From contig NZ_JAGYJH010000003.1 of NCBI RefSeq assembly GCF_018402285.1, positions 558,001 through 622,000 of the forward strand: 64,000 nt of DNA. The letters run 5' to 3'. The stretch is from Hyphomonas sp. (GTDB lineage: Bacteria > Pseudomonadota > Alphaproteobacteria > Caulobacterales > Hyphomonadaceae). Shown one piece after another: positions 1-64,000 of the stretch (position 1 is its first letter; each line of letters opens with the position of its first letter). The notes beneath the pieces are model-generated. The model ran no database searches, was not told the DNA's origin, and saw only the letters and a list, made by a program, of their open reading frames with translations. The position numbers and the translations under genes are program-made.

Positions 1-1548
1 GAGTTCAAGCGCATCGGCGAGGACTACAAGGCCCAGATCATCGATGACATCATTCCGCCCGGCGAAGCCATCACGGTCTACAAGCAGGGCAACTGGTTTG
101 ACCTCTGCCGCGGCCCCCACCTTCCGTCCACGGGCAAACTGCCCAAGGCGTTCAAGCTGATGAAGCTCGCCGGTGCCTACTGGCGCGGCGACCACCGCAA
201 TGAAATGCTCCAGCGGATGTACGGCACGGCCTGGGCGAGCGAGAAAGACCTCAAGGAACATCTCACGCGCCTGGAAGAGGCCGAAAAACGCGACCACCGG
301 AAACTCGGTGCCCAGCTTGATCTGTTCCACCTCGATGGCATGGCAGCGGCGGGCTCGGTCTTCTGGCACCCGAATGGCTTTCAGGTCTGGCGCCAGATCG
401 AAGCTTACATGCGCCGGCGCCTGGATACGTCGGGCTATGAGGAAATCAAGACGCCGCAGCTAATGGACTCCGTGCAGTGGGAGAAGTCCGGCCACTGGGG
501 CAAGTATCGCGAGAACATGTTCATTGTGCCGGATTTTATTCCGGAGGGAGACGAAGGTGTAGAGATCTCCGTGCCCGAAAATGCAAAGCTCATGGCGCTG
601 AAACCGATGAACTGCCCGGCGCATGTCGAGGTGTTCAAGTCCGGCCAGAAATCCTATCGCGACCTGCCGCTCCGCCTTGCCGAGTTCGGATGCTGTCACC
701 GCAACGAACCGCACGGCGCCATCCACGGCATCATGCGGGTGCGCCAGTTCACGCAGGACGACGCGCACATCTTCTGCCGCGAAGACCAGATCGTTGAGGA
801 ATCGATCCAGTTCTGCCGTCTGCTGGAAAGCGTCTACCGCGATTTCGGCTTCGAGAAGATTGCGGTCAAACTCTCCACGCGTCCCGATGTGCGCGCTGGC
901 GATGATGCGACATGGGACCGGGCCGAGAACGGCCTCAAGGCGGCGGTTGATGCCGCTGGCCTGCCTTGCGAATTGTTGCCGGGCGAGGGCGCGTTCTATG
1001 GCCCCAAGCTCGAATTCCAGCTGACGGATGCCATTGGCCGGGTCTGGCAGTGCGGCACGCTCCAGCTCGACTATGTGCTGCCCGAACGTCTGGGGGCTGA
1101 GTATATTGCCTCCGATGGGTCGAAACAGCGTCCCGTGATGCTTCACCGCGCGATCCTTGGCTCCATGGAACGGTTCATCGGTATCCTGATCGAGGAGTTT
1201 GCCGGGGCCTTCCCGATCTGGCTGGCGCCGGTTCAGGTTGTGGTCGCTGCGATTTCGGATGATGCGGCCGGCGCATATGCCGAAGAGGTCGCTGCAGAGC
1301 TACGCAGGACGGGCCTCAGGGTGGAGGTCGACCGGCGCAACGAGACGATCAACTACAAGGTTCGTGAGCATTCCCTGCAGAAGGTCCCGGTCATTGCGGT
1401 GGTTGGCGCGCGGGAGGCCGAAGAACGCAAACTCGCCCTTCGCCGCCTTGGCTCGAACGGCCAGCAGGTCATCACGCTGGACGAAGCGCTTGTCTCGCTT
1501 ACCGTTGAGGCGCTGCCGCCGGACCTCAAGCGCGCGCGCGGCAGCTAA
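1..1548 (+). CDS. thrS: Threonine--tRNA ligase, 3' part (5' end outside window)
   Basis: This cytoplasmic enzyme charges tRNA-Thr with threonine. The reading frame is open from base 1, so the N-terminal TGS part and start codon lie upstream of the window; about 515 codons are present against roughly 640-650 for a full ThrS. Visible marks are the editing-domain end (GPHLPSTG, then [14 protein letters not shown]), the zinc ligand region [10 protein letters not shown], class II motif 2 ([10 protein letters not shown] followed by [14 protein letters not shown]), motif 3 ([14 protein letters not shown]) and the C-terminal anticodon-binding domain. The stop is followed after six bases by the next gene, so the two may be co-transcribed. 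Identity is very secure. Confidence 0.97.
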
Positions 1549-1554
1549 GGGCCG

Positions 1555-2835
1555 ATGACAACCCCGCGATCAGCGGTCAGAGTGGACAGAATGGCTTACG
1601 GACCTGTCTTTGCCGGACTGCTGCTGCTCTGGCCGCTGCTCGCCGTACTCGGCACGCTCGGCTTTGCCCCGTTGCTCGGGCTGACCGGCATTGCCGCGCT
1701 GCTCCTGGCGCGGCCGAAGATGCCGCCGCCGGTCTATGCACTCTTTGCGATCGCCTTTATCGGCTGGGCCGCGATCAGCGAAATCTGGTCGCCGGCCACC
1801 ACCCAGCTTGTCAGCGGCAGTCTCATTGAGGGCAACTTTGCTATCGGCGCGCGCAGCATCGTGGTGGTCCTGACGGCCACCTTCGCCATGCTGACGATTG
1901 CTGGCGCGATGCGGTCCCAGCTTGGCCCACAGACCCGGAAGTGGGTTTATGGCGTCCTCATCCTGCAGGGTGGGCTCGTCTTCATTTCGGCCCTCGTGGC
2001 CCGGCCCGCGCTTGCCCTGATCTATGGGGATGATCCCAATCACGCAGTCAACGGCGTGCAGAATATCGGCCGGAACATGAACACCTTTGCGGTGGTCCTG
2101 CCGATCCTTGCAGCCGCCTCCGGCGCCCGGCGTGACCGGCTCGGTCTGCTGGCGGCTTCCGGTCTTGTCCTGATGACGCTGTTTGCTGCGCTGATGATGG
2201 ACAATCACTCCGCCGTCTTTGCAGTATGCGGCATGCTGGGCGCGTTCCTGTTGATACGTGTCCTGCCCAAAACCGGCTTTCGATGGCTGTTCGGCCTGAT
2301 CGCGGGTCATATTGCGGCGGCCCCGTTTATGGTCAGCCTTTTCATCCGCCTGATGGCCGGACTTGATGGCGTTCTGCCGCCTTCCTTCAGATCACGCTTC
2401 TGGTCATGGGAAGTCGTGATGAGCCGCATCGGTGAAACGCCGTATACCGGGCACGGCCTGATGGCGACGCGCACCTGGCGCGACACCTATGCAGACTATC
2501 CTGCCTGGGCCGCGCAGCTTCCGGAGTTCTGGAAACAATACCCTGTGGTGCCCGGCCACCCGCATAACATGCCTCTGCAGATATGGGCTGAAACCGGCTT
2601 CATCGGCGCCATGCTTGCAGCGTTCGCAATCACGGTGATCGGTTTCCGGCTCCCGCGACCGGCTGAGCTGCGCCCGGAAATCCGGTTCGCCATCGCTGGG
2701 ATGGCAGGCGCTGTCTTCAGTATCTTCAACTTTTCCTACAGCGTCTGGAACGAGGCATTCTGGTCCGGGCTAGCCTTGGCTGTCGCGATGCTGATCCTCC
2801 TGCACCGCAGTGGAAAGGCGGGCGGGCCGGCATGA
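1555..2835 (+). CDS. O-antigen ligase / polymerase family membrane protein
   Basis: This 426-residue protein is almost entirely hydrophobic, with about ten to twelve predicted membrane segments. It carries the sequence HPHNMPLQIWAETG near residues 338-351, which is the conserved His-containing periplasmic loop of the Wzy_C/WaaL O-antigen ligase superfamily. Such proteins join or polymerise undecaprenyl-linked glycans at the periplasmic face of the inner membrane. It starts six bases after thrS and overlaps the following glycosyltransferase by four bases (ATGA), so the pair is translationally coupled and probably works on the same surface polysaccharide. Whether it is a ligase or a Wzy polymerase cannot be decided from sequence alone. 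Confidence 0.8.
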   Translation: MTTPRSAVRVDRMAYGPVFAGLLLLWPLLAVLGTLGFAPLLGLTGIAALLLARPKMPPPVYALFAIAFIGWAAISEIWSPATTQLVSGSLIEGNFAIGARSIVVVLTATFAMLTIAGAMRSQLGPQTRKWVYGVLILQGGLVFISALVARPALALIYGDDPNHAVNGVQNIGRNMNTFAVVLPILAAASGARRDRLGLLAASGLVLMTLFAALMMDNHSAVFAVCGMLGAFLLIRVLPKTGFRWLFGLIAGHIAAAPFMVSLFIRLMAGLDGVLPPSFRSRFWSWEVVMSRIGETPYTGHGLMATRTWRDTYADYPAWAAQLPEFWKQYPVVPGHPHNMPLQIWAETGFIGAMLAAFAITVIGFRLPRPAELRPEIRFAIAGMAGAVFSIFNFSYSVWNEAFWSGLALAVAMLILLHRSGKAGGPA

Positions 2836-3638
2836 CCGAGCAGGTCGCCGCGCTGGTCGTGACGTATCACACCGGTCCGCGGCTCAGTGAATGCCTGTAT
2901 GCCCTCAAGGCCGATCCGGCGATCTCGGAGATCGTGATCGTGGACAACGGCAATCCGGCGGGAGTCAGGGATTGGCTCAAGGGTTTTGTGGCCGCTTGCG
3001 CCGGACGGGCAAAGCTGATCGCGCTGGACAATCCCGGCTTTGGCGCAGCGGTCAATCGTGCGTCCAGGGAAACGGCGGCCGGGATGCTGCTGGTGATCAA
3101 TCCGGACTGTGTGATCCGCCGCAGATCGGTTGAGCAGTTGGCCGCCGCCCTTGACGGGGCTCCGGTGCCAGCGATTGCTGGCGGACGTATCTTCGGCATC
3201 GATGGCCGGGAGCAGCGGGGTGCCCGCCGCAATACGCTTACTCTGGCGGTGGCCCTGGGCGTTTCGCGCTGGGTGCTCGATAGTGAACCTGCACCTTCTG
3301 CACCGGTCCGCGTGGGCGCGATTTCCGGCGCGTTCTTCATGATCCGGCGCGCCGATTTCGTTCAGCTGGGCGGATTTGATGAGGGGTATTTCCTGCATGT
3401 GGAAGATGTGGACCTTTGCCGCCGTGCCATTGAAGCGGGCGGCGCGGTCATCTACCAGCCATGTGCGGGCGCGCTGCACTACACGTCCACTTCAGACGTG
3501 CCCTCGGCGAGGGTTCAGTCGCATAAGGCAAGAAGCCTGGCGCGATACTTCCGGAAGTTTGCGCGAGGGCCGTTCGAGCGCTTGCTTGTGGAACTGGCAG
3601 TTCCGTTCATCCGGCTGGCCCTTTGGCTGCGGCGCTGA
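2832..3638 (+). CDS. Family 2 glycosyltransferase (rhamnosyltransferase-like)
   Basis: A 268-residue GT-A fold transferase. The N-terminus LVVTYHTG, the IVIVDNG strand, the NPGFGAAVNR stretch and the metal-binding INPDC motif are all typical of GT2 enzymes, as is the later GAFFMIRRADF...GGFDEGYFLHVEDVDLCRR acceptor/base region. It would transfer a sugar from a nucleotide donor to a glycan or lipid acceptor on the cytoplasmic side of the membrane. It overlaps the O-antigen ligase by four bases. The combination suggests a small surface-glycan operon. The exact sugar is unknown; rhamnosyltransferases are the nearest family I recognise. Confidence 0.85.
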   Translation: MTEQVAALVVTYHTGPRLSECLYALKADPAISEIVIVDNGNPAGVRDWLKGFVAACAGRAKLIALDNPGFGAAVNRASRETAAGMLLVINPDCVIRRRSVEQLAAALDGAPVPAIAGGRIFGIDGREQRGARRNTLTLAVALGVSRWVLDSEPAPSAPVRVGAISGAFFMIRRADFVQLGGFDEGYFLHVEDVDLCRRAIEAGGAVIYQPCAGALHYTSTSDVPSARVQSHKARSLARYFRKFARGPFERLLVELAVPFIRLALWLRR

Positions 3639-3651
3639 CCCGCCGGCCAAG

Positions 3652-3681
3652 AAAAAACCCCGGCCTGAGCCGGGGTTTCTC
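3652..3681. terminator. Bidirectional intrinsic terminator
   Basis: A stem CCCCGGC / GCCGGGG (3658-3664 with 3669-3675) has a ctga loop, is preceded by AAAAAA and followed by TTTCT. It lies between the converging glycosyltransferase and rpmE genes and can serve both. Confidence 0.8.
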
Positions 3682-3709
3682 ACGCAACACATCGCGCAGG
3701 CAGATTGCC

Positions 3710-3928
3710 TTACACGAAGCCTTTGAACTTGTCCTTGAAGCGCGAAACGCGGCCGCCGCGGTCCAGGGACTTGCCCTCGCCGCCGGTCCAGGCCGGGTGC
3801 ACTTTGGGGTCGATGTCGAGGACCATGCGGTCACCCTCTTTGCCCCAGGTGGAGCGGGTCTGGTACTCGGTGCCATCTGTCATCACCACGGTGATGAAGT
3901 GATAGTCGGGATGCCCTTCTTTTTTCAT
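3710..3928 (-). CDS. rpmE: 50S ribosomal protein L31
   Basis: A 72-residue protein beginning [19 protein letters not shown] and containing [13 protein letters not shown], both signatures of bacterial L31. It is a component of the large ribosomal subunit at the central protuberance. No CxxC zinc motif is present, so this is the zinc-free form (C- type). The start at 3928 is chosen because the family begins with MKK and a GAGAGAGG purine tract lies upstream; a longer in-frame start eleven codons earlier does not fit the family. It is transcribed away from the ABC exporter and ends at a shared terminator. Confidence 0.95.
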
Positions 3929-4100
3929 GGCCTGGGCCTCTCTCTCATAAACGGTTCGCAACGGGTTGACGCAGCTGGGTGCGCTGGCATGTCTCAGCCG
4001 GAATTAGAAGTGGGCCGTATAAGGGAAAGGTTTGGCGCCCGCAAGAGGTGCTGACAGGGATTCGGCGCCCGCCGGTCCAAAAGGGAGAAACGACAGGCCA

Positions 4101-5933
4101 ATGGCCGATTCCAGCCCAACCATCGTGGACGATCGGCGCACAGCCCTGCCCGAAGGCGGGGAAGCAATCGGCCGTCCACGGGGGCGCAGCCTGAAGCCGC
4201 TGGCCCTGCTCTGGCCCTATGCACGCCGCCACTGGATCACGGTGACAGTTGCGCTGGTCTTCCTGCTGGCTGCAGCGGCCCTGAGCCTTGCCATCCCGAT
4301 GCTGCTTGGTCGGGCGGCCGATGCCGGCCAGCGGGCAGGGGCTGATCCGGCGCTGCTCAAGGCGTTGATCGACCAGGCCTTCCTCTGGGTCTTTGCGGCC
4401 GCGGTGGGTTCGGGCGTTCTGGGCGCCATCCGCTTCTATTTCGTTTCGCGCTTTGGCGAGCGGATTGCCGCGGACCTTCGCCGTGATCTTTATGCTCATC
4501 TGCTGCGCCTTTCCCCAGCCTATCACGCCAAGATGCGGTCGGGCGAAGCGGTTTCGCGGCTGACGGCGGACATTACGCTGCTGGAGACGTTCCTTGGCTC
4601 GTCGGCCTCGCTGGCGGCGCGCACCTTGATGACGACGACCGGGGCGCTGGCCTTGATGCTGGCGGTCAACTGGCAGCTGGGGCTGACACTGCTCGCGATG
4701 CTGCCGGTGGCGATCCTGCCGATCATGATCATCGGGCGGACAATCCGGAAGATGTCTAACGAGGCCCAGTCACGCCTGGCGGACGCGGGCGCAGAAGCGG
4801 CCGAGACGCTCGACTCGATCGAACTCGTACAGGCCTATGGCCGCGAAGGCGGCCAGCTCTCAACCTTCCAGCGGGCGATCGAGGCGACCTTTGCCGCCGC
4901 CATGCGTCGCACGGGTGCGCGCGCGATCATGATCGTGCTGGTGTCGGTACTCCTTTTCGGCGGCTTTACCGGGGTGCTCTGGATGGGCGCGCGGGCCGTG
5001 GCGAGCGGGGAGATGAGTTTTGGCGACCTGGCGACGATGGTGATGTATGCCGCTTTTGCAGGCTCGGGCCTTGGCATGCTGGCGGAAGTCTATGGCGAAG
5101 TGATGCGGGCGGCCGGCGCGGCGGACCGGGCGGCGGAAGTCCTCCGCGCGGTGCCGGAAATTTCGGCGCCTTCCAGCCCAAAGGCGATGCCTGAAAAAGG
5201 GCAGGGCGCGCTCAGCTTTGACAAGGTCACGTTCCGGTATGGTGAAGGCTCTGCGTCTGCGCTGGAGGAGTTCTCCCTCACTGTGAAGCCTGGAGAATTC
5301 GTGGCGCTCGTTGGCCCAAGCGGTGCGGGAAAAACGACGGTTTTCCGGCTGGCGCTTCGCCTGTTTGATCCGCAAACGGGTGAAATAAAGCTCGACGGGG
5401 TCTCTTCGACCGAGGCCGATCCGCGCGACTGGCGGCGCTGCTTTGCCTACGCGCCACAGGAGTCGGCGTTGTTTACAGGCACGGCGGCCGACAACATCCG
5501 GTTTGGCGACGAAGGGGCGGATAATGCTCTGCTGGAGCAGGCGGCCCGGATGGCTGAGGCGATGGGCTTTCTGGACGAGAAGGAAGGCCTTGCGACCGAG
5601 CTTGGCCAGAAGGGGCGCAGCCTTTCAGGCGGCCAGCGCCAGCGGATTGCGCTGGCCCGCGCGCTGGTGCGCAATGCGCCGGTGCTGCTGCTGGACGAGG
5701 CGACCTCGGCGCTCGATTCCGAAAGTGAAGCGGCTGTGCGCCGGGCGATCGAAAATGCGGCCACCGGCCGCACGACGCTGGTGATTGCCCACCGCCTCTC
5801 CACCGTGCGCCGGGCCGACCGCATCCTCGTGATGGACCATGGCCGCATCGTCGAAGAAGGCACGCATGACAGCCTGGTGACCAAAGGCGGGCTTTATGCG
5901 CGCCTGGCAGAACTTCAGTTCACGGAGCGCTAA
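4101..5933 (+). CDS. ABC exporter, fused permease-ATPase (MsbA/ABCB type)
   Basis: A half-transporter of 610 residues. Residues about 35-330 form six membrane helices of a type I exporter domain (ALLWPYARRHW..., RIAADLRRDLYAHLLRLSPAYH coupling region). The C-terminal ATPase shows Walker A GPSGAGKTT (about residue 405), signature LSGGQRQR (about 508), Walker B LLLDEATSALD and the switch His in AHRLST. It would work as a homodimer exporting a lipid or drug-like substrate from the inner leaflet; substrate is not evident. The start at 4101 is preferred over an in-frame ATG at 4032 because a GGGAG element lies upstream and the family homology begins here. Its stop overlaps a convergent small gene. 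Confidence 0.88.
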   Translation: MADSSPTIVDDRRTALPEGGEAIGRPRGRSLKPLALLWPYARRHWITVTVALVFLLAAAALSLAIPMLLGRAADAGQRAGADPALLKALIDQAFLWVFAAAVGSGVLGAIRFYFVSRFGERIAADLRRDLYAHLLRLSPAYHAKMRSGEAVSRLTADITLLETFLGSSASLAARTLMTTTGALALMLAVNWQLGLTLLAMLPVAILPIMIIGRTIRKMSNEAQSRLADAGAEAAETLDSIELVQAYGREGGQLSTFQRAIEATFAAAMRRTGARAIMIVLVSVLLFGGFTGVLWMGARAVASGEMSFGDLATMVMYAAFAGSGLGMLAEVYGEVMRAAGAADRAAEVLRAVPEISAPSSPKAMPEKGQGALSFDKVTFRYGEGSASALEEFSLTVKPGEFVALVGPSGAGKTTVFRLALRLFDPQTGEIKLDGVSSTEADPRDWRRCFAYAPQESALFTGTAADNIRFGDEGADNALLEQAARMAEAMGFLDEKEGLATELGQKGRSLSGGQRQRIALARALVRNAPVLLLDEATSALDSESEAAVRRAIENAATGRTTLVIAHRLSTVRRADRILVMDHGRIVEEGTHDSLVTKGGLYARLAELQFTER

Positions 5934-6106
5934 GGCGTCAGGCCTTCAGACTTTTTCCGGTCCCGCTTGATGGCGCCATCAAGCGAGAAGGAGAAAGCCA
6001 GCGACAAGATCAGCGGCACCCAGATCGGGAGGGTTCCAAGGCCGGGCGCCTCCAGCGCCGCAGCCAGATGATCATCCACGCACCACCATAAAAGCCAGAG
6101 CCACAT
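5930..6106 (-). CDS. Small membrane protein, 58 residues, unknown
   Basis: This short gene begins with MWLWLLWWCVDD and contains a second hydrophobic stretch (TLPIWVPLILSLAFSFSL) followed by a very basic, charged tail (IKRDRKKSEG). It therefore looks like a two-segment inner-membrane protein. An excellent ribosome binding site, AAAGGAGG, sits five bases upstream of the ATG at 6106, which is the main reason to call it real and to reject longer in-frame starts. Its stop codon overlaps the stop region of the convergent ABC exporter by four bases. No family is recognised and no function is proposed. Confidence 0.65.
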   Translation of the reverse strand: MWLWLLWWCVDDHLAAALEAPGLGTLPIWVPLILSLAFSFSLDGAIKRDRKKSEGLTP

Positions 6107-6199
6107 ATGAGCCTCCTTTGAGTTTGAGGGAGTGAGTTTAATCTGCGGGGGAGCGGAGGGATATGGGGGTGATTGCGATGGTTTGCCCTTAAGCAGCAC

Positions 6200-6262
6200 C
6201 CCTTTCCTCCCCTGCGAAACGGGGGAGGTGGCAGACGGCGTCAACCAGCTGACGGAGGGGGG
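6200..6262. repeat. Intergenic palindromic repeat (GACGGCGTC type)
   Basis: A hairpin CCTCCCC / GGGGGAGG (6206-6212 with 6221-6228) is followed by GCAGACGGCGTC and CTGACGGAGGG. This composite resembles a short repeat I know from intergenic regions of many alphaproteobacterial genomes. Copy number in this genome cannot be tested here. Confidence 0.5.
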
Positions 6263-6282
6263 GCTTGGGCGTTGATTCCTGC

Positions 6283-6690
6283 TCAGGCCTGCGGCCTTGC
6301 TTTTTCGTCGAGCCGGCAGAGGAGCGCGTCGGTCCACGGCGCGAGACGTTTCAGGATGCTGGCGGGAACGGGGAAGTCCTTCAGCTTAGAGCGGGCATGA
6401 CGGCGCAGGAGGCGCGCGAGGCGCGGAGCGTGTTTTTTCCTGATGGTTGAGGACGAGGGCGAGACGCCGGGCGGCTTCCATCATCAGGGCCCATTGGACG
6501 AAGGGGGTATCCAAGCCGTTGCTGTTTGAGGCGCGCTTGAGGGTGTCCATGAGTTCGGTGAGGCGGAAGAGCGTGTCGCGGCGACCCTGTCGAACTTGTG
6601 GGGGACCACGCCGCGCAGGAAGACGCGCAGCGCACCGAGGAAGGCGGCGATGCGGGTCCAGAGTTCCGGGCGGGGCGCGGTGATGTCCAT
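6283..6690 (-). pseudogene. Frameshifted remnant of an unrecognised gene
   Basis: Reading down from an ATG at 6690 gives MDITAPRPELWTRIAAFLGA and about twenty more residues. After HKFDRV the sense continues one frame over (DTLFRLTELMDTLKRASNSN, then FVQWALMMEAARRLALVLNH). After a second shift it continues a third time (RRHARSKLKDFPVPASILKR...) to a TGA at 6283-6285. Each segment has protein-like composition and they join into one plausible protein of about 135 residues. At least two single-base changes break it. I do not recognise the family. Sequencing error is possible, but two breaks in 400 bases beside several repeats favour true decay. Confidence 0.5.
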
Positions 6691-6818
6691 GCGCTGAAGA
6701 TGGGGCGTGGTTGAGTGGGGAGGATAAGGTGCCTTAAGAATTTTCGTCCGCCTTCCCGGTTTTGCCGCAGGCGAAGACCGGGAGCCAGGGAGGGCTTAGT
6801 ACTGCTTGGCTTTCTGGG

Positions 6819-6849
6819 TCCCGGATATTTGCTCTCGCAAATTCCGGGA
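6819..6849. repeat. Palindromic repeat, CCCGGA...TCCGGG hairpin
   Basis: The arms CCCGGATATTTGC (6820-6832) and GCAAATTCCGGG (6837-6848) pair around a tctc loop with one bulge. It is followed by ATGACACG. The form matches a common dispersed intergenic hairpin of alphaproteobacteria. Confidence 0.55.
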
Positions 6850-6942
6850 TGACACGTTTAGGGGGTGTGCAGAGGTAGGATAGGGGCGCGGTTGTCCACG
6901 CTGTAGCCGCCCTCACTTCCCATCTCTGCGCGATGGGCTCCT

Positions 6943-6961
6943 CCTCTCCCAGAGGGAGAGG
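6943..6961. repeat. CCTCTCCC / GGGAGAGG hairpin repeat
   Basis: An eight-base perfect stem with a three-base loop lies just downstream of the monooxygenase stop. There is no T tract on either side, so it is called a repeat and not a terminator, although it could act as a transcript-end hairpin. Confidence 0.45.
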
Positions 6962-6995
6962 GGTTCAGCGTTGCGTTTGGATGAAGCGCAGCGGA

Positions 6996-8495
6996 TTACT
7001 CGGCGGCTTGCAGGGCAGGTTTTGCGGCGGCCTTCGTGGATGGGATGTGGAACTGCATGACGCCGTCTTCGATGGGCAGCTCGCGCAGGTTTTTCCGGTC
7101 GGTGAAATAGCTCTGGTGGAGCTTCCAGGGGGGCTCTGTATGCTGGCGGGGGAACTGGTCCATCACGCGCTGGAAATAGCCCGAGGAGAAATCGACGAAG
7201 GGTTCGGTCTCGTTCGGGAAGGCGGCGAGATAGGGCATGGCAGAGGTTGCGCCTTTCTCGTCCATCAGGTTGATCAGACGGCTGACATATTCGCTCGTAA
7301 GGTCGGCTTTCAGCGTCCAGGAGGCGTTGGTGTAGCCGAAGGTGACCGCGAGGTTTGGCACGTTCGAGAGCATCACGCCTTTATAGTTCAGCAGGTGGCC
7401 CGGATCGACCTTCGCCCCGTCGAGCGAGACGGAGACACCGTTCATGAATACGAGGTTAAGGCCGGTGGCGGTGACGATGATGTCGGCTTCCAGTTCCTTG
7501 CCGGATTTCAGCAGGATGCCTTTTTCGGTGAATCGGTCGATATGGTCGGTCTCGACGCTGGCCTTGCCTGACTTCAGGGAGTTGAACAGATCAGAGTCCG
7601 GCACAAGGCAGAGGCGCTGTTCCCACGGATTGTAGGAGGGGGTGAAGTGTTTCTCCACGTCATAATCCGGGCCGAGCTGCTCGCGCACCATGCCGAGCAG
7701 GCGCTCGCGCGCCTTGGCTGGGTTCTTGCGTGTCTGGCGGAAGAAGAACTGCTGGAAGGCAACGTTCCGCCAGCGGATGAGGTTATAGGCCCACTGATCG
7801 GGCAGAACCTTACGCAGGAAATTGGCAAAGCCGTCCACCGACGGGCGCGAGACCACATAGGTGGGCGAGCGTTGCAGCATGGTGACATGGCCGGCCTTGT
7901 CCGCCATCGAGGGTACCAGCGTCATGGCGGTGGCGCCAGAGCCGATTACAACGACCTTCTTGCCGGCATAATCGAGATCTTCCGGCCATTTCTGGGGATG
8001 AAGGATCTGTCCACGGAAGGAATCCTCACCCGGAAAGTCCGGACGGTAGCCTTTGTCATAGCTGTAATAGCCCCCGCACATGAAGAGGAAGCGGCAGGTG
8101 GTTTTCTCCTGCGCGCCGGTGACCGTGTTCTCGCTCGTGACGGTCCAGGCCTGGTCGGCGCCCGACCAGTTGGCGGCGACGATCTTTGTGTCGAAGGAGA
8201 TGTGCTTGCGGACGCCGTATTCGTTGGCGGTGTCGTTGACATATTTACGGATGGAGGGGCCGTCGGCGATGGCCTTGGCGTCCGTCCAGGGTTTGAAATT
8301 GTAGCCCAGCGTGTGCATGTCCGAATCCGAGCGGATGCCGGGATAGCGGAAGAGATCCCATGTGCCGCCGATGGCGCTGCGCGCTTCATAGATGCGGTAG
8401 CGTTTGGACGGGCAATGCTTGCCGAGATGGACGGCGGCGCCAATGCCCGAAAGGCCGGCGCCGATGATGAGGATGTCTGTGTCGAGCTGGGTCAT
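6996..8495 (-). CDS. EthA-like Baeyer-Villiger flavin monooxygenase
   Basis: A 499-residue FAD/NADPH enzyme that inserts oxygen next to a ketone to give an ester, or oxidises sulphur compounds. The FAD Rossmann motif GAGLSG is at residues 12-17, the type I Baeyer-Villiger fingerprint FxGxxxHxxxWP is present as FRGQILHPQKWP (160-171), and the NADPH motif GSGATA is at 185-190. Stretches such as GGTWDLFRYPGIRSDSDM, YNPWEQRLCLVP and TATGLNL closely resemble mycobacterial EthA as I remember it. Length also fits that subgroup (about 490). A perfect 22-bp palindrome lies 35 bases upstream of the start. No regulator gene is next to it. The natural substrate is unknown. Confidence 0.9.
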   Translation of the reverse strand: MTQLDTDILIIGAGLSGIGAAVHLGKHCPSKRYRIYEARSAIGGTWDLFRYPGIRSDSDMHTLGYNFKPWTDAKAIADGPSIRKYVNDTANEYGVRKHISFDTKIVAANWSGADQAWTVTSENTVTGAQEKTTCRFLFMCGGYYSYDKGYRPDFPGEDSFRGQILHPQKWPEDLDYAGKKVVVIGSGATAMTLVPSMADKAGHVTMLQRSPTYVVSRPSVDGFANFLRKVLPDQWAYNLIRWRNVAFQQFFFRQTRKNPAKARERLLGMVREQLGPDYDVEKHFTPSYNPWEQRLCLVPDSDLFNSLKSGKASVETDHIDRFTEKGILLKSGKELEADIIVTATGLNLVFMNGVSVSLDGAKVDPGHLLNYKGVMLSNVPNLAVTFGYTNASWTLKADLTSEYVSRLINLMDEKGATSAMPYLAAFPNETEPFVDFSSGYFQRVMDQFPRQHTEPPWKLHQSYFTDRKNLRELPIEDGVMQFHIPSTKAAAKPALQAAE

Positions 8496-8529
8496 GTCCC
8501 CAGATTACGCGATTTTGCCGGGAAAGAAA

Positions 8530-8551
8530 TACGTGACGCGAGCGTCACGTA
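8530..8551. promoter_or_regulatory. Perfect 22-bp palindrome, likely operator of the monooxygenase
   Basis: The arms TACGTGACGC (8530-8539) and GCGTCACGTA (8542-8551) are exact inverted copies separated by GA. It sits between the divergent monooxygenase and DUF2975 genes, 35 bases upstream of the monooxygenase start. The size and symmetry suit a dimeric helix-turn-helix repressor. Confidence 0.6.
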
Positions 8552-8602
8552 AATTTAATTGGCAGAAGGCATGTCAATAACGGGTCGAAAATTCCAATTG
8601 AT

Positions 8603-8617
8603 TTAAGTTAGACTTAA
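8603..8617. promoter_or_regulatory. CtrA-type box TTAA-N7-TTAA
   Basis: TTAA at 8603-8606 and TTAA at 8614-8617 are separated by seven bases, the full consensus of the cell-cycle regulator CtrA. It lies about 40 bases upstream of the DUF2975 start. A second overlapping inverted repeat, TTAAAAC / GTTTTAA (8614-8620 with 8628-8634), could be the binding site of the HTH protein encoded downstream. Confidence 0.45.
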
Positions 8618-8655
8618 AACTATTTAGGTTTTAATTTGAACAGTTGGAGGTGCTC

Positions 8656-9138
8656 ATGCGCTTGTCTCCGGAATTGCGTGGCCATATCGGTCTTGGAATC
8701 AAGATTCTTGTCGGTGTGCTGGCGCTGGCATTGATCGGGGAGAAGTCCGGCCAGCTTGAGCATCTGGATTTCACCGTTGGGGATGCCTGGGCCAACGTCC
8801 GGGTGATTTTTGCCTTCTGGCTCACGATCCTGGCGCCGGGCTTTTATCTGTGTGCGCTCTGGGCGCTGGGGGCGTTCTTCACAAAGTCCAGGTCGGATCA
8901 TGAGTTCGGCCCGGCAATGGTGAAAAGCCTCCGCGAGACCGGCCAGGACCTGCTGATCGGCGCGGCGGCGGCCATCCTAGTCGAACCGGTTTTCTCGGTC
9001 TGGCTGATCGAGGGTTTTCGCGGGGTGCGGGTGTCGCTTGAAATCGAGGATGTCACCATTGCCTTCATCGGGGCTGCGATCTTCCTGCTCGCGGAGACGG
9101 GCAAGCGCCTGCGGGTCGAGCTGGAGCAGTTCGTCTGA
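8656..9138 (+). CDS. DUF2975-type four-helix membrane protein
   Basis: A 160-residue integral membrane protein with hydrophobic segments near residues 14-30, 48-68, 95-115 and 130-148. Its size, topology and coupling to a small YozG-like HTH gene match the DUF2975 family, whose function is not known. The ATG at 8656 is chosen because GGAGG lies five bases upstream; a TTG four codons earlier overlaps that site. Its stop overlaps the start of the next gene (TGATG), so the two are translationally coupled. The promoter region holds a CtrA-like box. Confidence 0.7.
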   Translation: MRLSPELRGHIGLGIKILVGVLALALIGEKSGQLEHLDFTVGDAWANVRVIFAFWLTILAPGFYLCALWALGAFFTKSRSDHEFGPAMVKSLRETGQDLLIGAAAAILVEPVFSVWLIEGFRGVRVSLEIEDVTIAFIGAAIFLLAETGKRLRVELEQFV

Positions 9139-9380
9139 TGCCGGTGAAGGTCACCATTGATGTCATGCTGACGCGCAAGAAGCTGACGGCGCGGGATGTT
9201 GCCGCCCGCATCGGCCTGAGCGAAACCCAGATGTCGCTCTTGCGGACGGGCAAGATAAAGGGGATGCGCTTCGATACGCTGGCGCGGCTCTGCTATGTGC
9301 TCGACTGCAAGCCGGGTGAGCTGATCGATTATGACCGCGACGCAGCAGACCTCACCGCGCCGGGCGAAGCGGACGTCTAG
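9138..9380 (+). CDS. YozG-like Cro/C1-type HTH regulator
   Basis: An 80-residue DNA-binding protein that is little more than an HTH_XRE domain. Helices 2 and 3 fall in ARDVAARIGLSETQMSLLRTG, and the closing LARLCYVLDCKPGELIDYD is the usual end of YozG/YozG-like proteins. It is translationally coupled to the upstream DUF2975 membrane gene, an arrangement seen widely, and probably controls its own operon. A likely operator is the TTAAAAC/GTTTTAA inverted repeat at 8614-8634. It ends convergently with the inositol monophosphatase gene, overlapping by four bases. Confidence 0.85.
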   Translation: MPVKVTIDVMLTRKKLTARDVAARIGLSETQMSLLRTGKIKGMRFDTLARLCYVLDCKPGELIDYDRDAADLTAPGEADV

Positions 9381-10198
9381 ACTTTCGCAGCCCGGCCGAA
9401 GGAAGCGGCGTGGCGCAGCTGTTCCATCACGCCCGGGACGATGTCTTCATTGCCGGCGAGGATGTTGCCGGTTTTCATGACGTCGCCGCCCTCGATTTCC
9501 TCGATGATGCCGCCTGCTTCGCGCACCAGGACCATGCCGGCCGCAATGTCCCAGGGCTTGAGGCCGCGTTCCCAGAAGGCGTCAAACCGGCCGGCGGCGA
9601 CCCAGGCGAGGTCGAGCGCGGCCGAGCCATAGCGGCGGATGCCGGCAGTGGCAGGCGTCATTGCGGCCATCTCGCGGGCGAAGGTGATGTGGCTTTCCTC
9701 GCTCTTGCCCATCCAGGGCGTGCCGGTGGCGACAACGGCTTCGCCGAGCTTCTTGCGGACGGCGACACGCAGCTTGCGCTGGTCGAGCCATGCGCCGCGG
9801 CCGACCTCGGCCCAGAAGAGCTCGTTCTTGGCAACATCGAACACGACGCCGGCGAAGGGTTTGCCATCGCGCTCGAGGCCGATGGAGACGGCGTAATGGG
9901 GCTGGCCGTGCATGAAGTTCAGCGTGCCGTCGAGCGGATCGACGACGAAGCGGTTGGATTTGTCGGTGCCTTCGACGATGCCGCGCTCTTCCATCAGGAA
10001 GCCATAGCCGGGGCGGGCCTTGGTGAGGCTGGCATGGATGATCTCTTCGGCGCGCATGTCGGCGCTGGTCACGAAGTCTGCCGGGCCTTTGCGGGAGACC
10101 TGGAGGTTTTCAACCTCGCCGAAATCACGCGCGAGGCTGCGGCCTGCGGCGAGGGCGGCGGCGATCATCACGGCACCAACAGGGGAAGGTTTCGACAT
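9377..10198 (-). CDS. Inositol monophosphatase family protein (SuhB-like)
   Basis: A 273-residue magnesium-dependent phosphatase. It has the metal-site motifs EE (LMEERG) and DPLDGTLNF, and the C-terminal PWDIAAGMVLVREAGG signature. Family members hydrolyse inositol phosphates or related sugar phosphates, or act in ribosome/RNA maturation as SuhB does. The ATG at 10198 (MSKPSPVG) is chosen because the family homology begins here; a longer in-frame start would add 23 unrelated residues. The gene stands alone. Whether it is truly SuhB or a histidinol-phosphatase-like paralogue cannot be settled by eye. Confidence 0.9.
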   Translation of the reverse strand: MSKPSPVGAVMIAAALAAGRSLARDFGEVENLQVSRKGPADFVTSADMRAEEIIHASLTKARPGYGFLMEERGIVEGTDKSNRFVVDPLDGTLNFMHGQPHYAVSIGLERDGKPFAGVVFDVAKNELFWAEVGRGAWLDQRKLRVAVRKKLGEAVVATGTPWMGKSEESHITFAREMAAMTPATAGIRRYGSAALDLAWVAAGRFDAFWERGLKPWDIAAGMVLVREAGGIIEEIEGGDVMKTGNILAGNEDIVPGVMEQLRHAASFGRAAKV

Positions 10199-10368
10199 GG
10201 GAACGTCTCGTTTGGGCGCATTTATGGCGGGACCCGGCGGCGTAAGCCTTTGACTGCGCACGGTCAAGGCGCCGAAGTGTTAATGGCGCTTTTGGTTGTC
10301 GAGGAGGTTGCCGCGAGCGTCAACTGCCGCCAAACTCGCCCCACACGAGCAATGGACGGCTGAAGATC

Positions 10369-10679
10369 GTGCTGAACCAACTAGTCTCCTTCGATAAGCT
10401 GATCGGGACCAAGCTGATCACGATCCTTTACTATTTCGGGCTGATCGGCATCGCGCTGGGCCTGATTGCAGGCGTTCTGTCTGGCGTCGGCACGATGGTG
10501 AGCTTCGGGTTTTTTTCCGGGCTATCGGGCTGGTGATAGCCTCGGCCATGGGGGCCGCGATCGGCCTCTTGGTCTGGAGGTTCATCTGCGAGTTCTATCT
10601 GCTGTTCTTCCGTACGGCGGATGACCTGCGGGAGATCAAGCTCAACAAGTTGGGCCAGCCGCCCGCTTCGGAGTTCTGA
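10369..10679 (+). pseudogene. DUF4282 membrane protein, frameshifted at a T7 tract
   Basis: From a GTG at 10369 the frame reads VLNQLVSFDKLIGTKLITIL and on through one membrane helix, then hits TGA shortly after a run of seven T (10510-10516). One frame back (-1) the text continues FFRAIGLVIASAMGAAIGLL, then RFICEFYLLFFRTADDLREI and a TGA at 10677-10679. The joined product has the two helices and the FD(K)L...ITILYY / E(L)L(I)VLF(K)...D(N)L(R)EI pattern of DUF4282. The break could be a sequencing error in the homopolymer, real decay, or slippage on the T run. Function of the family is unknown. Confidence 0.65.
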
Positions 10680-10689
10680 TTGCGCGCCT

Positions 10690-11356
10690 TCAGGAGAGGT
10701 CATCGAAGAGAGCGTTGAAGGCCCTGACCGCTGCGGCAGGGCCTTCTTCATATGCCCAGACGCCGCTGGAAACAGCGAGGAAATCGGCCCCGGCGGTGAC
10801 CAGCGGGGCGGCGTTGGAGACGGTGATGCCGCCGATGGCGAGGCAGGGGACCAGCATGGCCGCCTGCCAGACTTCCAGGAGTTCGAACTCGGCCGGAACC
10901 GTGCCTTCCTTTGTGGTTGTCGGATAGAAAGCGCCGAAGGCGACATAGTCGGCCCCGTCTTCGCCTGCCTGCATGGCGCGGTGGTAGGAGTTCTTGGCGG
11001 TGGCGCCGATGATCGCGTCAGGCCCCAGAAGGGCGCGGGCAGTCTTCACCGGCATGTCGGACCAGCCCAAATGGACACCGTCTGCGGCAAGCTCCCGGGC
11101 CAGTTCGGCAGAATCGTTGATCAGCACGGCGACGCCAGCTTCCTGGGCCATGGCGGTCACGGCGGCGCTGAGCTCCTGCGTTGCCTGCATATCTATCATG
11201 CCGTCTGCGCCCTTCGAGGCGCAGCTGCAGGGATGCGACATCGCCCGCGTGGAGGACGTTTTCCAGCGATTTCCGGAAGGCCTGCACATCGGCGATCTGC
11301 GGCGGGGTGATGAGGTAAAGGCGGGTGCGCGGGCGCGGCGGGGCTTTGTCAGTCAT
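10690..11356 (-). pseudogene. thiE: ThiE-like thiamine phosphate synthase, one-base frameshift
   Basis: ThiE joins HMP-pyrophosphate and thiazole phosphate to make thiamine phosphate. From ATG 11356 the frame gives RTRLYLITPPQIADVQAFRK and reaches ASLQLRLEG near 11210. The family pattern then continues in a second frame (KGADGMIDMQATQELSAAV, AVLINDSAELARELAADGVH, then VAFGAFYPTTTKEG and PCLAIGGIT). Together they span a TIM-barrel protein of about 222 residues, the normal ThiE length, with the pyrophosphate loop TTTK and the C-terminal GGI phosphate site. Removing one base around 11210-11216 would restore it. Because neighbouring genes on both sides are also frameshifted, a sequence-quality problem is a serious alternative to gene loss. 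Confidence 0.75.
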
Positions 11357-11464
11357 GTCTGCAGCCTCTGCGGCGCCCGGCGCAGGAAGTCAACGTAAGG
11401 CGTGTCTCTGGTCAAATGGAAGCAAAGTTCTGTATTGGAACTTTAATTGAGAGACCCGATCGTC

Positions 11465-11735
11465 ATGTCCAGGAAACTGGCCGTCCGCCTGTTCCAGCCC
11501 CTCTTCGGGCTGTTCATGGCGTCTTTCATGAGTTTCCTGATGTGGGGGGATCACGGCGATCAATGTCGGCATGCCGCCGGATTTCGTCAGCCGGTGGATG
11601 CATTCCTGGGAGCTCGCCTTCCTGCTGGCCTATCCGGCGATCCTGGTCGTGGCGCCGCTGGCGCGGCGGCTGGCGCTGAAGTTCGTCGAGTCGCCCTTTG
11701 CGCCTTCCGCGCCCGTGGCCGGGACGAAGGGCTAG
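11465..11735 (+). pseudogene. DUF2798-type two-helix protein, frameshifted at a G6 tract
   Basis: From ATG 11465 the frame reads MSRKLAVRLFQPLFGLFMAS and on to SFLMWG. After the run of six G near 11545-11550 the sense continues one frame over as ITAINVGMPPDFVSRWMHSW, then LAFLLAYPAILVVAPLARRL and a TAG at 11733. The joined protein (about 90 residues, two helices, AP.ARRL ending) fits DUF2798, a family of small membrane proteins without known function. The break lies in a homopolymer, so sequencing error is the simplest explanation. Confidence 0.6.
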
Positions 11736-11965
11736 TCCTTCTTTTTCAGGATGCGTTTCGTGCTGGCGGGGTTTTTAGCGAGCGCCGCGCCCCTGCGCAT
11801 GGGGCGGGGCTCCAGCTCGCCCCGGCAGTTGGGGCAGGCCCCGTCGAGGTCACCATCTGCGCAGTCATCGCAGAAGGTGCACTCGAAAGAGCAGATGAAT
11901 GCGCCCGGCTGGTCCGGCGGAAGGTCCCGGTCGCAGCATTCGCAGTTGGGGCGCATTTCCAGCAT
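11732..11965 (-). CDS. DUF1272 cysteine-rich zinc-finger-like protein
   Basis: A 77-residue protein with seven cysteines in the order CxxC, CxFxCxFCxxC, CxxC (MRPNCECCDRDLP, ICSFECTFCDDCAD, CPNCRGEL). This pattern, the length and the LEPRP(x)RR ending are those of DUF1272, a small family that probably binds zinc. The role is unknown. The start ATG at 11965 gives the family's usual N-terminus (MLEMRPNCE). It converges on and overlaps the end of the DUF2798 gene by four bases and lies just downstream of another zinc-ribbon gene. Confidence 0.85.
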   Translation of the reverse strand: MLEMRPNCECCDRDLPPDQPGAFICSFECTFCDDCADGDLDGACPNCRGELEPRPMRRGAALAKNPASTKRILKKKD

Positions 11966-11976
11966 GGGCAGGGCCT

Positions 11977-12279
11977 TCAGAAATCGAACAGATCGCTCAG
12001 GAAGCTCTCGCGCTTGTAGCGTTTTCCCCGGCGGTGTTTCCAGTCGTCATCGTCATCATCGTCGCGGCCCCGGAAGCGGTCTTCATCGCGGAAGTGTTCC
12101 GGGCGGTGGGCTTCAGGCTGGGGCGCTGCCGGGGCAGGGATGACGGTAGCGGCCCGGTCAATAATCTTGTCGAGTTCGCCCCGGTCGAGCCAGACACCCC
12201 GGCATTTGGGGCAATAGTCGATTTCGACGCCGGAGCGCTCCGCAATCACAAGGGTTTCGTTGTCGACGGGGCATTTCAC
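11977..12279 (-). CDS. TFIIB-type zinc-ribbon protein
   Basis: A 100-residue protein. Its N-terminal 42 residues form a zf-TFIIB ribbon, KCPVDNETLVIAERSGVEID then CPKCRGVWLDRGELDKII, in which CPxD and CPKC provide the zinc ligands. The second half is a low-complexity, highly charged tail with a run of seven aspartates followed by lysine/arginine residues. The start is taken as GTG at 12279 because GGAGG precedes it and the family starts at this point; the longer in-frame ATG at 12378 would run through a terminator hairpin. Function is unknown; nucleic-acid contact is a guess from the fold. Confidence 0.8.
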   Translation of the reverse strand: MKCPVDNETLVIAERSGVEIDYCPKCRGVWLDRGELDKIIDRAATVIPAPAAPQPEAHRPEHFRDEDRFRGRDDDDDDDWKHRRGKRYKRESFLSDLFDF

Positions 12280-12301
12280 GGCGTTAGTCCTCCAAAACAA
12301 A

Positions 12302-12329
12302 GAAGCGCAGCAGAGGCCTGCTGCGCTTC
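12302..12329 (-). terminator. Terminator downstream of fda
   Basis: An 11-bp perfect stem (GAAGCGCAGCA with TGCTGCGCTTC) with a six-base loop is followed on the minus strand by TTTGTTTT. It ends transcription of the aldolase gene just before the zinc-ribbon gene. Confidence 0.8.
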
Positions 12330-12383
12330 CTGAAATGGGGGCTGTTGCGCCAGCCTCAATAGGCGGGCCCTGCGGCAAACGGA

Positions 12384-13304
12384 TCAGCCCGCTTTGGAGG
12401 CTTCGCAGATGCAGTCGATTGTTTCGCCGAGGACGGCGTCAAAATCAGCGTCTGCCTGCTTGGCCGACAGGCCCTCTGTCAGCGCGCGCGAGAAGGAGGC
12501 GATGATGCCGGTATTCTCCGAAAGCCGGCGGTTGGCTTCCTCGCGGCGGTAGCCGCCCGAAAGGGCAACGACGCGCATGACGCGCGGATGGTCGACCAGC
12601 GGCTTGTAATGGTTGGCCTTCTCCGGCAGCGACAGTTTCAGCATCACCTGCTTGTCGGCGCCGAGGGCGTTCAGTTGTTTCAGAATCTCGGCGAGGAGGA
12701 TTTCTTCAGCCTCTGCCTTGTCGGCAATGGTGATCGTCACTTCCGGCTCGATGATCGGCATCAGGCCATGGCCGAGGATCTGGCGGCCGACATCAAACTG
12801 CTGGGCGACGACGGCGGCGATGCCTTCGCGGTTTGCCGCATTGATGACCGAGCGCATCTTGGTGCCGAAGATGCCCTTCGCGACAGCGCGTTCCAGCAGC
12901 GCGTCCAGCTCAGGCATCGGCTTCATCATCTGAACGCCGTTGGCTTCATCGGCGAGGCCCTTGTCGACCTTCAGGAAAGGAACGACCTGACGCTTCGTCC
13001 AGAGATATTCTGCGGTCGGAATGCCGTCAATGTCGGCTTCCATGGTGCGCTCGAAGAGGATGGCCCCGACAACCTTCTCGCCGGTGAAGGAAGAAGATTT
13101 GATGATCCGGGCACGCATCTCGTGGATGAGGGCGTACATTTCCTCATCATTGCTGTAGGCGCTTTCCTCGATGCCATAGAGGCGCAGGGCCTTGGGGGTC
13201 GAGCCGCCGGACTGGTCGAGGGCGGCGATGAAGCCAGCCTTTTCCGCCACCTGCCTGGCCATCTCGAGATTAACCGCATTCTTCACTGCCGAATCCACAC
13301 TCAT
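12384..13304 (-). CDS. fda: Class I fructose-bisphosphate aldolase
   Basis: A 306-residue glycolytic/gluconeogenic enzyme that splits fructose 1,6-bisphosphate into dihydroxyacetone phosphate and glyceraldehyde 3-phosphate through a Schiff-base lysine. The family marks are AALDQSGGSTPKAL at the N-terminus, GAILFERTM, PFLKVDKGL, IIEPEV and MLKLSLPEK, whose lysine is the expected Schiff-base residue, then VVALSGGYRREEA. Length matches the compact bacterial class I enzyme. It is followed on the minus strand by its own terminator. The upstream neighbours pgk and gap encode the next steps, so lower glycolysis is clustered here in one direction. Confidence 0.95.
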   Translation of the reverse strand: MSVDSAVKNAVNLEMARQVAEKAGFIAALDQSGGSTPKALRLYGIEESAYSNDEEMYALIHEMRARIIKSSSFTGEKVVGAILFERTMEADIDGIPTAEYLWTKRQVVPFLKVDKGLADEANGVQMMKPMPELDALLERAVAKGIFGTKMRSVINAANREGIAAVVAQQFDVGRQILGHGLMPIIEPEVTITIADKAEAEEILLAEILKQLNALGADKQVMLKLSLPEKANHYKPLVDHPRVMRVVALSGGYRREEANRRLSENTGIIASFSRALTEGLSAKQADADFDAVLGETIDCICEASKAG

Positions 13305-13622
13305 TAACTCACCTCTCCATTGGCCTGTCCCGGGCCTTACGCCTCTGCCCTGCGCGCCGGTTGAAAGGGCCAGAGGCTGGTTCTGCCGCGCTTTGAAACA
13401 CTCAAGCGGGCGGAATTATGACTCTGTCCCAAAACCGGCAGCTGCCCCGCAGCCAGCCTTCATACCTGCCGTATATTCAAGCGGCGTGCCGGAAAAGCCT
13501 GACAACGCTGCCATAGCCGACATGGATGACAGTACGCCTGGAATAGGCGCGCAGAAGCGCGCCTGTCCACCAGCGGAAGACTTTATCGGGCTTGAAATCG
13601 TCCTGCCGCCGGGCAGGGGGCT
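13305..13622. other. Intergenic stretch between fda and pgk
   Basis: No convincing gene is seen. A weak CCTGCC / GGCAGG hairpin near 13605-13620 lies just past the pgk stop and could end the pgk transcript. A GGCGCGC / GCGCGCC hairpin (13546-13563) has no T tract. The fda promoter must lie near 13310-13450 but no clear element is recognised. Confidence 0.4.
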
Positions 13623-14819
13623 TTACTGCAGCAGCGCCTGAACGCCGGGCAGGTCCTTGCCTTCCATCCATTCAAGGAAAGCGCCGCCTGCCGTGGAGAT
13701 GAAGGTGAAATCGCCTGCGACGCCCGCATGGTTGAGCGCGGCCACTGTGTCGCCGCCGCCGGCGACAGCCACCAGCGTGCCGGATTTGGCAAGCTTTGCG
13801 GCCGCCTCGGCCACTTTCATTGTGGCGGTATCGAAGGGCGTCATCTCGAACGCGCCCAGCGGGCCGTTCCAGATCACGGTCTTTGCGCGGCCGAGCGCGC
13901 CCGCCAGATGCACGATTGTCATCATTCCGGCGTCCAGCACCATTTCGTCGGCGCCAATTTCATTGAGGCCGCAGGTGCGGTTTTCGGCGTTCGCCTTGAA
14001 CTCCTTTGCTACGACCACGTCCTTGGGCAGGAGGATCTCGCAGCCAGCTTCCTTGGCCGCGGTCTGGATCTCGCGGACAGTCGGGGCAAGATCATGCTCG
14101 CAGAGCGACTTGCCGACATTGACCCCGTCTGCAGCGAGGAAGGTGTTGGCCATGCCCCCGCCGATGGCGAGCATGTCGACCTTGGAAACAAGGTTCTTCA
14201 GGAGGTCGATCTTGGAAGAGACCTTTGCCCCGCCGACAATCGCCATCACAGGACGCTCGGGCGCGCCGAGGGCTTTGTCGAGCGCGTCGAGTTCAGCTTC
14301 CATAGTCACGCCGGCATAGGCAGGCAGCAGCTCTGCAAGCACGGCGGTCGATACATGCCGGCGATGGGCGGCGGAGAACGCGTCGTTGACATAGAGATCG
14401 CCGAGGGCGGCGATTTCCTTTGCCAGTTCCATGTCGCCCTTTTCCTCGCCCTTGCAGAAGCGGGTGTTCTCCAGGAGGATCACGCCTGCGGGCGGAAGCT
14501 CGGCAATGGCCTGCTTTACGTGATCGCCCTTGCAGTCAGCGATGAAGCTGACCGTGCCGCCGAGCACCCTGGCGAAAGCGCTCGCGATCGGGGCAAGGCT
14601 CATCTCGGCGACGCGCTCGCCGTTCGGGCGGCCAAAGTGAGCGAGGAGGGCAACCTTGGCACCGGCGGTGCGCAGGGACTGGACCGTATCGACTGCGGCG
14701 CGCAGGCGCGTATCATCCGTGACCAGACCATTTTCCATTGGTACGTTGAAGTCGACGCGGACGAGCGCGACCTTGCCGGCAAGGTTGCCTGCATCGGGGA
14801 TGCGTTTGAAGGAAGGCAT
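13623..14819 (-). CDS. pgk: Phosphoglycerate kinase
   Basis: This 398-residue cytoplasmic enzyme transfers the phosphate of 1,3-bisphosphoglycerate to ADP. The N-terminal substrate domain shows [30 protein letters not shown] and the nucleotide domain shows [21 protein letters not shown], and the C-terminal GGGDTVAAL plus [10 protein letters not shown]. Length is normal for bacteria. It lies between gap (upstream) and fda (downstream), all on the minus strand, as in other alphaproteobacteria. The start at 14819 gives the expected N-terminus. Confidence 0.97.
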
Positions 14820-14919
14820 GGCGTGTCTCCGATCACCCCCGCCAGGGCGGTGGGCTCGTGAAGGGTTGCATGCCGCCCTGGGTCTCCGCCTTCGCAGGAG
14901 CGAGCGGCGCGGAAAGGGC

Positions 14920-15930
14920 TTAGATCAGCTTGGCCATCGCGATGGCGGTGTCAGCCATGCGGGTGGAGAAGCCCCACTCATTGTCATACCAGGTCATGAT
15001 CGAGACAAAGGTGCCGTCCATTACTTTGGTCTGGTCAAGGTGGAAGATCGAGGAACGGTCGTCATGGATGAAGTCCGACGAGACGTTCGGAACGTCCGTA
15101 TAGCCAAGGATGCCCTTGAGAGGGCCGGCATCAGCGGCGGCCTTGATGGCGGCGTTGATCTCTTCCGGAGTCGTGGCTTTCCTGGCGACGAATTTCAGGT
15201 CGACGACCGAGACGTTGGGCGTCGGCACGCGCACCGAGATACCGTCGAGCTTGCCTTTCAGTTCCGGCAGCACGAGGCCGACGGCCTTGGCGGCGCCGGT
15301 CGAGGTCGGGATCATCGAGAGGGACGCGGCGCGGGCGCGGTACAGGTCCTTGTGCATCTGGTCGAGCGAGGGCTGGTCGTTCGTGTACGAATGGATCGTC
15401 GTCATCATGCCTTTTTCGATGCCGACGGCCTTGTTCAGAACCTGGGCGACCGGGGCGAGGCAGTTGGTGGTGCAAGAGGCGTTGGAGACGACCATGTGCT
15501 CTTTCTTGAGCTTGTCGTGGTTGACGCCGTAGACGACGGTGAGGTCCGCGCCGTCTGCCGGGGCGGAGACGAGCACGCGCTTGGCGCCGGCCGCGAGGTG
15601 GGCCTCGGCCTTTTCCTTCGAAGTGAAGATGCCGGTGCATTCCATCGCGATGTCAACGTCGAGCTCGCGGTGGGGCAGGTCCTTGGGGTCGCGGATCGCA
15701 GTCACCAGGATCGGCTTGCCGTTGATGACGATCTTGTCACCGTCGACCTTCACATCCGCCGGGAAGCGGCCGTGAACGGAGTCGAAACGCAGGAGGTGGG
15801 CGTTGGTCTCAACCGGTCCCAGATCGTTGATGGCAACCACCTCGATGTCGGTGCGGCCATGCTCGATGATCGACCGCAGAACCAGGCGGCCGATGCGGCC
15901 GAATCCGTTGATGGCAACACGAACGGTCAT
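14920..15930 (-). CDS. gap: Glyceraldehyde-3-phosphate dehydrogenase, type I
   Basis: A 336-residue NAD-dependent enzyme forming 1,3-bisphosphoglycerate. It has the Rossmann start [17 protein letters not shown], the catalytic stretch [12 protein letters not shown] with the active-site cysteine, and the [13 protein letters not shown]-terminus typical of the family. It is the first gene of the gap-pgk-fda cluster on the minus strand, about 100 bases ahead of pgk. The 197-base gap upstream contains the divergent promoters for gap and the EamA transporter. Confidence 0.97.
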
Positions 15931-16127
15931 CTTTATTTCTCCTCATGGGCGTACGAATTCACAGGGTTGCGCCCCTTTAAATGGGTGTGCTTGCCCCGTC
16001 CACCCCACACTTTGTAGCGCTGCGCTGCGAAAAGGGACAAACGGGAATTGCCGCCTTGCCGCTTGCAAGCTGCGTGCTAGTCCGGAGGGGAGACAAGACG
16101 GCGCCTGACGCTGCGCGGAGGACAACG

Positions 16128-17066
16128 ATGACAGAGGCATCCCTGCCGGGTGCGAAAACCACCCGGCCAGCCATCGTCTGGATTCTGTTCACGGTGCTGA
16201 CGGTGATCTGGGCGGGCGCCTATGGCCTCACCCGGGTGGCCGTGGGCAAGGACACCGCCGACGGCCTGCCGCCCGAATGGGTGCTGCCCGCGCGCCTGAC
16301 CGGCGGGGCCATAGTGCTGCTGACGCTGATGCTGGCGATGGGCAAGCGCCTGCCGCCTTTCTCCGACCGGCGGCGCTGGGGCGTGCTGTCGGCTATGGGG
16401 GTGGTTGGCTCGCTGATCCCGTTCTTCCTAATCACGGTGGCCCAGCAGACGGTCAATTCGAGCCTGGCGGCGCTGTATACGGCGGCCGCGCCGGTGTTTG
16501 TGGTGCTGGGGGCCACGTTGCTGTTTGCCGATGAGCGCATGACCCGCAATACCGGCTTTGGCATCCTGCTCGGCTTTGCGGGCGTGGTGGCGCTCTTCGG
16601 GCCCGACGCGATTGCCCATTTCGGCTCGGCCAGCGTAACGGCGCAGATGCTGCTCCTCCTGGCGACCCTCGCCTTTTCGGCCAGCACGTTGATCGCCCGG
16701 GCGGCCCCGCCGATGGAGGCGATCCCAATGGCTGCTGGCTTCATCTCGATCTCGGCGGTGCTCTCCTGGCCGCTGGCGTTGACGGTGACGCCGTCAGAGG
16801 TCCGCGCAGACTGGTATCACTGGGCGGCTGTGGCCGCGCTCGGCCTTGGCCCCTCGGGCATCGCGCAGGCCATCTATATGGCGCTGATCGCGCGGGCCGG
16901 GGCGACCTTCCAGTCGCTGACGGGCTATTCGGTGCCGGTGGCAGGCGCGGTGTTCGGCTGGGTGTTCTTCCGGGAGACCCAAAGCTGGAACGCGGCGCTG
17001 GCCTTTACGCTGATCCTTGGCGGGGTCTGGCTCGCCAAACAAGGGGGAAAAGGCCGGTCTGGATAG
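16128..17066 (+). CDS. EamA/DMT-family membrane exporter
   Basis: A 312-residue protein with ten predicted membrane helices arranged as two EamA repeats. Typical features are IWAGAYGLTRVAVG at the start of repeat one, TVNSSLAALYTAAAPVFVVLGA, and FQSLTGYSVPVAGAVFGWVFFRE in repeat two. Members export amino acids or metabolites across the inner membrane; the substrate cannot be predicted. The ATG at 16128 (MTEASLPG) is chosen because GCGGAGG lies eight bases upstream; the in-frame ATG at 15981 would add 49 non-membrane residues reaching into the gap promoter. Confidence 0.85.
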   Translation: MTEASLPGAKTTRPAIVWILFTVLTVIWAGAYGLTRVAVGKDTADGLPPEWVLPARLTGGAIVLLTLMLAMGKRLPPFSDRRRWGVLSAMGVVGSLIPFFLITVAQQTVNSSLAALYTAAAPVFVVLGATLLFADERMTRNTGFGILLGFAGVVALFGPDAIAHFGSASVTAQMLLLLATLAFSASTLIARAAPPMEAIPMAAGFISISAVLSWPLALTVTPSEVRADWYHWAAVAALGLGPSGIAQAIYMALIARAGATFQSLTGYSVPVAGAVFGWVFFRETQSWNAALAFTLILGGVWLAKQGGKGRSG

Positions 17067-17132
17067 GGGACTTATCCACGGGATATTAGATCAACCCTGA
17101 GGGGAATTTTCCGGCGGCAAAACGCGCTGAAG

Positions 17133-17192
17133 AACTCCAAGAAATTCCAACGGCGGCCCGGAAAACTCCAACGGGAAGGGCAAAAACTCCAA
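17133..17192. repeat. Four phased AACTCCAA direct repeats
   Basis: The octamer AA(C/T)TCCAA occurs at 17133, 17143, 17164 and 17185. The spacings are 10, 21 and 21 bases, which are close to one and two turns of the DNA helix. The array lies between the ends of two convergent genes (EamA exporter and secA), not at an obvious promoter. Confidence 0.4.
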
Positions 17193-17233
17193 CGACGGGT
17201 ACGGCAAAACGCCGAACACGACGCCCAAATGAA

Positions 17234-17262
17234 AAGCGCCCCGCCTTGGGAGCGGGGCGCTT
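17234..17262 (-). terminator. secA terminator
   Basis: An 11-bp GC-rich stem (AAGCGCCCCGC with GCGGGGCGCTT) with a seven-base loop is followed on the minus strand by TTTTC, twenty bases past the secA stop. Confidence 0.85.
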
Positions 17263-17281
17263 GAGAGCTGTTGAGGGCCGA

Positions 17282-20026
<2,745 letters not shown>

Positions 20027-20206
20027 GTAAGCAGCACCAACCAGTTCGGGTAAAAATTTCTAATCCTGCCAGACACCTTACAGGACTTTTCCGGCTTCTC
20101 CCACCGCGCCTTTGCCGGACGAAACCACTCGACCAGCGCGCGGGGCAGACTTAAGAACGCCGCCAAGGGGTGTCAATGAGGCGCCTTCAGCCCGGGAGGG
20201 AAGCCG

Positions 20207-21118
20207 ATGATCCGCAGGTCTGCTGGTTTTACAGCCTTTTGCGCCGTTGGCGCGCTGCTTCTGCTGGGCGCCTGCTCGAAGGACGGGTTTGAGGTGGACG
20301 CGCCCCGGGAGGTCAGCCGCGAAGTGGCCGCAATGGTGAACGGGGAGGCGGTCTATACCGCCGATGTCGAGCTCGAATCGGTGGCGCGCGGGCTGGTGGT
20401 CTCCGGCGCCGCGCTGCAGCCGGATGACGAGGCCTACCGGCAGGTACTCGACCAGCTTATCGACCAGAAGCTGATGGCGCAGGAGGCCAAACGCCTTGGC
20501 CTGGAGAAGGACCCGGCCGCGATGCGCCGCCTCGAGATGGCGCAGGAGCGCATCATGGGCAATCTGCTGGTGGAGAGTGTCGTTGCCAAGCAGGTGACCG
20601 ACGAGATGATCGACAAGATGTATGCCGAGCAGGTGCGCCTGCAGCAGGTCAACGACCAGGTGTCGGTGGCCCATATCGTGACAGATACCGAGGAAGAAGC
20701 CGAGACGGTGTGGCTGCGCGTGCAAGCGGGCGAGCCGTTCGAGAGCCTTGTGTTCAACCATTCCCAGGACAGCGCCACGCGGATGGAGAACGGGGACCTT
20801 GGATATGTGTCGCCCAATGATTTGCCCGACCCCTATCCGGTAGTGATTGCTAACACGGCGGTGGGCGATGTGTCGCCGCCGTTTGAGGCAGAGGGGGGCT
20901 GGCGCCTCCTGAAGGTCAAGGACCGGCGCACCGAGCCGCCCAAGACACGCGAAGAGATGCGGCCGGAGATCGCCACCTTCCTGACGCTGAGCGAGGTCAG
21001 CCGCATCCTGCGCCGCCTGCGGACCGAGGCGCGCATCGAGGAAGGCGGCGGCCAGTCATTCACCCCGGAAACCCCGACTGAGGGCCCGGCAACACCCCTT
21101 ACCGGAGACGAATTGTGA
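20207..21118 (+). CDS. Parvulin-type peptidyl-prolyl isomerase lipoprotein
   Basis: A 303-residue envelope foldase. The signal peptide ends in the lipobox LLGAC (Cys 23), so the protein should be lipid-anchored facing the periplasm. A SurA-like N-terminal helical region (VNGEAVYTADVELE, LDQLIDQKLMAQEAKRLG) precedes the PPIase core VSVAHIVTDTEEEAETVWLR...FNHSQDSATRMENGDLGYVSP. The core has the shape of parvulin but not all catalytic residues can be checked by eye. It lies divergent to secA, and its stop overlaps the GTG start of argJ. Confidence 0.85.
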   Translation: MIRRSAGFTAFCAVGALLLLGACSKDGFEVDAPREVSREVAAMVNGEAVYTADVELESVARGLVVSGAALQPDDEAYRQVLDQLIDQKLMAQEAKRLGLEKDPAAMRRLEMAQERIMGNLLVESVVAKQVTDEMIDKMYAEQVRLQQVNDQVSVAHIVTDTEEEAETVWLRVQAGEPFESLVFNHSQDSATRMENGDLGYVSPNDLPDPYPVVIANTAVGDVSPPFEAEGGWRLLKVKDRRTEPPKTREEMRPEIATFLTLSEVSRILRRLRTEARIEEGGGQSFTPETPTEGPATPLTGDEL

Positions 21119-22365
21119 ATCTAACTCCCTCGCCCTTTACGCCGGCCAGCTTTCCGGTGCTCCCTGACGTGCGCGGCCTGCGGGCGGCTGCCGGCAGTCT
21201 TGGTTTCTATGCGCGCCGGGGCATTACGCGGGACGATGTGTTTCTGGCGGTGTTTGATCCGGGCACGACCTGCGCGGGAGTGTACACGCGCTCGCTGACG
21301 GCGTCAGCGGATGTGCGCTGGTGCCGGCAGGCGCTGGAGACGGGCGGCGGGAAGGCGGCGGCGCTGGTGGTCAATTCGGGCAACTCCAATGCGTTCACCG
21401 GACCGAAGGGCGTGCTCAAGAATGAGGAGACCTTGAAGGCGCTAGTGGAGACGCTGGGGGCAAAGAAGGAGCAGTGCTTCCTCGCGGCGACGGGCGTGAT
21501 CGGGGAGCCGCTCAGCGATCCGAACTATGTGGGCGCGCTCGTGCCGGAGCTGGCGGGCAGGCTTGGTGCGCCGGACTGGGAGAAGATGGCCAGGGCGTTC
21601 ATGACGACGGATACCTATCCCAAGGGGGCCGGAACTGTTGCCAGCATTGAGGGCACCGAGGTCCGCTTTGCCGGGATCGCAAAGGGCTCGGGCATGATCG
21701 CGCCGAACATGGCGACGATGCTGTCCTACGTGTTCACCGATGCGGCGATTACGCCGGAGCTTTTGCAGGCGGCGCTGAAGCAGGTGGCCGACGAGACATT
21801 CAATGCGATCACGGTCGATGGGGATACGTCTACCTCCGACACGCTGATGGTGTTTGCGACCGGGGCGAGTGGCATGGCGCCGGTGACCTCCGAGGAAGAC
21901 CTTCGGTTCCGGGCATTCACCGCGGCGCTGAAGACAGTCTGCCTCGACCTCGCCATGCAGGTGGTCAAGGACGGGGAGGGGGCGAGCAAGGTCGCGGCGA
22001 TCACCGTTGAGGATGCGGCGTCGCCCGCCTCCGCGAAGAAGATTGCCTGCGAGATTGCCAATTCGCCGCTGATCAAGACGGCGATGGCGGCGGGCGATGC
22101 TAATTGGGGCCGGATCGTCATGGCGGTCGGCAAGGCGTATGAGCCGATAGAGGCCGACCGGCTGGCGATCTGGTTTGATGACGTGCAGGTGGCAAAGGAT
22201 GGCGCGCGGGCGCCCGACTATGACGAGGCGGCGGCCAGCGCAGTGTTTGCAAAGCCTGAATTTGCGATCCGGGTTTCTGTGGGTTCAGGCAGCGGCCGGG
22301 CGACGGTCTGGACCTGCGATCTCACCCACGGATATGTCGATATCAACGGCGCCTACCGGACATGA
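21115..22365 (+). CDS. argJ: Bifunctional ornithine acetyltransferase / N-acetylglutamate synthase
   Basis: ArgJ moves the acetyl group from N-acetylornithine to glutamate in the cyclic arginine pathway, and may also acetylate glutamate from acetyl-CoA. The 416-residue protein contains the self-cleavage region KGSGMIAPNMATMLSYVFTD; in ArgJ the bond before the Thr of MATML is cut to give two subunits with Thr as nucleophile. The C-terminus ending in DINGAYRT is typical. The start is a GTG overlapping the upstream stop (TTGTGA), and its own stop overlaps mutT, so four genes from the parvulin to the pilin are coupled. Confidence 0.95.
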   Translation: MNLTPSPFTPASFPVLPDVRGLRAAAGSLGFYARRGITRDDVFLAVFDPGTTCAGVYTRSLTASADVRWCRQALETGGGKAAALVVNSGNSNAFTGPKGVLKNEETLKALVETLGAKKEQCFLAATGVIGEPLSDPNYVGALVPELAGRLGAPDWEKMARAFMTTDTYPKGAGTVASIEGTEVRFAGIAKGSGMIAPNMATMLSYVFTDAAITPELLQAALKQVADETFNAITVDGDTSTSDTLMVFATGASGMAPVTSEEDLRFRAFTAALKTVCLDLAMQVVKDGEGASKVAAITVEDAASPASAKKIACEIANSPLIKTAMAAGDANWGRIVMAVGKAYEPIEADRLAIWFDDVQVAKDGARAPDYDEAAASAVFAKPEFAIRVSVGSGSGRATVWTCDLTHGYVDINGAYRT

Positions 22366-22778
22366 GCCGCAGGCTGTTGCTGGTCGTGGCGGCGGCGCTG
22401 AGGGACGGGCAGGACCGCATCCTCCTGGCCAAGCGCCCGGAAGGCAAACAGCTGGCGGGCCTCTGGGAGTTTCCGGGCGGCAAGGTCGATCCGGGCGAAA
22501 CACCCGAAGCGGCGCTGGCGCGGGAGCTGCACGAAGAGCTTTCAATCGTGGTTAAGGAAGAGGAACTGAAGCCGCTGACATTTGCGAGCTTCACTTACCC
22601 CGACTTTCACCTGTTGATGCCATTATATGGCTGTGAAAGCTGGACCGGGACCATCCATCCGCGCGAGGGGCAAGCCATCGCCTGGGTAGAGCCTGCAAGG
22701 CTGCGAGACTATCCTGCGCCACCGGCAGACCTTCCTCTGTTCGACTGGTTGCTGGAGCAAACCCTGGCGGAGCAATGA
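22362..22778 (+). CDS. mutT: 8-oxo-dGTP diphosphatase (Nudix hydrolase)
   Basis: A 138-residue housekeeping enzyme that removes 8-oxo-dGTP from the nucleotide pool and so prevents A-T to C-G transversions. The Nudix box is complete: GGKVDPGE followed seven residues later by RELHEEL. The substrate-side segment KRPEGKQLAGLWEFPGGK is characteristic of MutT. It overlaps argJ by four bases (ATGA) and overlaps the following Flp pilin gene by four bases. The argJ-mutT neighbourhood is a known alphaproteobacterial arrangement. Confidence 0.93.
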   Translation: MSRRLLLVVAAALRDGQDRILLAKRPEGKQLAGLWEFPGGKVDPGETPEAALARELHEELSIVVKEEELKPLTFASFTYPDFHLLMPLYGCESWTGTIHPREGQAIAWVEPARLRDYPAPPADLPLFDWLLEQTLAEQ

Positions 22779-22957
22779 TGGGCCTGTTCAGAAAACGGAT
22801 GAAGCGTCTGGCGCGCGACGAACGCGGCGCAACCGCGATCGAATACGGCCTGATTGCCGCCCTCATGGTTGTCGGCATCCTCGGCAGTCTCTCTGCGTTT
22901 GCGAGCGCCAATGACGACATGTACCAGTATGTCGAGGACAATCTCGTTCAGGTCTGA
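22775..22957 (+). CDS. Flp-family type IVb pilin
   Basis: A 60-residue prepilin. Residues 14-38 read RDERGATAIEYGLIAALMVV, the Flp/Fap class III signal: a short positively charged leader, a cleavage point after the Gly of RG, Glu at position 5 of the mature protein and a hydrophobic helix. The mature pilin would be about 40 residues. ATGATG offers two starts; 22775 overlaps the mutT stop. No tad/cpa assembly gene is nearby, so the product must use an assembly machine encoded elsewhere. Why it is coupled to mutT is not obvious. Confidence 0.85.
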   Translation: MMGLFRKRMKRLARDERGATAIEYGLIAALMVVGILGSLSAFASANDDMYQYVEDNLVQV

Positions 22958-22977
22958 GCCGGTCTTTTCGGCGCTTC

Positions 22978-23889
22978 TCAGCTCTTTCCGCCCGTCTCTC
23001 CGGCGCGCTTTACCGCGTCCGCCATGCTGGCTTTTGCGCTGCCCGGTTTCAGGGGCTGGGGCTGACCCGGCGCGGGGGCCCAGCCTGACAGATGCAAGAT
23101 CTCAAACGTTGCCCGCACGCGGCCGTCGGGATCGGAAAACCTCTCCTTGTAGAGCTCTATCGCCCGCGCAAGCACGCCGCGCGGCAGTGGCCGGGCGATA
23201 CCGCGCGCGAAGGCGGCGCGCTCGCCCATGCCTTTCAGGTCTGCAATCAGGGCTCCGGGCTGGCGGTAGCGCACGGTGACGGTGTCCCGGTCAGCGACAG
23301 GCAGGGCAAAGCCTGCCCGCTGAAGCAGCCCCGCCATGTCCCGCAGACCGGGAAGCGGCGAGACGCGGGGGCTGAGGCCGCCGGAGAGCTCGGTTTCAGC
23401 TTCGCCCAGAACCTCGCGCAGTTCGGCCAGCGTGCCTGCGCCAAAGAGGGCTCCGAGGAAAAGCCCATCGGGCCTGAGCGCCCGGCGGATCTGGACGAGT
23501 GCGCCGGGAAGGTCGTTCACCCAGTGAAGAACGAGCGGCGAGACAATCAGGTCGAACCGTTCCGTTTCAAAGGGCAGGGCCTCGGGATCGGCGAAGACCG
23601 CCTCCAGCCCGCGCGCGCGGGCAGCCTCCAGAAAAGCAATCGACGTATCGGCGACGATGGCTGATTTTGCCCGGTTTTGGGTGATAAGGGCCTGCGACAG
23701 TCCCCCGCCAGCCCCGCCGAGCTCCAGCATGGCCTCGAAAATGCGGGGGGTATCCGCCACGCGCGTTTCAAGATCGCTCGACACCCGGGCCCGCAGGAAG
23801 TCATACTCGTCAAAGCGCCGGGCGAAGGCCTGCCGGCGGGCGATCAGCTTGTCGCGGTCGAATATCTGCGGAGGAGGGGCAGGGGGCAT
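22978..23889 (-). CDS. SAM-dependent methyltransferase, BioC/NDUFAF5-like
   Basis: A 303-residue class I methyltransferase. The opening FDRDKLIARRQAFARRFDEYDFL, the strand AIVADTSIAFLEAARARG, the ALPFETERFDLIVSPLVLHWVNDLPGAL stretch and the GLFLGALFG loop are typical of the BioC/NDUFAF5 group. Alphaproteobacterial members are usually encoded beside comF, and here a comF remnant lies immediately upstream on the other strand. The ATG at 23889 is chosen because the domain homology starts here; an in-frame start at 24147 would run antisense through the comF remnant. The substrate is not known; arginine hydroxylation/assembly functions of NDUFAF5 are a eukaryotic precedent. Confidence 0.8.
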   Translation of the reverse strand: MPPAPPPQIFDRDKLIARRQAFARRFDEYDFLRARVSSDLETRVADTPRIFEAMLELGGAGGGLSQALITQNRAKSAIVADTSIAFLEAARARGLEAVFADPEALPFETERFDLIVSPLVLHWVNDLPGALVQIRRALRPDGLFLGALFGAGTLAELREVLGEAETELSGGLSPRVSPLPGLRDMAGLLQRAGFALPVADRDTVTVRYRQPGALIADLKGMGERAAFARGIARPLPRGVLARAIELYKERFSDPDGRVRATFEILHLSGWAPAPGQPQPLKPGSAKASMADAVKRAGETGGKS

Positions 23890-23899
23890 AGACGCTGAT

Positions 23900-24133
23900 A
23901 TGAAGGCTGGCAGGCGCCGGGCCAAGAGCCTATTCCGCGAGACACGGGATTTCCTGGGGCCGCCGCGCCCGCCGCCAGCTGGTGGAAGCGCGCTATGTTC
24001 TGCTGGTCGATCACGTACTGAGACCGGGGCGACGCTGAACGCATACGTGCGCGCCCTGAAACGGGCAGGCGCGCGGCAGATCGACGTGCTGGTGCTGGCG
24101 CGCGTTGTCCGCGCTATGGATGTCACCATATAA
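23900..24133 (+). pseudogene. comF: Truncated and frameshifted comF remnant
   Basis: ComF proteins are phosphoribosyltransferase-fold proteins used in DNA uptake or repair. Only the last third survives here. One frame gives VEARYVLLVDHVL and the next frame continues TGATLNAYVRALKRAGARQI, then LVLARVVRAM to a TAA at 24131. This is the PRPP-binding end of ComF, normally VLLVDDVxTTGAT, but the second Asp is His and a one-base shift breaks the loop. The 5' two-thirds are missing, leaving about 11 bases before the divergent methyltransferase start. The expected neighbours (methyltransferase, grxC, DUF1178) are all present, which supports the identity. Confidence 0.7.
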
Positions 24134-24200
24134 CGCGTTGATGACACTTCGGACCCAGACCGACCGGAAATGTTCAGGTTTTGACGAAAGGATTCCCTCC

Positions 24201-24461
24201 ATGGCGAAGGTTACCATCTATACCCGCCAGTTCTGCCCGTACTGCACCCGCGCTGTGGCGCTGCTCAAGCAAAAGAGCGCCGACTTCAAGGAAATCGACG
24301 CTGGCATGGACCCCAAGCTGCGCGAGGAAATGATCCAGCGTTCGAATGGCGGGCGGACGTTCCCGCAGATCTTCGTGGGCGAGAAACACATTGGCGGCTG
24401 TGACGACATGGTGGCGCTCGACCGGGCGGGCATGCTCGACCCGATGCTTGCAGGGGCCTGA
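24201..24461 (+). CDS. grxC: Glutaredoxin 3
   Basis: An 86-residue glutathione-dependent oxidoreductase with the dithiol active site CPYC (in YTRQFCPYCTRA), the TFPQIFVG cis-proline loop and the GGCDDMVAL glutathione-binding end. It reduces protein disulphides and mixed disulphides in the cytoplasm. The ATG at 24201 matches the family start; an in-frame ATG at 24105 lies inside the comF remnant. DUF1178 follows eleven bases after its stop. The carbon-nitrogen hydrolase gene often found between grxC and DUF1178 in alphaproteobacteria is absent. Confidence 0.95.
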   Translation: MAKVTIYTRQFCPYCTRAVALLKQKSADFKEIDAGMDPKLREEMIQRSNGGRTFPQIFVGEKHIGGCDDMVALDRAGMLDPMLAGA

Positions 24462-24471
24462 GGAGGCGTCC

Positions 24472-24924
24472 GTGATTCTCTACGCGCTCGTCTGCCAGGA
24501 GTGTGACCATTCCTTCGAAGGCTGGTTTGCCAGCTCTGAGGCGTTTGATCGGCTGGCCAGGCGAAAGCAGATCGATTGCCCGGAATGCGCGGGGCACAAG
24601 GTGTCCAAGCAGATCATGGCGCCGGCCGTGCGCCCGTCTGACAAGGCCCTACCGGGCAAGATGGATGAAGCGGCGGTGATGAAGGAATTCATCCGCCGCG
24701 CCCGTGAACATGTGTCCCAGAATTTCGACTATGTCGGCGACGGGTTCGCCGAAGAGGCCCGCGCCATCTATTATGGCGAGCAGGAAGACCGCCCGATCTG
24801 GGGCGAGACGACGGCGGAGGAGCGCGAAGCCCTCGCCGAGGAAGGGATTGCGGCCGTGCCACTGCCGGCGCCCTTTGCGCCCAAGCCGCCGAAAACGGCC
24901 AAGCGCAAGCCGCCCCTGAACTGA
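24472..24924 (+). CDS. DUF1178 zinc-ribbon-like protein
   Basis: A 150-residue protein of the DUF1178 family. It starts VILYALVCQECDHSFEGWFAS and has a second pair, DCPECAG, so two CxxC motifs can bind zinc. The middle (VSQNFDYVGDGFAEEARAIY) and the DRPIWGETTAEEREALAEEG stretch are the most conserved family features. The C-terminus is a proline/lysine tail. The start is GTG at 24472, six bases after AGGAGG. It is coupled to grxC. The molecular function is unknown, but the family is nearly universal in alphaproteobacteria. Confidence 0.9.
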   Translation: MILYALVCQECDHSFEGWFASSEAFDRLARRKQIDCPECAGHKVSKQIMAPAVRPSDKALPGKMDEAAVMKEFIRRAREHVSQNFDYVGDGFAEEARAIYYGEQEDRPIWGETTAEEREALAEEGIAAVPLPAPFAPKPPKTAKRKPPLN

Positions 24925-25044
24925 ATGCGGGTTGCAATGGCGCCCCCCCCTGCGGCAGTGCGCGCGATTTGACACGCTTGAACGCGGGCGGGGGCTTGGT
25001 TAGAACGCGATCCACCAGACTTTCAAAGACGTGGAGAGACCCTC

Positions 25045-25347
25045 ATGGCGAGCCAGGAATATCATCGCGGTGAAATGAACATCCACGACCAGAAATCCAC
25101 ATGGGACGGTTTCATCACCGGCTCCACCTGGGGCTCGTTGATCACCATCATGATCGTTGGCCACGCAACCCTCGCCATCGCCATCGGCCTGCCCTGGGCT
25201 GTGTCGCTCGGCCTCATGGCGATCCTCGGCTTTGGCGCCGGCCTGTTCATGAACCTCGGTGGCCGCTGGATGGCGACTGTGGTCGTGATGATCGTGCTCG
25301 CCCTGATCGTTCAGGCCTTCATCTGGCTGTTCGGCGTCCTCCTGTAA
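25045..25347 (+). CDS. aa3-type cytochrome c oxidase subunit IV
   Basis: A 100-residue membrane protein beginning MASQEYHRGEMNIHDQKSTW, closely following the family pattern (x)EYxxGxMxIxxQExT of the bacterial aa3 oxidase subunit IV. Three hydrophobic segments follow, one more than the single helix typical of the Paracoccus protein, so the C-terminus may be an extension. The subunit is an accessory part of the terminal oxidase in the inner membrane. The gene stands alone with its own upstream region; the catalytic subunits are not in the window. Confidence 0.8.
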   Translation: MASQEYHRGEMNIHDQKSTWDGFITGSTWGSLITIMIVGHATLAIAIGLPWAVSLGLMAILGFGAGLFMNLGGRWMATVVVMIVLALIVQAFIWLFGVLL

Positions 25348-25458
25348 GGAATTTCGGCGCGCGATTAACGCCGCTGCAAATGCTTCTTGGGCATACCCCT
25401 TGAACTTTATCGAAAATCGCTAAAGTTTCTGAGACTGTCCGGTAACAGGAGGCCGCCC

Positions 25459-26430
25459 TTGCGCGACGCGCCACTTATTCTCACCCATGCCACCAAGCGA
25501 TTCGGCGGGTTTACAGCTGTCAGTGATCTCTCGTTTGAAGTGCCGGCCGGGCAGATTGTCGGCTTTCTCGGGCCCAACGGGGCGGGCAAGTCGACCAGCC
25601 TGCGGATGTCGCTGGGGGTGATGGCACCGGATGAGGGCGAAGTGCGCCTTTTCGGATCGCGGCCGGACCTCAAGAACCTTAAGCGCGTCGGCTTCCTTCC
25701 CGAGGAGCGCGGCCTCTACAAGAAGATGACCGCGCGTGACACGATCACCTATTTTGCGCGTCTCAAAGGCATGAGCGCGAGCGATGCACGGGCACGGGCT
25801 GACGAGTTACTCGAGACAACGGGCCTCGGCGCGTTCCGCACGACACGGATTTCCAAACTCTCCAAGGGCATGGCGCAGAAGGTGCAGATCCTCTCCACGC
25901 TGGCCCATCGCCCGGATTTTCTGATTCTGGATGAGCCGTTCTCTGGGCTTGATCCGATGAACCAGCAGACGTTGGAAGACCTGATCAAGGCCGAGCATGC
26001 GCGCGGGGCGACAATCCTCTTCTCCACCCATGTGATGGAACATGCCGAGCGCCTGTGCGACCGGATAGTGATGCTGGCGCGGGGGCGCAAGGTGCTCGAT
26101 GGCACGCTCGACCAGGCTTATGCCACGTTGGGGCAGGGTGCTCGGATCACGCTGGAGGCGGGGTTTGACCTCGCCGCGGCGCTGGGGCCGAAGGGATTTT
26201 CCGTGCACCGCGCCGCCGACAAGGGGCCGGGCGAGGCATGGCGGGTGGATCTTGCGCCCGGGCAGGGACCGCAGGACGCGCTGCGGGCCGTGCTGGAGAC
26301 CGGCGCGCCGATCATCGGCTTCCAGCCGGAAGAAGCAAGGTTGCGCGATGTGTTCGTGTCGCTGGTGGGGGAGGCAGAAGCGGCCGCGCTTGATGCGCCC
26401 GCCGGTGCCGTGGCTAGGGAGACAGTGTGA
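25459..26430 (+). CDS. ABC-2 type transporter ATP-binding protein (NatA-like)
   Basis: A 323-residue ATPase with Walker A GPNGAGKST, an unusual signature LSKGMAQK in place of LSGGQ (typical of the NatA/DrrA-like group), Walker B FLILDEPFSGLDP and the switch His in STHVMEH. The last 90 residues are a regulatory C-terminal domain. The start is taken as TTG at 25459 because AGGAGG lies six bases upstream and the family begins here; an ATG at 25387 has no such site. It overlaps the downstream permease gene and the two should form one exporter. Sodium, drug or lipid export are all possible. Confidence 0.88.
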   Translation: MRDAPLILTHATKRFGGFTAVSDLSFEVPAGQIVGFLGPNGAGKSTSLRMSLGVMAPDEGEVRLFGSRPDLKNLKRVGFLPEERGLYKKMTARDTITYFARLKGMSASDARARADELLETTGLGAFRTTRISKLSKGMAQKVQILSTLAHRPDFLILDEPFSGLDPMNQQTLEDLIKAEHARGATILFSTHVMEHAERLCDRIVMLARGRKVLDGTLDQAYATLGQGARITLEAGFDLAAALGPKGFSVHRAADKGPGEAWRVDLAPGQGPQDALRAVLETGAPIIGFQPEEARLRDVFVSLVGEAEAAALDAPAGAVARETV

Positions 26431-27821
26431 TGCGCAATATCTACCTGATCTTCCGGCGCGACTATCTGGGCTATGTCAAAGCCTGGGGCTTCTGGCTGAG
26501 CCTCGCGGCTGTGCCGATCTTCCTGATCATCGGCGCGAGCTTTGGATACTTTGCGGCGACGGCTTCGCCGGTGCGGTATTTTGCGGTGGTGGAGCCTACG
26601 CGCGTCTATGCCGAGGCGATCGAGGGCGAGTTCCAGCGGCGCAGTAGCGAGGCGGCCGAAGAGGCGCGCGCACTGGCCGAGCAGATGAACATTCCGCTGG
26701 CGCAGGCCGAGGACCAGCTCGGCGAAGCGGCCAGCGGACGGAAGTTCTATGAAGTGCCTGCGCCGGCGCAGACGCTTGAAGAGCTGCGGCCCTGGCTGAC
26801 GGGGGAGCGTCTGGTAGAGGGCCCTGAGGGGGCAAAGCCGCTGTTTGCAGTGTTCATCCTGTCCGGGGACGGATCACAACTGGAATACTGGAGCGGCGAC
26901 GTGAATGTCGACACGCTGCGGCGGACGGCGGAAATCGCGATGCGCGATCTCAGCCGGACCGAAGCGCTGGCAGCTTCAGGCCTCGGCGCGGATTTCCTCA
27001 AAATGGCCGATGACGCAGCGGTGAAGGTGTCGGCCTTCCGCCTGACGGCGACACAGGCGGGCGAAAGCGGCGCGGAAGTGACGATGGCAGACCGCGCCCC
27101 GGCGCTGGTCTCGGCAGCGCTTGCCTATTTCCTTTGGCTGATGATTTTCTCGATCATTCAATACCTGCTGATGGGCACCATCGAGGAGCGGTCCAACAAG
27201 ATCTTCGATACGCTGCTGACGTCCGTGCAGCTGCCCCAGCTGCTGGCGGGGAAAATGCTGGCTGTGTTTGCCGTGACCTCGACGATGATGCTCTCCTGGT
27301 CGCTGTTCGGGATCATCGGTTCGGCGGTTTCAGCCAGCCAGGTGCCGGGAATGGGCGACATGATCGCGCCCTTCATTACCGCCGCGACCGATCCGATGCT
27401 GATTGTGCCGGGGCTCGTCAGCTTTGTGCTGGGCTATATTCTCTATGGCGCGCTATTCATGGCGCTGGGCTCGCTCTGCGACACGATCCAGGAAGCACAG
27501 ACGCTGCTAAGCCCGATGATGATCCTGCTGATGCTGCCGATGTTTGCGATCTTCGTGGCGTTCCAGGATCCCGGCTCGCCCATTGTGGACATTGCCTCCT
27601 GGTTCCCGCTGTTCACGCCCTTCCTCCTTATCCTCAGGATGCCGCATGATCCGCCGATGTGGGAAGTTCTGGCGCAGATGGCGATGATGTTGGTCGTCAC
27701 TTTCCTCGTTGTCTGGGGCGCCACGAAGGTCTACCGCGCAGGCGCAGTGCATGGCGCCGGAATCGGCGAGCTCGGCGGCATGCTGAAGCGCGCCGTAGGG
27801 ATCAAGGCTAAGGCGGGGTAG
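26430..27821 (+). CDS. ABC-2 type transporter permease (NatB-like)
   Basis: A 463-residue membrane protein partnered with the preceding ATPase. One helix near residues 15-45 is followed by a periplasmic domain of about 200 residues, then five or six helices (residues about 230-445), the ABC2_membrane_3 layout. The stretch MGTIEERSNKIFDTLLTSVQ is the cytoplasmic coupling segment seen in NatB-like permeases. The ATG at 26430 overlaps the stop of the ATPase gene (GTGATG); GGGAGA precedes it. No substrate can be named. Confidence 0.87.
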   Translation: MRNIYLIFRRDYLGYVKAWGFWLSLAAVPIFLIIGASFGYFAATASPVRYFAVVEPTRVYAEAIEGEFQRRSSEAAEEARALAEQMNIPLAQAEDQLGEAASGRKFYEVPAPAQTLEELRPWLTGERLVEGPEGAKPLFAVFILSGDGSQLEYWSGDVNVDTLRRTAEIAMRDLSRTEALAASGLGADFLKMADDAAVKVSAFRLTATQAGESGAEVTMADRAPALVSAALAYFLWLMIFSIIQYLLMGTIEERSNKIFDTLLTSVQLPQLLAGKMLAVFAVTSTMMLSWSLFGIIGSAVSASQVPGMGDMIAPFITAATDPMLIVPGLVSFVLGYILYGALFMALGSLCDTIQEAQTLLSPMMILLMLPMFAIFVAFQDPGSPIVDIASWFPLFTPFLLILRMPHDPPMWEVLAQMAMMLVVTFLVVWGATKVYRAGAVHGAGIGELGGMLKRAVGIKAKAG

Positions 27822-27850
27822 GCTAGGGGTTACGCGGCAGGCGGACGGTC

Positions 27851-28489
27851 TCAAGCCACTTTTTCTGCGCCCAGAATGGGCATAGGGCCATTCGCCTTAC
27901 GAGCGGGTTCAAGGGCTTGCGCATTCCAGGAACAGTCCAGGAGCCAGGAGCCGAAGTCGACATTCGGCAGCCGCGGGGACGGCAGGAGGTCGAGGGCCTC
28001 GCTCACGATCTCTTGCCGCTTTGAAGTAAGGCAAAAGGTTTCTGCGCGGCGCCCATTGGCATCGATCTGCGAGAACTCCGCCACGCAGCCTTCCCGGTTG
28101 AACTGCACGGCTCGCTTGCTGACCGTGAAAGTCCTTACGTCACGATCGAGCCAGGAGATGATGTCGGCCGGCACCATGATACGGTGGGACAGATGGGCAC
28201 CGGGAAGGGCATCCTGCAGTGTACGTACGAAACTGCGCCGCACCGGGAATTCGGACCGAGCCACAAGTTTCCAGACCGAGAGGCTTCCCTCTTCGCCGGT
28301 TTTCTCGTGGATCTCCAGCTCCTCTGCCCCGTGCATCATAATCAGCCAGTCCGGCCGGGCAGGCGAGAAGATGTAGGTGTCAGTCCGGATCTCGGCGATG
28401 CCGAGGCCAAATATGTGATGAAGCGCCTCGATATGGGGCATACCCTCCGAGGGCCAGGCGCGGTATTCGAACAGGGTAGTGCGCGACAT
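27851..28489 (-). CDS. Conserved-looking protein of unknown function, 212 residues
   Basis: This soluble, mixed alpha/beta protein begins MSRTTLFEYRAWPSEGMPHI and has no signal peptide or membrane segment. Hydrophobic strands alternate with charged segments, for example DWLIMMHGAEELEIHEKTGE and RTFTVSKRAVQFN. The codon use and good third-position GC support a real gene. The ATG at 28489 was chosen over an in-frame ATG 33 codons upstream, whose extra residues lie in the terminator-proximal intergenic region and do not look protein-like. I do not recognise the family. It is convergent with the ABC-2 permease. Confidence 0.55.
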   Translation of the reverse strand: MSRTTLFEYRAWPSEGMPHIEALHHIFGLGIAEIRTDTYIFSPARPDWLIMMHGAEELEIHEKTGEEGSLSVWKLVARSEFPVRRSFVRTLQDALPGAHLSHRIMVPADIISWLDRDVRTFTVSKRAVQFNREGCVAEFSQIDANGRRAETFCLTSKRQEIVSEALDLLPSPRLPNVDFGSWLLDCSWNAQALEPARKANGPMPILGAEKVA

Positions 28490-28695
28490 GGCGAAACCTG
28501 ACTTTTTGGTAACAAGGTCTGGATTGGGAACGACTGAAGGCGGGTTCGGTTCCACCGGCTGCGAAAATCGAAGTTGAAACAGGTCCAAAAAGTTTTTTCA
28601 GGGAAAATCTGGTCCGAAATGGCACGAAAGGGCCGGTGGCGCAGGGGTGGCCGGCCTTGCGGGTTTCCCGCGCGCCGACGACGTGCACGAAACAG

Positions 28696-28730
28696 AAAGC
28701 CCCGCCAGATCGCTCTGGCGGGGCTTTTTC
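28696..28730. terminator. Strong intrinsic terminator after rpsU
   Basis: A 14-bp perfect stem (AAAGCCCCGCCAGA with TCTGGCGGGGCTTT) has a tcgc loop. A-runs and T-runs flank it, so it works in both directions; on the minus strand it ends rpsU. Confidence 0.88.
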
Positions 28731-28757
28731 GGTCTCGTCCGGAAGGCCGGGAAGGGC

Positions 28758-28967
28758 CTACACGATGCCTTCGCGCTGGGCCCGCTTGCGAGCGAGCTTG
28801 CGGGCACGGCGTACGGCTTCGGCGCGCTGGCGGGCTTTCTTCTCGGAGGGCTTCTCGAAATGCTGACGGGCTTTCATTTCCCGGAACAGGCCTTCACGCT
28901 GCATCTTCTTCTTCAGCGCGCGCAGAGCCTGCTCGACATTGTTATCGCGGACGACGATCTGTACTAT
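28758..28967 (-). CDS. rpsU: 30S ribosomal protein S21, apparent ATA start
   Basis: The frame encodes [20 protein letters not shown], then [20 protein letters not shown] and the arginine/lysine-rich end [17 protein letters not shown], which is unmistakably S21 (69 residues). S21 binds the 30S platform and helps initiation. In this frame the codon before GTA-CAG is ATA (28965-28967), and upstream in-frame codons include no ATG, GTG or TTG before the ribosome-site region GGAG at the right distance (seven bases). The first in-frame ATG is at about codon 21, inside the conserved core. Either ATA is used as start or one base is wrong. Divergent from the COQ9-like gene. Confidence 0.88.
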
Positions 28968-29102
28968 GGGACTTCTCCATCGGGTTCTTACGGGCGCCAG
29001 GCACCCTGGAATTCGTTGATTTCGGGCCTGACAGCCTAAGAAGCGCGGCCTATATCACGGAGAAACGTCTTTCGCCAAGCCCCATGCGCCGGGATTCGAC
29101 AC

Positions 29103-29720
29103 ATGACCACGCCGCCCTCTGTCCTGCTCCGCCGCCGCTGGCTGGACGCATTGCTGCCCGAAGTAGTTTTTGACGGCTGGAGCGAGGCGGCCGCGGACGC
29201 TGCTGCCGCAAAAGCCGGGCTGACCGGCGGGGAGCAGGCGCTGGCTGCCCCGCGCGGGGTAATCGACCTGCTGGAAGGGTTTTTCGACGAGGCCGGGGAG
29301 CGCGCGAAGGCGGCGCTGGGCGCGCAAGACATGACCGGCCTGCGGGTGCCGGAAAAGGTGAAGCGGGGCGTTCTGGCCTGGCTGGCTGAGCTGGAGCCCC
29401 ACCGCGAGGCGGTACGCCGCGCAGCAAGCCGGGGTTTCCTGCCATGGGGCGCGGGCCCGGCGCTGCAGCGCAGCTGGAAGGTGGCCGACATGGTGTGGAC
29501 CGCAGCGGGCGATACGTCGGAAGATTATAACCGCTATTCCAAGCGCGGGCTGCTCGCGAGCGTGCTGCCTGGAATCGTGCTGCACTGGGCGGATAATCCG
29601 TCTCCGGAGGATCTGGACGCCTTCATCAATCGGCGGCTGGCGCATGCGTCCGGCGCCGGACGGATGGCGGGGCGATTCGTAAAGCCGTTCCTCGACCGGA
29701 TGCCGCCAAAACACAGCTGA
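29103..29720 (+). CDS. COQ9-family protein
   Basis: A 205-residue protein of the COQ9 family, which has a TetR-like helical fold that binds lipids and assists Coq7-type hydroxylation in ubiquinone synthesis. The opening RRRWLDALLPEVVFDGWSEA, the MVWTAAGDTSEDYNRYSKRG stretch and LLASVLPGIVLHWADN follow the family closely. The C-terminal RMAGRFVKPFLDRMP helix completes it. The position next to rpsU is a conserved alphaproteobacterial arrangement. The start at 29103 gives the full first helix. Confidence 0.88.
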   Translation: MTTPPSVLLRRRWLDALLPEVVFDGWSEAAADAAAAKAGLTGGEQALAAPRGVIDLLEGFFDEAGERAKAALGAQDMTGLRVPEKVKRGVLAWLAELEPHREAVRRAASRGFLPWGAGPALQRSWKVADMVWTAAGDTSEDYNRYSKRGLLASVLPGIVLHWADNPSPEDLDAFINRRLAHASGAGRMAGRFVKPFLDRMPPKHS

Positions 29721-29980
29721 CAGCATTAGCGCAAAAAAATTGCTGATTTTGAGGGGGTTGGGTTGTCGGACGGTGGCGCTACAAACACCCCAGGGGGCTG
29801 GGGGGGCTGATGGGTCCGGGGCGCTTGCGTAAGTCCTCCGTCCGACAAGGTTAAGATGGCTGCCGGATGCGGCGCGCACAAGGCCGAATTGCGGTCAAAA
29901 CGAGTCTGCGGGATTAATTCTGCGTTAGCTCCACAAGGGGCTGGACGCGGACGAAAAGCTGTGACGAAACTGTAGCGGAC

Positions 29981-30316
29981 ATGACGGATTCTTTCCACAG
30001 GAAACCTGCGCCGGACCAGGTCGTTGCCTTTCAGAGGGCAGAGATGCAGCCTATCCTTGATGTCTATGGCCGTCTCGTGATCGCCGGAGAAGCGCGCGAC
30101 TATGCCATCGGCATGGAACGGGACCTGGCGACCTTCGCGATATTCCGCCGGCATGCCGAAAGCCCGACCTGGCGAATCGAAAAAGAACCAGCTCTTGCCA
30201 ACCGCCAAGGCCAGTATGCCGTGTACGGTTCGGCCGGGCAGGTGCTGCGGCGTGGGCGCGAGCTGAAGCAGGTGTTGCGGGTGTTTGAGACGCGCAAGTT
30301 CTCCATCGTGCGCTGA
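29981..30316 (+). CDS. DUF2794 family protein
   Basis: A 111-residue soluble protein. VAFQRAEMQPILDVYGRLVI, AGEARDYAIGMERDLATFAI, FRRHAESPTWRIEKEPALAN and KQVLRVFETRKFSIVR reproduce the DUF2794 pattern (xxLYGRxVxxGExRDYAI...FRR...RIEK.P). This family is found almost only in alphaproteobacteria and its function is unknown. The upstream 260 bases contain no gene; a short G-rich stretch (near 29790-29812) is the only feature. The gene stands apart from its neighbours and is probably transcribed from its own promoter. Confidence 0.82.
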   Translation: MTDSFHRKPAPDQVVAFQRAEMQPILDVYGRLVIAGEARDYAIGMERDLATFAIFRRHAESPTWRIEKEPALANRQGQYAVYGSAGQVLRRGRELKQVLRVFETRKFSIVR

Positions 30317-30419
30317 AGCGGTGACGCGTCGGGCCGCCCGTTTTTCCACAAGCTCATCCACAGTAGAACGTTAACGGCCCATTTGCCGTTTAACCCTTTG
30401 TTTACCAAAAACTTCTTGC

Positions 30420-30470
30420 GAACCAAACTGGAACATCATAAGAACACCCCATAAGGAACGGAGCAGGAAC
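30420..30470 (+). promoter_or_regulatory. Array of LexA-type GAAC half sites
   Basis: GAAC occurs at 30420, 30431, 30442, 30456 and 30467. The first three are spaced by exactly seven bases each, as are the last two, giving three copies of GAAC-N7-GAAC, the form of LexA box described for alphaproteobacteria. The last overlaps the ribosome site and abuts the ATG at 30471. Confidence 0.6.
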
Positions 30471-30809
30471 ATGTTTGGTCAAGTCAGCTTTCGCGGCAAG
30501 TCAGGCAAGGCTTGGAAATTCCAGCGCACGGCGGCAGATGCCCCGTGGGCGCGCAGTGCGGGTGTTGCCATTTTCGCAGCCCAGGATGCCTGTGGCTGGC
30601 GGGTTTACAGGGTCATGGAACTGACCGGCCGCCCGCACGACATTCAGCCCATCTGGGCGCTGGCAGAGGCGGAACGCTACGGCGCCAACGCCGTGTTCCT
30701 GGCGCTCGAATTTGACGGCGCCCTGCGTAAGGCGATGGTGGCTGATCTGGAGGCGGGTTTCATGCCCGTTTGCCGCGGGGCGCAAGAGCCTGCCAGGCTG
30801 GCAGCCTGA
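30471..30809 (+). CDS. Unknown 112-residue protein, probably SOS-regulated
   Basis: The product begins MFGQVSFRGKSGKAWKFQRT and contains ARSAGVAIFAAQDACGWRVY and GRPHDIQPIWALAEAERYGA. It has no signal peptide or membrane helix, so it should be cytoplasmic. The family is not recognised. The ATG is preceded by GGAGCAGGAAC, a good ribosome site. The promoter region holds three GAAC-N7-GAAC motifs in tandem, so LexA control and induction by DNA damage are a reasonable prediction. Small SOS proteins in Caulobacter include cell-division inhibitors, but this protein shows no resemblance that I can see. Function is open. Confidence 0.65.
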   Translation: MFGQVSFRGKSGKAWKFQRTAADAPWARSAGVAIFAAQDACGWRVYRVMELTGRPHDIQPIWALAEAERYGANAVFLALEFDGALRKAMVADLEAGFMPVCRGAQEPARLAA

Positions 30810-30845
30810 TACTCTCGTATTGTGGCACGCGGCGCGGGGAAGGGC

Positions 30846-32726
30846 TCAGTCCTCGACCTGCGCCGTGTACCAGCGCGTTACGTCTTCCTCGACCATGCTG
30901 AGCGGGCGCGGGCCGCCTGCCAGGATTACTCGGTGAAACGCCTTGGGGTCGTATTTCGGGCCGAGCACGCGGATGGCGCGCTCCCGCAGGTCGAGGATCC
31001 GCTCCCGGCCGAGCCAGTAGGCCGCTGCGCGGCCGGGCCGAACTGTGTAGCGGTCCACCTCGTTGGCGCTTTTCTCAAGACTGAGGCCCACCGTCTCTGT
31101 GAGATAGGCAGTCGCCTGATCGCGAGACCAGCGTTCATTGTGGATGCCGGTATCGGCCACCAGCCCTGCGGCCCGCAGCAGCATGGATTGCAGGTAGCCG
31201 ATGCGGCTCAGCGGATCGTCCGAATAGAGGCCGAGTTCATCGGCAAGGGTTTCGGCATAGGACGCCCATCCTTCGCCATAGGCGACATTCCAGATGAGCT
31301 GGCGCGCGAGCGGCAGGCCCGCCTCACTGCGGGCTGCGGTGCTTTCAAGATGATGGCCAGGAACCAGCTCATGGAAGGCAATGGCGGCGAGGGTGAAGTC
31401 CGGCCAGTCGGCAAGGCGGGCGAGGTTGATCTCGACGCGGGCAGGCGCCGTGCCGCTCAGAGCGCGGGGCAGGTAGGCAGCGGGCGGGAGGAAGCCTGCA
31501 AATTCCGGCGGCACGGCGCGCAGACCCGCTTTTTCCGGCATCGCGAAGTCGAACTGGGTGGAAAGCGCCGCTTCGGCCCGGTCGGCATGGGCGAGGATGC
31601 GCCCGATCAGCGCCGCGCGGGATTCCTCGGTGTCGGCATAGACTTGTTCGGGCTGGGCTGACAGGATCGCTAGGCGTGCGCCTACTGTGCCTTCAGCAAG
31701 GCCCAGGGCGGCTAGCGCGCGGTCTGTCTCGCCCAGCAGCGCAGCCACTTCCAGCTTGCCGCGCTCGTGCAGGCCGGCCGGCGAGGCCTCGTCGCCGGTA
31801 TAGGCTTTCAGCGCGGCGGCGTAATAGGCAGTGCCCTCGGGCAGCTGCCAGACGCCGGGCAGCTCCGGCGCTGTGTTGGCGAGCGTGTTCACGCTGGCGG
31901 CAAAGGCAGCATAGGCAGGCTGCACCTCTTCAGCGGCGAGGCGGCGGATTTCTGTCAAAAGGCGGCTGCGCTCGGCCGATTCGAGGCCTTCTATCCCGGG
32001 CACGAGGTTTTCAAAGGTAATGACCGGCGGGGTCAGCTCCGGCGGCGTGGCAGCTGCGGCAGCCGCAAGGCCCTGCATGCGGCGCAGGATGGGCGCGGGC
32101 GGCACAACGCCGGAGCGGGCATCGGCTTCCAGGCGCCTGCGGTCGTCTTCGATGGCGTCGGCAAACTGGGCCATCCGGTCCACGAAGGCGCGAGCATCGC
32201 CCGGCGTGCGCAGGGGCTGATGCCGCGCAAGCAGGTCGGCCACATCAAGAAAGGCCCCGCGCGTATGGTCGGCGATGTAGGGATGGGACGCGCCAAGGCC
32301 TGAGGTGCCGTGGCCAGCCATGAACAGGGTCTCGGCCGTCTCATGCGCAGCGATCACAGTGTCGAGATGGCGCGCCAGGGCGCTGCCCCGGGCGGGCCGT
32401 GTGATGCGCACCAGGAGGTCACGGGTCTCAAGGCGGGCGAGGCGGGCGCGCTCATAGGCGGCCTGCGAGCGGTCGGTCAGGTAGCGATTGTAGCTATATC
32501 CGGCCTCGGCTTCGGGAAGCCCCAGCCGGGTGGCGAGCTCGGGGTCGCGGGTCACTTCGTTCTGGGCAATGGTCGTCAGCGTGCTCTCGATCTCGCGGGC
32601 AACGCGCAGTGGCGTGCCTTCGGGGTCAGCCCGGGGGCTGCAGGCAACAAGCAGCACGGAAAAAAGAGCTGCGCAAAGCCCAGCTGGCAGGAGGCTTGCC
32701 ATTCTGCGTCCGGATTGGGCTTGCAT
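30846..32726 (-). CDS. DUF885-family lipoprotein, putative metallopeptidase
   Basis: A 626-residue exported protein. The signal peptide ends in the lipobox LLVAC, so it should be lipid-anchored. The DUF885 signature is present as FHELVPGHHLE, a zinc-type HExxxGHH motif, with the downstream AYGEGWASYAETLADELGLY helix supplying the expected third ligand region. The family resembles M32/M3-like gluzincins and is annotated as putative carboxypeptidase; activity is inferred, not shown. Start alternatives are 32726 and 32702 (MASLLPAG); the first keeps a basic n-region. It is divergent from the SapC gene. Confidence 0.85.
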   Translation of the reverse strand: MQAQSGRRMASLLPAGLCAALFSVLLVACSPRADPEGTPLRVAREIESTLTTIAQNEVTRDPELATRLGLPEAEAGYSYNRYLTDRSQAAYERARLARLETRDLLVRITRPARGSALARHLDTVIAAHETAETLFMAGHGTSGLGASHPYIADHTRGAFLDVADLLARHQPLRTPGDARAFVDRMAQFADAIEDDRRRLEADARSGVVPPAPILRRMQGLAAAAAATPPELTPPVITFENLVPGIEGLESAERSRLLTEIRRLAAEEVQPAYAAFAASVNTLANTAPELPGVWQLPEGTAYYAAALKAYTGDEASPAGLHERGKLEVAALLGETDRALAALGLAEGTVGARLAILSAQPEQVYADTEESRAALIGRILAHADRAEAALSTQFDFAMPEKAGLRAVPPEFAGFLPPAAYLPRALSGTAPARVEINLARLADWPDFTLAAIAFHELVPGHHLESTAARSEAGLPLARQLIWNVAYGEGWASYAETLADELGLYSDDPLSRIGYLQSMLLRAAGLVADTGIHNERWSRDQATAYLTETVGLSLEKSANEVDRYTVRPGRAAAYWLGRERILDLRERAIRVLGPKYDPKAFHRVILAGGPRPLSMVEEDVTRWYTAQVED

Positions 32727-32832
32727 GACAGGTATATTACTCGACTTTCACTGTAATTGAGCCTGTTTCGGGAGTTGTGGCCATAGTTTATTTCCGTTAC
32801 TCCTCCGCCAAATTTTCCAGGAGCCACGCAAC

Positions 32833-33627
32833 GTGACAACGCCTATTTCCAATGCCGGCCCGGCCGCGCTCTCCGGACAAGTCCTGTTCTACAAAAACCC
32901 GCAGCCGCTCTCCGCCGAAGAACATGGCGGCCTTGGCGTGAAGCAGATCCCTCAGCCGTTCAGCTTCCTGCGCGAAGCGCATGCGGTTCCGGTGACCGTT
33001 ACCGAGTTCGGCATTGCCGGCGCCTCCTACCCTGTGATCTTTGTTGGTGAAGATCGCACCCCGGTCGCTGTCATGGGCGTGCGCCAGGGCCAGAACCTTT
33101 ACGTCAATGCCGACGGCATGGTGATGGATGACTATTACATCCCGGCCTTCGTGCGCCGTTATCCATTCGTGTTTGCGGCCGATGAAGGCTCTGACCGGTT
33201 GCTCCTCTGCGTCGACCGTTCGGCGCCGATGGTGTCCAACCAGCCGGAAGTGCCCTTCTTCCAAAATGGCCAGCCGACCCAGTTCACCAATGATGCCATC
33301 GAGTTCTGTAAGGAATTCGAGCGCCAGCGCCGCGCCACGGTCGATTTCGTCAAGCTGATCCGGGACATGGACCTCTTCGAGCAGAAGACCGTGACCTTCC
33401 AGCCGCGCGACCCGCAGGGCAATCCGACCGGCCCGGCCCAGAAGATTGCCGACTATTGGGCGATCTCCGAAGAGCGCCTCAGCGCCCTGTCGCCCGAGAA
33501 GTTCATGGAACTGCGCAATAATGGTGCCCTTGGCGCCTGCTACGCGCACCTCGTGTCGTTGCTCAACTGGACGAAAGTCGTCAACCGCGCCGTGCGCACG
33601 CCGCCTCCGGGTGAAGCGGCTGCCTGA
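32833..33627 (+). CDS. SapC family protein
   Basis: A 264-residue protein of the SapC family, named after an S-layer-linked secretion gene in Campylobacter but of unclear biochemical role. Family features are QVLFYKNPQPLSAEEHGGLG, SYPVIFVGEDRTPVAVMGVR, YYIPAFVRRYPFVFA and the closing NWTKVVNRA segment. No signal peptide is seen. The start is GTG at 32833, with AGGAG ten bases upstream. A clean terminator follows at 33654-33682, so the gene forms a single unit. Confidence 0.85.
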   Translation: MTTPISNAGPAALSGQVLFYKNPQPLSAEEHGGLGVKQIPQPFSFLREAHAVPVTVTEFGIAGASYPVIFVGEDRTPVAVMGVRQGQNLYVNADGMVMDDYYIPAFVRRYPFVFAADEGSDRLLLCVDRSAPMVSNQPEVPFFQNGQPTQFTNDAIEFCKEFERQRRATVDFVKLIRDMDLFEQKTVTFQPRDPQGNPTGPAQKIADYWAISEERLSALSPEKFMELRNNGALGACYAHLVSLLNWTKVVNRAVRTPPPGEAAA

Positions 33628-33653
33628 TCGGCCATGCAGTATTGATCTGCCTG

Positions 33654-33682
33654 AACGGCCTTCCCTGCGGAGGGCCGTTTTC
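33654..33682 (+). terminator. Terminator after the SapC gene
   Basis: The stem AACGGCCTTCC with GGAGGGCCGTT (one wobble pair) closes a ctgc loop and is followed by TTT-rich sequence. Confidence 0.8.
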
Positions 33683-33784
33683 CGTTGGGGGCGCGGCATC
33701 ACGAACCGGCGAGGAGGGGTTTCCCCTGACGCCAGCACAGCGCATATCAGCGGCGAAACGGGTTTTCTGACGGAGCGGCTGCGA

Positions 33785-35920
33785 ATGACAGGATTTTACC
33801 GGCTATTTATCGCGGCCGCGCTGAGCCTGCTGGCCGTTGCCGGTCTGGCGGCTGCGCAGTCTGATGAGCGCCGGGCCGAGGCGGAGCTGATCGCAGACCG
33901 CGCCAGTGTTGCGCCCGGCGATACGTTTTACGGCGCGCTTAAGATGACGATGGATGACGGCTGGCACATCTACTGGCGTAATGCCGGGGATGCGGGCCTG
34001 CCGCCGCAGCTGATCTTGGAGGAAGGAACGACCCTTCCCGAGACCGCGATCGGAGACTTCTTCTGGCCCTTGCCCCACCTCATTCCTGTCGTGGAAGGCG
34101 AGATCATGGATTATGGCTATGATGACGTGGTCATCTTCGCCTTTCCCGTGACGGTTCCGGAGGATGCGAGCGGAGAGCTGCGCATCGTTGCTGAAGCTGA
34201 CTATCTGATCTGCGAGTCGATTTGCATTCCGGAAACGGCGGACGTCTCGCTGACGCTGCCCGTGGGTGCGCCCCTCGAGAATGCCGTGGCCGGCGCAGAG
34301 ATCGGGGAGTGGATAGCCCGGGTTCCTACCGCCTTTGCGGGCGAGGCCCGCATTGAGGACGCTGCCGAGCTGTGGTCGCTTTCCCTTCGATTGGACGGCG
34401 GGTTTCCCGAAGGCGCACAGATCCGCTTCTTTCCATTCCAGCATGAAATCAGCCATCCCGCCGCCCAGCCCCAGAAGGCAGGCCCGGACGGCGCCAGCCT
34501 GATCCTGACGCCGGACCGCGCCGGCAAGATCACTGAGACACTGGACGGCGTCATCCGGATTGACGCGCCAGGCGCAGACCCTATCGGTTATGAAATCTCG
34601 GCAGTTCGCGGCGAAGCATTTGCTGGTACAGCGGACTGGGATGTCGCGCCAGCTCCTGAAGGAACCGGCGCGATTGGCAGCGGCGGCGAAGACGCCCCGA
34701 TCAGCCTCCAGCGCATTGCAATGCTGGCCTTCTTTGCCCTCATCGGCGGTATCATTCTCAATCTCATGCCTTGTGTTCTTCCGGTACTCTCGATGAAGGC
34801 CATCGGCATGGTGCAGGCAGCCGCATCAGGGCATGCGGGCGAGCTGAAATCCCATGGTCTCTGGTATACAGGAGGCGTGCTCGTCTCATTCTTTGTTCTT
34901 GCCGGGGCGCTGCTTGCCGTGCGGCAGGCGACAGGCTCGGCAACGCTCGGCTTCCAGCTTCAGCATGCCCCGACCGTGGCGGTGCTGACGCTGGTGATGT
35001 TTGCCGTTGGCCTCTGGCTGATGGGCTTTTTCGAACTCGGCAGCTCAGTGCAGAACCTTGGCGGCACTCTTGCCAATCGGGGCGGGGCGGCGGGCGCCTT
35101 CTTTACCGGCATTCTGGCGGCTGTGGTCGGCGCGCCGTGCGTTGGGCCGTTTCTGGGCGCCGCGCTTGGCGCAGTCATCAGCCAGCCGGCTCCGTCGGTG
35201 ATCGCCGTGTTTTTGGCTATGGGCTTTGGCATGGCGCTGCCCTTCCTGATCCTCAGCTTTGTGCCGGGCCTGCACCGCCTGTTGCCGAAGCCGGGCAAAT
35301 GGATGGACACGCTGAAACAGGCCTTTGCCTTCCCGATGTTCCTGACGGCTGCCTGGCTGTTGTCTGTCGTTGCGGGCCTTGCAGGGGCAGGGGCAGCGGG
35401 CTGGACGCTTGCCGGGGCGACCGCGCTCGTCTTCGCGATCTGGATTGGCCGGCAGGGCGGGCGGGTGCGCAAGGCGGTTGCCGTTGCGGCCCTTGGCGTG
35501 GCCTTTATCTATCCGGCCGTTCAGGCGAATGTTCCGGGGGCGGCAGTTTCCGGCAGCAACGCGGCCGCGTTCACCGGCACTTATGGAGAAGCGGCTTGGA
35601 GCCCTGAAACGGTTGAAGCGATGCTGGCTGAGGGTCGCCCGGTGTTCGTGGACTTTACCGCGAGCTGGTGCGCCAGCTGCCAGGTCAACAAGCTGACGAC
35701 GCTCAAGACCCGCAAGGTCCAGGACGCTTTTGCTGAGGCGAATGTTGCCTTCCTCGTTGCGGATTTCACGCAGAAAGACCCGATGATTGCGCAGGAGCTG
35801 AAGCTGCGCGAGCGGGCAGGCGTGCCGATGTATCTTTGGTATCCGGCCGGCGCGAGCGAACCGCAGATCTTGCCCGAACTGCTCACTCAAGAACTTGTCA
35901 TTGGACTTGTGGAAGGCTGA
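33785..35920 (+). CDS. DsbD-like thiol:disulfide interchange protein (ScsB type)
   Basis: A 711-residue inner-membrane protein that carries electrons from cytoplasmic thioredoxin to the periplasm. A signal peptide (to about residue 23) is followed by a periplasmic domain with the pair ICESICIPE, then an eight-helix DsbD transmembrane domain with the redox cysteines in LMPCVLPVLS and GAPCVGPFLG, and a C-terminal thioredoxin domain with the active site WCASC. The long N-terminal domain resembles ScsB/DUF255-like proteins more than classical DsbD. The ATG at 33785 is chosen for the signal peptide. The next gene, a periplasmic redoxin, is a likely partner. Confidence 0.9.
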   Translation: MTGFYRLFIAAALSLLAVAGLAAAQSDERRAEAELIADRASVAPGDTFYGALKMTMDDGWHIYWRNAGDAGLPPQLILEEGTTLPETAIGDFFWPLPHLIPVVEGEIMDYGYDDVVIFAFPVTVPEDASGELRIVAEADYLICESICIPETADVSLTLPVGAPLENAVAGAEIGEWIARVPTAFAGEARIEDAAELWSLSLRLDGGFPEGAQIRFFPFQHEISHPAAQPQKAGPDGASLILTPDRAGKITETLDGVIRIDAPGADPIGYEISAVRGEAFAGTADWDVAPAPEGTGAIGSGGEDAPISLQRIAMLAFFALIGGIILNLMPCVLPVLSMKAIGMVQAAASGHAGELKSHGLWYTGGVLVSFFVLAGALLAVRQATGSATLGFQLQHAPTVAVLTLVMFAVGLWLMGFFELGSSVQNLGGTLANRGGAAGAFFTGILAAVVGAPCVGPFLGAALGAVISQPAPSVIAVFLAMGFGMALPFLILSFVPGLHRLLPKPGKWMDTLKQAFAFPMFLTAAWLLSVVAGLAGAGAAGWTLAGATALVFAIWIGRQGGRVRKAVAVAALGVAFIYPAVQANVPGAAVSGSNAAAFTGTYGEAAWSPETVEAMLAEGRPVFVDFTASWCASCQVNKLTTLKTRKVQDAFAEANVAFLVADFTQKDPMIAQELKLRERAGVPMYLWYPAGASEPQILPELLTQELVIGLVEG

Positions 35921-35973
35921 GCGGCTTTTGTGTCCTGCAATAGCATCACGTTTTGAAAAGACTGGAGACGCCC

Positions 35974-36624
35974 ATGTTGTTTTCCCGCCGTAATCTCAGC
36001 CTCGCTGCTGGCATGGCCGCCGCCGTCGCTCTCACGGCCGGCGCGCTCATCGCCTCCACAGCGGAAGCTGCGCCCGCTCCGGCAGCGATTGGCGCAAACG
36101 CCCCGGCCTTCACTGGCACCACGTCAAATGGGGAGACGGTTTCCCTGGCAGACTTTGCAGGCAAGACGGTCATCCTGGAATGGACCAATGATGGCTGTCC
36201 TTTCGTGAAGAAGCATTACGCCGACCCGCCGTCGAACATGCAGTCCCTGCAGAAATCAGCGACTTCGGACGATATCGTCTGGCTGTCGGTGATTTCGTCC
36301 CGTCCGGGTTCGCAGGGTCACGTCACCCCGGCGAAGGCTAATGAGCTGACGACGACGCGCGGCGCGGCGCCTTCGCACGTGATCCTGGACGAAAGCGGCG
36401 ACATCGGCCGCCTCTTCGGCGCCAAGACCACGCCTCACATGTACATCGTCACGCCGGAAGGAAAGCTCGTCTATGACGGCGCAATTGACTCCATCTCGTC
36501 GGCTCGGGTCGATGACATCGCCAAGGCCGATAACTATGTGACGGCCGCGCTGGCCGATCTCGATGCGGGCAAGCCAGTGGCGACCGCCACGTCCAAACCC
36601 TATGGCTGCGCCGTCAAATACTGA
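35974..36624 (+). CDS. Exported redoxin (thioredoxin/AhpC-TSA family)
   Basis: A 216-residue protein with a signal peptide ending at about residue 30 (STAEAAPAPA). The thioredoxin-like domain shows FTGTTSNGETVSLADFAGKT, then WTNDGCPFVKKHYAD with a single active-site cysteine, and the cis-Pro loop KTTPHMYIV. The invariant C-terminus KPYGCAVKY of this peroxiredoxin-like subfamily is present and supplies a second cysteine. It should act in the periplasm and be reduced by the DsbD-like protein encoded 53 bases upstream. GGAG lies seven bases before the ATG at 35974; the TTG at 35953 is less likely. Confidence 0.88.
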   Translation: MLFSRRNLSLAAGMAAAVALTAGALIASTAEAAPAPAAIGANAPAFTGTTSNGETVSLADFAGKTVILEWTNDGCPFVKKHYADPPSNMQSLQKSATSDDIVWLSVISSRPGSQGHVTPAKANELTTTRGAAPSHVILDESGDIGRLFGAKTTPHMYIVTPEGKLVYDGAIDSISSARVDDIAKADNYVTAALADLDAGKPVATATSKPYGCAVKY

Positions 36625-36758
36625 CGCTCAAGCCTCGCTAGGAGTGACAGAGGCCGGCGGGGCAACCTGCTGGCCTATCTGCTTTTGCTCTCTGACGCGG
36701 CGAAAGGCTTGCCCGCTGCCGGATATGCCTCCAAACCTGCAACGAGGAGGAGGCGCCG

Positions 36759-37760
36759 ATGAGCAGAGACAAGAACCCGATCGTCAAGGACCAGCCCGCC
36801 GAGATGCCGTCGGAAGGGGGCCCGCTCGCCGAGTATGGAGGCGGCCTACCGCCCTCGCCGGTCTGGTTCAAGGAAGCGGTTGCGGTACCCTATGAAATGG
36901 GCAAGGTGACGGTCAAAGGCGCCGAGGTGACATTCCAGCGCTGGGGCAAGCGCGGCGCACCGGGATTATTATTCGTGCACGGAAATGGCGCCCATGCGCA
37001 CTGGTGGGATTTCATCGCACCTTATTTTGCCGAGCATTACAATGTGGCCGCGCTGACCTTCTCCGGGATGGGCGACAGCGAATGGCGCGAAACCTATGAC
37101 ATGGATACTTTCTCGCTGGAGGAAGTCGCCGTGGCCGAAGCGGCCGGTCTCTTCGAGGGGCCGCGCAAGCCTGTCATCGTTGCTCATTCTTTTGGCGGTT
37201 TCGTGACGCTCGTCACCGGCGCCAAGCATGGCAGCCGGTTTGAGGGCATGGTGATTGTCGACAGCCCGGTAAACCCGCCCGAACGGCCGCGCGGCGGACC
37301 CTCGCGCGCCAGCCGTCCGCACAAGGTCTATCCCGACCTTGCCGCCGCGCTCGCCCGGTTCCGACTTGCCCCACCGCAACTCTGCGAGAACCATTACGCG
37401 ATGGACTACATCGCCCGCTGGAGCCTCAAGCGGGCCGATGGCGGGTGGAGCTGGAAATTCGACCCGATGATCTGGACACGGTTCGAGCCGGGGCTGGACC
37501 CGGCCGAGATGCTGAAGGCCGCCCAGTGCCGCATCGCTATCATCCGGGGCGAGGAAAGTGCGCTGATGCCCGATGATGTGGGCGACTACATGCGCAGCCT
37601 GCTGGGCCATCAGGTACCATTCGTGTCGGTGCCCCATGCCCGCCACCATGTGATGCTCGACCAGCCCATTGCCTTTATCTCCACGCTCCGTATGCTTTTG
37701 GCCGAATGGGACCATTCTGATCCCCATCGGAGCGTCGAAACCGGGCAGGTTTCGATCTGA
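36759..37760 (+). CDS. Alpha/beta hydrolase
   Basis: A 333-residue alpha/beta-hydrolase fold enzyme. The oxyanion motif HGNGAHAHWW, the nucleophile elbow AHSFGG (GxSxG-like with Ser as nucleophile), and the late HARHHVMLDQP segment holding the catalytic His are all visible. An N-terminal extension of about 40 residues rich in proline precedes the fold. No signal peptide is seen. The ATG at 36759 has GGAGGAGG upstream. The family covers esterases, epoxide hydrolases and C-C hydrolases, and the substrate cannot be told. Confidence 0.85.
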   Translation: MSRDKNPIVKDQPAEMPSEGGPLAEYGGGLPPSPVWFKEAVAVPYEMGKVTVKGAEVTFQRWGKRGAPGLLFVHGNGAHAHWWDFIAPYFAEHYNVAALTFSGMGDSEWRETYDMDTFSLEEVAVAEAAGLFEGPRKPVIVAHSFGGFVTLVTGAKHGSRFEGMVIVDSPVNPPERPRGGPSRASRPHKVYPDLAAALARFRLAPPQLCENHYAMDYIARWSLKRADGGWSWKFDPMIWTRFEPGLDPAEMLKAAQCRIAIIRGEESALMPDDVGDYMRSLLGHQVPFVSVPHARHHVMLDQPIAFISTLRMLLAEWDHSDPHRSVETGQVSI

Positions 37761-37847
37761 CCGGCAGAATTTCTGCCACGATCCTTTTGCTTGATTGCCC
37801 GGGCCTTCAGGGTAAATCTGCGCGCGAACGGACTGAACGGGGGCACG

Positions 37848-38711
37848 ATGACCAAGGCAACACTCGACGAGAGAACCCACTACTCTTCGGTCGAGCGCTT
37901 CATCGAGCGCCCGGTCGTGCGCGATACGATCATGACGCTGATCGTGATCAACGCGATCGTTCTGGGCGTGCTGACCTATTCCGAGGCGCTGCCGCGCTGG
38001 CTCGTTACAATCCTTAACGTCATTGACATGTCGGTGACCTTCATCTTCGTCGCCGAGATTCTGCTCAAGCTCTATGTCTATCGCCTGAAATTCTTCAAGC
38101 TCGGCTGGAACTGGTTTGACTTCATTGTGGTCGGTGTCTCGATGATACCTGGCGGCTCGGCCTTCGATGTGCTGCGGGCTCTGCGAGTGCTGCGCCTGCT
38201 GCGCCTCCTGCATTTCATCCCGACCATGAAACGCATCACCGAAGCGCTGCTCACGGCGCTGCCCGGCATGGGTGCGATTCTCGCGATCCTCGGGCTCGTA
38301 TTCTACGTCTCGGTCGTGATGGCGACCTACCTTTTCAGCGGATCGCAGAACACGGAGAATTTCAGCTCCCTGGGCGCCTCGGCCCTGACGATGTTCGAAG
38401 TCCTCACCATGGAGGGCTGGAATGGCCACATGCGCGACCTGTTGGATGAGTATCCCTGGGCGTGGATGTTCTTCATCCCGTTCATTCTCTTCACGGTCTG
38501 GGCGATCCTGAACCTCTTCACCGCCGTCATCGTCGACTCGCTGCAGGACAGCGCGCTCGAGAAGATGCTCGATGCTGAAGAGAAGATCAGCGATGAGCTC
38601 GAAGTGCAGGAGTCCCATGACGTGATCCGCCACAGGGAACTGATGGCGCTCATCGGGGAGCTGCGCGCCGAAGTGCAAGAATTGAAGGCTACGCGCCGCA
38701 GCGAGGGCTGA
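37848..38711 (+). CDS. Voltage-gated cation channel, BacNav-like
   Basis: A 287-residue single-domain channel with six membrane helices. The S4 sensor is clear as DVLRALRVLRLLRLLHFIPT, with arginines at every third position. The pore loop reads FEVLTMEGWNG, where NaChBac has the filter TLESWAS; the selectivity Glu is kept but position 4 is Gly and position 6 Asn. After S6 (ILNLFTAVIVDSLQ) a C-terminal coiled coil follows (ELMALIGELRAEVQELKATR), as in tetrameric bacterial sodium channels. It would form a homotetramer in the inner membrane. The ATG at 37848 is chosen over 37791 because the first domain residues follow it directly. Confidence 0.9.
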   Translation: MTKATLDERTHYSSVERFIERPVVRDTIMTLIVINAIVLGVLTYSEALPRWLVTILNVIDMSVTFIFVAEILLKLYVYRLKFFKLGWNWFDFIVVGVSMIPGGSAFDVLRALRVLRLLRLLHFIPTMKRITEALLTALPGMGAILAILGLVFYVSVVMATYLFSGSQNTENFSSLGASALTMFEVLTMEGWNGHMRDLLDEYPWAWMFFIPFILFTVWAILNLFTAVIVDSLQDSALEKMLDAEEKISDELEVQESHDVIRHRELMALIGELRAEVQELKATRRSEG

Positions 38712-39533
38712 TCAGCCGGCGAAGGCTTTCTCGATCACGAACTCTGCCGGGGCTGCGTTGGAGCCTTCGGTGAGGCCGGCCTTGAGCATCAGGGCTTTGA
38801 CGTCCTGGATCATTTCCATCGAACCACAGATCATCGCCCGGTCGGTTGCCGGGTCTAGCGGAGGCACGCCGAGATCCTCAAACAGCTTGCCGTTCTCGAT
38901 CAGTGTGGTGATGCGGCCCATGCGCCCGTAGTGTTCGCGGGTTGTCGTCGTGTAGAGCTTCAGCTTGTCACCGACCATTTCGCCGACGAGCGGATCATCC
39001 TTGAGGCTGTCGATCAGGGTGCGAGAATAGATCAGCTCGTTCACGTCCCGGCAGGTATGGGTGACGATCACTTCCTCATAGCGCTCATAAGTATCGGGAT
39101 CGCGCACGAGGCTAGCAAAGGGGGCAAAGCCTGTGCCGGTAGAGAACATGTAGAGGCGCTTGCCCGGGGTCAGCGCATCGAGCACCAGCGTGCCCGTCGG
39201 CTTGCGGCCGAGCAGCACCTTGTCGCCCGGCTGGATTTTCTGTAGCCGCGAGGTCAGCGGGCCGTCCGGCACCTTGATCGAATAAAATTCCAGTTCCTCG
39301 TCCCAGGCGGGGGAGGCGATGGAATAGGCGCGCAGCAGGGGTTTGCCGTCTTCCTTGTGCAGGCCGATCATCACGAATTCGCCTGTGCGGAAGCGGAAGC
39401 TTTGCGGGCGCGTCAGACGGAAACGGAACAACCGGTCGGTATAATGCTCCACGGAGAGGACAGTTTCCTCGGTGGGCCCGTTCGGACTGGCTTTGGCAGG
39501 CGCTGCCTGGCCTGCGGATGCGTCGGCGCTCAT
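38712..39533 (-). CDS. fpr: Ferredoxin--NADP reductase
   Basis: A 273-residue FAD enzyme exchanging electrons between NADP(H) and ferredoxin or flavodoxin. The FAD site RAYSIASP, the phosphate loop GPLTSRLQ, the nicotinamide site MFSTGTGFAPFASLVRD and MICGSMEMIQD are those of the bacterial subclass. The end EFVIEKAFAG matches alphaproteobacterial Fpr, where the C-terminal residues extend past the flavin. An N-terminal extension of about 20 low-complexity residues is present. The gene is convergent with the ion-channel gene and their ends abut. Confidence 0.93.
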   Translation of the reverse strand: MSADASAGQAAPAKASPNGPTEETVLSVEHYTDRLFRFRLTRPQSFRFRTGEFVMIGLHKEDGKPLLRAYSIASPAWDEELEFYSIKVPDGPLTSRLQKIQPGDKVLLGRKPTGTLVLDALTPGKRLYMFSTGTGFAPFASLVRDPDTYERYEEVIVTHTCRDVNELIYSRTLIDSLKDDPLVGEMVGDKLKLYTTTTREHYGRMGRITTLIENGKLFEDLGVPPLDPATDRAMICGSMEMIQDVKALMLKAGLTEGSNAAPAEFVIEKAFAG

Positions 39534-39661
39534 GCCCCAAGATCTCCACTGTCTCTTGCTCCGACGTCAGTTGACGTGGGCGGCGGGCAAAAGCAATGCG
39601 TCAGATGATCGGTTTAGATTTGCTCAACGCTCGGCCTGGATGGATGCTGCGCGCTCAACGC

Positions 39662-39802
39662 TCAGAACAGGCGGACAGGGCTTGTCTCTGACTGGGCGCT
39701 CGCCTGAGGCGCTGCCGTTAAGCCGATGAGGATGAAGCCCACGCTTAGAAGCAGCACGGCCGCAAGCGTCGGCAGATGGGTCTTGGCCGGTTTGGTCCGC
39801 AT
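39662..39802 (-). CDS. Small exported or membrane-anchored peptide, 46 residues
   Basis: The frame reads MRTKPAKTHLPTLAAVLLLS, then VGFILIGLTAAPQASAQSET and SPVRLF. A basic n-region, a hydrophobic core and an AxA-type end (QASAQ) form a signal peptide or single anchor. GGAGG lies seven bases upstream of the ATG at 39802. After possible cleavage only about ten residues would remain, so a membrane-anchored micro-protein is also possible. It lies between fpr and tdk on the same strand. No family is recognised. Confidence 0.5.
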   Translation of the reverse strand: MRTKPAKTHLPTLAAVLLLSVGFILIGLTAAPQASAQSETSPVRLF

Positions 39803-39919
39803 GATGCACCCTCCGTTCTTCAGGCGCGCAGCAAAGGCTAAAGGCTGCCTGCGGCTGAAATGCGCGCATGATGAGGCAGACAGTGCGATTTTTGTGCCAG
39901 TTTGCGGGCGGGCGGGAGG

Positions 39920-40507
39920 TCAGCTCTCCGGAAGGCGGCCCATGCGCTCTTCCCAGTGGCGGCGGCAGACGGAGAGATATGTCGCCTTTGCAATGGAAAT
40001 CTGCTCGCCTTCGGTAAGGGCTTTTCCGTCCTGCCCCAGACGCACGACCATGGTGGCCTTGCGGCCGCACTCGCAGATTGTACGCACTTCGCGCAACTCG
40101 TCGGCAATCGCCAGCAGGGCAGCCGAGCCTTCAAATAGCTCACCGCGGAAATCCGTGCGCAGCCCGTAAGCCAGCACTGGCACGCCAAAATGATCGGCCA
40201 CCCGGGCTAGCTGCCAGACCTGGTCCTTGGTCAGGAACTGGGCTTCGTCCACGAAGATCGCGTCAATGGGGTGAACGGCCTTCTGCGTCTGGATCAGGCT
40301 GAAAAGGTCTGTGTTCGACGTATAGAGCACGGCCTCGGCCGAGATACCGATCCGTGAGCTGATATGCCCGTCACCGGCATCCCGGTAGAGGGCAGAGGTC
40401 AACAGAAGAACCTCCATCCCCCGCTCGCGGTAGTTGTACGCCGCTTGCAGGAGGATGGTGGATTTGCCCGCGTTCATGGCGGCGTAGGAGAAGTAGAGCT
40501 TTGCCAT
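39920..40507 (-). CDS. tdk: Thymidine kinase, type II
   Basis: A 195-residue salvage enzyme that phosphorylates thymidine. The P-loop is AAMNAGKST, the Walker B-like DEAQFL is present, and zinc ligands are seen as CECG and the later CRRHW. The lasso region KATYLSVCRRHWEER completes the human TK1/bacterial type II form. Length is normal. The gene lies just upstream of the small peptide gene and downstream of ggt, all on the minus strand. Confidence 0.96.
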   Translation of the reverse strand: MAKLYFSYAAMNAGKSTILLQAAYNYRERGMEVLLLTSALYRDAGDGHISSRIGISAEAVLYTSNTDLFSLIQTQKAVHPIDAIFVDEAQFLTKDQVWQLARVADHFGVPVLAYGLRTDFRGELFEGSAALLAIADELREVRTICECGRKATMVVRLGQDGKALTEGEQISIAKATYLSVCRRHWEERMGRLPES

Positions 40508-40531
40508 GTCGGGACTGCTGGAAGTGTGGGG

Positions 40532-42313
40532 TCAGCGAAGCGAGAGGGCAACGCCTTCGCGGCGCGGATCGGCGCCGCCTTCAAGGCCCCGGTCGCGAAC
40601 AACGATGACGTGAAGGCCGGAGTTCTCGCCCGTGCGCTCTTCCACCGTGTACCCCATTTCCCTCAGGGCTTCGGCCGCCTCCGGGCCGCCCTCGATGTCA
40701 ACCTCGACACCGACCGTATTCCCGCGCGCGATGATGTTGGGCAGGGTGGCGGCTTCCTGGGCGGTCTTGCCCCATTCCAGAACGCCCACCAGTGTCTTGG
40801 CGACATAGGCGACAATCGAATTACCGCCCGGCGATCCGGTCACCATGAAGAGGTCGCCGCCTTCATCGAAGACGAGGGTCGGGGACATGGACGAGCGCGG
40901 ACGTTTTCCGGCGGCAACGGCATTGGCGACAGGCTTGCCGTCTTTCTCCGGAATGAGGGAGAAATCTGTCAGCTCGTTGTTGAGCAGGAAACCGCCCGCC
41001 ATGCGGGAGGAGCCGAACGCGGCCTCCACGGTTGCCGTCATCGACACGGCATTACCGTCAAGATCAATGATCGAGATATGGGTGGTGCCGGCGCCGGGCG
41101 TGGTGGGGTCTTCGCCCCACATCGGGCGCATCGGCGCGCCGCCGAGCACAACGCCGGGATCGCCCGGGAAGGACTTCTCGGCAGGCTCGAAGGCTTCCTT
41201 CGCGCGGGCCTTTATATAGTCCGGATTAATCAGTTCTTGCGTCGGGACCACCACATGATCGGCGTCGGCAACATAATGATCGCGGTCTGCATAGCCGAGG
41301 CGCTGGGCATCGACGAAGGCCTTGAGGAACAGGCTCTCATCGGCATTGACGGTCGCGGCCGGCTTGAGGTGTTCGTAAAGGCCCATGATCAGGTTCTGCG
41401 CGATCCCGCCCGAGCTTGGCGGCGGCGCCGAGCAGATCTTGTAGCCAGACTGGAGCGTGCCGCAGACCGCTTCGCGAACTTTTACTTCATATCCGGCGAG
41501 GTCTTCCAGCGTCATGTTGCCCCCGTCAGGGCCTTCATTGACGGCGGTGATGATCTCGGAGGCGAGCGCGCCGCGATAGAAGGCATCCGGGCCTTCATTG
41601 GCGACGGCTGCAAGGGTTGCAGCGTAGGCCGCGTTGGTGCGGCGATAGCCTGCCGCCAGCGGCTCGCCGTCGGGGTAGAAATACGCGGCGGTCACCGGAT
41701 TGTCATCGAGACGGATGACGGCGCGCAGACGCTCCGAGGCCAGCACTTCCGCAAGGCGCGGGGAAACTTCAAAGCCTTCTTCGGCAAGCTCGATGGCGGG
41801 CTGGAAAAGGCTTCCCCAATCCCCCTGTCCGGCGGCTTCATGGGCGGTCTTATAGAGCGCGATCTGTCCCGGCACGCCGACCGAGCGGCCCGACTGCCAG
41901 GCGGTTAGGAAGTCCATTGTCTGGCCGTCCTTCTCGAACCAGTTGGGGCCAGCCGCCGCCGGGGCCGTCTCGCGGCCGTCAAACACTGTGATCTCGTCGC
42001 GGGCGCGGTCGTAATAGACCATGAAGGCGCCCCCGCCGATGCCCGAGCTTTGGGGCTCGACAAGGCCGAGGACGGCATGGACGGCAATGGCCGCGTCCAC
42101 AGCGTTGCCGCCCTCGCTCAGAATCCGCAGGCCCGCTTCCACGGCACGCGGATCAGCTGCGGCCACCATAGCGCCCTTGGTCCAGGAAAGGTCGCCGAGC
42201 GCCTCGGGCGCCTCATCGGAAACGGGGGTTACACTAGAGGCCGGGGGCGCCTTAGCCGCCGGCGCGCAGGCGGCAAGGAGAAGGACAGTGGCTAGGGTCG
42301 TGAGGTGGCGCAT
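40532..42313 (-). CDS. ggt: Gamma-glutamyltransferase, lipoprotein form
   Basis: A 593-residue enzyme that cleaves the gamma-glutamyl bond of glutathione in the periplasm. The signal peptide carries a lipobox (LLLAAC), so this copy should be lipid-anchored. The proenzyme is cut before the Thr of the segment GAGTTHISIIDLDGNAVSMT to give two subunits, and that Thr is the nucleophile. The small-subunit loop GSPGGNSI and the NELTDFS stretch are standard. The divergent P1 peptidase and the trypsin-like lipoprotein beyond it give this locus a peptide-degrading flavour. Confidence 0.95.
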   Translation of the reverse strand: MRHLTTLATVLLLAACAPAAKAPPASSVTPVSDEAPEALGDLSWTKGAMVAAADPRAVEAGLRILSEGGNAVDAAIAVHAVLGLVEPQSSGIGGGAFMVYYDRARDEITVFDGRETAPAAAGPNWFEKDGQTMDFLTAWQSGRSVGVPGQIALYKTAHEAAGQGDWGSLFQPAIELAEEGFEVSPRLAEVLASERLRAVIRLDDNPVTAAYFYPDGEPLAAGYRRTNAAYAATLAAVANEGPDAFYRGALASEIITAVNEGPDGGNMTLEDLAGYEVKVREAVCGTLQSGYKICSAPPPSSGGIAQNLIMGLYEHLKPAATVNADESLFLKAFVDAQRLGYADRDHYVADADHVVVPTQELINPDYIKARAKEAFEPAEKSFPGDPGVVLGGAPMRPMWGEDPTTPGAGTTHISIIDLDGNAVSMTATVEAAFGSSRMAGGFLLNNELTDFSLIPEKDGKPVANAVAAGKRPRSSMSPTLVFDEGGDLFMVTGSPGGNSIVAYVAKTLVGVLEWGKTAQEAATLPNIIARGNTVGVEVDIEGGPEAAEALREMGYTVEERTGENSGLHVIVVRDRGLEGGADPRREGVALSLR

Positions 42314-42392
42314 GAGTCGTCCCTTTCTTGGCGCGGCGCTCTGCTCGCTCTAAGGGTTCAGGTCAGAGCAGAAACTTAGCAGGGCACATAGC

Positions 42393-43391
42393 ATGGCAAG
42401 ACCGGGTTCGCGCAACCTCATAACCGACATTGAAGGCATCCGCGTTGGTCAGGCCGAAGATGCCCGGGTTGGAACGGGCGTGACCGTAATTGTTCCGGAT
42501 TGGCCGGCTTTGTCCGCGATTTGTGTCGCCGGTGGCGGCCCCGGAACCCGGGAAAGCGACGTTTTGTCTGCCGGACGGCTGGTGTCTGACAGTATCGACG
42601 CGATCTGCCTGTCGGGCGGTTCTGCCTTTGGACTGGCCGCTGCTGACGGCGTGATGGCGGGCCTGAAGGCGCAGGGCAAAGGCTTTGCGTTGGTGCCCAG
42701 GGCCGGCGTTCCGGCCACCCCCATCGTCCCGGCTGCTATCCTTTATGATCTTGCCAATGGCGGCGACAAGGACTGGGGCGATACCGCTCCCTACGCCCAG
42801 CTGGGCCGGCAGGCCTTTGAGTCGGCAGGAAAAAATATCACCCTTGGCAAAGCGGGCGCCGGTTTTGGCGCCCGTGCAGGCCTGGCGACGGGCGGGACTG
42901 GCTCGGCCAGCATCGTCACACGTGACGGCCTGACGGTCGGCGCCTTGGCGGCGGTCAACAGCTTCGGGTCTGTCCGCATGCCAGGCTCTGACGCGTTCTG
43001 GGCCTGGCCCTATGAAATCGCTGGAGAATTTGGCGCCGCCCGCCCAGAAGCTGGCTTTGCCTTCGACCCCGAAGACTGGGGCGCGGCCAAGGCCAATCCC
43101 AGCCCCCGCGAGAACACCACGATCGCCTGCATCGCCATCGACGCGGCCGTCACCCATGATGAACTGCAGCGCATCGTGCAGATGGCGCTCGCCGGGATGG
43201 CCCGCGCCATCCGTCCAGTTTTTGCCCCGACAGACGGAGACGTGCTCTTCGCCCTCTCAACGCAGGCCCGCCAGATCGATGGCGCCCGCCCGATGGCGAT
43301 TGCCCGCCTCGGCGAACTTGCCGCCGGAACCCTCGCGCGATCCATAGCGCGTGGTGTATACGAAGCGGAACGGCAGGAGGGACGGCCATGA
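42393..43391 (+). CDS. P1-family (S58, DmpA/NylC-like) peptidase
   Basis: A 332-residue N-terminal nucleophile hydrolase. Members cut themselves into two chains; the motif ENTTIACIAIDAA places the expected cut between Asn 241 and Thr 242, as in the nylon-oligomer hydrolase NylC. The glycine-rich FGxxR-like segments (SGGSAFGLAAADGVM, GKAGAGFGARAGLATGGTG) are conserved in the family. Known members release N-terminal D- or beta-amino acids or cleave amides; which one this does is not known. No signal peptide is seen. Its stop overlaps the trypsin gene by four bases. Confidence 0.88.
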   Translation: MARPGSRNLITDIEGIRVGQAEDARVGTGVTVIVPDWPALSAICVAGGGPGTRESDVLSAGRLVSDSIDAICLSGGSAFGLAAADGVMAGLKAQGKGFALVPRAGVPATPIVPAAILYDLANGGDKDWGDTAPYAQLGRQAFESAGKNITLGKAGAGFGARAGLATGGTGSASIVTRDGLTVGALAAVNSFGSVRMPGSDAFWAWPYEIAGEFGAARPEAGFAFDPEDWGAAKANPSPRENTTIACIAIDAAVTHDELQRIVQMALAGMARAIRPVFAPTDGDVLFALSTQARQIDGARPMAIARLGELAAGTLARSIARGVYEAERQEGRP

Positions 43392-44476
43392 ACAGATATC
43401 TCAAGCTGGCGGTGGGGACCGCCATCCTGGCAACACTCAGCGGCTGCATGGTCGCCGGGCGCGACGCCGACATTGCTGACTGGCCAGGCATGGCCTCAGT
43501 GCAGACGGTTTCGGGAAGCACGATCTATCATGAGTGCGGTGCCACGATGATTGCGCCCGAATGGGCCCTGACGGCAGCCCACTGCGTCGAAAACGCCCGC
43601 ATGGAAGCCAATGGCCGCGCCGCCCAGTATCTGGAAGGGGACAATGGCCAGATGACCCGGTTTGGCACCCTCGCGGTCGCCGCCGGGCTCGGCGACCTGA
43701 CCGTCGTTCCCAAGGATACCGTCTTCGCCGTGCGCCGCATCGTGATCCATCCAGGCTATCGCCGAAGCGCCCCGGAGCAGGGCAATGACATCGCCCTTCT
43801 GCGGATCGCAGGAAGCTGGGACGGGCCGCTGATGCCGCTCGACGGGCTTACTGCGAGCGCGGGAGACCTGATGCAGCCCTATGCTGACATCGTGGCTGCA
43901 GGCTATGGCAAGCTCGGCGAAACGGCGCAGGGCCAGGAGGGCGTTGCCCGCGGGGGCCGGCATGTTCGCGCGCCCTCACTGATCCTTCAGGAAGGCTATG
44001 TGCCGGTGGTCGATACTGGTGTCTGCAACAGCCAGATCCGCGACCGCATCAATGAGGCCGGCCTCGCCGCGGCCTATCCTGGTCTCGTCATCGATGGCAT
44101 TACCCAGCTCTGCGCCGGTATCGGCGGGTCGGACGCCTGCCAGGGCGACAGTGGCGGCCCGCTCGTCATCCGCAAATCATCCGGCAGTGCGGTTCAGGCC
44201 GGAGTGGTCAGCTGGGGCATGGGTTGCGCGCGGGAAGAGAGCCCAGGCGTCTACATGCGCGTCTCCGCCTTTGCGCCCTGGATCAGCGCTGTCACGGGCG
44301 TTGCCCTGCCGGCGCAGGTCGTTGCTGAAGCGCCCCCCGCCATCGAGCCTGTGGCGGAAGATAGTGTCCCGGCCGCGCAGACAGGCCCGTCCGCACCAGA
44401 ACGGGCCGACGGTTTGCCACCGGAAACCGTTGAAACACCTGCTCCGGAAGAGACTGCACAGGATACCGGCAATTGA
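43388..44476 (+). CDS. Trypsin-like serine protease, lipoprotein
   Basis: A 362-residue S1-family protease. The signal peptide ends in lipobox LSGC (Cys 20), so it should be attached to the outer or inner membrane facing the periplasm. The triad is visible as His 65 (LTAAHC), Asp 134 (GNDIALL) and Ser 255 (CQGDSGGP). Four further cysteines suggest disulphides. The final 60 residues are a proline/glutamate-rich, unstructured tail. It is coupled to the P1 peptidase gene (ATGA) and is followed by the tRNA-Arg gene after 54 bases. Confidence 0.92.
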   Translation: MNRYLKLAVGTAILATLSGCMVAGRDADIADWPGMASVQTVSGSTIYHECGATMIAPEWALTAAHCVENARMEANGRAAQYLEGDNGQMTRFGTLAVAAGLGDLTVVPKDTVFAVRRIVIHPGYRRSAPEQGNDIALLRIAGSWDGPLMPLDGLTASAGDLMQPYADIVAAGYGKLGETAQGQEGVARGGRHVRAPSLILQEGYVPVVDTGVCNSQIRDRINEAGLAAAYPGLVIDGITQLCAGIGGSDACQGDSGGPLVIRKSSGSAVQAGVVSWGMGCAREESPGVYMRVSAFAPWISAVTGVALPAQVVAEAPPAIEPVAEDSVPAAQTGPSAPERADGLPPETVETPAPEETAQDTGN

Positions 44477-44530
44477 GGCTTGCATGGCGGTAAACCCGAC
44501 TGTATGTGTCCCGCTTCTTCAAGTGGACAA

Positions 44531-44607
44531 GCACCCGTAGCTCAGCTGGATAGAGCACCAGACTACGAATCTGGGGGTCAGGAGTTCGAATCTCTTCGGG
44601 TGCACCA
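44531..44607 (+). tRNA. tRNA-Arg (anticodon ACG)
   Basis: The 77-base gene folds as a normal cloverleaf. The acceptor stem GCACCCG pairs with CGGGTGC, the D arm is GCTC...GAGC, the anticodon stem CCAGA/TCTGG frames the loop CTACGAA giving ACG, and the T arm contains GTTCGAATC. CCA is encoded. Wobble A would be deaminated to inosine. The 3' end is a common integration site for genomic islands, and accessory genes begin directly after it. Confidence 0.97.
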
Positions 44608-45062
44608 TTAAATCAAGGACTTACGAGCCTTGGGGGTCAGCAAAAAAACTCAAAAATAGCTCTGGGTCCCACTGGGGTCCCAATTAACAGGCTGTTTCGC
44701 GGTGTTTCGCCGCGTAGTGTTGTGAGAACAGGATAATGCTGCTCTTGCGGGCCAGTTGGTTGACCGCGTCCGATGACGTGAAGATCTTCCGTTTCAGCTT
44801 GAGTTTCACACGAGCGGAAAGGTGCTGAATACCGCCGGCGATTGAGCCCTCTGCAGGATCCAGCTGATCCCTCGAAGCCTGGTAAAAACTCGAACTGCCG
44901 AGCGGCAGCAATCTGGCGGAAGCCAGACGGAGTCCAGGTTTGCGTATCAGGCAATTCATCGCCGATTCCTGCCTTAGAGCCCCATTCGCAATCGCTTGCT
45001 GCTTCGGTGTTGTCCGCTCGCAGGTACCGCGAACAGCTTCTGTGAACCCATCGAAAAAGGAG
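44608..45062. other. Junction region downstream of tRNA-Arg
   Basis: No integrase is present. Two signs of past recombination are seen. A degenerate copy of the tRNA anticodon-variable region (TACGAGCCTTGGGGGTCAG, 44622-44640) lies 14 bases past the tRNA end. An 11-base-spaced GGGTCCC pair occurs at 44664-44681. A possible short minus-strand gene (44684-44959) is listed separately. Confidence 0.5.
44684..44959 (-). CDS. Possible small hypothetical protein, 91 residues
   Basis: The frame from ATG 44959 reads MNCLIRKPGLRLASARLLPL, has a basic middle (HLSARVKLKLKRKIF) and ends HYAAKHRETAC. A weak AGGAA lies seven bases upstream. It is basic, with no signal or membrane segment. Codon use is less GC-biased than in the core genes. 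No family is recognised, and it could be non-coding sequence in an island junction. It lies between tRNA-Arg and the TetR gene. Confidence 0.25.
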   Translation of the reverse strand: MNCLIRKPGLRLASARLLPLGSSSFYQASRDQLDPAEGSIAGGIQHLSARVKLKLKRKIFTSSDAVNQLARKSSIILFSQHYAAKHRETAC

Positions 45063-45644
45063 TCAATTCTTGTTGGAAACAAGGACGCCCTCAATCGCGT
45101 CCATGACGAAATCCACGACCTGGTCAAAAAATTCAGGGTCAGGGCGACGTGAATATTCGAGCGCCAATCCTCGGGTTAGCGCCCTCATTGCATACTTGTA
45201 GACACGGAAGTTCACAGCGCTTTCGCCAAAATCCGCAAGCATACGGGTTAGCGCGTCGTCGCCGATGCTTCTTTCTGTTTGCAGGTAGGTTTCAACGCGG
45301 TCGCGCAACGCCTGATCGCTTTTCGACGCGATCCAGATCTCTAAGAGAAACCAAGTTGCGGGATCACGGTAAGCGGCCTTCAAGCCGTAACGAGCGCCGG
45401 TAAGATTAGCCTGCGCAAGGTCTGCAATAGATTCTTTGTATTTTTTCTGGCGCCGCTCAAGAACTTGCGCACATGCCGCAGCTATTAAGTCCACGCGCGT
45501 ATCACCAAAATGATGCTGGATAGCGCCGCGCGTTAAGCCCGCCCGCCGGGCAATGCGTTCGAGCGTGGCTCCCGCATAGCCGTACTCAAAGACAACCGCG
45601 ATGACTGCATCGACAAGTTTCTGTTGGGTTTCCAGCGCCTTCAT
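45063..45644 (-). CDS. TetR/AcrR family regulator
   Basis: A 193-residue one-domain-plus-ligand-pocket repressor. The N-terminal HTH reads YAGATLERIARRAGLTRGAI then QHHFGDTRVDLIAA, typical of TetR proteins close to the BetI/AcrR groups. The C-terminal helical region binds an unknown ligand. It is divergent from a TonB receptor operon; the 159-base gap holds a perfect palindrome next to the receptor start. The regulator therefore very likely controls that operon, and possibly itself. The ligand is probably the imported compound or a breakdown product of it. Confidence 0.9.
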   Translation of the reverse strand: MKALETQQKLVDAVIAVVFEYGYAGATLERIARRAGLTRGAIQHHFGDTRVDLIAAACAQVLERRQKKYKESIADLAQANLTGARYGLKAAYRDPATWFLLEIWIASKSDQALRDRVETYLQTERSIGDDALTRMLADFGESAVNFRVYKYAMRALTRGLALEYSRRPDPEFFDQVVDFVMDAIEGVLVSNKN

Positions 45645-45770
45645 GATGCTCCTCTTTGCCGCCCTCGCGGGGCATGTTGCTTTGGGCGGCTTCCCTTACC
45701 CGAGTTGCAACAAATAGCGTCCCGAGCCAACCCGCTGTCACGAAACTGATGCCTAAACGCGCTAAGCAGA

Positions 45771-45792
45771 ACATACATACACGAATGTATGT
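45771..45792. promoter_or_regulatory. Perfect 8+6+8 palindrome, TetR operator candidate
   Basis: The arms ACATACAT (45771-45778) and ATGTATGT (45785-45792) are exact inverted copies separated by six bases. The site ends one base before the GGAGGGG ribosome site of the TonB receptor gene, where bound repressor would block transcription. It is closer to the receptor start (45804) than to the tetR start (45644). Confidence 0.7.
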
Positions 45793-45803
45793 GGAGGGGA
45801 ATT

Positions 45804-48062
45804 ATGATTTCTACCAGAAAACATCTGCTACTCGGATTGCTGGTTGCCACGTCCGTAACGGCATTTTCGTCTGCGACGGCGCAAGAGGCGAGCATTCAAT
45901 CCGCGACCGACGAAGTCGCCGACGTTCTGGTTCAGGACGCGGTTGTCGTGACTGCACGCAAGCGCGAGGAGCGTCTGAGCGATGTTCCCATCGCCATTTC
46001 GACATTTAACGGTGAGCAGCTCAAGGATAGCGGGGTGTCGAGCCTCACCGACCTCTCCACTCTCGCGGCCGGGGTCAGTTTCCGCCAGGACGTCGCGGGG
46101 CGGGCGTCCCCAAGCATTGTGATCCGGGGCATTGGATTTGATGACTTCCGTTCAAATGGAAACCCCGCCGTCGCTGTAAGCTTCGATCAAATCTACCAAG
46201 GATCGAACGCCCTTATCGGCGGCGGCCTTTTTGATATTGACCGGGTCGAAATCCTGAAGGGACCTCAAGGCACGCTCTACGGTCGCAATACCACTGCCGG
46301 TGCCGTCAATGTGATCACGCGGGCGCCGGGAGAAGCTCTCCAGGCCAACGCATATGCTGAGTACGGCAGTTTTGACCGTATCCGAGCAGAGGCAGGCATA
46401 GGCGGGCCACTGAGCGATACCGTCAGCATCCGGTTGGCGGCGGCATACGAATCGGGTGGAGGCTTCCTTACAAACAAAGGCACATCGACGTTCACAGGGT
46501 TCACGCCGGCGCCCGGACTGGTTCCACCCCTGCCGTTCGTTCCTGAAACTGAAAACGTAGGCGATGCAGACTTCCTGGCTGTCCGAGGTACGCTTCTTTT
46601 CGAGCCCTCTCCGGACACCACTATAACCGCGCAGCTAAACTTTGCGCGCGACCAGGGCGATAATAGCCAATCAGATGTTCTTGGCAGGTCTGCGACGGGC
46701 TTTACTGAGCCCGACACCGATCCGTTTACGTACTTTGGGAACGTTGCGCCGACCATCGACTCTGATCAGTCGGGTTTCAATCTGCGTCTTGAACAAACAA
46801 TTGGCGGCGCTACGCTAACTGCAATCGGCTCGTATACCAATCTCGACCGGGCCTACACGTTCGATCCCGGCGATCCGCGCCGCCGGTTCGACCTCGACTA
46901 CGCCGACGACCTTGACCAGTATACCGGCGAGGTTCGACTGTCGGGCTCAGCCGGAGCCCGCATGGACTGGACTGTAGGCGGATTCTATTTCCAGGACGAA
47001 GTGCGTCTTCGCAGCCTGCTCGACGCGAGCGATTTCGTCACCTCTATCATCGCCACTGACTATCTGCAGATGCGTGAAAGCTCGGCGCTCTTCGGTGAGA
47101 CGGACTGGCATTTGTCACCCAGCATCACGCTCACGGCAGGGCTGCGGTATACTGACGAGACGAGCGAATTCTCTGGTTCTACGATAGATCTGGACCCTTA
47201 CGGCACAGGCATTGCCACAGCAGCGCTGCGACTGCCCGTATTCTTCGACAATACCTTCGAGGATGACAATCTTTCTGGCCGCCTCATCCTTTCTTACAGC
47301 CTTGCAAACGATGCGCTGGTCTATGCTTCGTATAGTCAGGGCTACAAGAGCGGCGGATTTGACGGGTCGACGATCTTCTCTGCGCCGGAGGCGTTGCCGT
47401 TCCAGTCTGAGAATGTCAACGCGTATGAAGTCGGGGCAAAATTCCTTGATGCGGGCTCTCCGTTCAATGTCACAGTTGCAGGTTTCCGTTACAGCTTCGA
47501 CGACCTGCAAGCCAACTCGGTGCGTCAGACCGCCGGGATCACCACCGCCGTGCGCACGAACGTCGCCGCTGCAACTGTCTGGGGCGGTGAAATTGAAGCC
47601 GTGATCCGCCCGGTCCGAAACGCAAGAATCGGTATGGGCTTGGCGTATCTCAACACAAGCGTTGATGATTTCGTTTCGTCCGACCCGGCGGAAGTTGCTC
47701 GGCGTAACGGCAACGAACTGCCAGACTCCCCGGAAATAGCCTTCAATATCGACGCAAGCTACAACTACGGCCTTTCAGGCGGCTGGGAGCTGAAGCCGCA
47801 GATGAATTTCAGCTACATTGATGATCACTTCAAGGAGATCGATAATTTCGTCGCCGTTGAAGGGTACGGAAGGCTTGATCTTAGGCTGGCGCTGACATCG
47901 CCCGACAGCGGACTGACGCTGGCGGCCTTTGGCCGAAATGTGACCGATGAAGTCTACTTCACGGGCGTGATCCCGGCCACTGCAGCAGGCGCCGTGATCG
48001 GCCAGCAGCGGATAGTCGGACGCCCTGCGACATACGGCATATCGCTGGAGTATGCGTTCTGA
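45804..48062 (+). CDS. TonB-dependent outer-membrane receptor (first)
   Basis: A 752-residue receptor with a signal peptide ending near ATAQEA, a TonB-box-like segment (DAVVVTARKREE) and a plug domain with PSIVIRGIGFDDF and VEILKGPQGTLYGRNTTAGAVNVITR. A 22-strand barrel follows and ends with an aromatic residue (SLEYAF). It imports a substrate across the outer membrane using TonB energy. The ATG at 45804 has GGAGGGG seven bases upstream and yields a proper signal peptide. Its stop overlaps the phosphodiesterase gene (TGATG). Context points to an organophosphate or a glycerophosphodiester as cargo, which is an inference. Confidence 0.93.
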   Translation: MISTRKHLLLGLLVATSVTAFSSATAQEASIQSATDEVADVLVQDAVVVTARKREERLSDVPIAISTFNGEQLKDSGVSSLTDLSTLAAGVSFRQDVAGRASPSIVIRGIGFDDFRSNGNPAVAVSFDQIYQGSNALIGGGLFDIDRVEILKGPQGTLYGRNTTAGAVNVITRAPGEALQANAYAEYGSFDRIRAEAGIGGPLSDTVSIRLAAAYESGGGFLTNKGTSTFTGFTPAPGLVPPLPFVPETENVGDADFLAVRGTLLFEPSPDTTITAQLNFARDQGDNSQSDVLGRSATGFTEPDTDPFTYFGNVAPTIDSDQSGFNLRLEQTIGGATLTAIGSYTNLDRAYTFDPGDPRRRFDLDYADDLDQYTGEVRLSGSAGARMDWTVGGFYFQDEVRLRSLLDASDFVTSIIATDYLQMRESSALFGETDWHLSPSITLTAGLRYTDETSEFSGSTIDLDPYGTGIATAALRLPVFFDNTFEDDNLSGRLILSYSLANDALVYASYSQGYKSGGFDGSTIFSAPEALPFQSENVNAYEVGAKFLDAGSPFNVTVAGFRYSFDDLQANSVRQTAGITTAVRTNVAAATVWGGEIEAVIRPVRNARIGMGLAYLNTSVDDFVSSDPAEVARRNGNELPDSPEIAFNIDASYNYGLSGGWELKPQMNFSYIDDHFKEIDNFVAVEGYGRLDLRLALTSPDSGLTLAAFGRNVTDEVYFTGVIPATAAGAVIGQQRIVGRPATYGISLEYAF

Positions 48063-48964
48063 TGGCGTCTATGCTCATAGCGCACATCTCAGACCCGCAC
48101 ATCGTAGAGCAGCCGAAGCTCTGCTATGATACCGTCGACACGCGCGCCAATCTGGCGCGCGTGCTCGCGCGGATTGAGACAATGCGGCCTACACCCGATT
48201 TGGTTGTACTGACGGGCGATCTGGTGGACGAGCCAAGCGCTGAAGCCTACGCAACTCTGCGGGAGACGCTCGGCTCCCTGTCGATCCCGCTCATTCTTTT
48301 GCCGGGAAATCATGACGACCGGGCCCTGCTTGCCAAAAGCCTTCCTGAACACAACTATCTTCCGCAAGGAGGCGGGAAAGCGCATTTCGTCATTGATCGG
48401 ACGGATGCGCCGCTCATCGTTGGCTTTGACGCTGTCGTCCCAGGATGCGAACACGCGTTTGTCGGGAACGAGGAACTCGACTGGCTGGCGCAGGCCTTGG
48501 GTGGGAATTCCTCGCGGCCGACGATGCTCATGATGCATCATCCTCCAGTTCACACTGGGCTGGCTTTTATGGACGCTATGCAACCGCCGCTCGATCCACG
48601 CTTCGAGTCCCTCATCGCACGGCATCGCCAGGTTAGACTCATTGTTTGCGGACACGTGCACCGAACGATCGACGCAGTGTTTGGAGGCACTCGCGTTGCG
48701 GTGTCAGGCAGTACGGGCTTTCAGTTCGAGTTCGCTCTTGACCCCAATACGCCGCCTCGCTTCTCACTTGAGACGCCGAGCATCAGGCTCCACCATTGGA
48801 ACGGCGAAAGCGTGACTTCATTTACCGCGCCGCTCGCCGAGAACTGGCCGAGCTTCGGATTTCCCGGGGTGAACGAAGCGACATGGCCCGAGATGATGCG
48901 CCGTATGCGCGACGGGGCCTCGCGCAATGATGTGTATACCCCGGAAACGGCTGCGGAAGGATGA
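48062..48964 (+). CDS. Class III metallophosphodiesterase (CpdA/GpdQ-like)
   Basis: A 300-residue calcineurin-fold hydrolase. The metal ligands are complete: DPH (ISDPHIV), GD (LTGDLVDE), GNHD, the HH of MMHHPP and GHVH. This order is that of cyclic-nucleotide phosphodiesterase CpdA and glycerophosphodiesterase GpdQ. Length (about 300) and the lengthy C-terminus suit GpdQ slightly better. There is no signal peptide, so it should act in the cytoplasm on an imported phosphodiester. It is coupled on both sides (receptor upstream, MFS gene downstream). Confidence 0.87.
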   Translation: MASMLIAHISDPHIVEQPKLCYDTVDTRANLARVLARIETMRPTPDLVVLTGDLVDEPSAEAYATLRETLGSLSIPLILLPGNHDDRALLAKSLPEHNYLPQGGGKAHFVIDRTDAPLIVGFDAVVPGCEHAFVGNEELDWLAQALGGNSSRPTMLMMHHPPVHTGLAFMDAMQPPLDPRFESLIARHRQVRLIVCGHVHRTIDAVFGGTRVAVSGSTGFQFEFALDPNTPPRFSLETPSIRLHHWNGESVTSFTAPLAENWPSFGFPGVNEATWPEMMRRMRDGASRNDVYTPETAAEG

Positions 48965-50268
48965 CGACGCAACCGGAGCGCCTCGGCCTGGTGCGGGTGC
49001 TTAGCTATGCTGCGCCAGGGCTTGCAATCAAGGCGCTGACGCTGCCCTTAATCGCCTATCTCCCACCCTTGTACGCGAGCTTGCCAGGACTTTCGCTGGC
49101 TGCTGTCGGCGCCATCTTCATGCTGGCGCGCCTGTGGGACATTGTAACCGACCCGCTGGCGGGCGCTCTTATGGACAGGTCGCGCCCGCCACTTGGCCGC
49201 CGCAAGTTCTGGATTGTACTCGCGACGCCGGCTCTCATGGCGGCGCTCTGGCCATTGTTAAATCCGCCTGAGACGGCTGATACAGTTTACCTTGCCGGGT
49301 TGCTGTTCTTTTTTTACCTCGCCTGGACATTGCTAACCATAGCCCACGCCGCCTGGCCGGCCGACCTGACACCCGATCCTGCAGGTCGCACGCAGCTCAT
49401 AGCCTGGCGCGAATGGGCGGGCGTTATCGGCATGATTTTAGTGTTGGTGGCGCCAATTACCCTTCTGGGAAGTGGCGCGCCGCTTGATGATCAATTGGGG
49501 GTCATGGCAGGCCTGCTCTTGCTGATCATACCGCTTACCATTTTGCCATCTCTGATACTCCTTCCGCAGGGCCTGGCTGCAGAACAAAAAGAAAAGCCAA
49601 AGCTGTCTGGCGCCTGGCGGCTCATCCGGCAATCGCCTTCGTTACGGCGCCTCCTTGCTGCGGATTTGCTTTCCGGTGGCGGCTACGCTGCGAACAGCGC
49701 CACATCATTTTTCATCATGTCGCACTATCTCTCCGTAGGCGATCAATATTCCTCAATCATGTTATGTTTCATGCTGGCAATGATCGCCGGCATTCCAGCC
49801 TTTCTCAAGCTCAGCCTTTGGAAGGGTCCGCATGCCAGCTTCGCTTTAGCTATGATTGGCGCGGCGGTGGCGAGCGTTGGGTTTGCTTTCGCGCCAGCGG
49901 ACAATGTCGTCGCCGCAATGATGCTAAACGCTGCGTTGGGTTTCTGCACGGGCGGCTACCAATTTAACTTGCACACAGAGATGGTTCGATTGGCCGATAA
50001 TGATCGCAAGCAATCCGGCCAGGATCGCGTCAGCCTCCACCTCGCGTTGCTCGCAATGACTAACAAGCTTGGCTATGCTTTGGCCGTGGGCATCGTCTAT
50101 ATACTGCTTGAGTGGTTTGGCGGGACTCGCGAGGGCTCTGCAGAATTACCCTCGGTCGCGCTCGTTGGTCTCGGACTTGTGGCCCCTGCGGCGATGTTCG
50201 GGTGTGCGGCATGGGTGCTGACAAAGTCATCAATTCGGCATGCCAAGCATGAGACTGCTTTTGAATGA
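48961..50268 (+). CDS. MFS transporter, GPH (MelB-like) type
   Basis: A 435-residue inner-membrane protein with twelve predicted helices. The first cytoplasmic loop DPLAGALMDRSRPPLGRRKFWI is the GPH signature (D-x-x-x-G-x-x-D-R-S/T-x-x-x-x-G-R-R). The loop HAAWPADLTPD...RTQLIAWREWAG is also family-like. GPH transporters carry sugars or glycosides with a cation. It is the last gene of the receptor operon and overlaps the phosphodiesterase gene by four bases. Receptor, transporter and hydrolase together form an uptake route for a phosphodiester-linked compound. Confidence 0.9.
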   Translation: MTTQPERLGLVRVLSYAAPGLAIKALTLPLIAYLPPLYASLPGLSLAAVGAIFMLARLWDIVTDPLAGALMDRSRPPLGRRKFWIVLATPALMAALWPLLNPPETADTVYLAGLLFFFYLAWTLLTIAHAAWPADLTPDPAGRTQLIAWREWAGVIGMILVLVAPITLLGSGAPLDDQLGVMAGLLLLIIPLTILPSLILLPQGLAAEQKEKPKLSGAWRLIRQSPSLRRLLAADLLSGGGYAANSATSFFIMSHYLSVGDQYSSIMLCFMLAMIAGIPAFLKLSLWKGPHASFALAMIGAAVASVGFAFAPADNVVAAMMLNAALGFCTGGYQFNLHTEMVRLADNDRKQSGQDRVSLHLALLAMTNKLGYALAVGIVYILLEWFGGTREGSAELPSVALVGLGLVAPAAMFGCAAWVLTKSSIRHAKHETAFE

Positions 50269-50673
50269 CAATCTCTGGAGACTAAACCCATTTTGGGAGA
50301 AAACCGAGTTTTGTCCGAGTTGCAGACAAACTGACTTTGTGGCTGAGAAACGAAGATAGCGGAGTGAACCGCGCCGGCAGACCCCGAGACTGTCTGCCTG
50401 GGGTCCTGCAGCGAGGGTGCTTTCCTTCAGCAAAGCAAAGTAGATGGTCCGGGCTTATGTCTCAGGAATGTTCCTGATCGGCTGAAATGGGCCAAGCCTG
50501 TTCCGCCAATCGGTTTCGGCGTCCGGCAGGGTCACTTCAGTCCTGTCATTCAGTGCCATCACCAGAACCCGGCTGGAGATCGCCGAAGCAAGACACTGAC
50601 CCGGATAAAGCGAATGTCACCTTCCGGCGATCTGATGGCGCTGAGGAAACGCGCTGGAACAAATTACTGAATA
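50269..50673. other. Intergenic stretch with copy 1 of a dispersed repeat
   Basis: No gene is recognised. Copy 1 of a diverged intergenic element lies at about 50485-50580, listed separately. The element lies past the stops of the converging MFS and serine hydrolase genes. Confidence 0.5.
50485..50580. repeat. Dispersed intergenic element, copy 1
   Basis: The segment ATGGGCCAAGCCTGT through CGGCGTCCGGCAGGGT and on to CCTGTCATTCAG aligns base by base with copies at about 56865-56960 (CGGCGTCGGGCAGGGT) and, more distantly, 63041-63130 (GGACCGGCAGGGT). On the minus strand all three can be read as related short peptides (for example NDRTEVTLPDAETD and NDRTEATLPDAESD), so the element may derive from a decayed gene. 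Confidence 0.5.
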
Positions 50674-51792
50674 TCAGTCATCGTATGGATCAGCGAGGGT
50701 ATTTGGATGACTGTCATCATACGCTGTTTCAATGAGCGTCCGCATTGCGATGATATCATCAATAACCAATGGGATCAGCGACTCTGTGACGAATATTCCA
50801 TAGATCCCCCGTTGCGTATCGATCCAGGGATATGCGCCGAACGCCCCAACGCTTTGAAGAATGCCGCAGTCTTCACCCGGTTCGTTCAAATGACACCATT
50901 GTCCCAGCGCGTATTCCCAATCGGCCTCCGAAATTGCGGGCAGTGCGCCGCGTGCGAGACCGACAGTCGTAACCTTCGAGAGATCATCCAGAGCTGCTTC
51001 TGACAAAATGCGGCGCCCTTTGTAGACGCCGCCTTCTGAGATCATGGCGAGGAAGGCACCAAAGTCTTCAGCACTGATCTTCAATCCGCCTCCGATAAGC
51101 GGGTTTGTGACATCCTCTGGATTTTCGACATCACAGTTCAGCGGATGGCAGAAATAGGCCCCCTGCATTTCAAGCGGACCGGCCAGGCGGTCGAGAAAAA
51201 GGGCCTGGAAGGATTGGCCTGATACTTCTTCCATGATGGCACCGGCAATCTGCATTGACACCCCGCCATAGCTAAGCGTGGTGCCCGGGGCCGACTCCAG
51301 TGGGAGGATCGCCAGTTCTCGAGCGAAGGTTTGTAGCGAGGCATTTGCTCGCGCATCGACGAGATTGCTCGAGTTCATTCCGGATGTGTGAGACAGCATC
51401 TGGCGCAGCGTGATCCTGGAAAGCTCTGCTGTCAGATAAGGGGCGTACTGGCTTGCGGGCGCGTCCAGTTCAAGCAAGCCTTCATCGACCAAGGTCATCA
51501 CAAGGGCGGCGACGACCCATTTGGAGGCTGATGCGACATAAACAGGATCACTCACCGCCATTGGTCCTGCAGAGGCTTGATAGAGGATCGTGCCGTCTGC
51601 ATTGTAGACAAGCATAACGGCTCCGGTTTCACCGGCCGCGCGTTCGAGGTAGGGTTCAATCGTCTGATAACCATCTTTGGCCGTCGACATGTGTTCGATG
51701 GCTACATAAGAGGTCACATGATTGGATGATGCGCAGCCGGTAAGGCCGGCGATGAAGAGAGACATGGCGGCGAAGCCCTGATCAAGTCGCAT
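50674..51792 (-). CDS. Class C beta-lactamase-like serine hydrolase, lipoprotein
   Basis: A 372-residue protein with a lipobox (GLTGC, Cys 20). The SxxK motif is SASK (in PVYVASASKWVVAA), the region LRQMLSHTSGM is typical of the beta-lactamase/esterase family, and the YxN position is occupied by YGG (LSYGGVSMQ). The family includes EstB-type esterases, D-aminopeptidases and transpeptidase-like enzymes, and true beta-lactamase activity is not implied. It lies 45 bases downstream of the second TonB receptor on the same strand, with GGAGG before its start, and so belongs to the Crp-linked module. Confidence 0.82.
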   Translation of the reverse strand: MRLDQGFAAMSLFIAGLTGCASSNHVTSYVAIEHMSTAKDGYQTIEPYLERAAGETGAVMLVYNADGTILYQASAGPMAVSDPVYVASASKWVVAALVMTLVDEGLLELDAPASQYAPYLTAELSRITLRQMLSHTSGMNSSNLVDARANASLQTFARELAILPLESAPGTTLSYGGVSMQIAGAIMEEVSGQSFQALFLDRLAGPLEMQGAYFCHPLNCDVENPEDVTNPLIGGGLKISAEDFGAFLAMISEGGVYKGRRILSEAALDDLSKVTTVGLARGALPAISEADWEYALGQWCHLNEPGEDCGILQSVGAFGAYPWIDTQRGIYGIFVTESLIPLVIDDIIAMRTLIETAYDDSHPNTLADPYDD

Positions 51793-51837
51793 GTCCAGTA
51801 TTCCTCCGCCTCACTCTCGATGGTTTACACCTGCACC

Positions 51838-54405
51838 CTAAAATCTTGTTCGGAGCGTCACGCCATAGGTCGCAGGGTCCTGTGTGAATTGCGCACGGGA
51901 CCGGTTTCCAGCCGCACCCCGTAGCGGCACTGTGAAGGTGCTGTTTACGGTTTGCTCATCTGTTACATTGCGTCCCCAAAGCTCAATGGCCCAACGCTCA
52001 TTCTCCGATGACAGACCAACCCGAAGATTGATCTTGGTATTGGCTTCCTGAATGTCGCCCGGAAGCAGAAGCGTGGGGTTAAGCAACTCTGCAGCCTGTG
52101 TGCTGGTGCGGCGGTCGTCCTCGTAGCGGAAATTTGCATTGGCGAAGAAGTTCAACCCGTTGAACTGGTTTTCATAGGTCGCTCCGCCAATGACGACCCA
52201 TTCCGGTGAGTTGGTAAGCGAGATCCCGCAAAGACTGGCGGAGTTGGGATTGAAGCCTGGCGCGCCAGGCGTCGTGACGTCGCAATCATCGGGATAGCTC
52301 GCATCTGTGTAGGTGACGGCGAGGTTGCCGAGTATCTTGTCGGTCAGGCTCGCCTCTGTCTCCAGCTCAAAGCCCGAGGCTTCCGCTTTGCCGACATTGA
52401 AAGTCCGGAACTGAATGCCTGTGAATTCCAGAACCTGGAAGCCCTCCAAGTCTTGCTGGAAGATGGCGACATTGGCGCGTGCGCGACCGTCAAACAGATT
52501 GGCCTTAACGCCGAACTCCCATGCGTCGATGCGTTCGGAGCCAAAGCGCGGATCGACTCCGCCAGCTGCTGCAGAAGGGTCAAGGTTGAAGCCGCCTGAT
52601 TTGAAACCGTGCGTGAAGCCACCATAGACGTTCACATCGTCGCTCAGCTCATAGCTGCCTTTGATCGTGTAAACGACTTCCTCATCCTCGAACGTGTCGT
52701 CGAACTCCCGGGGGAGGAAGGCCAGCAGCGGGGCCGCTGGACTGCCTGCAATCGCGCCAAACAGAGGACCGGGATTGATCGGATCATAGACAGGCGCAGT
52801 GAAGACGAAACAGTTTAGTCCGACCGCCGGTGCCGAGAGCGGAGGCGGCACGTTTGCGAGGTTTCCGAACGTCCCGAGACATGCATTGTGCTGCCCGCCA
52901 AGCTGCGTGAAGCGGCCATCCTTGGTCTCTTCGACATAGCGCACCCCCAATGTGACATCGAATTTTTCGGTCACCGCCAGAATATTGTGTGTGAAGATCG
53001 AGAAGGACTCGCCCTCCTGGAGGAAGGCGTTATCCGCAAAATCACCGGTAGCCGGAGCGCCGCCTGAAAACGCCAGAAGCAGATTAGACGTCTGGCCGAG
53101 TAGCCCGGCGCTGACAGCGGCCTGATACTCATCCAGAAGTGTGACCGAGCCACCTGTCGTGATTTCCTCATTCGAGACGTAAAGGCCGACGAGCCAGTCA
53201 AGCCGGTCATCAAATGCAGTATTCTGGAGCCGTAATTCGTGCGTGGTGGTCTCGATCGTTGTGAGATTGCTGCCCGGGTCGAAATTGGTGCCGCCAAGTG
53301 CGATCGCTTCTGCAGAAGCCCCTGATGTGAACATACGCAGTCCCGTATAGTCGGTGCTCAATGCCTGCGTTGCCTGATAGTCGCGATAAGCTCCGATATA
53401 GGTAAGTTCGCCAAGTGGCGTTTCGGCGTTGTATTCCAGAGAGACGCCCATTTGCTCAAATGGGTTGCGGAACTCACCGTCATTCGACTGCAAGGCGTCA
53501 AGTGCAGCGGGTCCGATATTCGGCGCCCCACCCGTCGGGTCGAGGCCCGCAGGAGCGAATGCAGCAGCGATCGAGGTGTCACTGAACCAGACTGCCTGAC
53601 AGCAGCGCTCTTCAGCCTCAGCATAGTCAGCAATCAGACGAAGAGTGCCGCCTGTCCCCAGATTCCAGAGCGCCTGCCCGCGCAGGGAGAAACGATCGCG
53701 GTCATGGCTTTTCTGACCATTGAGGCCTTCGACGAAGCCATCTCTTTCATGAATGGCTCCAGACAGGCGAATGCCGAACTTGTCTTCAACAACAGGAATG
53801 TTGAGGCCAGCCTGAAGATTGAAAAGACTGTAGTTGCCCACAGTGAGGTTGCCGAAACCTTCATATTCTGAGAGGTCTGGCCTCCTGGTCTTGATGTTGA
53901 GTGCGCCTGCTGACGTGTTGCGGCCAAACAGCGTGCCTTGTGGTCCGCGCAGCACTTCAACCTGCTCGACGTCGAGCAGGTCGCCCAGCGCGATACCTGG
54001 ACGCGACAGATAGACACCGTCGACAAACACGCCGACCGAGCTCTCCAGCCCGATATTGTTACCCGTTGTGCCAACACCGCGAATGCGGAGCGTGGTTCCG
54101 CCAGATACAGTACCCGCGCTGTTCATGTTGAAGCTAGAGGCAAGGCTGTCGAGATTGGCGATATCAGACACTCCGGCGCGTTCCAGCGCTTCGGGATCGA
54201 GAGCGGTCACTGCAATCGGAATATCCTGAATACTCTCCTCGCGCTGAGTCGCTGTGACGATCACCGTGGACAGCGTACGCGGATTATCGTCTGCTTCCTG
54301 AGCGGTTGCGATAGGACCGCCAGCAAGCAGCGCCATTGTGGATACACTTGCAAGTGTTGCACTGATGGGGCGGACAGAGACAGTGTTTGGTTTGACGGTT
54401 TTCAT
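51838..54405 (-). CDS. TonB-dependent outer-membrane receptor (second)
   Basis: An 855-residue receptor. The signal peptide ends near PIATAQEAD. A TonB-box-like TVIVTATQREESIQDIPIAV is followed by the plug (TTLRIRGVGTTGNNIGLESS, VEVLRGPQGTLFGRNTSAGALNI) and the barrel, ending TYGVTLRTRF with a terminal Phe. This long iron-complex/sterol-type subfamily is common in Hyphomonadaceae and sphingomonads and often carries non-iron cargo. Its promoter region contains a palindrome that matches the one at the Crp-family gene upstream. The serine hydrolase gene follows on the same transcript. Cargo is unknown. Confidence 0.93.
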   Translation of the reverse strand: MKTVKPNTVSVRPISATLASVSTMALLAGGPIATAQEADDNPRTLSTVIVTATQREESIQDIPIAVTALDPEALERAGVSDIANLDSLASSFNMNSAGTVSGGTTLRIRGVGTTGNNIGLESSVGVFVDGVYLSRPGIALGDLLDVEQVEVLRGPQGTLFGRNTSAGALNIKTRRPDLSEYEGFGNLTVGNYSLFNLQAGLNIPVVEDKFGIRLSGAIHERDGFVEGLNGQKSHDRDRFSLRGQALWNLGTGGTLRLIADYAEAEERCCQAVWFSDTSIAAAFAPAGLDPTGGAPNIGPAALDALQSNDGEFRNPFEQMGVSLEYNAETPLGELTYIGAYRDYQATQALSTDYTGLRMFTSGASAEAIALGGTNFDPGSNLTTIETTTHELRLQNTAFDDRLDWLVGLYVSNEEITTGGSVTLLDEYQAAVSAGLLGQTSNLLLAFSGGAPATGDFADNAFLQEGESFSIFTHNILAVTEKFDVTLGVRYVEETKDGRFTQLGGQHNACLGTFGNLANVPPPLSAPAVGLNCFVFTAPVYDPINPGPLFGAIAGSPAAPLLAFLPREFDDTFEDEEVVYTIKGSYELSDDVNVYGGFTHGFKSGGFNLDPSAAAGGVDPRFGSERIDAWEFGVKANLFDGRARANVAIFQQDLEGFQVLEFTGIQFRTFNVGKAEASGFELETEASLTDKILGNLAVTYTDASYPDDCDVTTPGAPGFNPNSASLCGISLTNSPEWVVIGGATYENQFNGLNFFANANFRYEDDRRTSTQAAELLNPTLLLPGDIQEANTKINLRVGLSSENERWAIELWGRNVTDEQTVNSTFTVPLRGAAGNRSRAQFTQDPATYGVTLRTRF

Positions 54406-54464
54406 AGATTCCTCCCGATCGATCTCGAAGCGATCTTTCAGGTGAGCTATCAGGAGATCACGGG

Positions 54465-54492
54465 GAGGAATGTCAAAATTGCAACATTCTTA
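54465..54492. promoter_or_regulatory. Crp-family operator candidate, site B (receptor promoter)
   Basis: GAGGAATGTC (54465-54474), eight bases, AACATTCTTA (54483-54492). It has the same spacing and largely the same arms as site A at 55229-55256. It lies 60 bases upstream of the TonB receptor start and downstream of the regulator gene. Confidence 0.65.
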
Positions 54493-54547
54493 AACTCGAA
54501 TTCCTCTGTCACTTTCCAAGCTGAGCCGTCTTAAGGACAAGCCCCGA

Positions 54548-55225
54548 TCAATCATCACCGACCGTCTTTTCCAGCCAGACCGAGAGAGCCGCGGCCGAGC
54601 ATATTTCGATGTGTCCGTAGTAACGCCGCACCAGTTTGAGGCTCTCCAGCTCCGCCAGCGCGCGGTTCATTGAAGCGCGTGACAGTCCCAGCGTGGCAGC
54701 AAGATCTGACTGGCGAAATCGGAGCTTCGCATTCACACCGTTCAAAGGCGCCATGATCAGCAGATATTTCGCGACACGGGGAACCAGCGCCAGCAATCTC
54801 AACGCATGCAGCATCTCAATGAGCACATGAGAGCGAAGCAGAGTCGCCCGGAGCAGGGCACTAAGAAAGGCAGGTTCACGGTCACAGAGTTTGAGGAAAA
54901 CTTTGGCCGGAATGTTGATCAGCGTGGTTGGCCCTACAGCCGAAATGTCGTGACTCAGAGGAAGATCGGTGAAGACAGTAAACTCGCCAAAAGAGTGACC
55001 TGCGCCGATAAAGGAAGTCAGAATGAAGCCGCCATCTGGTCCATATATACCCGCCTTGGCCGCGCCTTTCTCAATCACCGATATGCCAGGCTCACCATCA
55101 CCGCGGCTATGGATAAACTGACCATCCGAAAGCGTCCTTCGGCGTCCGGCTGATTGCAGTAGCGCAATCTGGTCCGGCGACAGAAACTCGAGGAATGGTT
55201 TGGGTCTGTGTCTTGAGATGTCCAT
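54548..55225 (-). CDS. Crp/Fnr family transcription regulator
   Basis: A 225-residue regulator. The cyclic-nucleotide-type beta roll occupies residues about 10-120 (GHSFGEFTVFTDLPLSHDIS), followed by a long dimer helix and a winged HTH (RQSDLAATLGLSRASMNRAL). The four cysteines of FNR are absent and the arginine-serine cAMP pocket is not clear, so the effector is unknown. The ATG at 55225 is preferred to an in-frame TTG at 55261, because the latter would place the operator inside the gene. Palindromes at its own promoter and at the receptor promoter suggest it controls the whole module and itself. Confidence 0.85.
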   Translation of the reverse strand: MDISRHRPKPFLEFLSPDQIALLQSAGRRRTLSDGQFIHSRGDGEPGISVIEKGAAKAGIYGPDGGFILTSFIGAGHSFGEFTVFTDLPLSHDISAVGPTTLINIPAKVFLKLCDREPAFLSALLRATLLRSHVLIEMLHALRLLALVPRVAKYLLIMAPLNGVNAKLRFRQSDLAATLGLSRASMNRALAELESLKLVRRYYGHIEICSAAALSVWLEKTVGDD

Positions 55226-55228
55226 GCC

Positions 55229-55256
55229 GAGGAATGTCGCATTTTCGACATTCCTC
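55229..55256. promoter_or_regulatory. Crp-family operator candidate, site A (divergent promoter)
   Basis: The arms GAGGAATGTCG (55229-55239) and CGACATTCCTC (55246-55256) are exact inverted copies around six bases. It lies four bases upstream of the regulator start and about 107 bases upstream of the divergent DUF1254 gene. Confidence 0.75.
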
Positions 55257-55362
55257 GCCAAGTCGGTTTGCTAAGCCAAGCCAATGCAGACTTTGTTTCT
55301 CTTGCCTGGACGCAGCCAGTTGAGCTGGACATTACCGAGCACTTCAACGGAAGGCGGACCTC

Positions 55363-56712
55363 ATGAAGACTCTTGTGCTGGCGATGGCGGCATTTGTACT
55401 CGCTTTACCTTGTGTGAGCGCTCCGTTGGCTGAAAAAGGGCAAGACCCGTTGTGCGGGACCTCCCAGTCCGGGACCGACGCCGCCCGGGAAGCGTTCTTC
55501 TTCGCTTTTCCGCTCTATGAGATGTTTCGGATGCGCCAGCGCGCGCTGCTGCCTGAAGGGGCTCTACTCAACAGTCTGCGACATCGCGCGGAGCTATCCG
55601 GTCTGGAAGATCGATACATTACTACGCCAAACCGGGACACTTTGTATTCGCAAGCCTGGCTTGATCTGGCGGACGGACCTGTGCGTTTTTCCATTCCGGA
55701 GATGGGAGACCGCTATCACAGCGCACATCTGATGAACGCGTTTTCCGATACGTTCGCGGTTTTGCGCAACGAAACTACCAGAACTCGCGCCTTCCTGATC
55801 GCAGGTCCGGAGTGGCAGGGCGAGGTTGGCGCCGATGAGACCCTCATCCGTTCACCAACCCTGGATGCATGGCTGGTTCTTCGCACACACGTCAAAAACG
55901 ATTCAGATCTTGCGGAGGTCCAGCGTCTTCAGCTTGCCTATAGCCTCGACAGCGACAATGGCAGCGCCGACGATCTGGCGTTCGAAGGGCGGATACCGGC
56001 TCTTCCTGATGGCAAACAGTTTCGCGAAGTGGTCAACGCCGCACTCGCTCGGGGACCCATCCCAGAAGCGCAGAAGGACAGGCTTGAGTGCATGTCAGCA
56101 ACCGGCAGTGGCCGGATATTCTCGAATGACACAGGCGCGACAGAGATTCCGGAATATCCGAAACTGAATACGTTTATTGGCCAATTTTATAGCGAAACTC
56201 AAACAGCGTTTGAACAGGCAGGGGTATTGGTCAATGGCTGGAGATATCCTCCAGCGAACATCGGGGCGTTCGGAACAGACGATGTCTATCGCAGTGCCAT
56301 GGCCTTAGGGGGTCTTGCAGCACTTCCGATAGAGGAAGCAGTCAACCCGATGACAAATTTGGATGCAGATGGTGGTCAGCTTGATGGTCAATCAGCCTAT
56401 CGGCTCCATATCCCCAGCGACATCCCGGTTGACGGATTCTGGTCGCTGACTCTCTACGAATCGGACGGTGCCGGACGATGGTTCTTCTATCCCAATGAGA
56501 TTGATCGCTATGCGATCAGCAGCGCGTCCAATGATCTTCATCGGGAAGAGGACGGTTCAATCGTCGTGGAAATCTCCAATGAAGAGAGGTCGGACTCCGC
56601 CAATTGGTTGCCAGCTCCACGCGGTGCATTCAGATTGGTATTCAGGGCCTACAGACCGCAAAAAGCATTCCGCGATGGCGAGTTTCGCTTGCCCCCAGTT
56701 GAACGCGATTGA
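55363..56712 (+). CDS. Exported DUF1254/DUF1214 domain protein
   Basis: A 449-residue protein with a signal peptide (MKTLVLAMAAFVLALPCVSA). The DUF1254 part shows REAFFFAFPLYEMFRMRQRA and ITTPNRDTLYSQAWLDLADG and MGDRYHSAHLMNAFSDTFAV; the DUF1214 part shows YRSAMALGGLAALP and VDGFWSLTLYESDGAGRWFF and NWLPAPRGAFRLVFRAYRP. The family is widespread and its biochemical function is not established. It is divergent from the Crp-family gene and shares the palindrome at 55229-55256. It may therefore belong with the TonB receptor and serine hydrolase as a periplasmic partner. Confidence 0.9.
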   Translation: MKTLVLAMAAFVLALPCVSAPLAEKGQDPLCGTSQSGTDAAREAFFFAFPLYEMFRMRQRALLPEGALLNSLRHRAELSGLEDRYITTPNRDTLYSQAWLDLADGPVRFSIPEMGDRYHSAHLMNAFSDTFAVLRNETTRTRAFLIAGPEWQGEVGADETLIRSPTLDAWLVLRTHVKNDSDLAEVQRLQLAYSLDSDNGSADDLAFEGRIPALPDGKQFREVVNAALARGPIPEAQKDRLECMSATGSGRIFSNDTGATEIPEYPKLNTFIGQFYSETQTAFEQAGVLVNGWRYPPANIGAFGTDDVYRSAMALGGLAALPIEEAVNPMTNLDADGGQLDGQSAYRLHIPSDIPVDGFWSLTLYESDGAGRWFFYPNEIDRYAISSASNDLHREEDGSIVVEISNEERSDSANWLPAPRGAFRLVFRAYRPQKAFRDGEFRLPPVERD

Positions 56713-57247
56713 TCGAGTATGCGTGATCCTGCCGAAAACGAAGGTCTGAACAAAGAAGTGACTTCTGTCATGAGCGAGTTGTTCGCCTGATATCCGGTCC
56801 GAGGCTGATCCAGACTAATGGAGCTGCTGCTTGTTCAGCCCTGGCAAACATTGCGAGCGGCTGTTTCGGGCCAGGTTGGCCCCGATCATCGGACTCGGCG
56901 TCGGGCAGGGTCGCCTCAGTCCGGTCATTCGGCCGCCATACAGTAGCCAGGCCTGAGTTCGCCTCAATCATTCGAACGCCCCCAACTCTGCGGACGGCCG
57001 CAATGCGAGCAAAAGGAGACAAAAAGCTCAGAGACTTGTCTCGCCCTGAAGCGGTCGTTCGTAGTGTCAGCTCTCGGTCAGGAGCTGACATAAGGCGAAT
57101 AAGGATTTGGCCGCAGCTGGCTGCTGACAGTCCAATGCAAACCAGTCTCTGGCAGCGTTTGGGATAGGGGCGTTTATTCAGAAAGAAGTTCACGCTATTC
57201 TGAAAGAGCGGCGCTTCTAATCGATCTAAACATCGCTCCAGCTTCGT
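56713..57247. other. Intergenic stretch with copy 2 of a dispersed repeat
   Basis: No convincing gene is seen in 535 bases. A minus-strand open frame (56768-57193) has no ribosome site, odd composition and overlaps the repeat. Copy 2 of the dispersed element lies at about 56865-56960. A second shared segment, GCGAGCAAAAGGAGACA (57003 onward), has a near copy at 63001. Confidence 0.5.
56865..56960. repeat. Dispersed intergenic element, copy 2
   Basis: See copy 1. This copy reads TCGGGCCAGGTTGG, then CGGCGTCGGGCAGGGT and CCGGTCATTC. It matches copy 1 over about 95 bases at roughly three positions in four, judged by eye. Confidence 0.5.
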
Positions 57248-57847
57248 CTAATCAAGACAGATCAACTGATCGGTTGACGGATCGATGTCGAGGTTCACGC
57301 AATCGTCCAGGTCGGGCTGAGGGCTGGATGGCGGCAGGGTATTGCCGGACCCGTTGTCTGGAGATTGCCGACCTTCAGCTGGGAGCAGAAAATAGTCATA
57401 TTTGGGGATGCTCGCTACGCTGACGCTGATCCGGCCATCCGGCAATTGGGTCATGGTCGAGGCTCCGAGCAGAGGCAGGTCCTGGCCAGTAAACGTATTT
57501 GGACCGGTCTGTCGAATATCCCTGATTATTACCATATTCGGTCGGATCTTCAACGTGAGTGCATGGGTCCAGGGATCCAGCGCATAGGCCCGGCCTTTTT
57601 CTATCCGGATCGTTTTCCCCAAAGTCGAGATTTTCCAATCTCCATCGATTGCAAGCGGCTCGGTTTCAGGCACTTGTGTTGAATAGGGCAGGAAGGCGTC
57701 CATTTGCGGAATTCCGGCCGCTGCGGCGAATGCATCTCCCATCGTTCCAGCCGCAAGCGCCTCGGTTCCGGCGCACCCAGACAAGATAAGCGCGGCTGCT
57801 CCAGACAGGGGCGCAGCATAGAATTTTCCCATTGATTTAAGTCGCAT
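57248..57847 (-). CDS. Lipoprotein of unknown function, 199 residues
   Basis: The signal peptide MRLKSMGKFYAAPLSGAAAL ends in lipobox LILSGC. The mature part contains AIDGDWKISTLGKTIRIEKG, WTHALTLKIRPNMVIIRDIR and GASTMTQLPDGRISVSVASI, suggesting a small beta-rich domain of about 90 residues, then a serine/proline-rich linker and an acidic end with two cysteines (DDCVNLD...LICLD). AGGAGG lies seven bases upstream of ATG 57847. It is divergent from the 665-residue exported protein, whose C-terminal repeats have a similar WxG-beta pattern. Two copies of an 18-bp palindrome lie between them. Function is unknown. Confidence 0.7.
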   Translation of the reverse strand: MRLKSMGKFYAAPLSGAAALILSGCAGTEALAAGTMGDAFAAAAGIPQMDAFLPYSTQVPETEPLAIDGDWKISTLGKTIRIEKGRAYALDPWTHALTLKIRPNMVIIRDIRQTGPNTFTGQDLPLLGASTMTQLPDGRISVSVASIPKYDYFLLPAEGRQSPDNGSGNTLPPSSPQPDLDDCVNLDIDPSTDQLICLD

Positions 57848-57918
57848 ATTGAATCCTCCTTTGATCCAGGACCTCTCATTTGTCTGGGGAGTCGTAACGG
57901 AAAAGCGCTGCACGCCTA

Positions 57919-57936
57919 ATGGGTAGCGTTACCCAA
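57919..57936. promoter_or_regulatory. 18-bp palindrome site 1 (GGGT-N6-ACCC)
   Basis: ATGGGTAGCGTTACCCAA. It is the exact reverse complement of site 2. It lies 72 bases upstream of the lipoprotein start. Site centres 1 and 2 are 63 bases apart, six helical turns. Confidence 0.75.
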
Positions 57937-57981
57937 AAAAGGGGACTCACGGGGATCACACGTCTCTGACCGCTCGCGGAT

Positions 57982-57999
57982 TTGGGTAACGCTACCCAT
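57982..57999. promoter_or_regulatory. 18-bp palindrome site 2 (GGGT-N6-ACCC)
   Basis: TTGGGTAACGCTACCCAT, exact reverse complement of site 1. It lies 89 bases upstream of the 665-residue protein gene. Confidence 0.75.
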
Positions 58000-58087
58000 A
58001 AGCCCGGTCGCCCGCGTGCGTTAGATTACCGGCTAAGCTGAGCAGTCCTTTGACTGCCCGGATCGTCGGAAAGGACGGGGAAAAATC

Positions 58088-60085
58088 ATGGCCGGAATCA
58101 TTCATTCAATCCTTCGAACGAGTATGCTGTGCATGCTTTCAATCTCCTTCATGCTCTCGTTTCCATCGACGGCATTCCAAGCCCATGCAGACGATGTCGA
58201 AGACGAGATAGAGACGCTTGCAAGAGAGAAACTGATGTCGCTGGGCCCCGAGCTCTTCGAAGCATTCGTGGTCGGACTCGATGCGGCGAATGATGAATCC
58301 CTGCAATCCGGTATCAAGAATGAAAGCGCCCAAAACCTGCCCGGTTGTGTGGCCCCGCTTTCGGATTTCCAGACCCGGACCTTGAGTCTGTCCGGCGGTG
58401 GGACGCTACTCGTGGTCGGCGCAGATTTTGAGGGCGGCGTGGCTTTTAAGTGCGGGGAAGGTGTTGATCTTTTCGACCGCCGTCAGACCAAGTTTTTCGG
58501 GGCGGGCGGCTGGGCCGTGCGAGTTGGTGCTGCGGTAGACGCGGCGTTTAACATCGGGCACTGGCAAGTCCCGCACAATAATCTGAGAGGTCGATCCGTC
58601 GGTTGGGAGTTCGAGTTGGCCGATCTCCTGAAGTCTCTACGCGCTGTGGCGAAGTATATGGATTGGATCGAAAAAGAGAACAGCGGGTCGGAGCGGTTCC
58701 CGTTTTCGATCGGGGTCACCTTCTGGTGGGAGAATGAGGCCTCAAGCAGCTGGGCCAAACCGATCCGGGGTGAGTATCAGGGCTTTGTGATTTCATTCGT
58801 GAAGGACATGGGTTCCGAACTCGGAGCTGGATTAGTGACGTCTCGAACGGTCCAGTTCTGCGATAATGATTCAGAGTGCACACTTGGGCTTTGGAGCGAT
58901 GAGTCTGGAGACAATCAAGTCCTCATTCGCAAGCATGTTTTCGACCCTGATGAGAACAATCTGAACATCAAGCTCGGAGATCATTATATCGTCGCTGACA
59001 TCGATAGTGACTATCTGGACCTGGACACATCAGAAAAGACCGTACGCGGCCAACCCCTGGACTGGAGCGACTATCGCGAACGCCGGGATGGTCGGACCCT
59101 GTATAGGATTTGCTTCCGGGACAATTATACGAAAATGCATCTCAGCCTGGGTGGCGGCATCTGCAACAATTCGCAAAAGGTGACGCTGACCATGCAACGC
59201 CCGCTGGAGGAAAGCGATGTTGTTGGCCGGGATTATCGCGGATACTGGAATGGCGCGCAGGGGGGCACAACGCGTTACATCCGGATTGTCGAACGTGACG
59301 CGAACCACACCCTGACTCTGCAGGAGTTCGGGTCCAGCGCCCAGCGTGTATTCACAAAAATCATCGGGCCGACCTATACCGAGAGGAGTACGGCAGCGAT
59401 GCTTACTGTGCGCAATGATGTCCTTCGGCTCCAGGAGGGGAGAAGCACGCTCGAGTTTACCCGAAATTCGGTAGAGGATGATGAGCGCATGCTCGGCTCG
59501 GATTTTGCCCTCGCGGACTCGATCAATGGCGAATACTGGAATGCAATTGTGAATGGCGAGACGGTCTATGACAAAGTCGTCTCCCGCTCGGCAGGCCGAA
59601 TTGAACTCTCGCGCGTCGGTGAAAATGAGAGCAGACAGTATATAAAAACAAGCCCCTTCGGAAACCGTTTTCTGGGCACGGACGGGGTCTTGGTTGTCGA
59701 TGGCGCCCGAATGGAACTGAATGGAGCTGTGTTCAGACGAAACTCGATTGACGAGGATGCTCGACTGGCAGAGCTGCTGATGCAATCGCGCCCCTGGCCT
59801 GGTATCGGGGCCGTGGTTGCGGCTGAAGATGAAATCATTGACGTCGTGGGCGCTTGGACCTGGACCTCGGACGACACCCTGAAGACAAACATCTTTGTTA
59901 GCCAGACAGACTCGGAGATCCGGCTGCGCGATCGTCGGAACCCGCTTGCACTGCACACATACCAAAAGATCGCTCCGAATATCTATCAGCACAGTTCGGG
60001 CAGCACGTTCGATTTTCGTTCCGAGACGATCCTGGTCTGGAAAAACAGTGGGGGCGATCAGAGCATCATCATGCGTCGTGAATAG
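58088..60085 (+). CDS. Exported 665-residue protein with three C-terminal repeats, unknown
   Basis: A signal peptide (cut near AFQAHADD, residue 35) sends this protein out of the cytoplasm. Residues 36-80 are an acidic helical segment. Residues 95-260 form a glycine- and tryptophan-rich beta region (LSLSGGGTLLVVGADFEGGV, then VGVTFWWENEASS... to FVKDMGSELGAG) with cysteines 87, 122, 258 and 264. Residues 378-460, 478-551 and 586-664 are three diverged repeats, each opening with a GxYW/GAW motif and closing with a hydrophobic strand before F(T)RRN/MRRE. The layout suggests a binding or pore-type surface protein. No family is recognised. It precedes the two-component genes on the same strand and shares the palindromes. 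Confidence 0.75.
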   Translation: MAGIIHSILRTSMLCMLSISFMLSFPSTAFQAHADDVEDEIETLAREKLMSLGPELFEAFVVGLDAANDESLQSGIKNESAQNLPGCVAPLSDFQTRTLSLSGGGTLLVVGADFEGGVAFKCGEGVDLFDRRQTKFFGAGGWAVRVGAAVDAAFNIGHWQVPHNNLRGRSVGWEFELADLLKSLRAVAKYMDWIEKENSGSERFPFSIGVTFWWENEASSSWAKPIRGEYQGFVISFVKDMGSELGAGLVTSRTVQFCDNDSECTLGLWSDESGDNQVLIRKHVFDPDENNLNIKLGDHYIVADIDSDYLDLDTSEKTVRGQPLDWSDYRERRDGRTLYRICFRDNYTKMHLSLGGGICNNSQKVTLTMQRPLEESDVVGRDYRGYWNGAQGGTTRYIRIVERDANHTLTLQEFGSSAQRVFTKIIGPTYTERSTAAMLTVRNDVLRLQEGRSTLEFTRNSVEDDERMLGSDFALADSINGEYWNAIVNGETVYDKVVSRSAGRIELSRVGENESRQYIKTSPFGNRFLGTDGVLVVDGARMELNGAVFRRNSIDEDARLAELLMQSRPWPGIGAVVAAEDEIIDVVGAWTWTSDDTLKTNIFVSQTDSEIRLRDRRNPLALHTYQKIAPNIYQHSSGSTFDFRSETILVWKNSGGDQSIIMRRE

Positions 60086-60112
60086 TGCAAATCCGGCTTT
60101 CGCATTGACGAT

Positions 60113-60146
60113 CTCCTCGACTGGTTCTTAAGAACGAGTCGGGGAG
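60113..60146 (+). promoter_or_regulatory. 34-base palindrome enclosing the response-regulator ribosome site
   Basis: Arms CTCCTCGACTGGTTCTT (60113-60129) and AAGAACGAGTCGGGGAG (60130-60146) pair with one mismatch and one GU. The right arm ends in GGGGAG, the ribosome site of the TTG at 60156. As RNA it would hide that site; as DNA it could be a protein-binding site. No T tract follows. Confidence 0.55.
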
Positions 60147-60155
60147 ACTTGAATA

Positions 60156-60800
60156 TTGAGTACAACAACGCCTTCTCGCACAGTGATCGTGGCTGATGAT
60201 CATGCGGTAGCCCGTACGGGGACAAAGTCCGTTCTCTCAGAGATCGCCGGTGTTTCAATTGTGGCGGAGGTTGCCGACGGTCTCAGTGCGATTGCGGCGG
60301 TCAAGACGCATCTACCCGACCTCCTTGTGCTGGACGCCGCGATGCCGCATGCAAAAGGCATAGAGGTCTTCGCCGATGCGCGCCGCTGGAGTCCGGGTAC
60401 GGCAATTGTCCTGCTTACGGGCTTCACTTCTGCGGGGTTTCTGGCAAACTGGCTGGACGCCGAAGTTGACGGGATATTGCTGAAATCCTGCGAGCCGAGC
60501 GAGATGCGAACCTGTTTCGAGACGGTGCTGGCGGGAGGGCGCTTTATCGCCGAAGAGGTGGGAGACATTCTCGAACGCACAACGCCTGCGGATGCCTTCA
60601 CCAATCGCGAGCGTGAGGTTCTGTCTCTACTGGCCATGGGGCATCAAAGCGTAAACATCGCAGCGCGCCTCAATATCAGTTCGCGCACCGTGGAAAAGCA
60701 CAGAGCAAGCCTGATGGCGAAGGTCGGGGTCAATTCGATCGCGCAGCTCATCGCGTATGCGTTGCGTGAAGGGTTGCTGGATGAGCATCGGCAAGTCTAG
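60156..60800 (+). CDS. NarL/LuxR-type response regulator
   Basis: A 214-residue regulator. The receiver domain has the acidic pair D14-D15 (VADDHA), the phosphate-accepting Asp 60 (LVLDAAMP), Thr 88 (LLTGF) and Lys 110 (ILLKS), so it is complete. The C-terminal LuxR-type HTH (about residues 148-205) shows FTNREREVLSLLAMGHQSVN and RLNISSRTVEKHRASLMAKV. The start is a TTG nine bases after GGGGAG; that ribosome site is locked in a long palindrome. The histidine kinase gene follows after 80 bases. It is the obvious candidate to bind the GGGT-N6-ACCC palindromes, which is inferred and not shown. Confidence 0.9.
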   Translation: MSTTTPSRTVIVADDHAVARTGTKSVLSEIAGVSIVAEVADGLSAIAAVKTHLPDLLVLDAAMPHAKGIEVFADARRWSPGTAIVLLTGFTSAGFLANWLDAEVDGILLKSCEPSEMRTCFETVLAGGRFIAEEVGDILERTTPADAFTNREREVLSLLAMGHQSVNIAARLNISSRTVEKHRASLMAKVGVNSIAQLIAYALREGLLDEHRQV

Positions 60801-60828
60801 GCACCTCACTCTTTGCCCGGGAATGCAA

Positions 60829-60846
60829 ATGGGTAGTCGCACCCAT
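60829..60846. promoter_or_regulatory. 18-bp palindrome site 3 (GGGT-N6-ACCC)
   Basis: ATGGGTAGTCGCACCCAT. It has the same size and outer arms as sites 1 and 2 and lies 35 bases upstream of the histidine kinase start, after the response-regulator stop. Confidence 0.6.
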
Positions 60847-60880
60847 GGTCCGGGCGACGGGTTAGGGGCAGATTCTTTGC

Positions 60881-62915
60881 ATGATTGATAAGCTGCGTTC
60901 CTGCATCGACTCTGTGCCGGCTGCCATAAGGTCCGCGCTATTGCTGGCGGTGATGATCGCAACGTCGATAGGTCTATGCCTCGTCTTCGCGACCCCGCAG
61001 GACGATCCCGCGGAGCGGGGAGAGGTGATCGAACTTCCTGTCGCGGATTATTCAAGCGCATTCTTTGGCCTGTATGCCGAAACCCTGGCCGAAACGGATG
61101 GGCCAATGACGCTCGAAGACGTCATTGCGAGCGACGGTTGGGAGACCATGGGCACGCGATATATGAGTTTCGGATCTGTCTCGGATACCATCTGGATTCG
61201 GGCCAGGGTTCGAAACATTTCCGATGCACCCATCACGATCCGGTTCGATACGCGCCGCGTCGCATTCGATCATATGGACATGTATCTGACCGATCCTGAC
61301 GGAAGCGGTTCGACACAATTCCTGGATTATAGCTATGCAGCGCCGTTCTCGGATCGGCCCGTCAACCATCGGTTCCTGGTCGCAGATATCGAGCTGGCGC
61401 CCAATGAAACACAGATGGCCTATGTGCGTTTCCGCGGCCTGTTCAACACAATCCTGCCGCTCCGGCTGGCCTCACCTGAAGCCTTTCAGATGGCCGAGAA
61501 ACATGAGGTGTTCTGGTCGGCTCAATTCTACGGCACGTTCACTGCCATCACATTCCTGACCTTGCTCGCCGCGCCTCTTATTGGCTGGCGCACAAGTCTC
61601 AGTTTCGGCTTCTTTCTGATCACCAGCGCCGCCACATGTCTTGCGGTGGAGGGTTATATTGATCAACACCTCATCCCCGACAAGAACGAGATCACTGCCC
61701 GCCTGACCGACAGCCTGTATTTCCTCACAGCCGCAGCCATTCTGATCTTGAGCCGCACCGTGTTCGATCTGCAGGCCAAGGCGCGGTTGCTGGACTTCGG
61801 TGCTTGGTTGGACATCTTACACCATTCTCCTGATTGGAACCTTCCACTTCCTGTTTGGCATTGCGCCGAGAACCGTGTTCATACCCATTTTTCTATTCTT
61901 GCGTGGCACATCGCTGATCTTGCATGCTGTGGTCGGGATTTGGGCGGTCTGGACACGGGAAAAAGGGGGGACAGCCTTCGCGGCCAGTTCGATCCTCGTC
62001 GCGACGGCGTCGATCGCGCTGGTGGTCGATCCGACGTTTGGCTATCCCTATGGCGGCTATCCTTTCATCATGCGCTGGCTTGTAACGGTCGAAGCGATGG
62101 CGCTCGCGATCGCTATTGTTCAGAGTGTTTTGGGCCTCAGAAAAGAGCGTGACCTCGCCATCAAGGCGGATCTCGTCGCAACCCGCGAACGCCTTCGATT
62201 GTCGCTCGCGCTTGCAGACAGCCAAAGGGCTTACTCTCGCGCGCAGCGCGCAGCAGGACAATATATGCGCCGCTTGCAAACCGTGAGTCATGACATTTTG
62301 CAGCCACTTCAGTCTCTGAAATCTACGCTGCGGGAGAAGCCCTCAATAACCGACGAGCAGGCTGAGAGACTCGAGGAAGCGTTCGATTACCTGGAGGCGC
62401 TGGCGCGCCAGAATCTGCAGTCCCATCATGACCATACGCGCGTGGCGGCGCAGGCTCAATCGAGCGGATCGGACAACATCCCGATTGCCACGGTGATCAG
62501 CACTGTTGCGACCATGTTCGCGAACGACGCGGCGGCGAAAGGCGTTGAATTGTTGATTCACAGCGCTGACGAGACAATTTCTGTCCCGCACCCCGTTCTA
62601 CTTATGCGGGCTATCAGCAATCTGGTATCCAATAGTTTGCAACATGCCACGGGCAACAGGATAGACATCTCTTTTGACTGCGACCAAACAGGCACCTGGG
62701 TGTCGGTCAGGGATCAGGGGCCTGGCATGTCCGCCGACGCGCTTCGGGATATGCTGGATTTCGGAAATCGCGGCGCTGTATCGCACGGATCCGGCTTTGG
62801 CCTGGCAATCGTGCAAGACGCAGCGCGAGAAATGGGAGCAGAGCTTGAGATACACTCCACGGAGAGCGGCGGTACAACGGCGAAACTCTCATTCATCAAC
62901 TCGCCAAACCGTTGA
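60881..62915 (+). pseudogene. 7TMR-DISM histidine kinase, broken by a one-base frameshift
   Basis: From ATG 60881 the first frame gives a signal/anchor, a periplasmic 7TMR-DISMED2-like domain (WIRARVRNISDAPITIRFDT, HRFLVADIELAPNETQMAYV) and the first of seven helices. Near 61799-61801 the sense moves one frame over and continues LGWTSYTILLIGTFHFLFGI with the remaining helices, then a HisKA-like region with the phosphoryl His in VSHDILQPLQ, the N box AISNLVSNSLQHATGN, and the G boxes DQGPGMSAD and GSGFGLAIVQ. Removing one G at TTCGG (about 61798-61800) would give a single protein of about 677 residues. A sequence error is quite possible; if real, the sensor is split from the kinase. It pairs with the response regulator. 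Confidence 0.8.
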
Positions 62916-63370
62916 CTGGTGCTGAGTGTATTCGAATTTGTTGTTTGTTTCTCATAGTAGCGAATTATCGAATATTGGCAGCGTTCCTAAAGTCCTCTTT
63001 GCGAGCAAAAAGAGACATAAAAATTAAAGCGTGTTCGACCGGAATGGGCCAGGCTGGCTCCCACCAGAAGAATCCGGGACCGGCAGGGTTGATCCGATCG
63101 TGCCGTCCGGCAGGCTCACCGCCGACGAGGCCGAAGATCGCGGATAGAAGTCATTGATACTGCGGCGCCGCAAGAGCGCTCGCGCCAAGCAATGTGTAAG
63201 TTATCCCGCAACCGCTAGCTGTTCAAACATACCGAGCGACCTCTCCGATCCAAGACGGCGAGCAGACTGGACCAAGCGGTCCAAGCCGACCGAAAATTCT
63301 CGCCCAGGATGCTCTAAAACGTGCTATAGAACACCAATAGTATGATTTTTGCGCCCGAAGGAGCCCAGCC
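62916..63370. other. Intergenic stretch with copy 3 of the dispersed repeat
   Basis: No gene is recognised in 455 bases. Copy 3 of the dispersed element is at about 63041-63130. Segment GCGAGCAAAAAGAGACA (63001 onward) nearly repeats 57003. The last 40 bases must hold the toxin-antitoxin promoter; GAAGGAG lies upstream of the ParD start. Confidence 0.5.
63041..63130. repeat. Dispersed intergenic element, copy 3 (most diverged)
   Basis: This copy reads ATGGGCCAGGCTGGC, then GGGACCGGCAGGGT and GTGCCGTCCGGCAGG. Alignment to copies 1 and 2 is clear over the first 45 bases and weaker after. Confidence 0.4.
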
Positions 63371-63622
63371 ATGACCACCGTCCGAAAGACCATTACCCTC
63401 ACCGATACGCAGAATGACTGGATCAAGGCGCAGATCGACAGCGGCGCTTACACGAACGACAGCGAAGTGTTGCGCGACCTGATCCGCAAGGCGCAGCAGG
63501 AAACTTCCGAGATCGAGGCTATTCGCGCGGCGCTCATCGAAGGCGAGAGAAGCGGCCTCAGCGCGCGCGGGCCCGAAGAGATTCGCGCAGCGGTGAAGAA
63601 GCGGAAGCCCCTGAATGGTTGA
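63371..63622 (+). CDS. ParD-type antitoxin
   Basis: An 83-residue ribbon-helix-helix protein. The N-terminus VRKTITLTDTQNDWIKAQID is the DNA-binding strand and first helix, and YTNDSEVLRDLIRKAQQE is the second helix with the usual SEVLRDLIR sequence. The C-terminal part (SEIEAIRAALIEGERSGLSA) wraps the toxin in ParD complexes. It should bind its own promoter and neutralise the toxin encoded next. Its stop overlaps the toxin start by eight bases, the usual type II layout. Confidence 0.92.
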   Translation: MTTVRKTITLTDTQNDWIKAQIDSGAYTNDSEVLRDLIRKAQQETSEIEAIRAALIEGERSGLSARGPEEIRAAVKKRKPLNG

Positions 63623-63917
63623 TGGCCGCTATCACTTAACCCAGGCGGCCGATGCGGACCTCGAACGCTTGTACGAGTGGGGCATTGATCGCTTCGGCGT
63701 GAATGCTGCGGACGAATATTATGATGGGCTGACTGCACGCCTGGCGCAGATCGCGGGTACTCCGCAGCGATGGCAGGAGGTCGATCATATCCGCGCTGGC
63801 TATCGCCGCTCGGTGTATGTCGCGCATTCTGTCTATTTCCGGGTCGAGGCCCGTGGCGTCTTGATCGTGCGCGTCCTCGGGCGCGAAAATCCGCAAACCG
63901 GTCTTCCGAATGACTAA
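63615..63917 (+). CDS. ParE-type toxin
   Basis: A 100-residue RelE/ParE-fold toxin. YHLTQAADADLERLYEWGID and GLTARLAQIAGTPQRWQEVD are the two-helix hairpin; IRAGYRRSVYVAHSVYFRVE and VLIVRVLGRENPQT form the sheet with the R...Y..H...Y pattern of ParE proteins. These toxins poison DNA gyrase in studied cases. The family features are intact, so the pair is likely functional. It overlaps the antitoxin gene. It is the last complete gene in the window. Confidence 0.92.
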   Translation: MVDGRYHLTQAADADLERLYEWGIDRFGVNAADEYYDGLTARLAQIAGTPQRWQEVDHIRAGYRRSVYVAHSVYFRVEARGVLIVRVLGRENPQTGLPND

Positions 63918-63949
63918 CCGATGATCAGGGCAGCCCGGTCTTCGGTATG

Positions 63950-64000
63950 CCACGCCGATATGAGGCCGGACTTCGCCGAAATCGGTCACAGCGTGACCCT
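63950..64000. other. Possible terminus of a transposon-like element
   Basis: The end of the window carries GACTTCGCCGAAATCGGTC, a sequence of the sort found in terminal or intergenic repeats upstream of IS21-like transposase genes. The element, if any, continues past the window. No transposase is visible. Confidence 0.2.

What the first reader, a model, noticed from the sequence alone, without database searches (positions are those of the whole stretch)
57248..62915. Candidate undescribed signalling module held together by one operator
A lipoprotein, a 665-residue exported repeat protein, a LuxR-type response regulator and a 7TMR-DISM histidine kinase are linked by three copies of an 18-bp GGGT-N6-ACCC palindrome. 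Two of the copies are exact reverse complements of each other, in the divergent promoter. The kinase type senses external ligands, so the module may couple a surface protein to its own expression.
Basis: partly seen in the sequence, partly recalled or inferred. Interest (0 to 1): 0.75.

Follow-up and report, generated by a model that had tools for sequence, protein, structure and literature searches.

The report
Self-wired sensor module with swappable cargo
A bacterium carries a sensor and a DNA-binding regulator beside two exported proteins, with one short palindrome before the lipoprotein, the exported protein and the sensor; relatives keep this wiring while the exported protein changes, and the palindrome's letters change together with one amino acid of the regulator.

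Summary
The observation largely holds and grows stronger with relatives. TGGGT-N6-ACCCA occurs three times in the 3.04-Mb genome, all within 3 kb here, before the lipoprotein (LIPO), the exported protein (EXP) and the histidine kinase (HK). In nine Hyphomonadaceae genomes with LIPO (this one included) such a palindrome precedes LIPO (9 of 9), EXP (9 of 9) and, where present, HK (8 of 8). Twenty-five further loci, found by regulator (RR) sequence alone, have 14 exact sites within 3 kb of the RR and none in the 168 kb beyond; 13 of the 25 have none. The general operator is ATGGGK-N6-MCCCAT. Among 30 loci with sites, Arg177 RRs go with GGGT-containing sites (13 of 13) and Lys177 RRs with GGGG (17 of 17); no other RR column separates them, and the residue changed at least three times. 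Best reading: an undescribed, locally wired 7TMR-DISM/NarL-type module that activates itself and an exported protein swapped between lineages (a MACPF fusion in Erythrobacteraceae). Corrections: the HK gene is split by a frame change at 61,795-61,824, and LIPO starts at 57,847. Binding, activation, ligand and function are inferred.

The parts
57248..57847 (-). LIPO: 199-aa lipoprotein, lipobox LSG|C, one confident beta-rich barrel-like domain (strands within residues 69-156)
   Evidence: start and lipobox by eye; AlphaFold2 mean pLDDT 80.3, ten-residue blocks 51-160 average 89-98; 9 of 105 family genomes (own included) plus one weak match; no Pfam or NCBIfam match
57920..57935 (.). operator 1, TGGGTAGCGTTACCCA, centre about 80 bp before the LIPO ATG
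57983..57998 (.). operator 2, exact reverse complement of operator 1, centres 63 bp apart, about 97 bp before the EXP ATG
58088..60085 (+). EXP: 665-aa exported protein (signal peptide by eye); residues about 37-351 shared with relatives
   Evidence: no Pfam or NCBIfam match and no useful PDB-sequence match
60156..60800 (+). RR: NarL/FixJ-type response regulator, receiver plus GerE HTH; recognition helix ISSRTVEKHRASLM with Arg177; no operator directly before it, so probably co-transcribed with EXP (inferred)
60830..60845 (.). operator 3, TGGGTAGTCGCACCCA, between RR and HK, centre about 43 bp before the HK ATG
60881..61798 (+). HK, first part (frame 2): 7TMR-DISMED2 domain and start of the 7TM region
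61824..62915 (+). HK, second part (frame 3): rest of 7TM, SHDILQPLQ box (by eye), HATPase_c; the frame changes between 61795 and 61824

Best explanation
The four genes form one locally wired two-component module. The 7TMR-DISM kinase reads a signal outside the inner membrane and phosphorylates the adjacent NarL/FixJ-type regulator. The regulator, as a dimer, binds ATGGGK-N6-MCCCAT (here TGGGT-N6-ACCCA) at each module promoter. The site lies where a -35 element would be, so binding most likely activates LIPO, EXP-RR and HK: a positive feedback switch whose output is a lipocalin-like lipoprotein and an exported protein. Shown by sequence: the sites, their confinement to the module, their conservation with this RR clade, and co-variation of half-site letter 4 with RR residue 177. 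Inferred: RR binding, activation, feedback, kinase input. Least certain is purpose; my guess is regulated display or release of a surface or secreted effector whose identity is swapped between lineages.
For: Own genome: 3 of 3 exact TGGGT-N6-ACCCA in the module; 9 exact TGGGK-N6-MCCCA, the 4 in the two modules outside reading frames, the other 5 inside. Family: 22 sites of at least 10 of 12 letters in the eight other LIPO-bearing modules (shuffle rate 0.49 per 16 kb) plus the window's 3. RR-only sample of 25 loci: 14 exact sites within 3 kb (132 kb), 0 in 168 kb beyond, 0.78 by shuffling. With the fourth base left free, 52 labelled loci: 59 sites in 367 kb near the RR, 7 in 457 kb beyond. Residue 177: R 13 of 13 GGGT class, K 17 of 17 GGGG class, the only one of 204 columns without error. 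Half-site letters: R loci T42 G16 C2; K loci G54 T3 A1. Tree: at least 3 changes of Arg forced by well-supported branches; K-type G243, sister of the window's RR, has GGGG sites. TANNNT starting 23-24 bp after the site in 14 of 40 promoters, shuffles 3.2, largest of 1000 12: operator centre near -43.
Against: No binding or expression data. The kinase frame is broken in this assembly. G017 keeps EXP, LIPO and sites without an adjacent pair. In the RR-only sample 13 of 25 loci have no exact site: seven with N, H or Y at 177, and six with Lys, four of these (G127, G378, G262, G394) with an otherwise different helix. Of 30 loci labelled K, 19 have a site, but L107's lies inside another reading frame and G262's is mixed; of the 11 without, seven (L108-L111, L113-L115) have a one-letter-off site, L105 a site further away, and G500, G338, G394 none. 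G127 and G378, counted apart because the script did not read their helix, carry Lys by eye and have none: 19 of 32. Rows are related, so the Fisher p of 1.5e-14 overstates independence. The -10 signal is in 14 of 40 promoters only, several near copies.
Confidence: 0.78

Rival explanations
1. Same module, but the RR represses: bound over the -35 position it blocks polymerase until a signal releases it.
For: The site occupies the -35 region, where activators or repressors can act.
Against: A -10-like element at fixed spacing with the operator in place of the -35 is typical of class II activators (general knowledge); direction was not tested.
Confidence: 0.17
2. The palindrome belongs to another regulator (for example a LacI-like protein) and the two-component pair is only a neighbour.
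For: Sites 1 and 2 have the CG centre of such operators (recalled); no binding data exist.
Against: The centre is not conserved while the arms are; sites occur beside this RR in genomes chosen by RR alone, and the operator letter tracks an RR recognition-helix residue.
Confidence: 0.05
3. Chance palindromes or structural repeats (terminators, REP-like elements).
For: The strict pattern is common at background: 67 of 105 family genomes have one or more, 0-6 each. Short T-runs follow some sites in one direction (for example L081 7263, L082 8194, L137 2164).
Against: All three genomic copies lie within 3 kb, before start codons, with the same placement in nine genomes.
Confidence: 0.01
4. The Arg/Lys-operator match is shared ancestry, not contact.
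For: R-type rows fall mainly in two clades, and K/R is a conservative change; three changes may be one gain and two losses.
Against: At least three changes are forced by supported branches, with a K-type RR beside the window's R-type RR and with GGGG sites; none of the other 203 RR columns tested separates the classes without error, two have one error.
Confidence: 0.2
5. In this strain the module is decaying: a true frameshift has silenced the kinase.
For: Frame change at 61795-61824; LIPO is rare in the genus (1 strong match among 42 same-genus genomes, own included).
Against: The other three reading frames and the three operators look intact; a single indel in an assembly is a common artefact.
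Confidence: 0.35

Closest known systems
NarL/FixJ-family response regulators (FixJ, EsrB, SsrB, VraR, DosR/DevR)
   Same: Receiver plus GerE HTH; inverted-repeat operator. FixJ has Arg and EsrB/SsrB have Lys at the aligned recognition-helix position. DosR Lys179, Lys182 and Asn183 make base contacts (PMC4082495, one passage read); that DosR Lys179 is the position of residue 177 is recalled, not aligned here.
   Different: Operator ATGGGK-N6-MCCCAT; none of the 25 NCBIfam matches shown (of 83) reaches its cutoff; a local set of exact sites in this genome.
7TMR-DISM sensor proteins (RgsP, SagS, RetS, LadS type)
   Same: DISMED2 extracellular domain followed by a 7TM region.
   Different: Paired with an adjacent NarL-type RR and exported cargo. 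The 14 papers that hold '7TMR-DISM' were seen as listing and abstract starts only; none names such a module there.
Bacterial lipocalin/calycin-like lipoproteins
   Same: LIPO models as a confident beta-rich domain; best PDB match a Bacteroides lipocalin-family protein (4gzv).
   Different: Weak match: best E 0.034, TM at most 0.45 in the 50 rows shown of 521; no sequence relative in Pfam, NCBIfam or the PDB.
MACPF proteins
   Same: In Pontixanthobacter (L106) and Erythrobacter (L112) the LIPO domain is fused to MACPF (PF01823, E 3.2e-9 and 1.9e-9) next to the same kind of RR/HK pair and GGGG operators.
   Different: The window's EXP has no MACPF match.

Membership tests
NarL/FixJ response regulator | Response_reg and GerE domains above Pfam cutoffs | tested here: met
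   72 bits vs 30.2 and 61.8 vs 23.5
NarL/FixJ response regulator | Conserved receiver acidic pair, phospho-Asp and Lys | tested here: met
   D14, D15, D60 and K110 invariant in the 13 aligned RRs
NarL/FixJ response regulator | Phosphorylation-dependent DNA binding | not testable with these tools
   needs protein
7TMR-DISM histidine kinase | 7TMR-DISM extracellular domain | tested here: met
   7TMR-DISMED2 E 8.7e-20
7TMR-DISM histidine kinase | 7TM domain above cutoff | tested here: inconclusive
   24.4 bits vs cutoff 29; the region is cut by the frame change
7TMR-DISM histidine kinase | Sensor and kinase core in one reading frame | tested here: not met
   HATPase_c E 3.9e-18 but in another frame in this assembly; both parts in one frame in G019, G022, G023, G025, G082 and G084
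Quorum-sensing LuxR protein | Autoinducer-binding domain | tested here: not met
   receiver domain instead
Lipocalin superfamily | Lipocalin barrel by fold comparison | tested here: inconclusive
   best Foldseek E 0.034
Bacterial lipoprotein | Lipobox cysteine after a signal peptide | tested here: inconclusive
   ILSG|C read by eye only; not present in all relatives
MACPF effector | MACPF domain in EXP | tested here: not met
   no Pfam match for the window EXP

The most novel reading that the evidence does not exclude
A widespread but undescribed alphaproteobacterial signalling chassis (7TMR-DISM kinase, NarL-type regulator, lipocalin-like partner) keeps its operator wiring while swapping exported effectors, including a pore-former-like MACPF fusion. 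Its operator code was rewritten at least three times by one Arg/Lys exchange in the recognition helix, which may insulate paralogous modules living in one genome (here GGGT on contig C3, GGGG on C5).
Probability: 0.5. Interest if true: 0.78.

Novelty: new variant of a known kind. Interest (0 to 1): 0.62.

Why it matters
It is a compact natural experiment in how two-component regulators stay insulated. One residue, the only one of 204 RR columns that sorts 30 loci by operator class, goes with one operator letter through repeated evolutionary changes, and two such modules share one genome. It also points to a conserved lipoprotein family without a Pfam or NCBIfam model and to a set of exported proteins, some with MACPF domains, beside one conserved sensor, so signal and effector become testable together in a cultured strain such as Henriciella mobilis M65.

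Tried and rejected
EXP structure: AlphaFold2 with 6 rows gave mean pLDDT 45.9, too poor, so no fold search was run. LIPO vs PDB: weak lipocalin-like matches only. PDB sequence search with the EXP profile: one match at E 0.6, no use; with the LIPO profile: none. Homology of LIPO to the EXP C-terminal units: hhalign probability 10, not claimed. Motif hits in G019 (C33:216009) and G012 (C1:2227677) have no module gene beside them and were not pursued. PedR2 paper PMC6115532: the hit was in primers (one passage seen). The first motif definition (TGGGTA-N4-TACCCA) missed GGGG sites; replaced by ATGGGK-N6-MCCCAT.

Rows dropped or grouped before counts; 30 RR loci; class T if at least one GGGT half-site and T at least half of G (L116, 7 G and 1 T, fell in G). 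Left out: L107-L111 and L113-L115, L121 (RR frame unsure; its exact site is GGGG), G500, G338, G262, G394, and the nine loci grouped as 'other', two of which (G127, G378) carry Lys by eye. L105 got a wider span (5.5 kb); 46 rows; left out G378, L108, L109, L111, L113, L115 and the truncated RRs of G050 and G255:C239; L121 was cut to its last 240 residues; 40 of the 49 rows; left out five RR-facing directions, both G025 rows, L112 7977 and L086 8473; 25 loci fetched because not used before; the other RR hits were known already.
Full report
What is there. The window lies at G000:C3:558001-622000 of a 3.04-Mb, 6-contig, 90.9%-complete genome. Its family is inferred to be Hyphomonadaceae, because contigs of eight same-family handles have the lengths of named Hyphomonas, Henriciella, Ponticaulis and Hyphomonadaceae records. 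The module holds a lipoprotein (LIPO, 57248-57847, minus), an exported protein (EXP, 58088-60085), a NarL/FixJ-type regulator (RR, 60156-60800) and a 7TMR-DISM kinase (HK, 60881-62915). LIPO and EXP match no Pfam or NCBIfam family.

Corrections to the finding. The HK is in two frames. Two relatives' full-length kinases match frame 2 up to 61795-61798 and frame 3 from 61824-61845, at 45-53% identity on both sides. LIPO probably starts at 57847 (by eye). EXP's 'repeats' are weak.

The operator is not chance. TGGGT-N6-ACCCA occurs three times in the genome, all within 3 kb. With the fourth base relaxed (TGGGK-N6-MCCCA) there are nine exact sites, reversed control two: three here, one beside a paralogous RR/HK pair on contig C5, and five inside reading frames. 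The strict pattern alone is not rare: 67 of 105 family genomes have one or more, 0-6 each. Concentration and placement are what count.

The wiring is conserved. LIPO has strong matches in 9 of 105 family genomes (own included) and one weak, stop-containing match in G043. In all nine an operator precedes LIPO and one precedes EXP, and in the eight with a kinase alongside one precedes it, some sites serving divergent genes; in G082 the LIPO site matches 11 of 12 letters. G084 has the RR/HK pair with two sites but no LIPO. The window's EXP aligns at 24-30% over parts of the EXPs of G010, G017, G023 and G024 and, at E<=1e-3, not to those of G019, G022, G025 and G082, which are tied in through the others; LIPO stays 39-62% identical to the window's. 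The relatives' EXPs carry Cys-rich N-terminal repeats that the window's lacks. In another family of the order, LIPO follows a 12-of-12 operator in G255 and G298 (L137, L138), and an EXP relative follows one in G279 (L162). In Pontixanthobacter and Erythrobacter the LIPO domain is fused to MACPF beside an RR/HK pair of this kind; in L117 and L118 it is fused to a caspase-like peptidase without the pair in the stretch held.

A test by RR alone. RR-clade members were collected by RR sequence from the class (3 of 385 genomes at E<=1e-50, own included), one other family (3 of 17) and the order (29 of 398). In 25 loci not used before, 12 have at least one exact TGGGK-N6-MCCCA within 3 kb: 14 sites in 132 kb, none in 168 kb further out, 0.78 expected by shuffling. 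The 13 without are seven RRs with N, H or Y at position 177, two Lys RRs (G500, G338) and four Lys RRs with an otherwise different helix (G127, G378, G262, G394).

A one-residue code. One search left the fourth base free and took 52 loci: 59 sites in 367 kb within 3.5 kb of the RR, 7 in 457 kb beyond. Near Arg177 RRs (13 of 13 loci with sites, 30 sites) the half-site letters are T42 G16 C2, and 29 of 30 sites have a GGGT half. Near the 30 loci labelled Lys (19 with sites, 29 sites) they are G54 T3 A1, and 2 of 29 sites have a GGGT half, one of them inside another reading frame. The nine loci grouped as 'other' have none; two of these, G127 and G378, carry Lys by eye, so the fair Lys count is 19 of 32. 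Many R-type sites are mixed, one GGGT and one GGGG half. Among the 30 loci, residue 177 is the only one of 204 columns that separates the classes without error; two columns have one error each. On a maximum-likelihood tree of 46 RRs the Arg label needs at least three changes that supported branches force, and G243 (Lys, GGGG sites) is the sister of the window's RR (Arg, GGGT sites). The window's genome carries both types: C3 (Arg, GGGT) and C5 (Lys, GGGG). A DosR review passage says Lys179, Lys182 and Asn183 touch bases (PMC4082495); that Lys179 is the aligned position is recalled, not computed.

Mechanism. A TANNNT element starts 23-24 bp after the site in 14 of 40 promoters (3.2 by shuffling, largest of 1000 shuffles 12), so the operator centre would be near -43, over the -35 region, which fits activation. 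The likely circuit is kinase to RR to operators before LIPO, EXP-RR and HK, with positive feedback. Targets look local: no exact relaxed-pattern site outside reading frames exists elsewhere in this genome; imperfect sites and the missing 9% were not excluded.

Against this reading. There are no binding data. G017 keeps sites, EXP and LIPO with no adjacent pair. EXP-domain relatives in G088, G092 and G098 have neither sites nor pair in the stretches held, and G050 has a partial RR and no site. Of the 11 loci labelled Lys without a site, seven have a one-letter-off site and L105 a more distant one; three have none. The rows are related by descent. LIPO is rare in the own genus (1 of 42), so the module is accessory there.

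Known or new. The parts are known kinds; LIPO, EXP and the operator code were not found described in eight paper searches, of which two returned no paper and the others were seen as listings and abstract starts, often only the top of a longer list. I call it a new variant of a known kind.

Noticed in passing
L106:9920-12568, L112:9923-12592 (Pontixanthobacter, Erythrobacter): LIPO domain fused to a MACPF domain next to an RR/HK pair with GGGG operators; a second LIPO-domain gene lies just before it.
   Followed up: partly
L117:8954-10351, L118:8861-10384: LIPO domain fused behind a caspase-like peptidase (PF00656) in Sphingomonadales records, without the RR/HK pair in the stretch held.
   Followed up: no
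G000:C5 (L086: HK 4993-7008 -, RR 7011-7655 +): Paralogous RR/HK pair in the same genome, Lys-type, with an exact GGGG site before an outer-membrane-barrel-like gene and a one-letter-off site before a Cys-rich lipoprotein gene (by eye).
   Followed up: partly
window 63371-63917: Looks by eye like a ParD/ParE-type toxin-antitoxin pair just after the module; not searched.
   Followed up: no
window 36315-36328: Fourth GGGT-N6-ACCC match (GGGTCACGTCACCC), different inner sequence; surroundings not examined.
   Followed up: no
L085:503-4315 (Ponticaulis): A trypsin-domain protein and an LCCL-domain protein lie beside the module's lipoprotein and Cys-rich protein.
   Followed up: no
G019:C33:216009 and G012:C1:2227677: Operator-like sites (TGGGTATTGCTACCCA, TGGGTAGCTCCACCCA) away from any module gene; distant targets or chance.
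   Followed up: no
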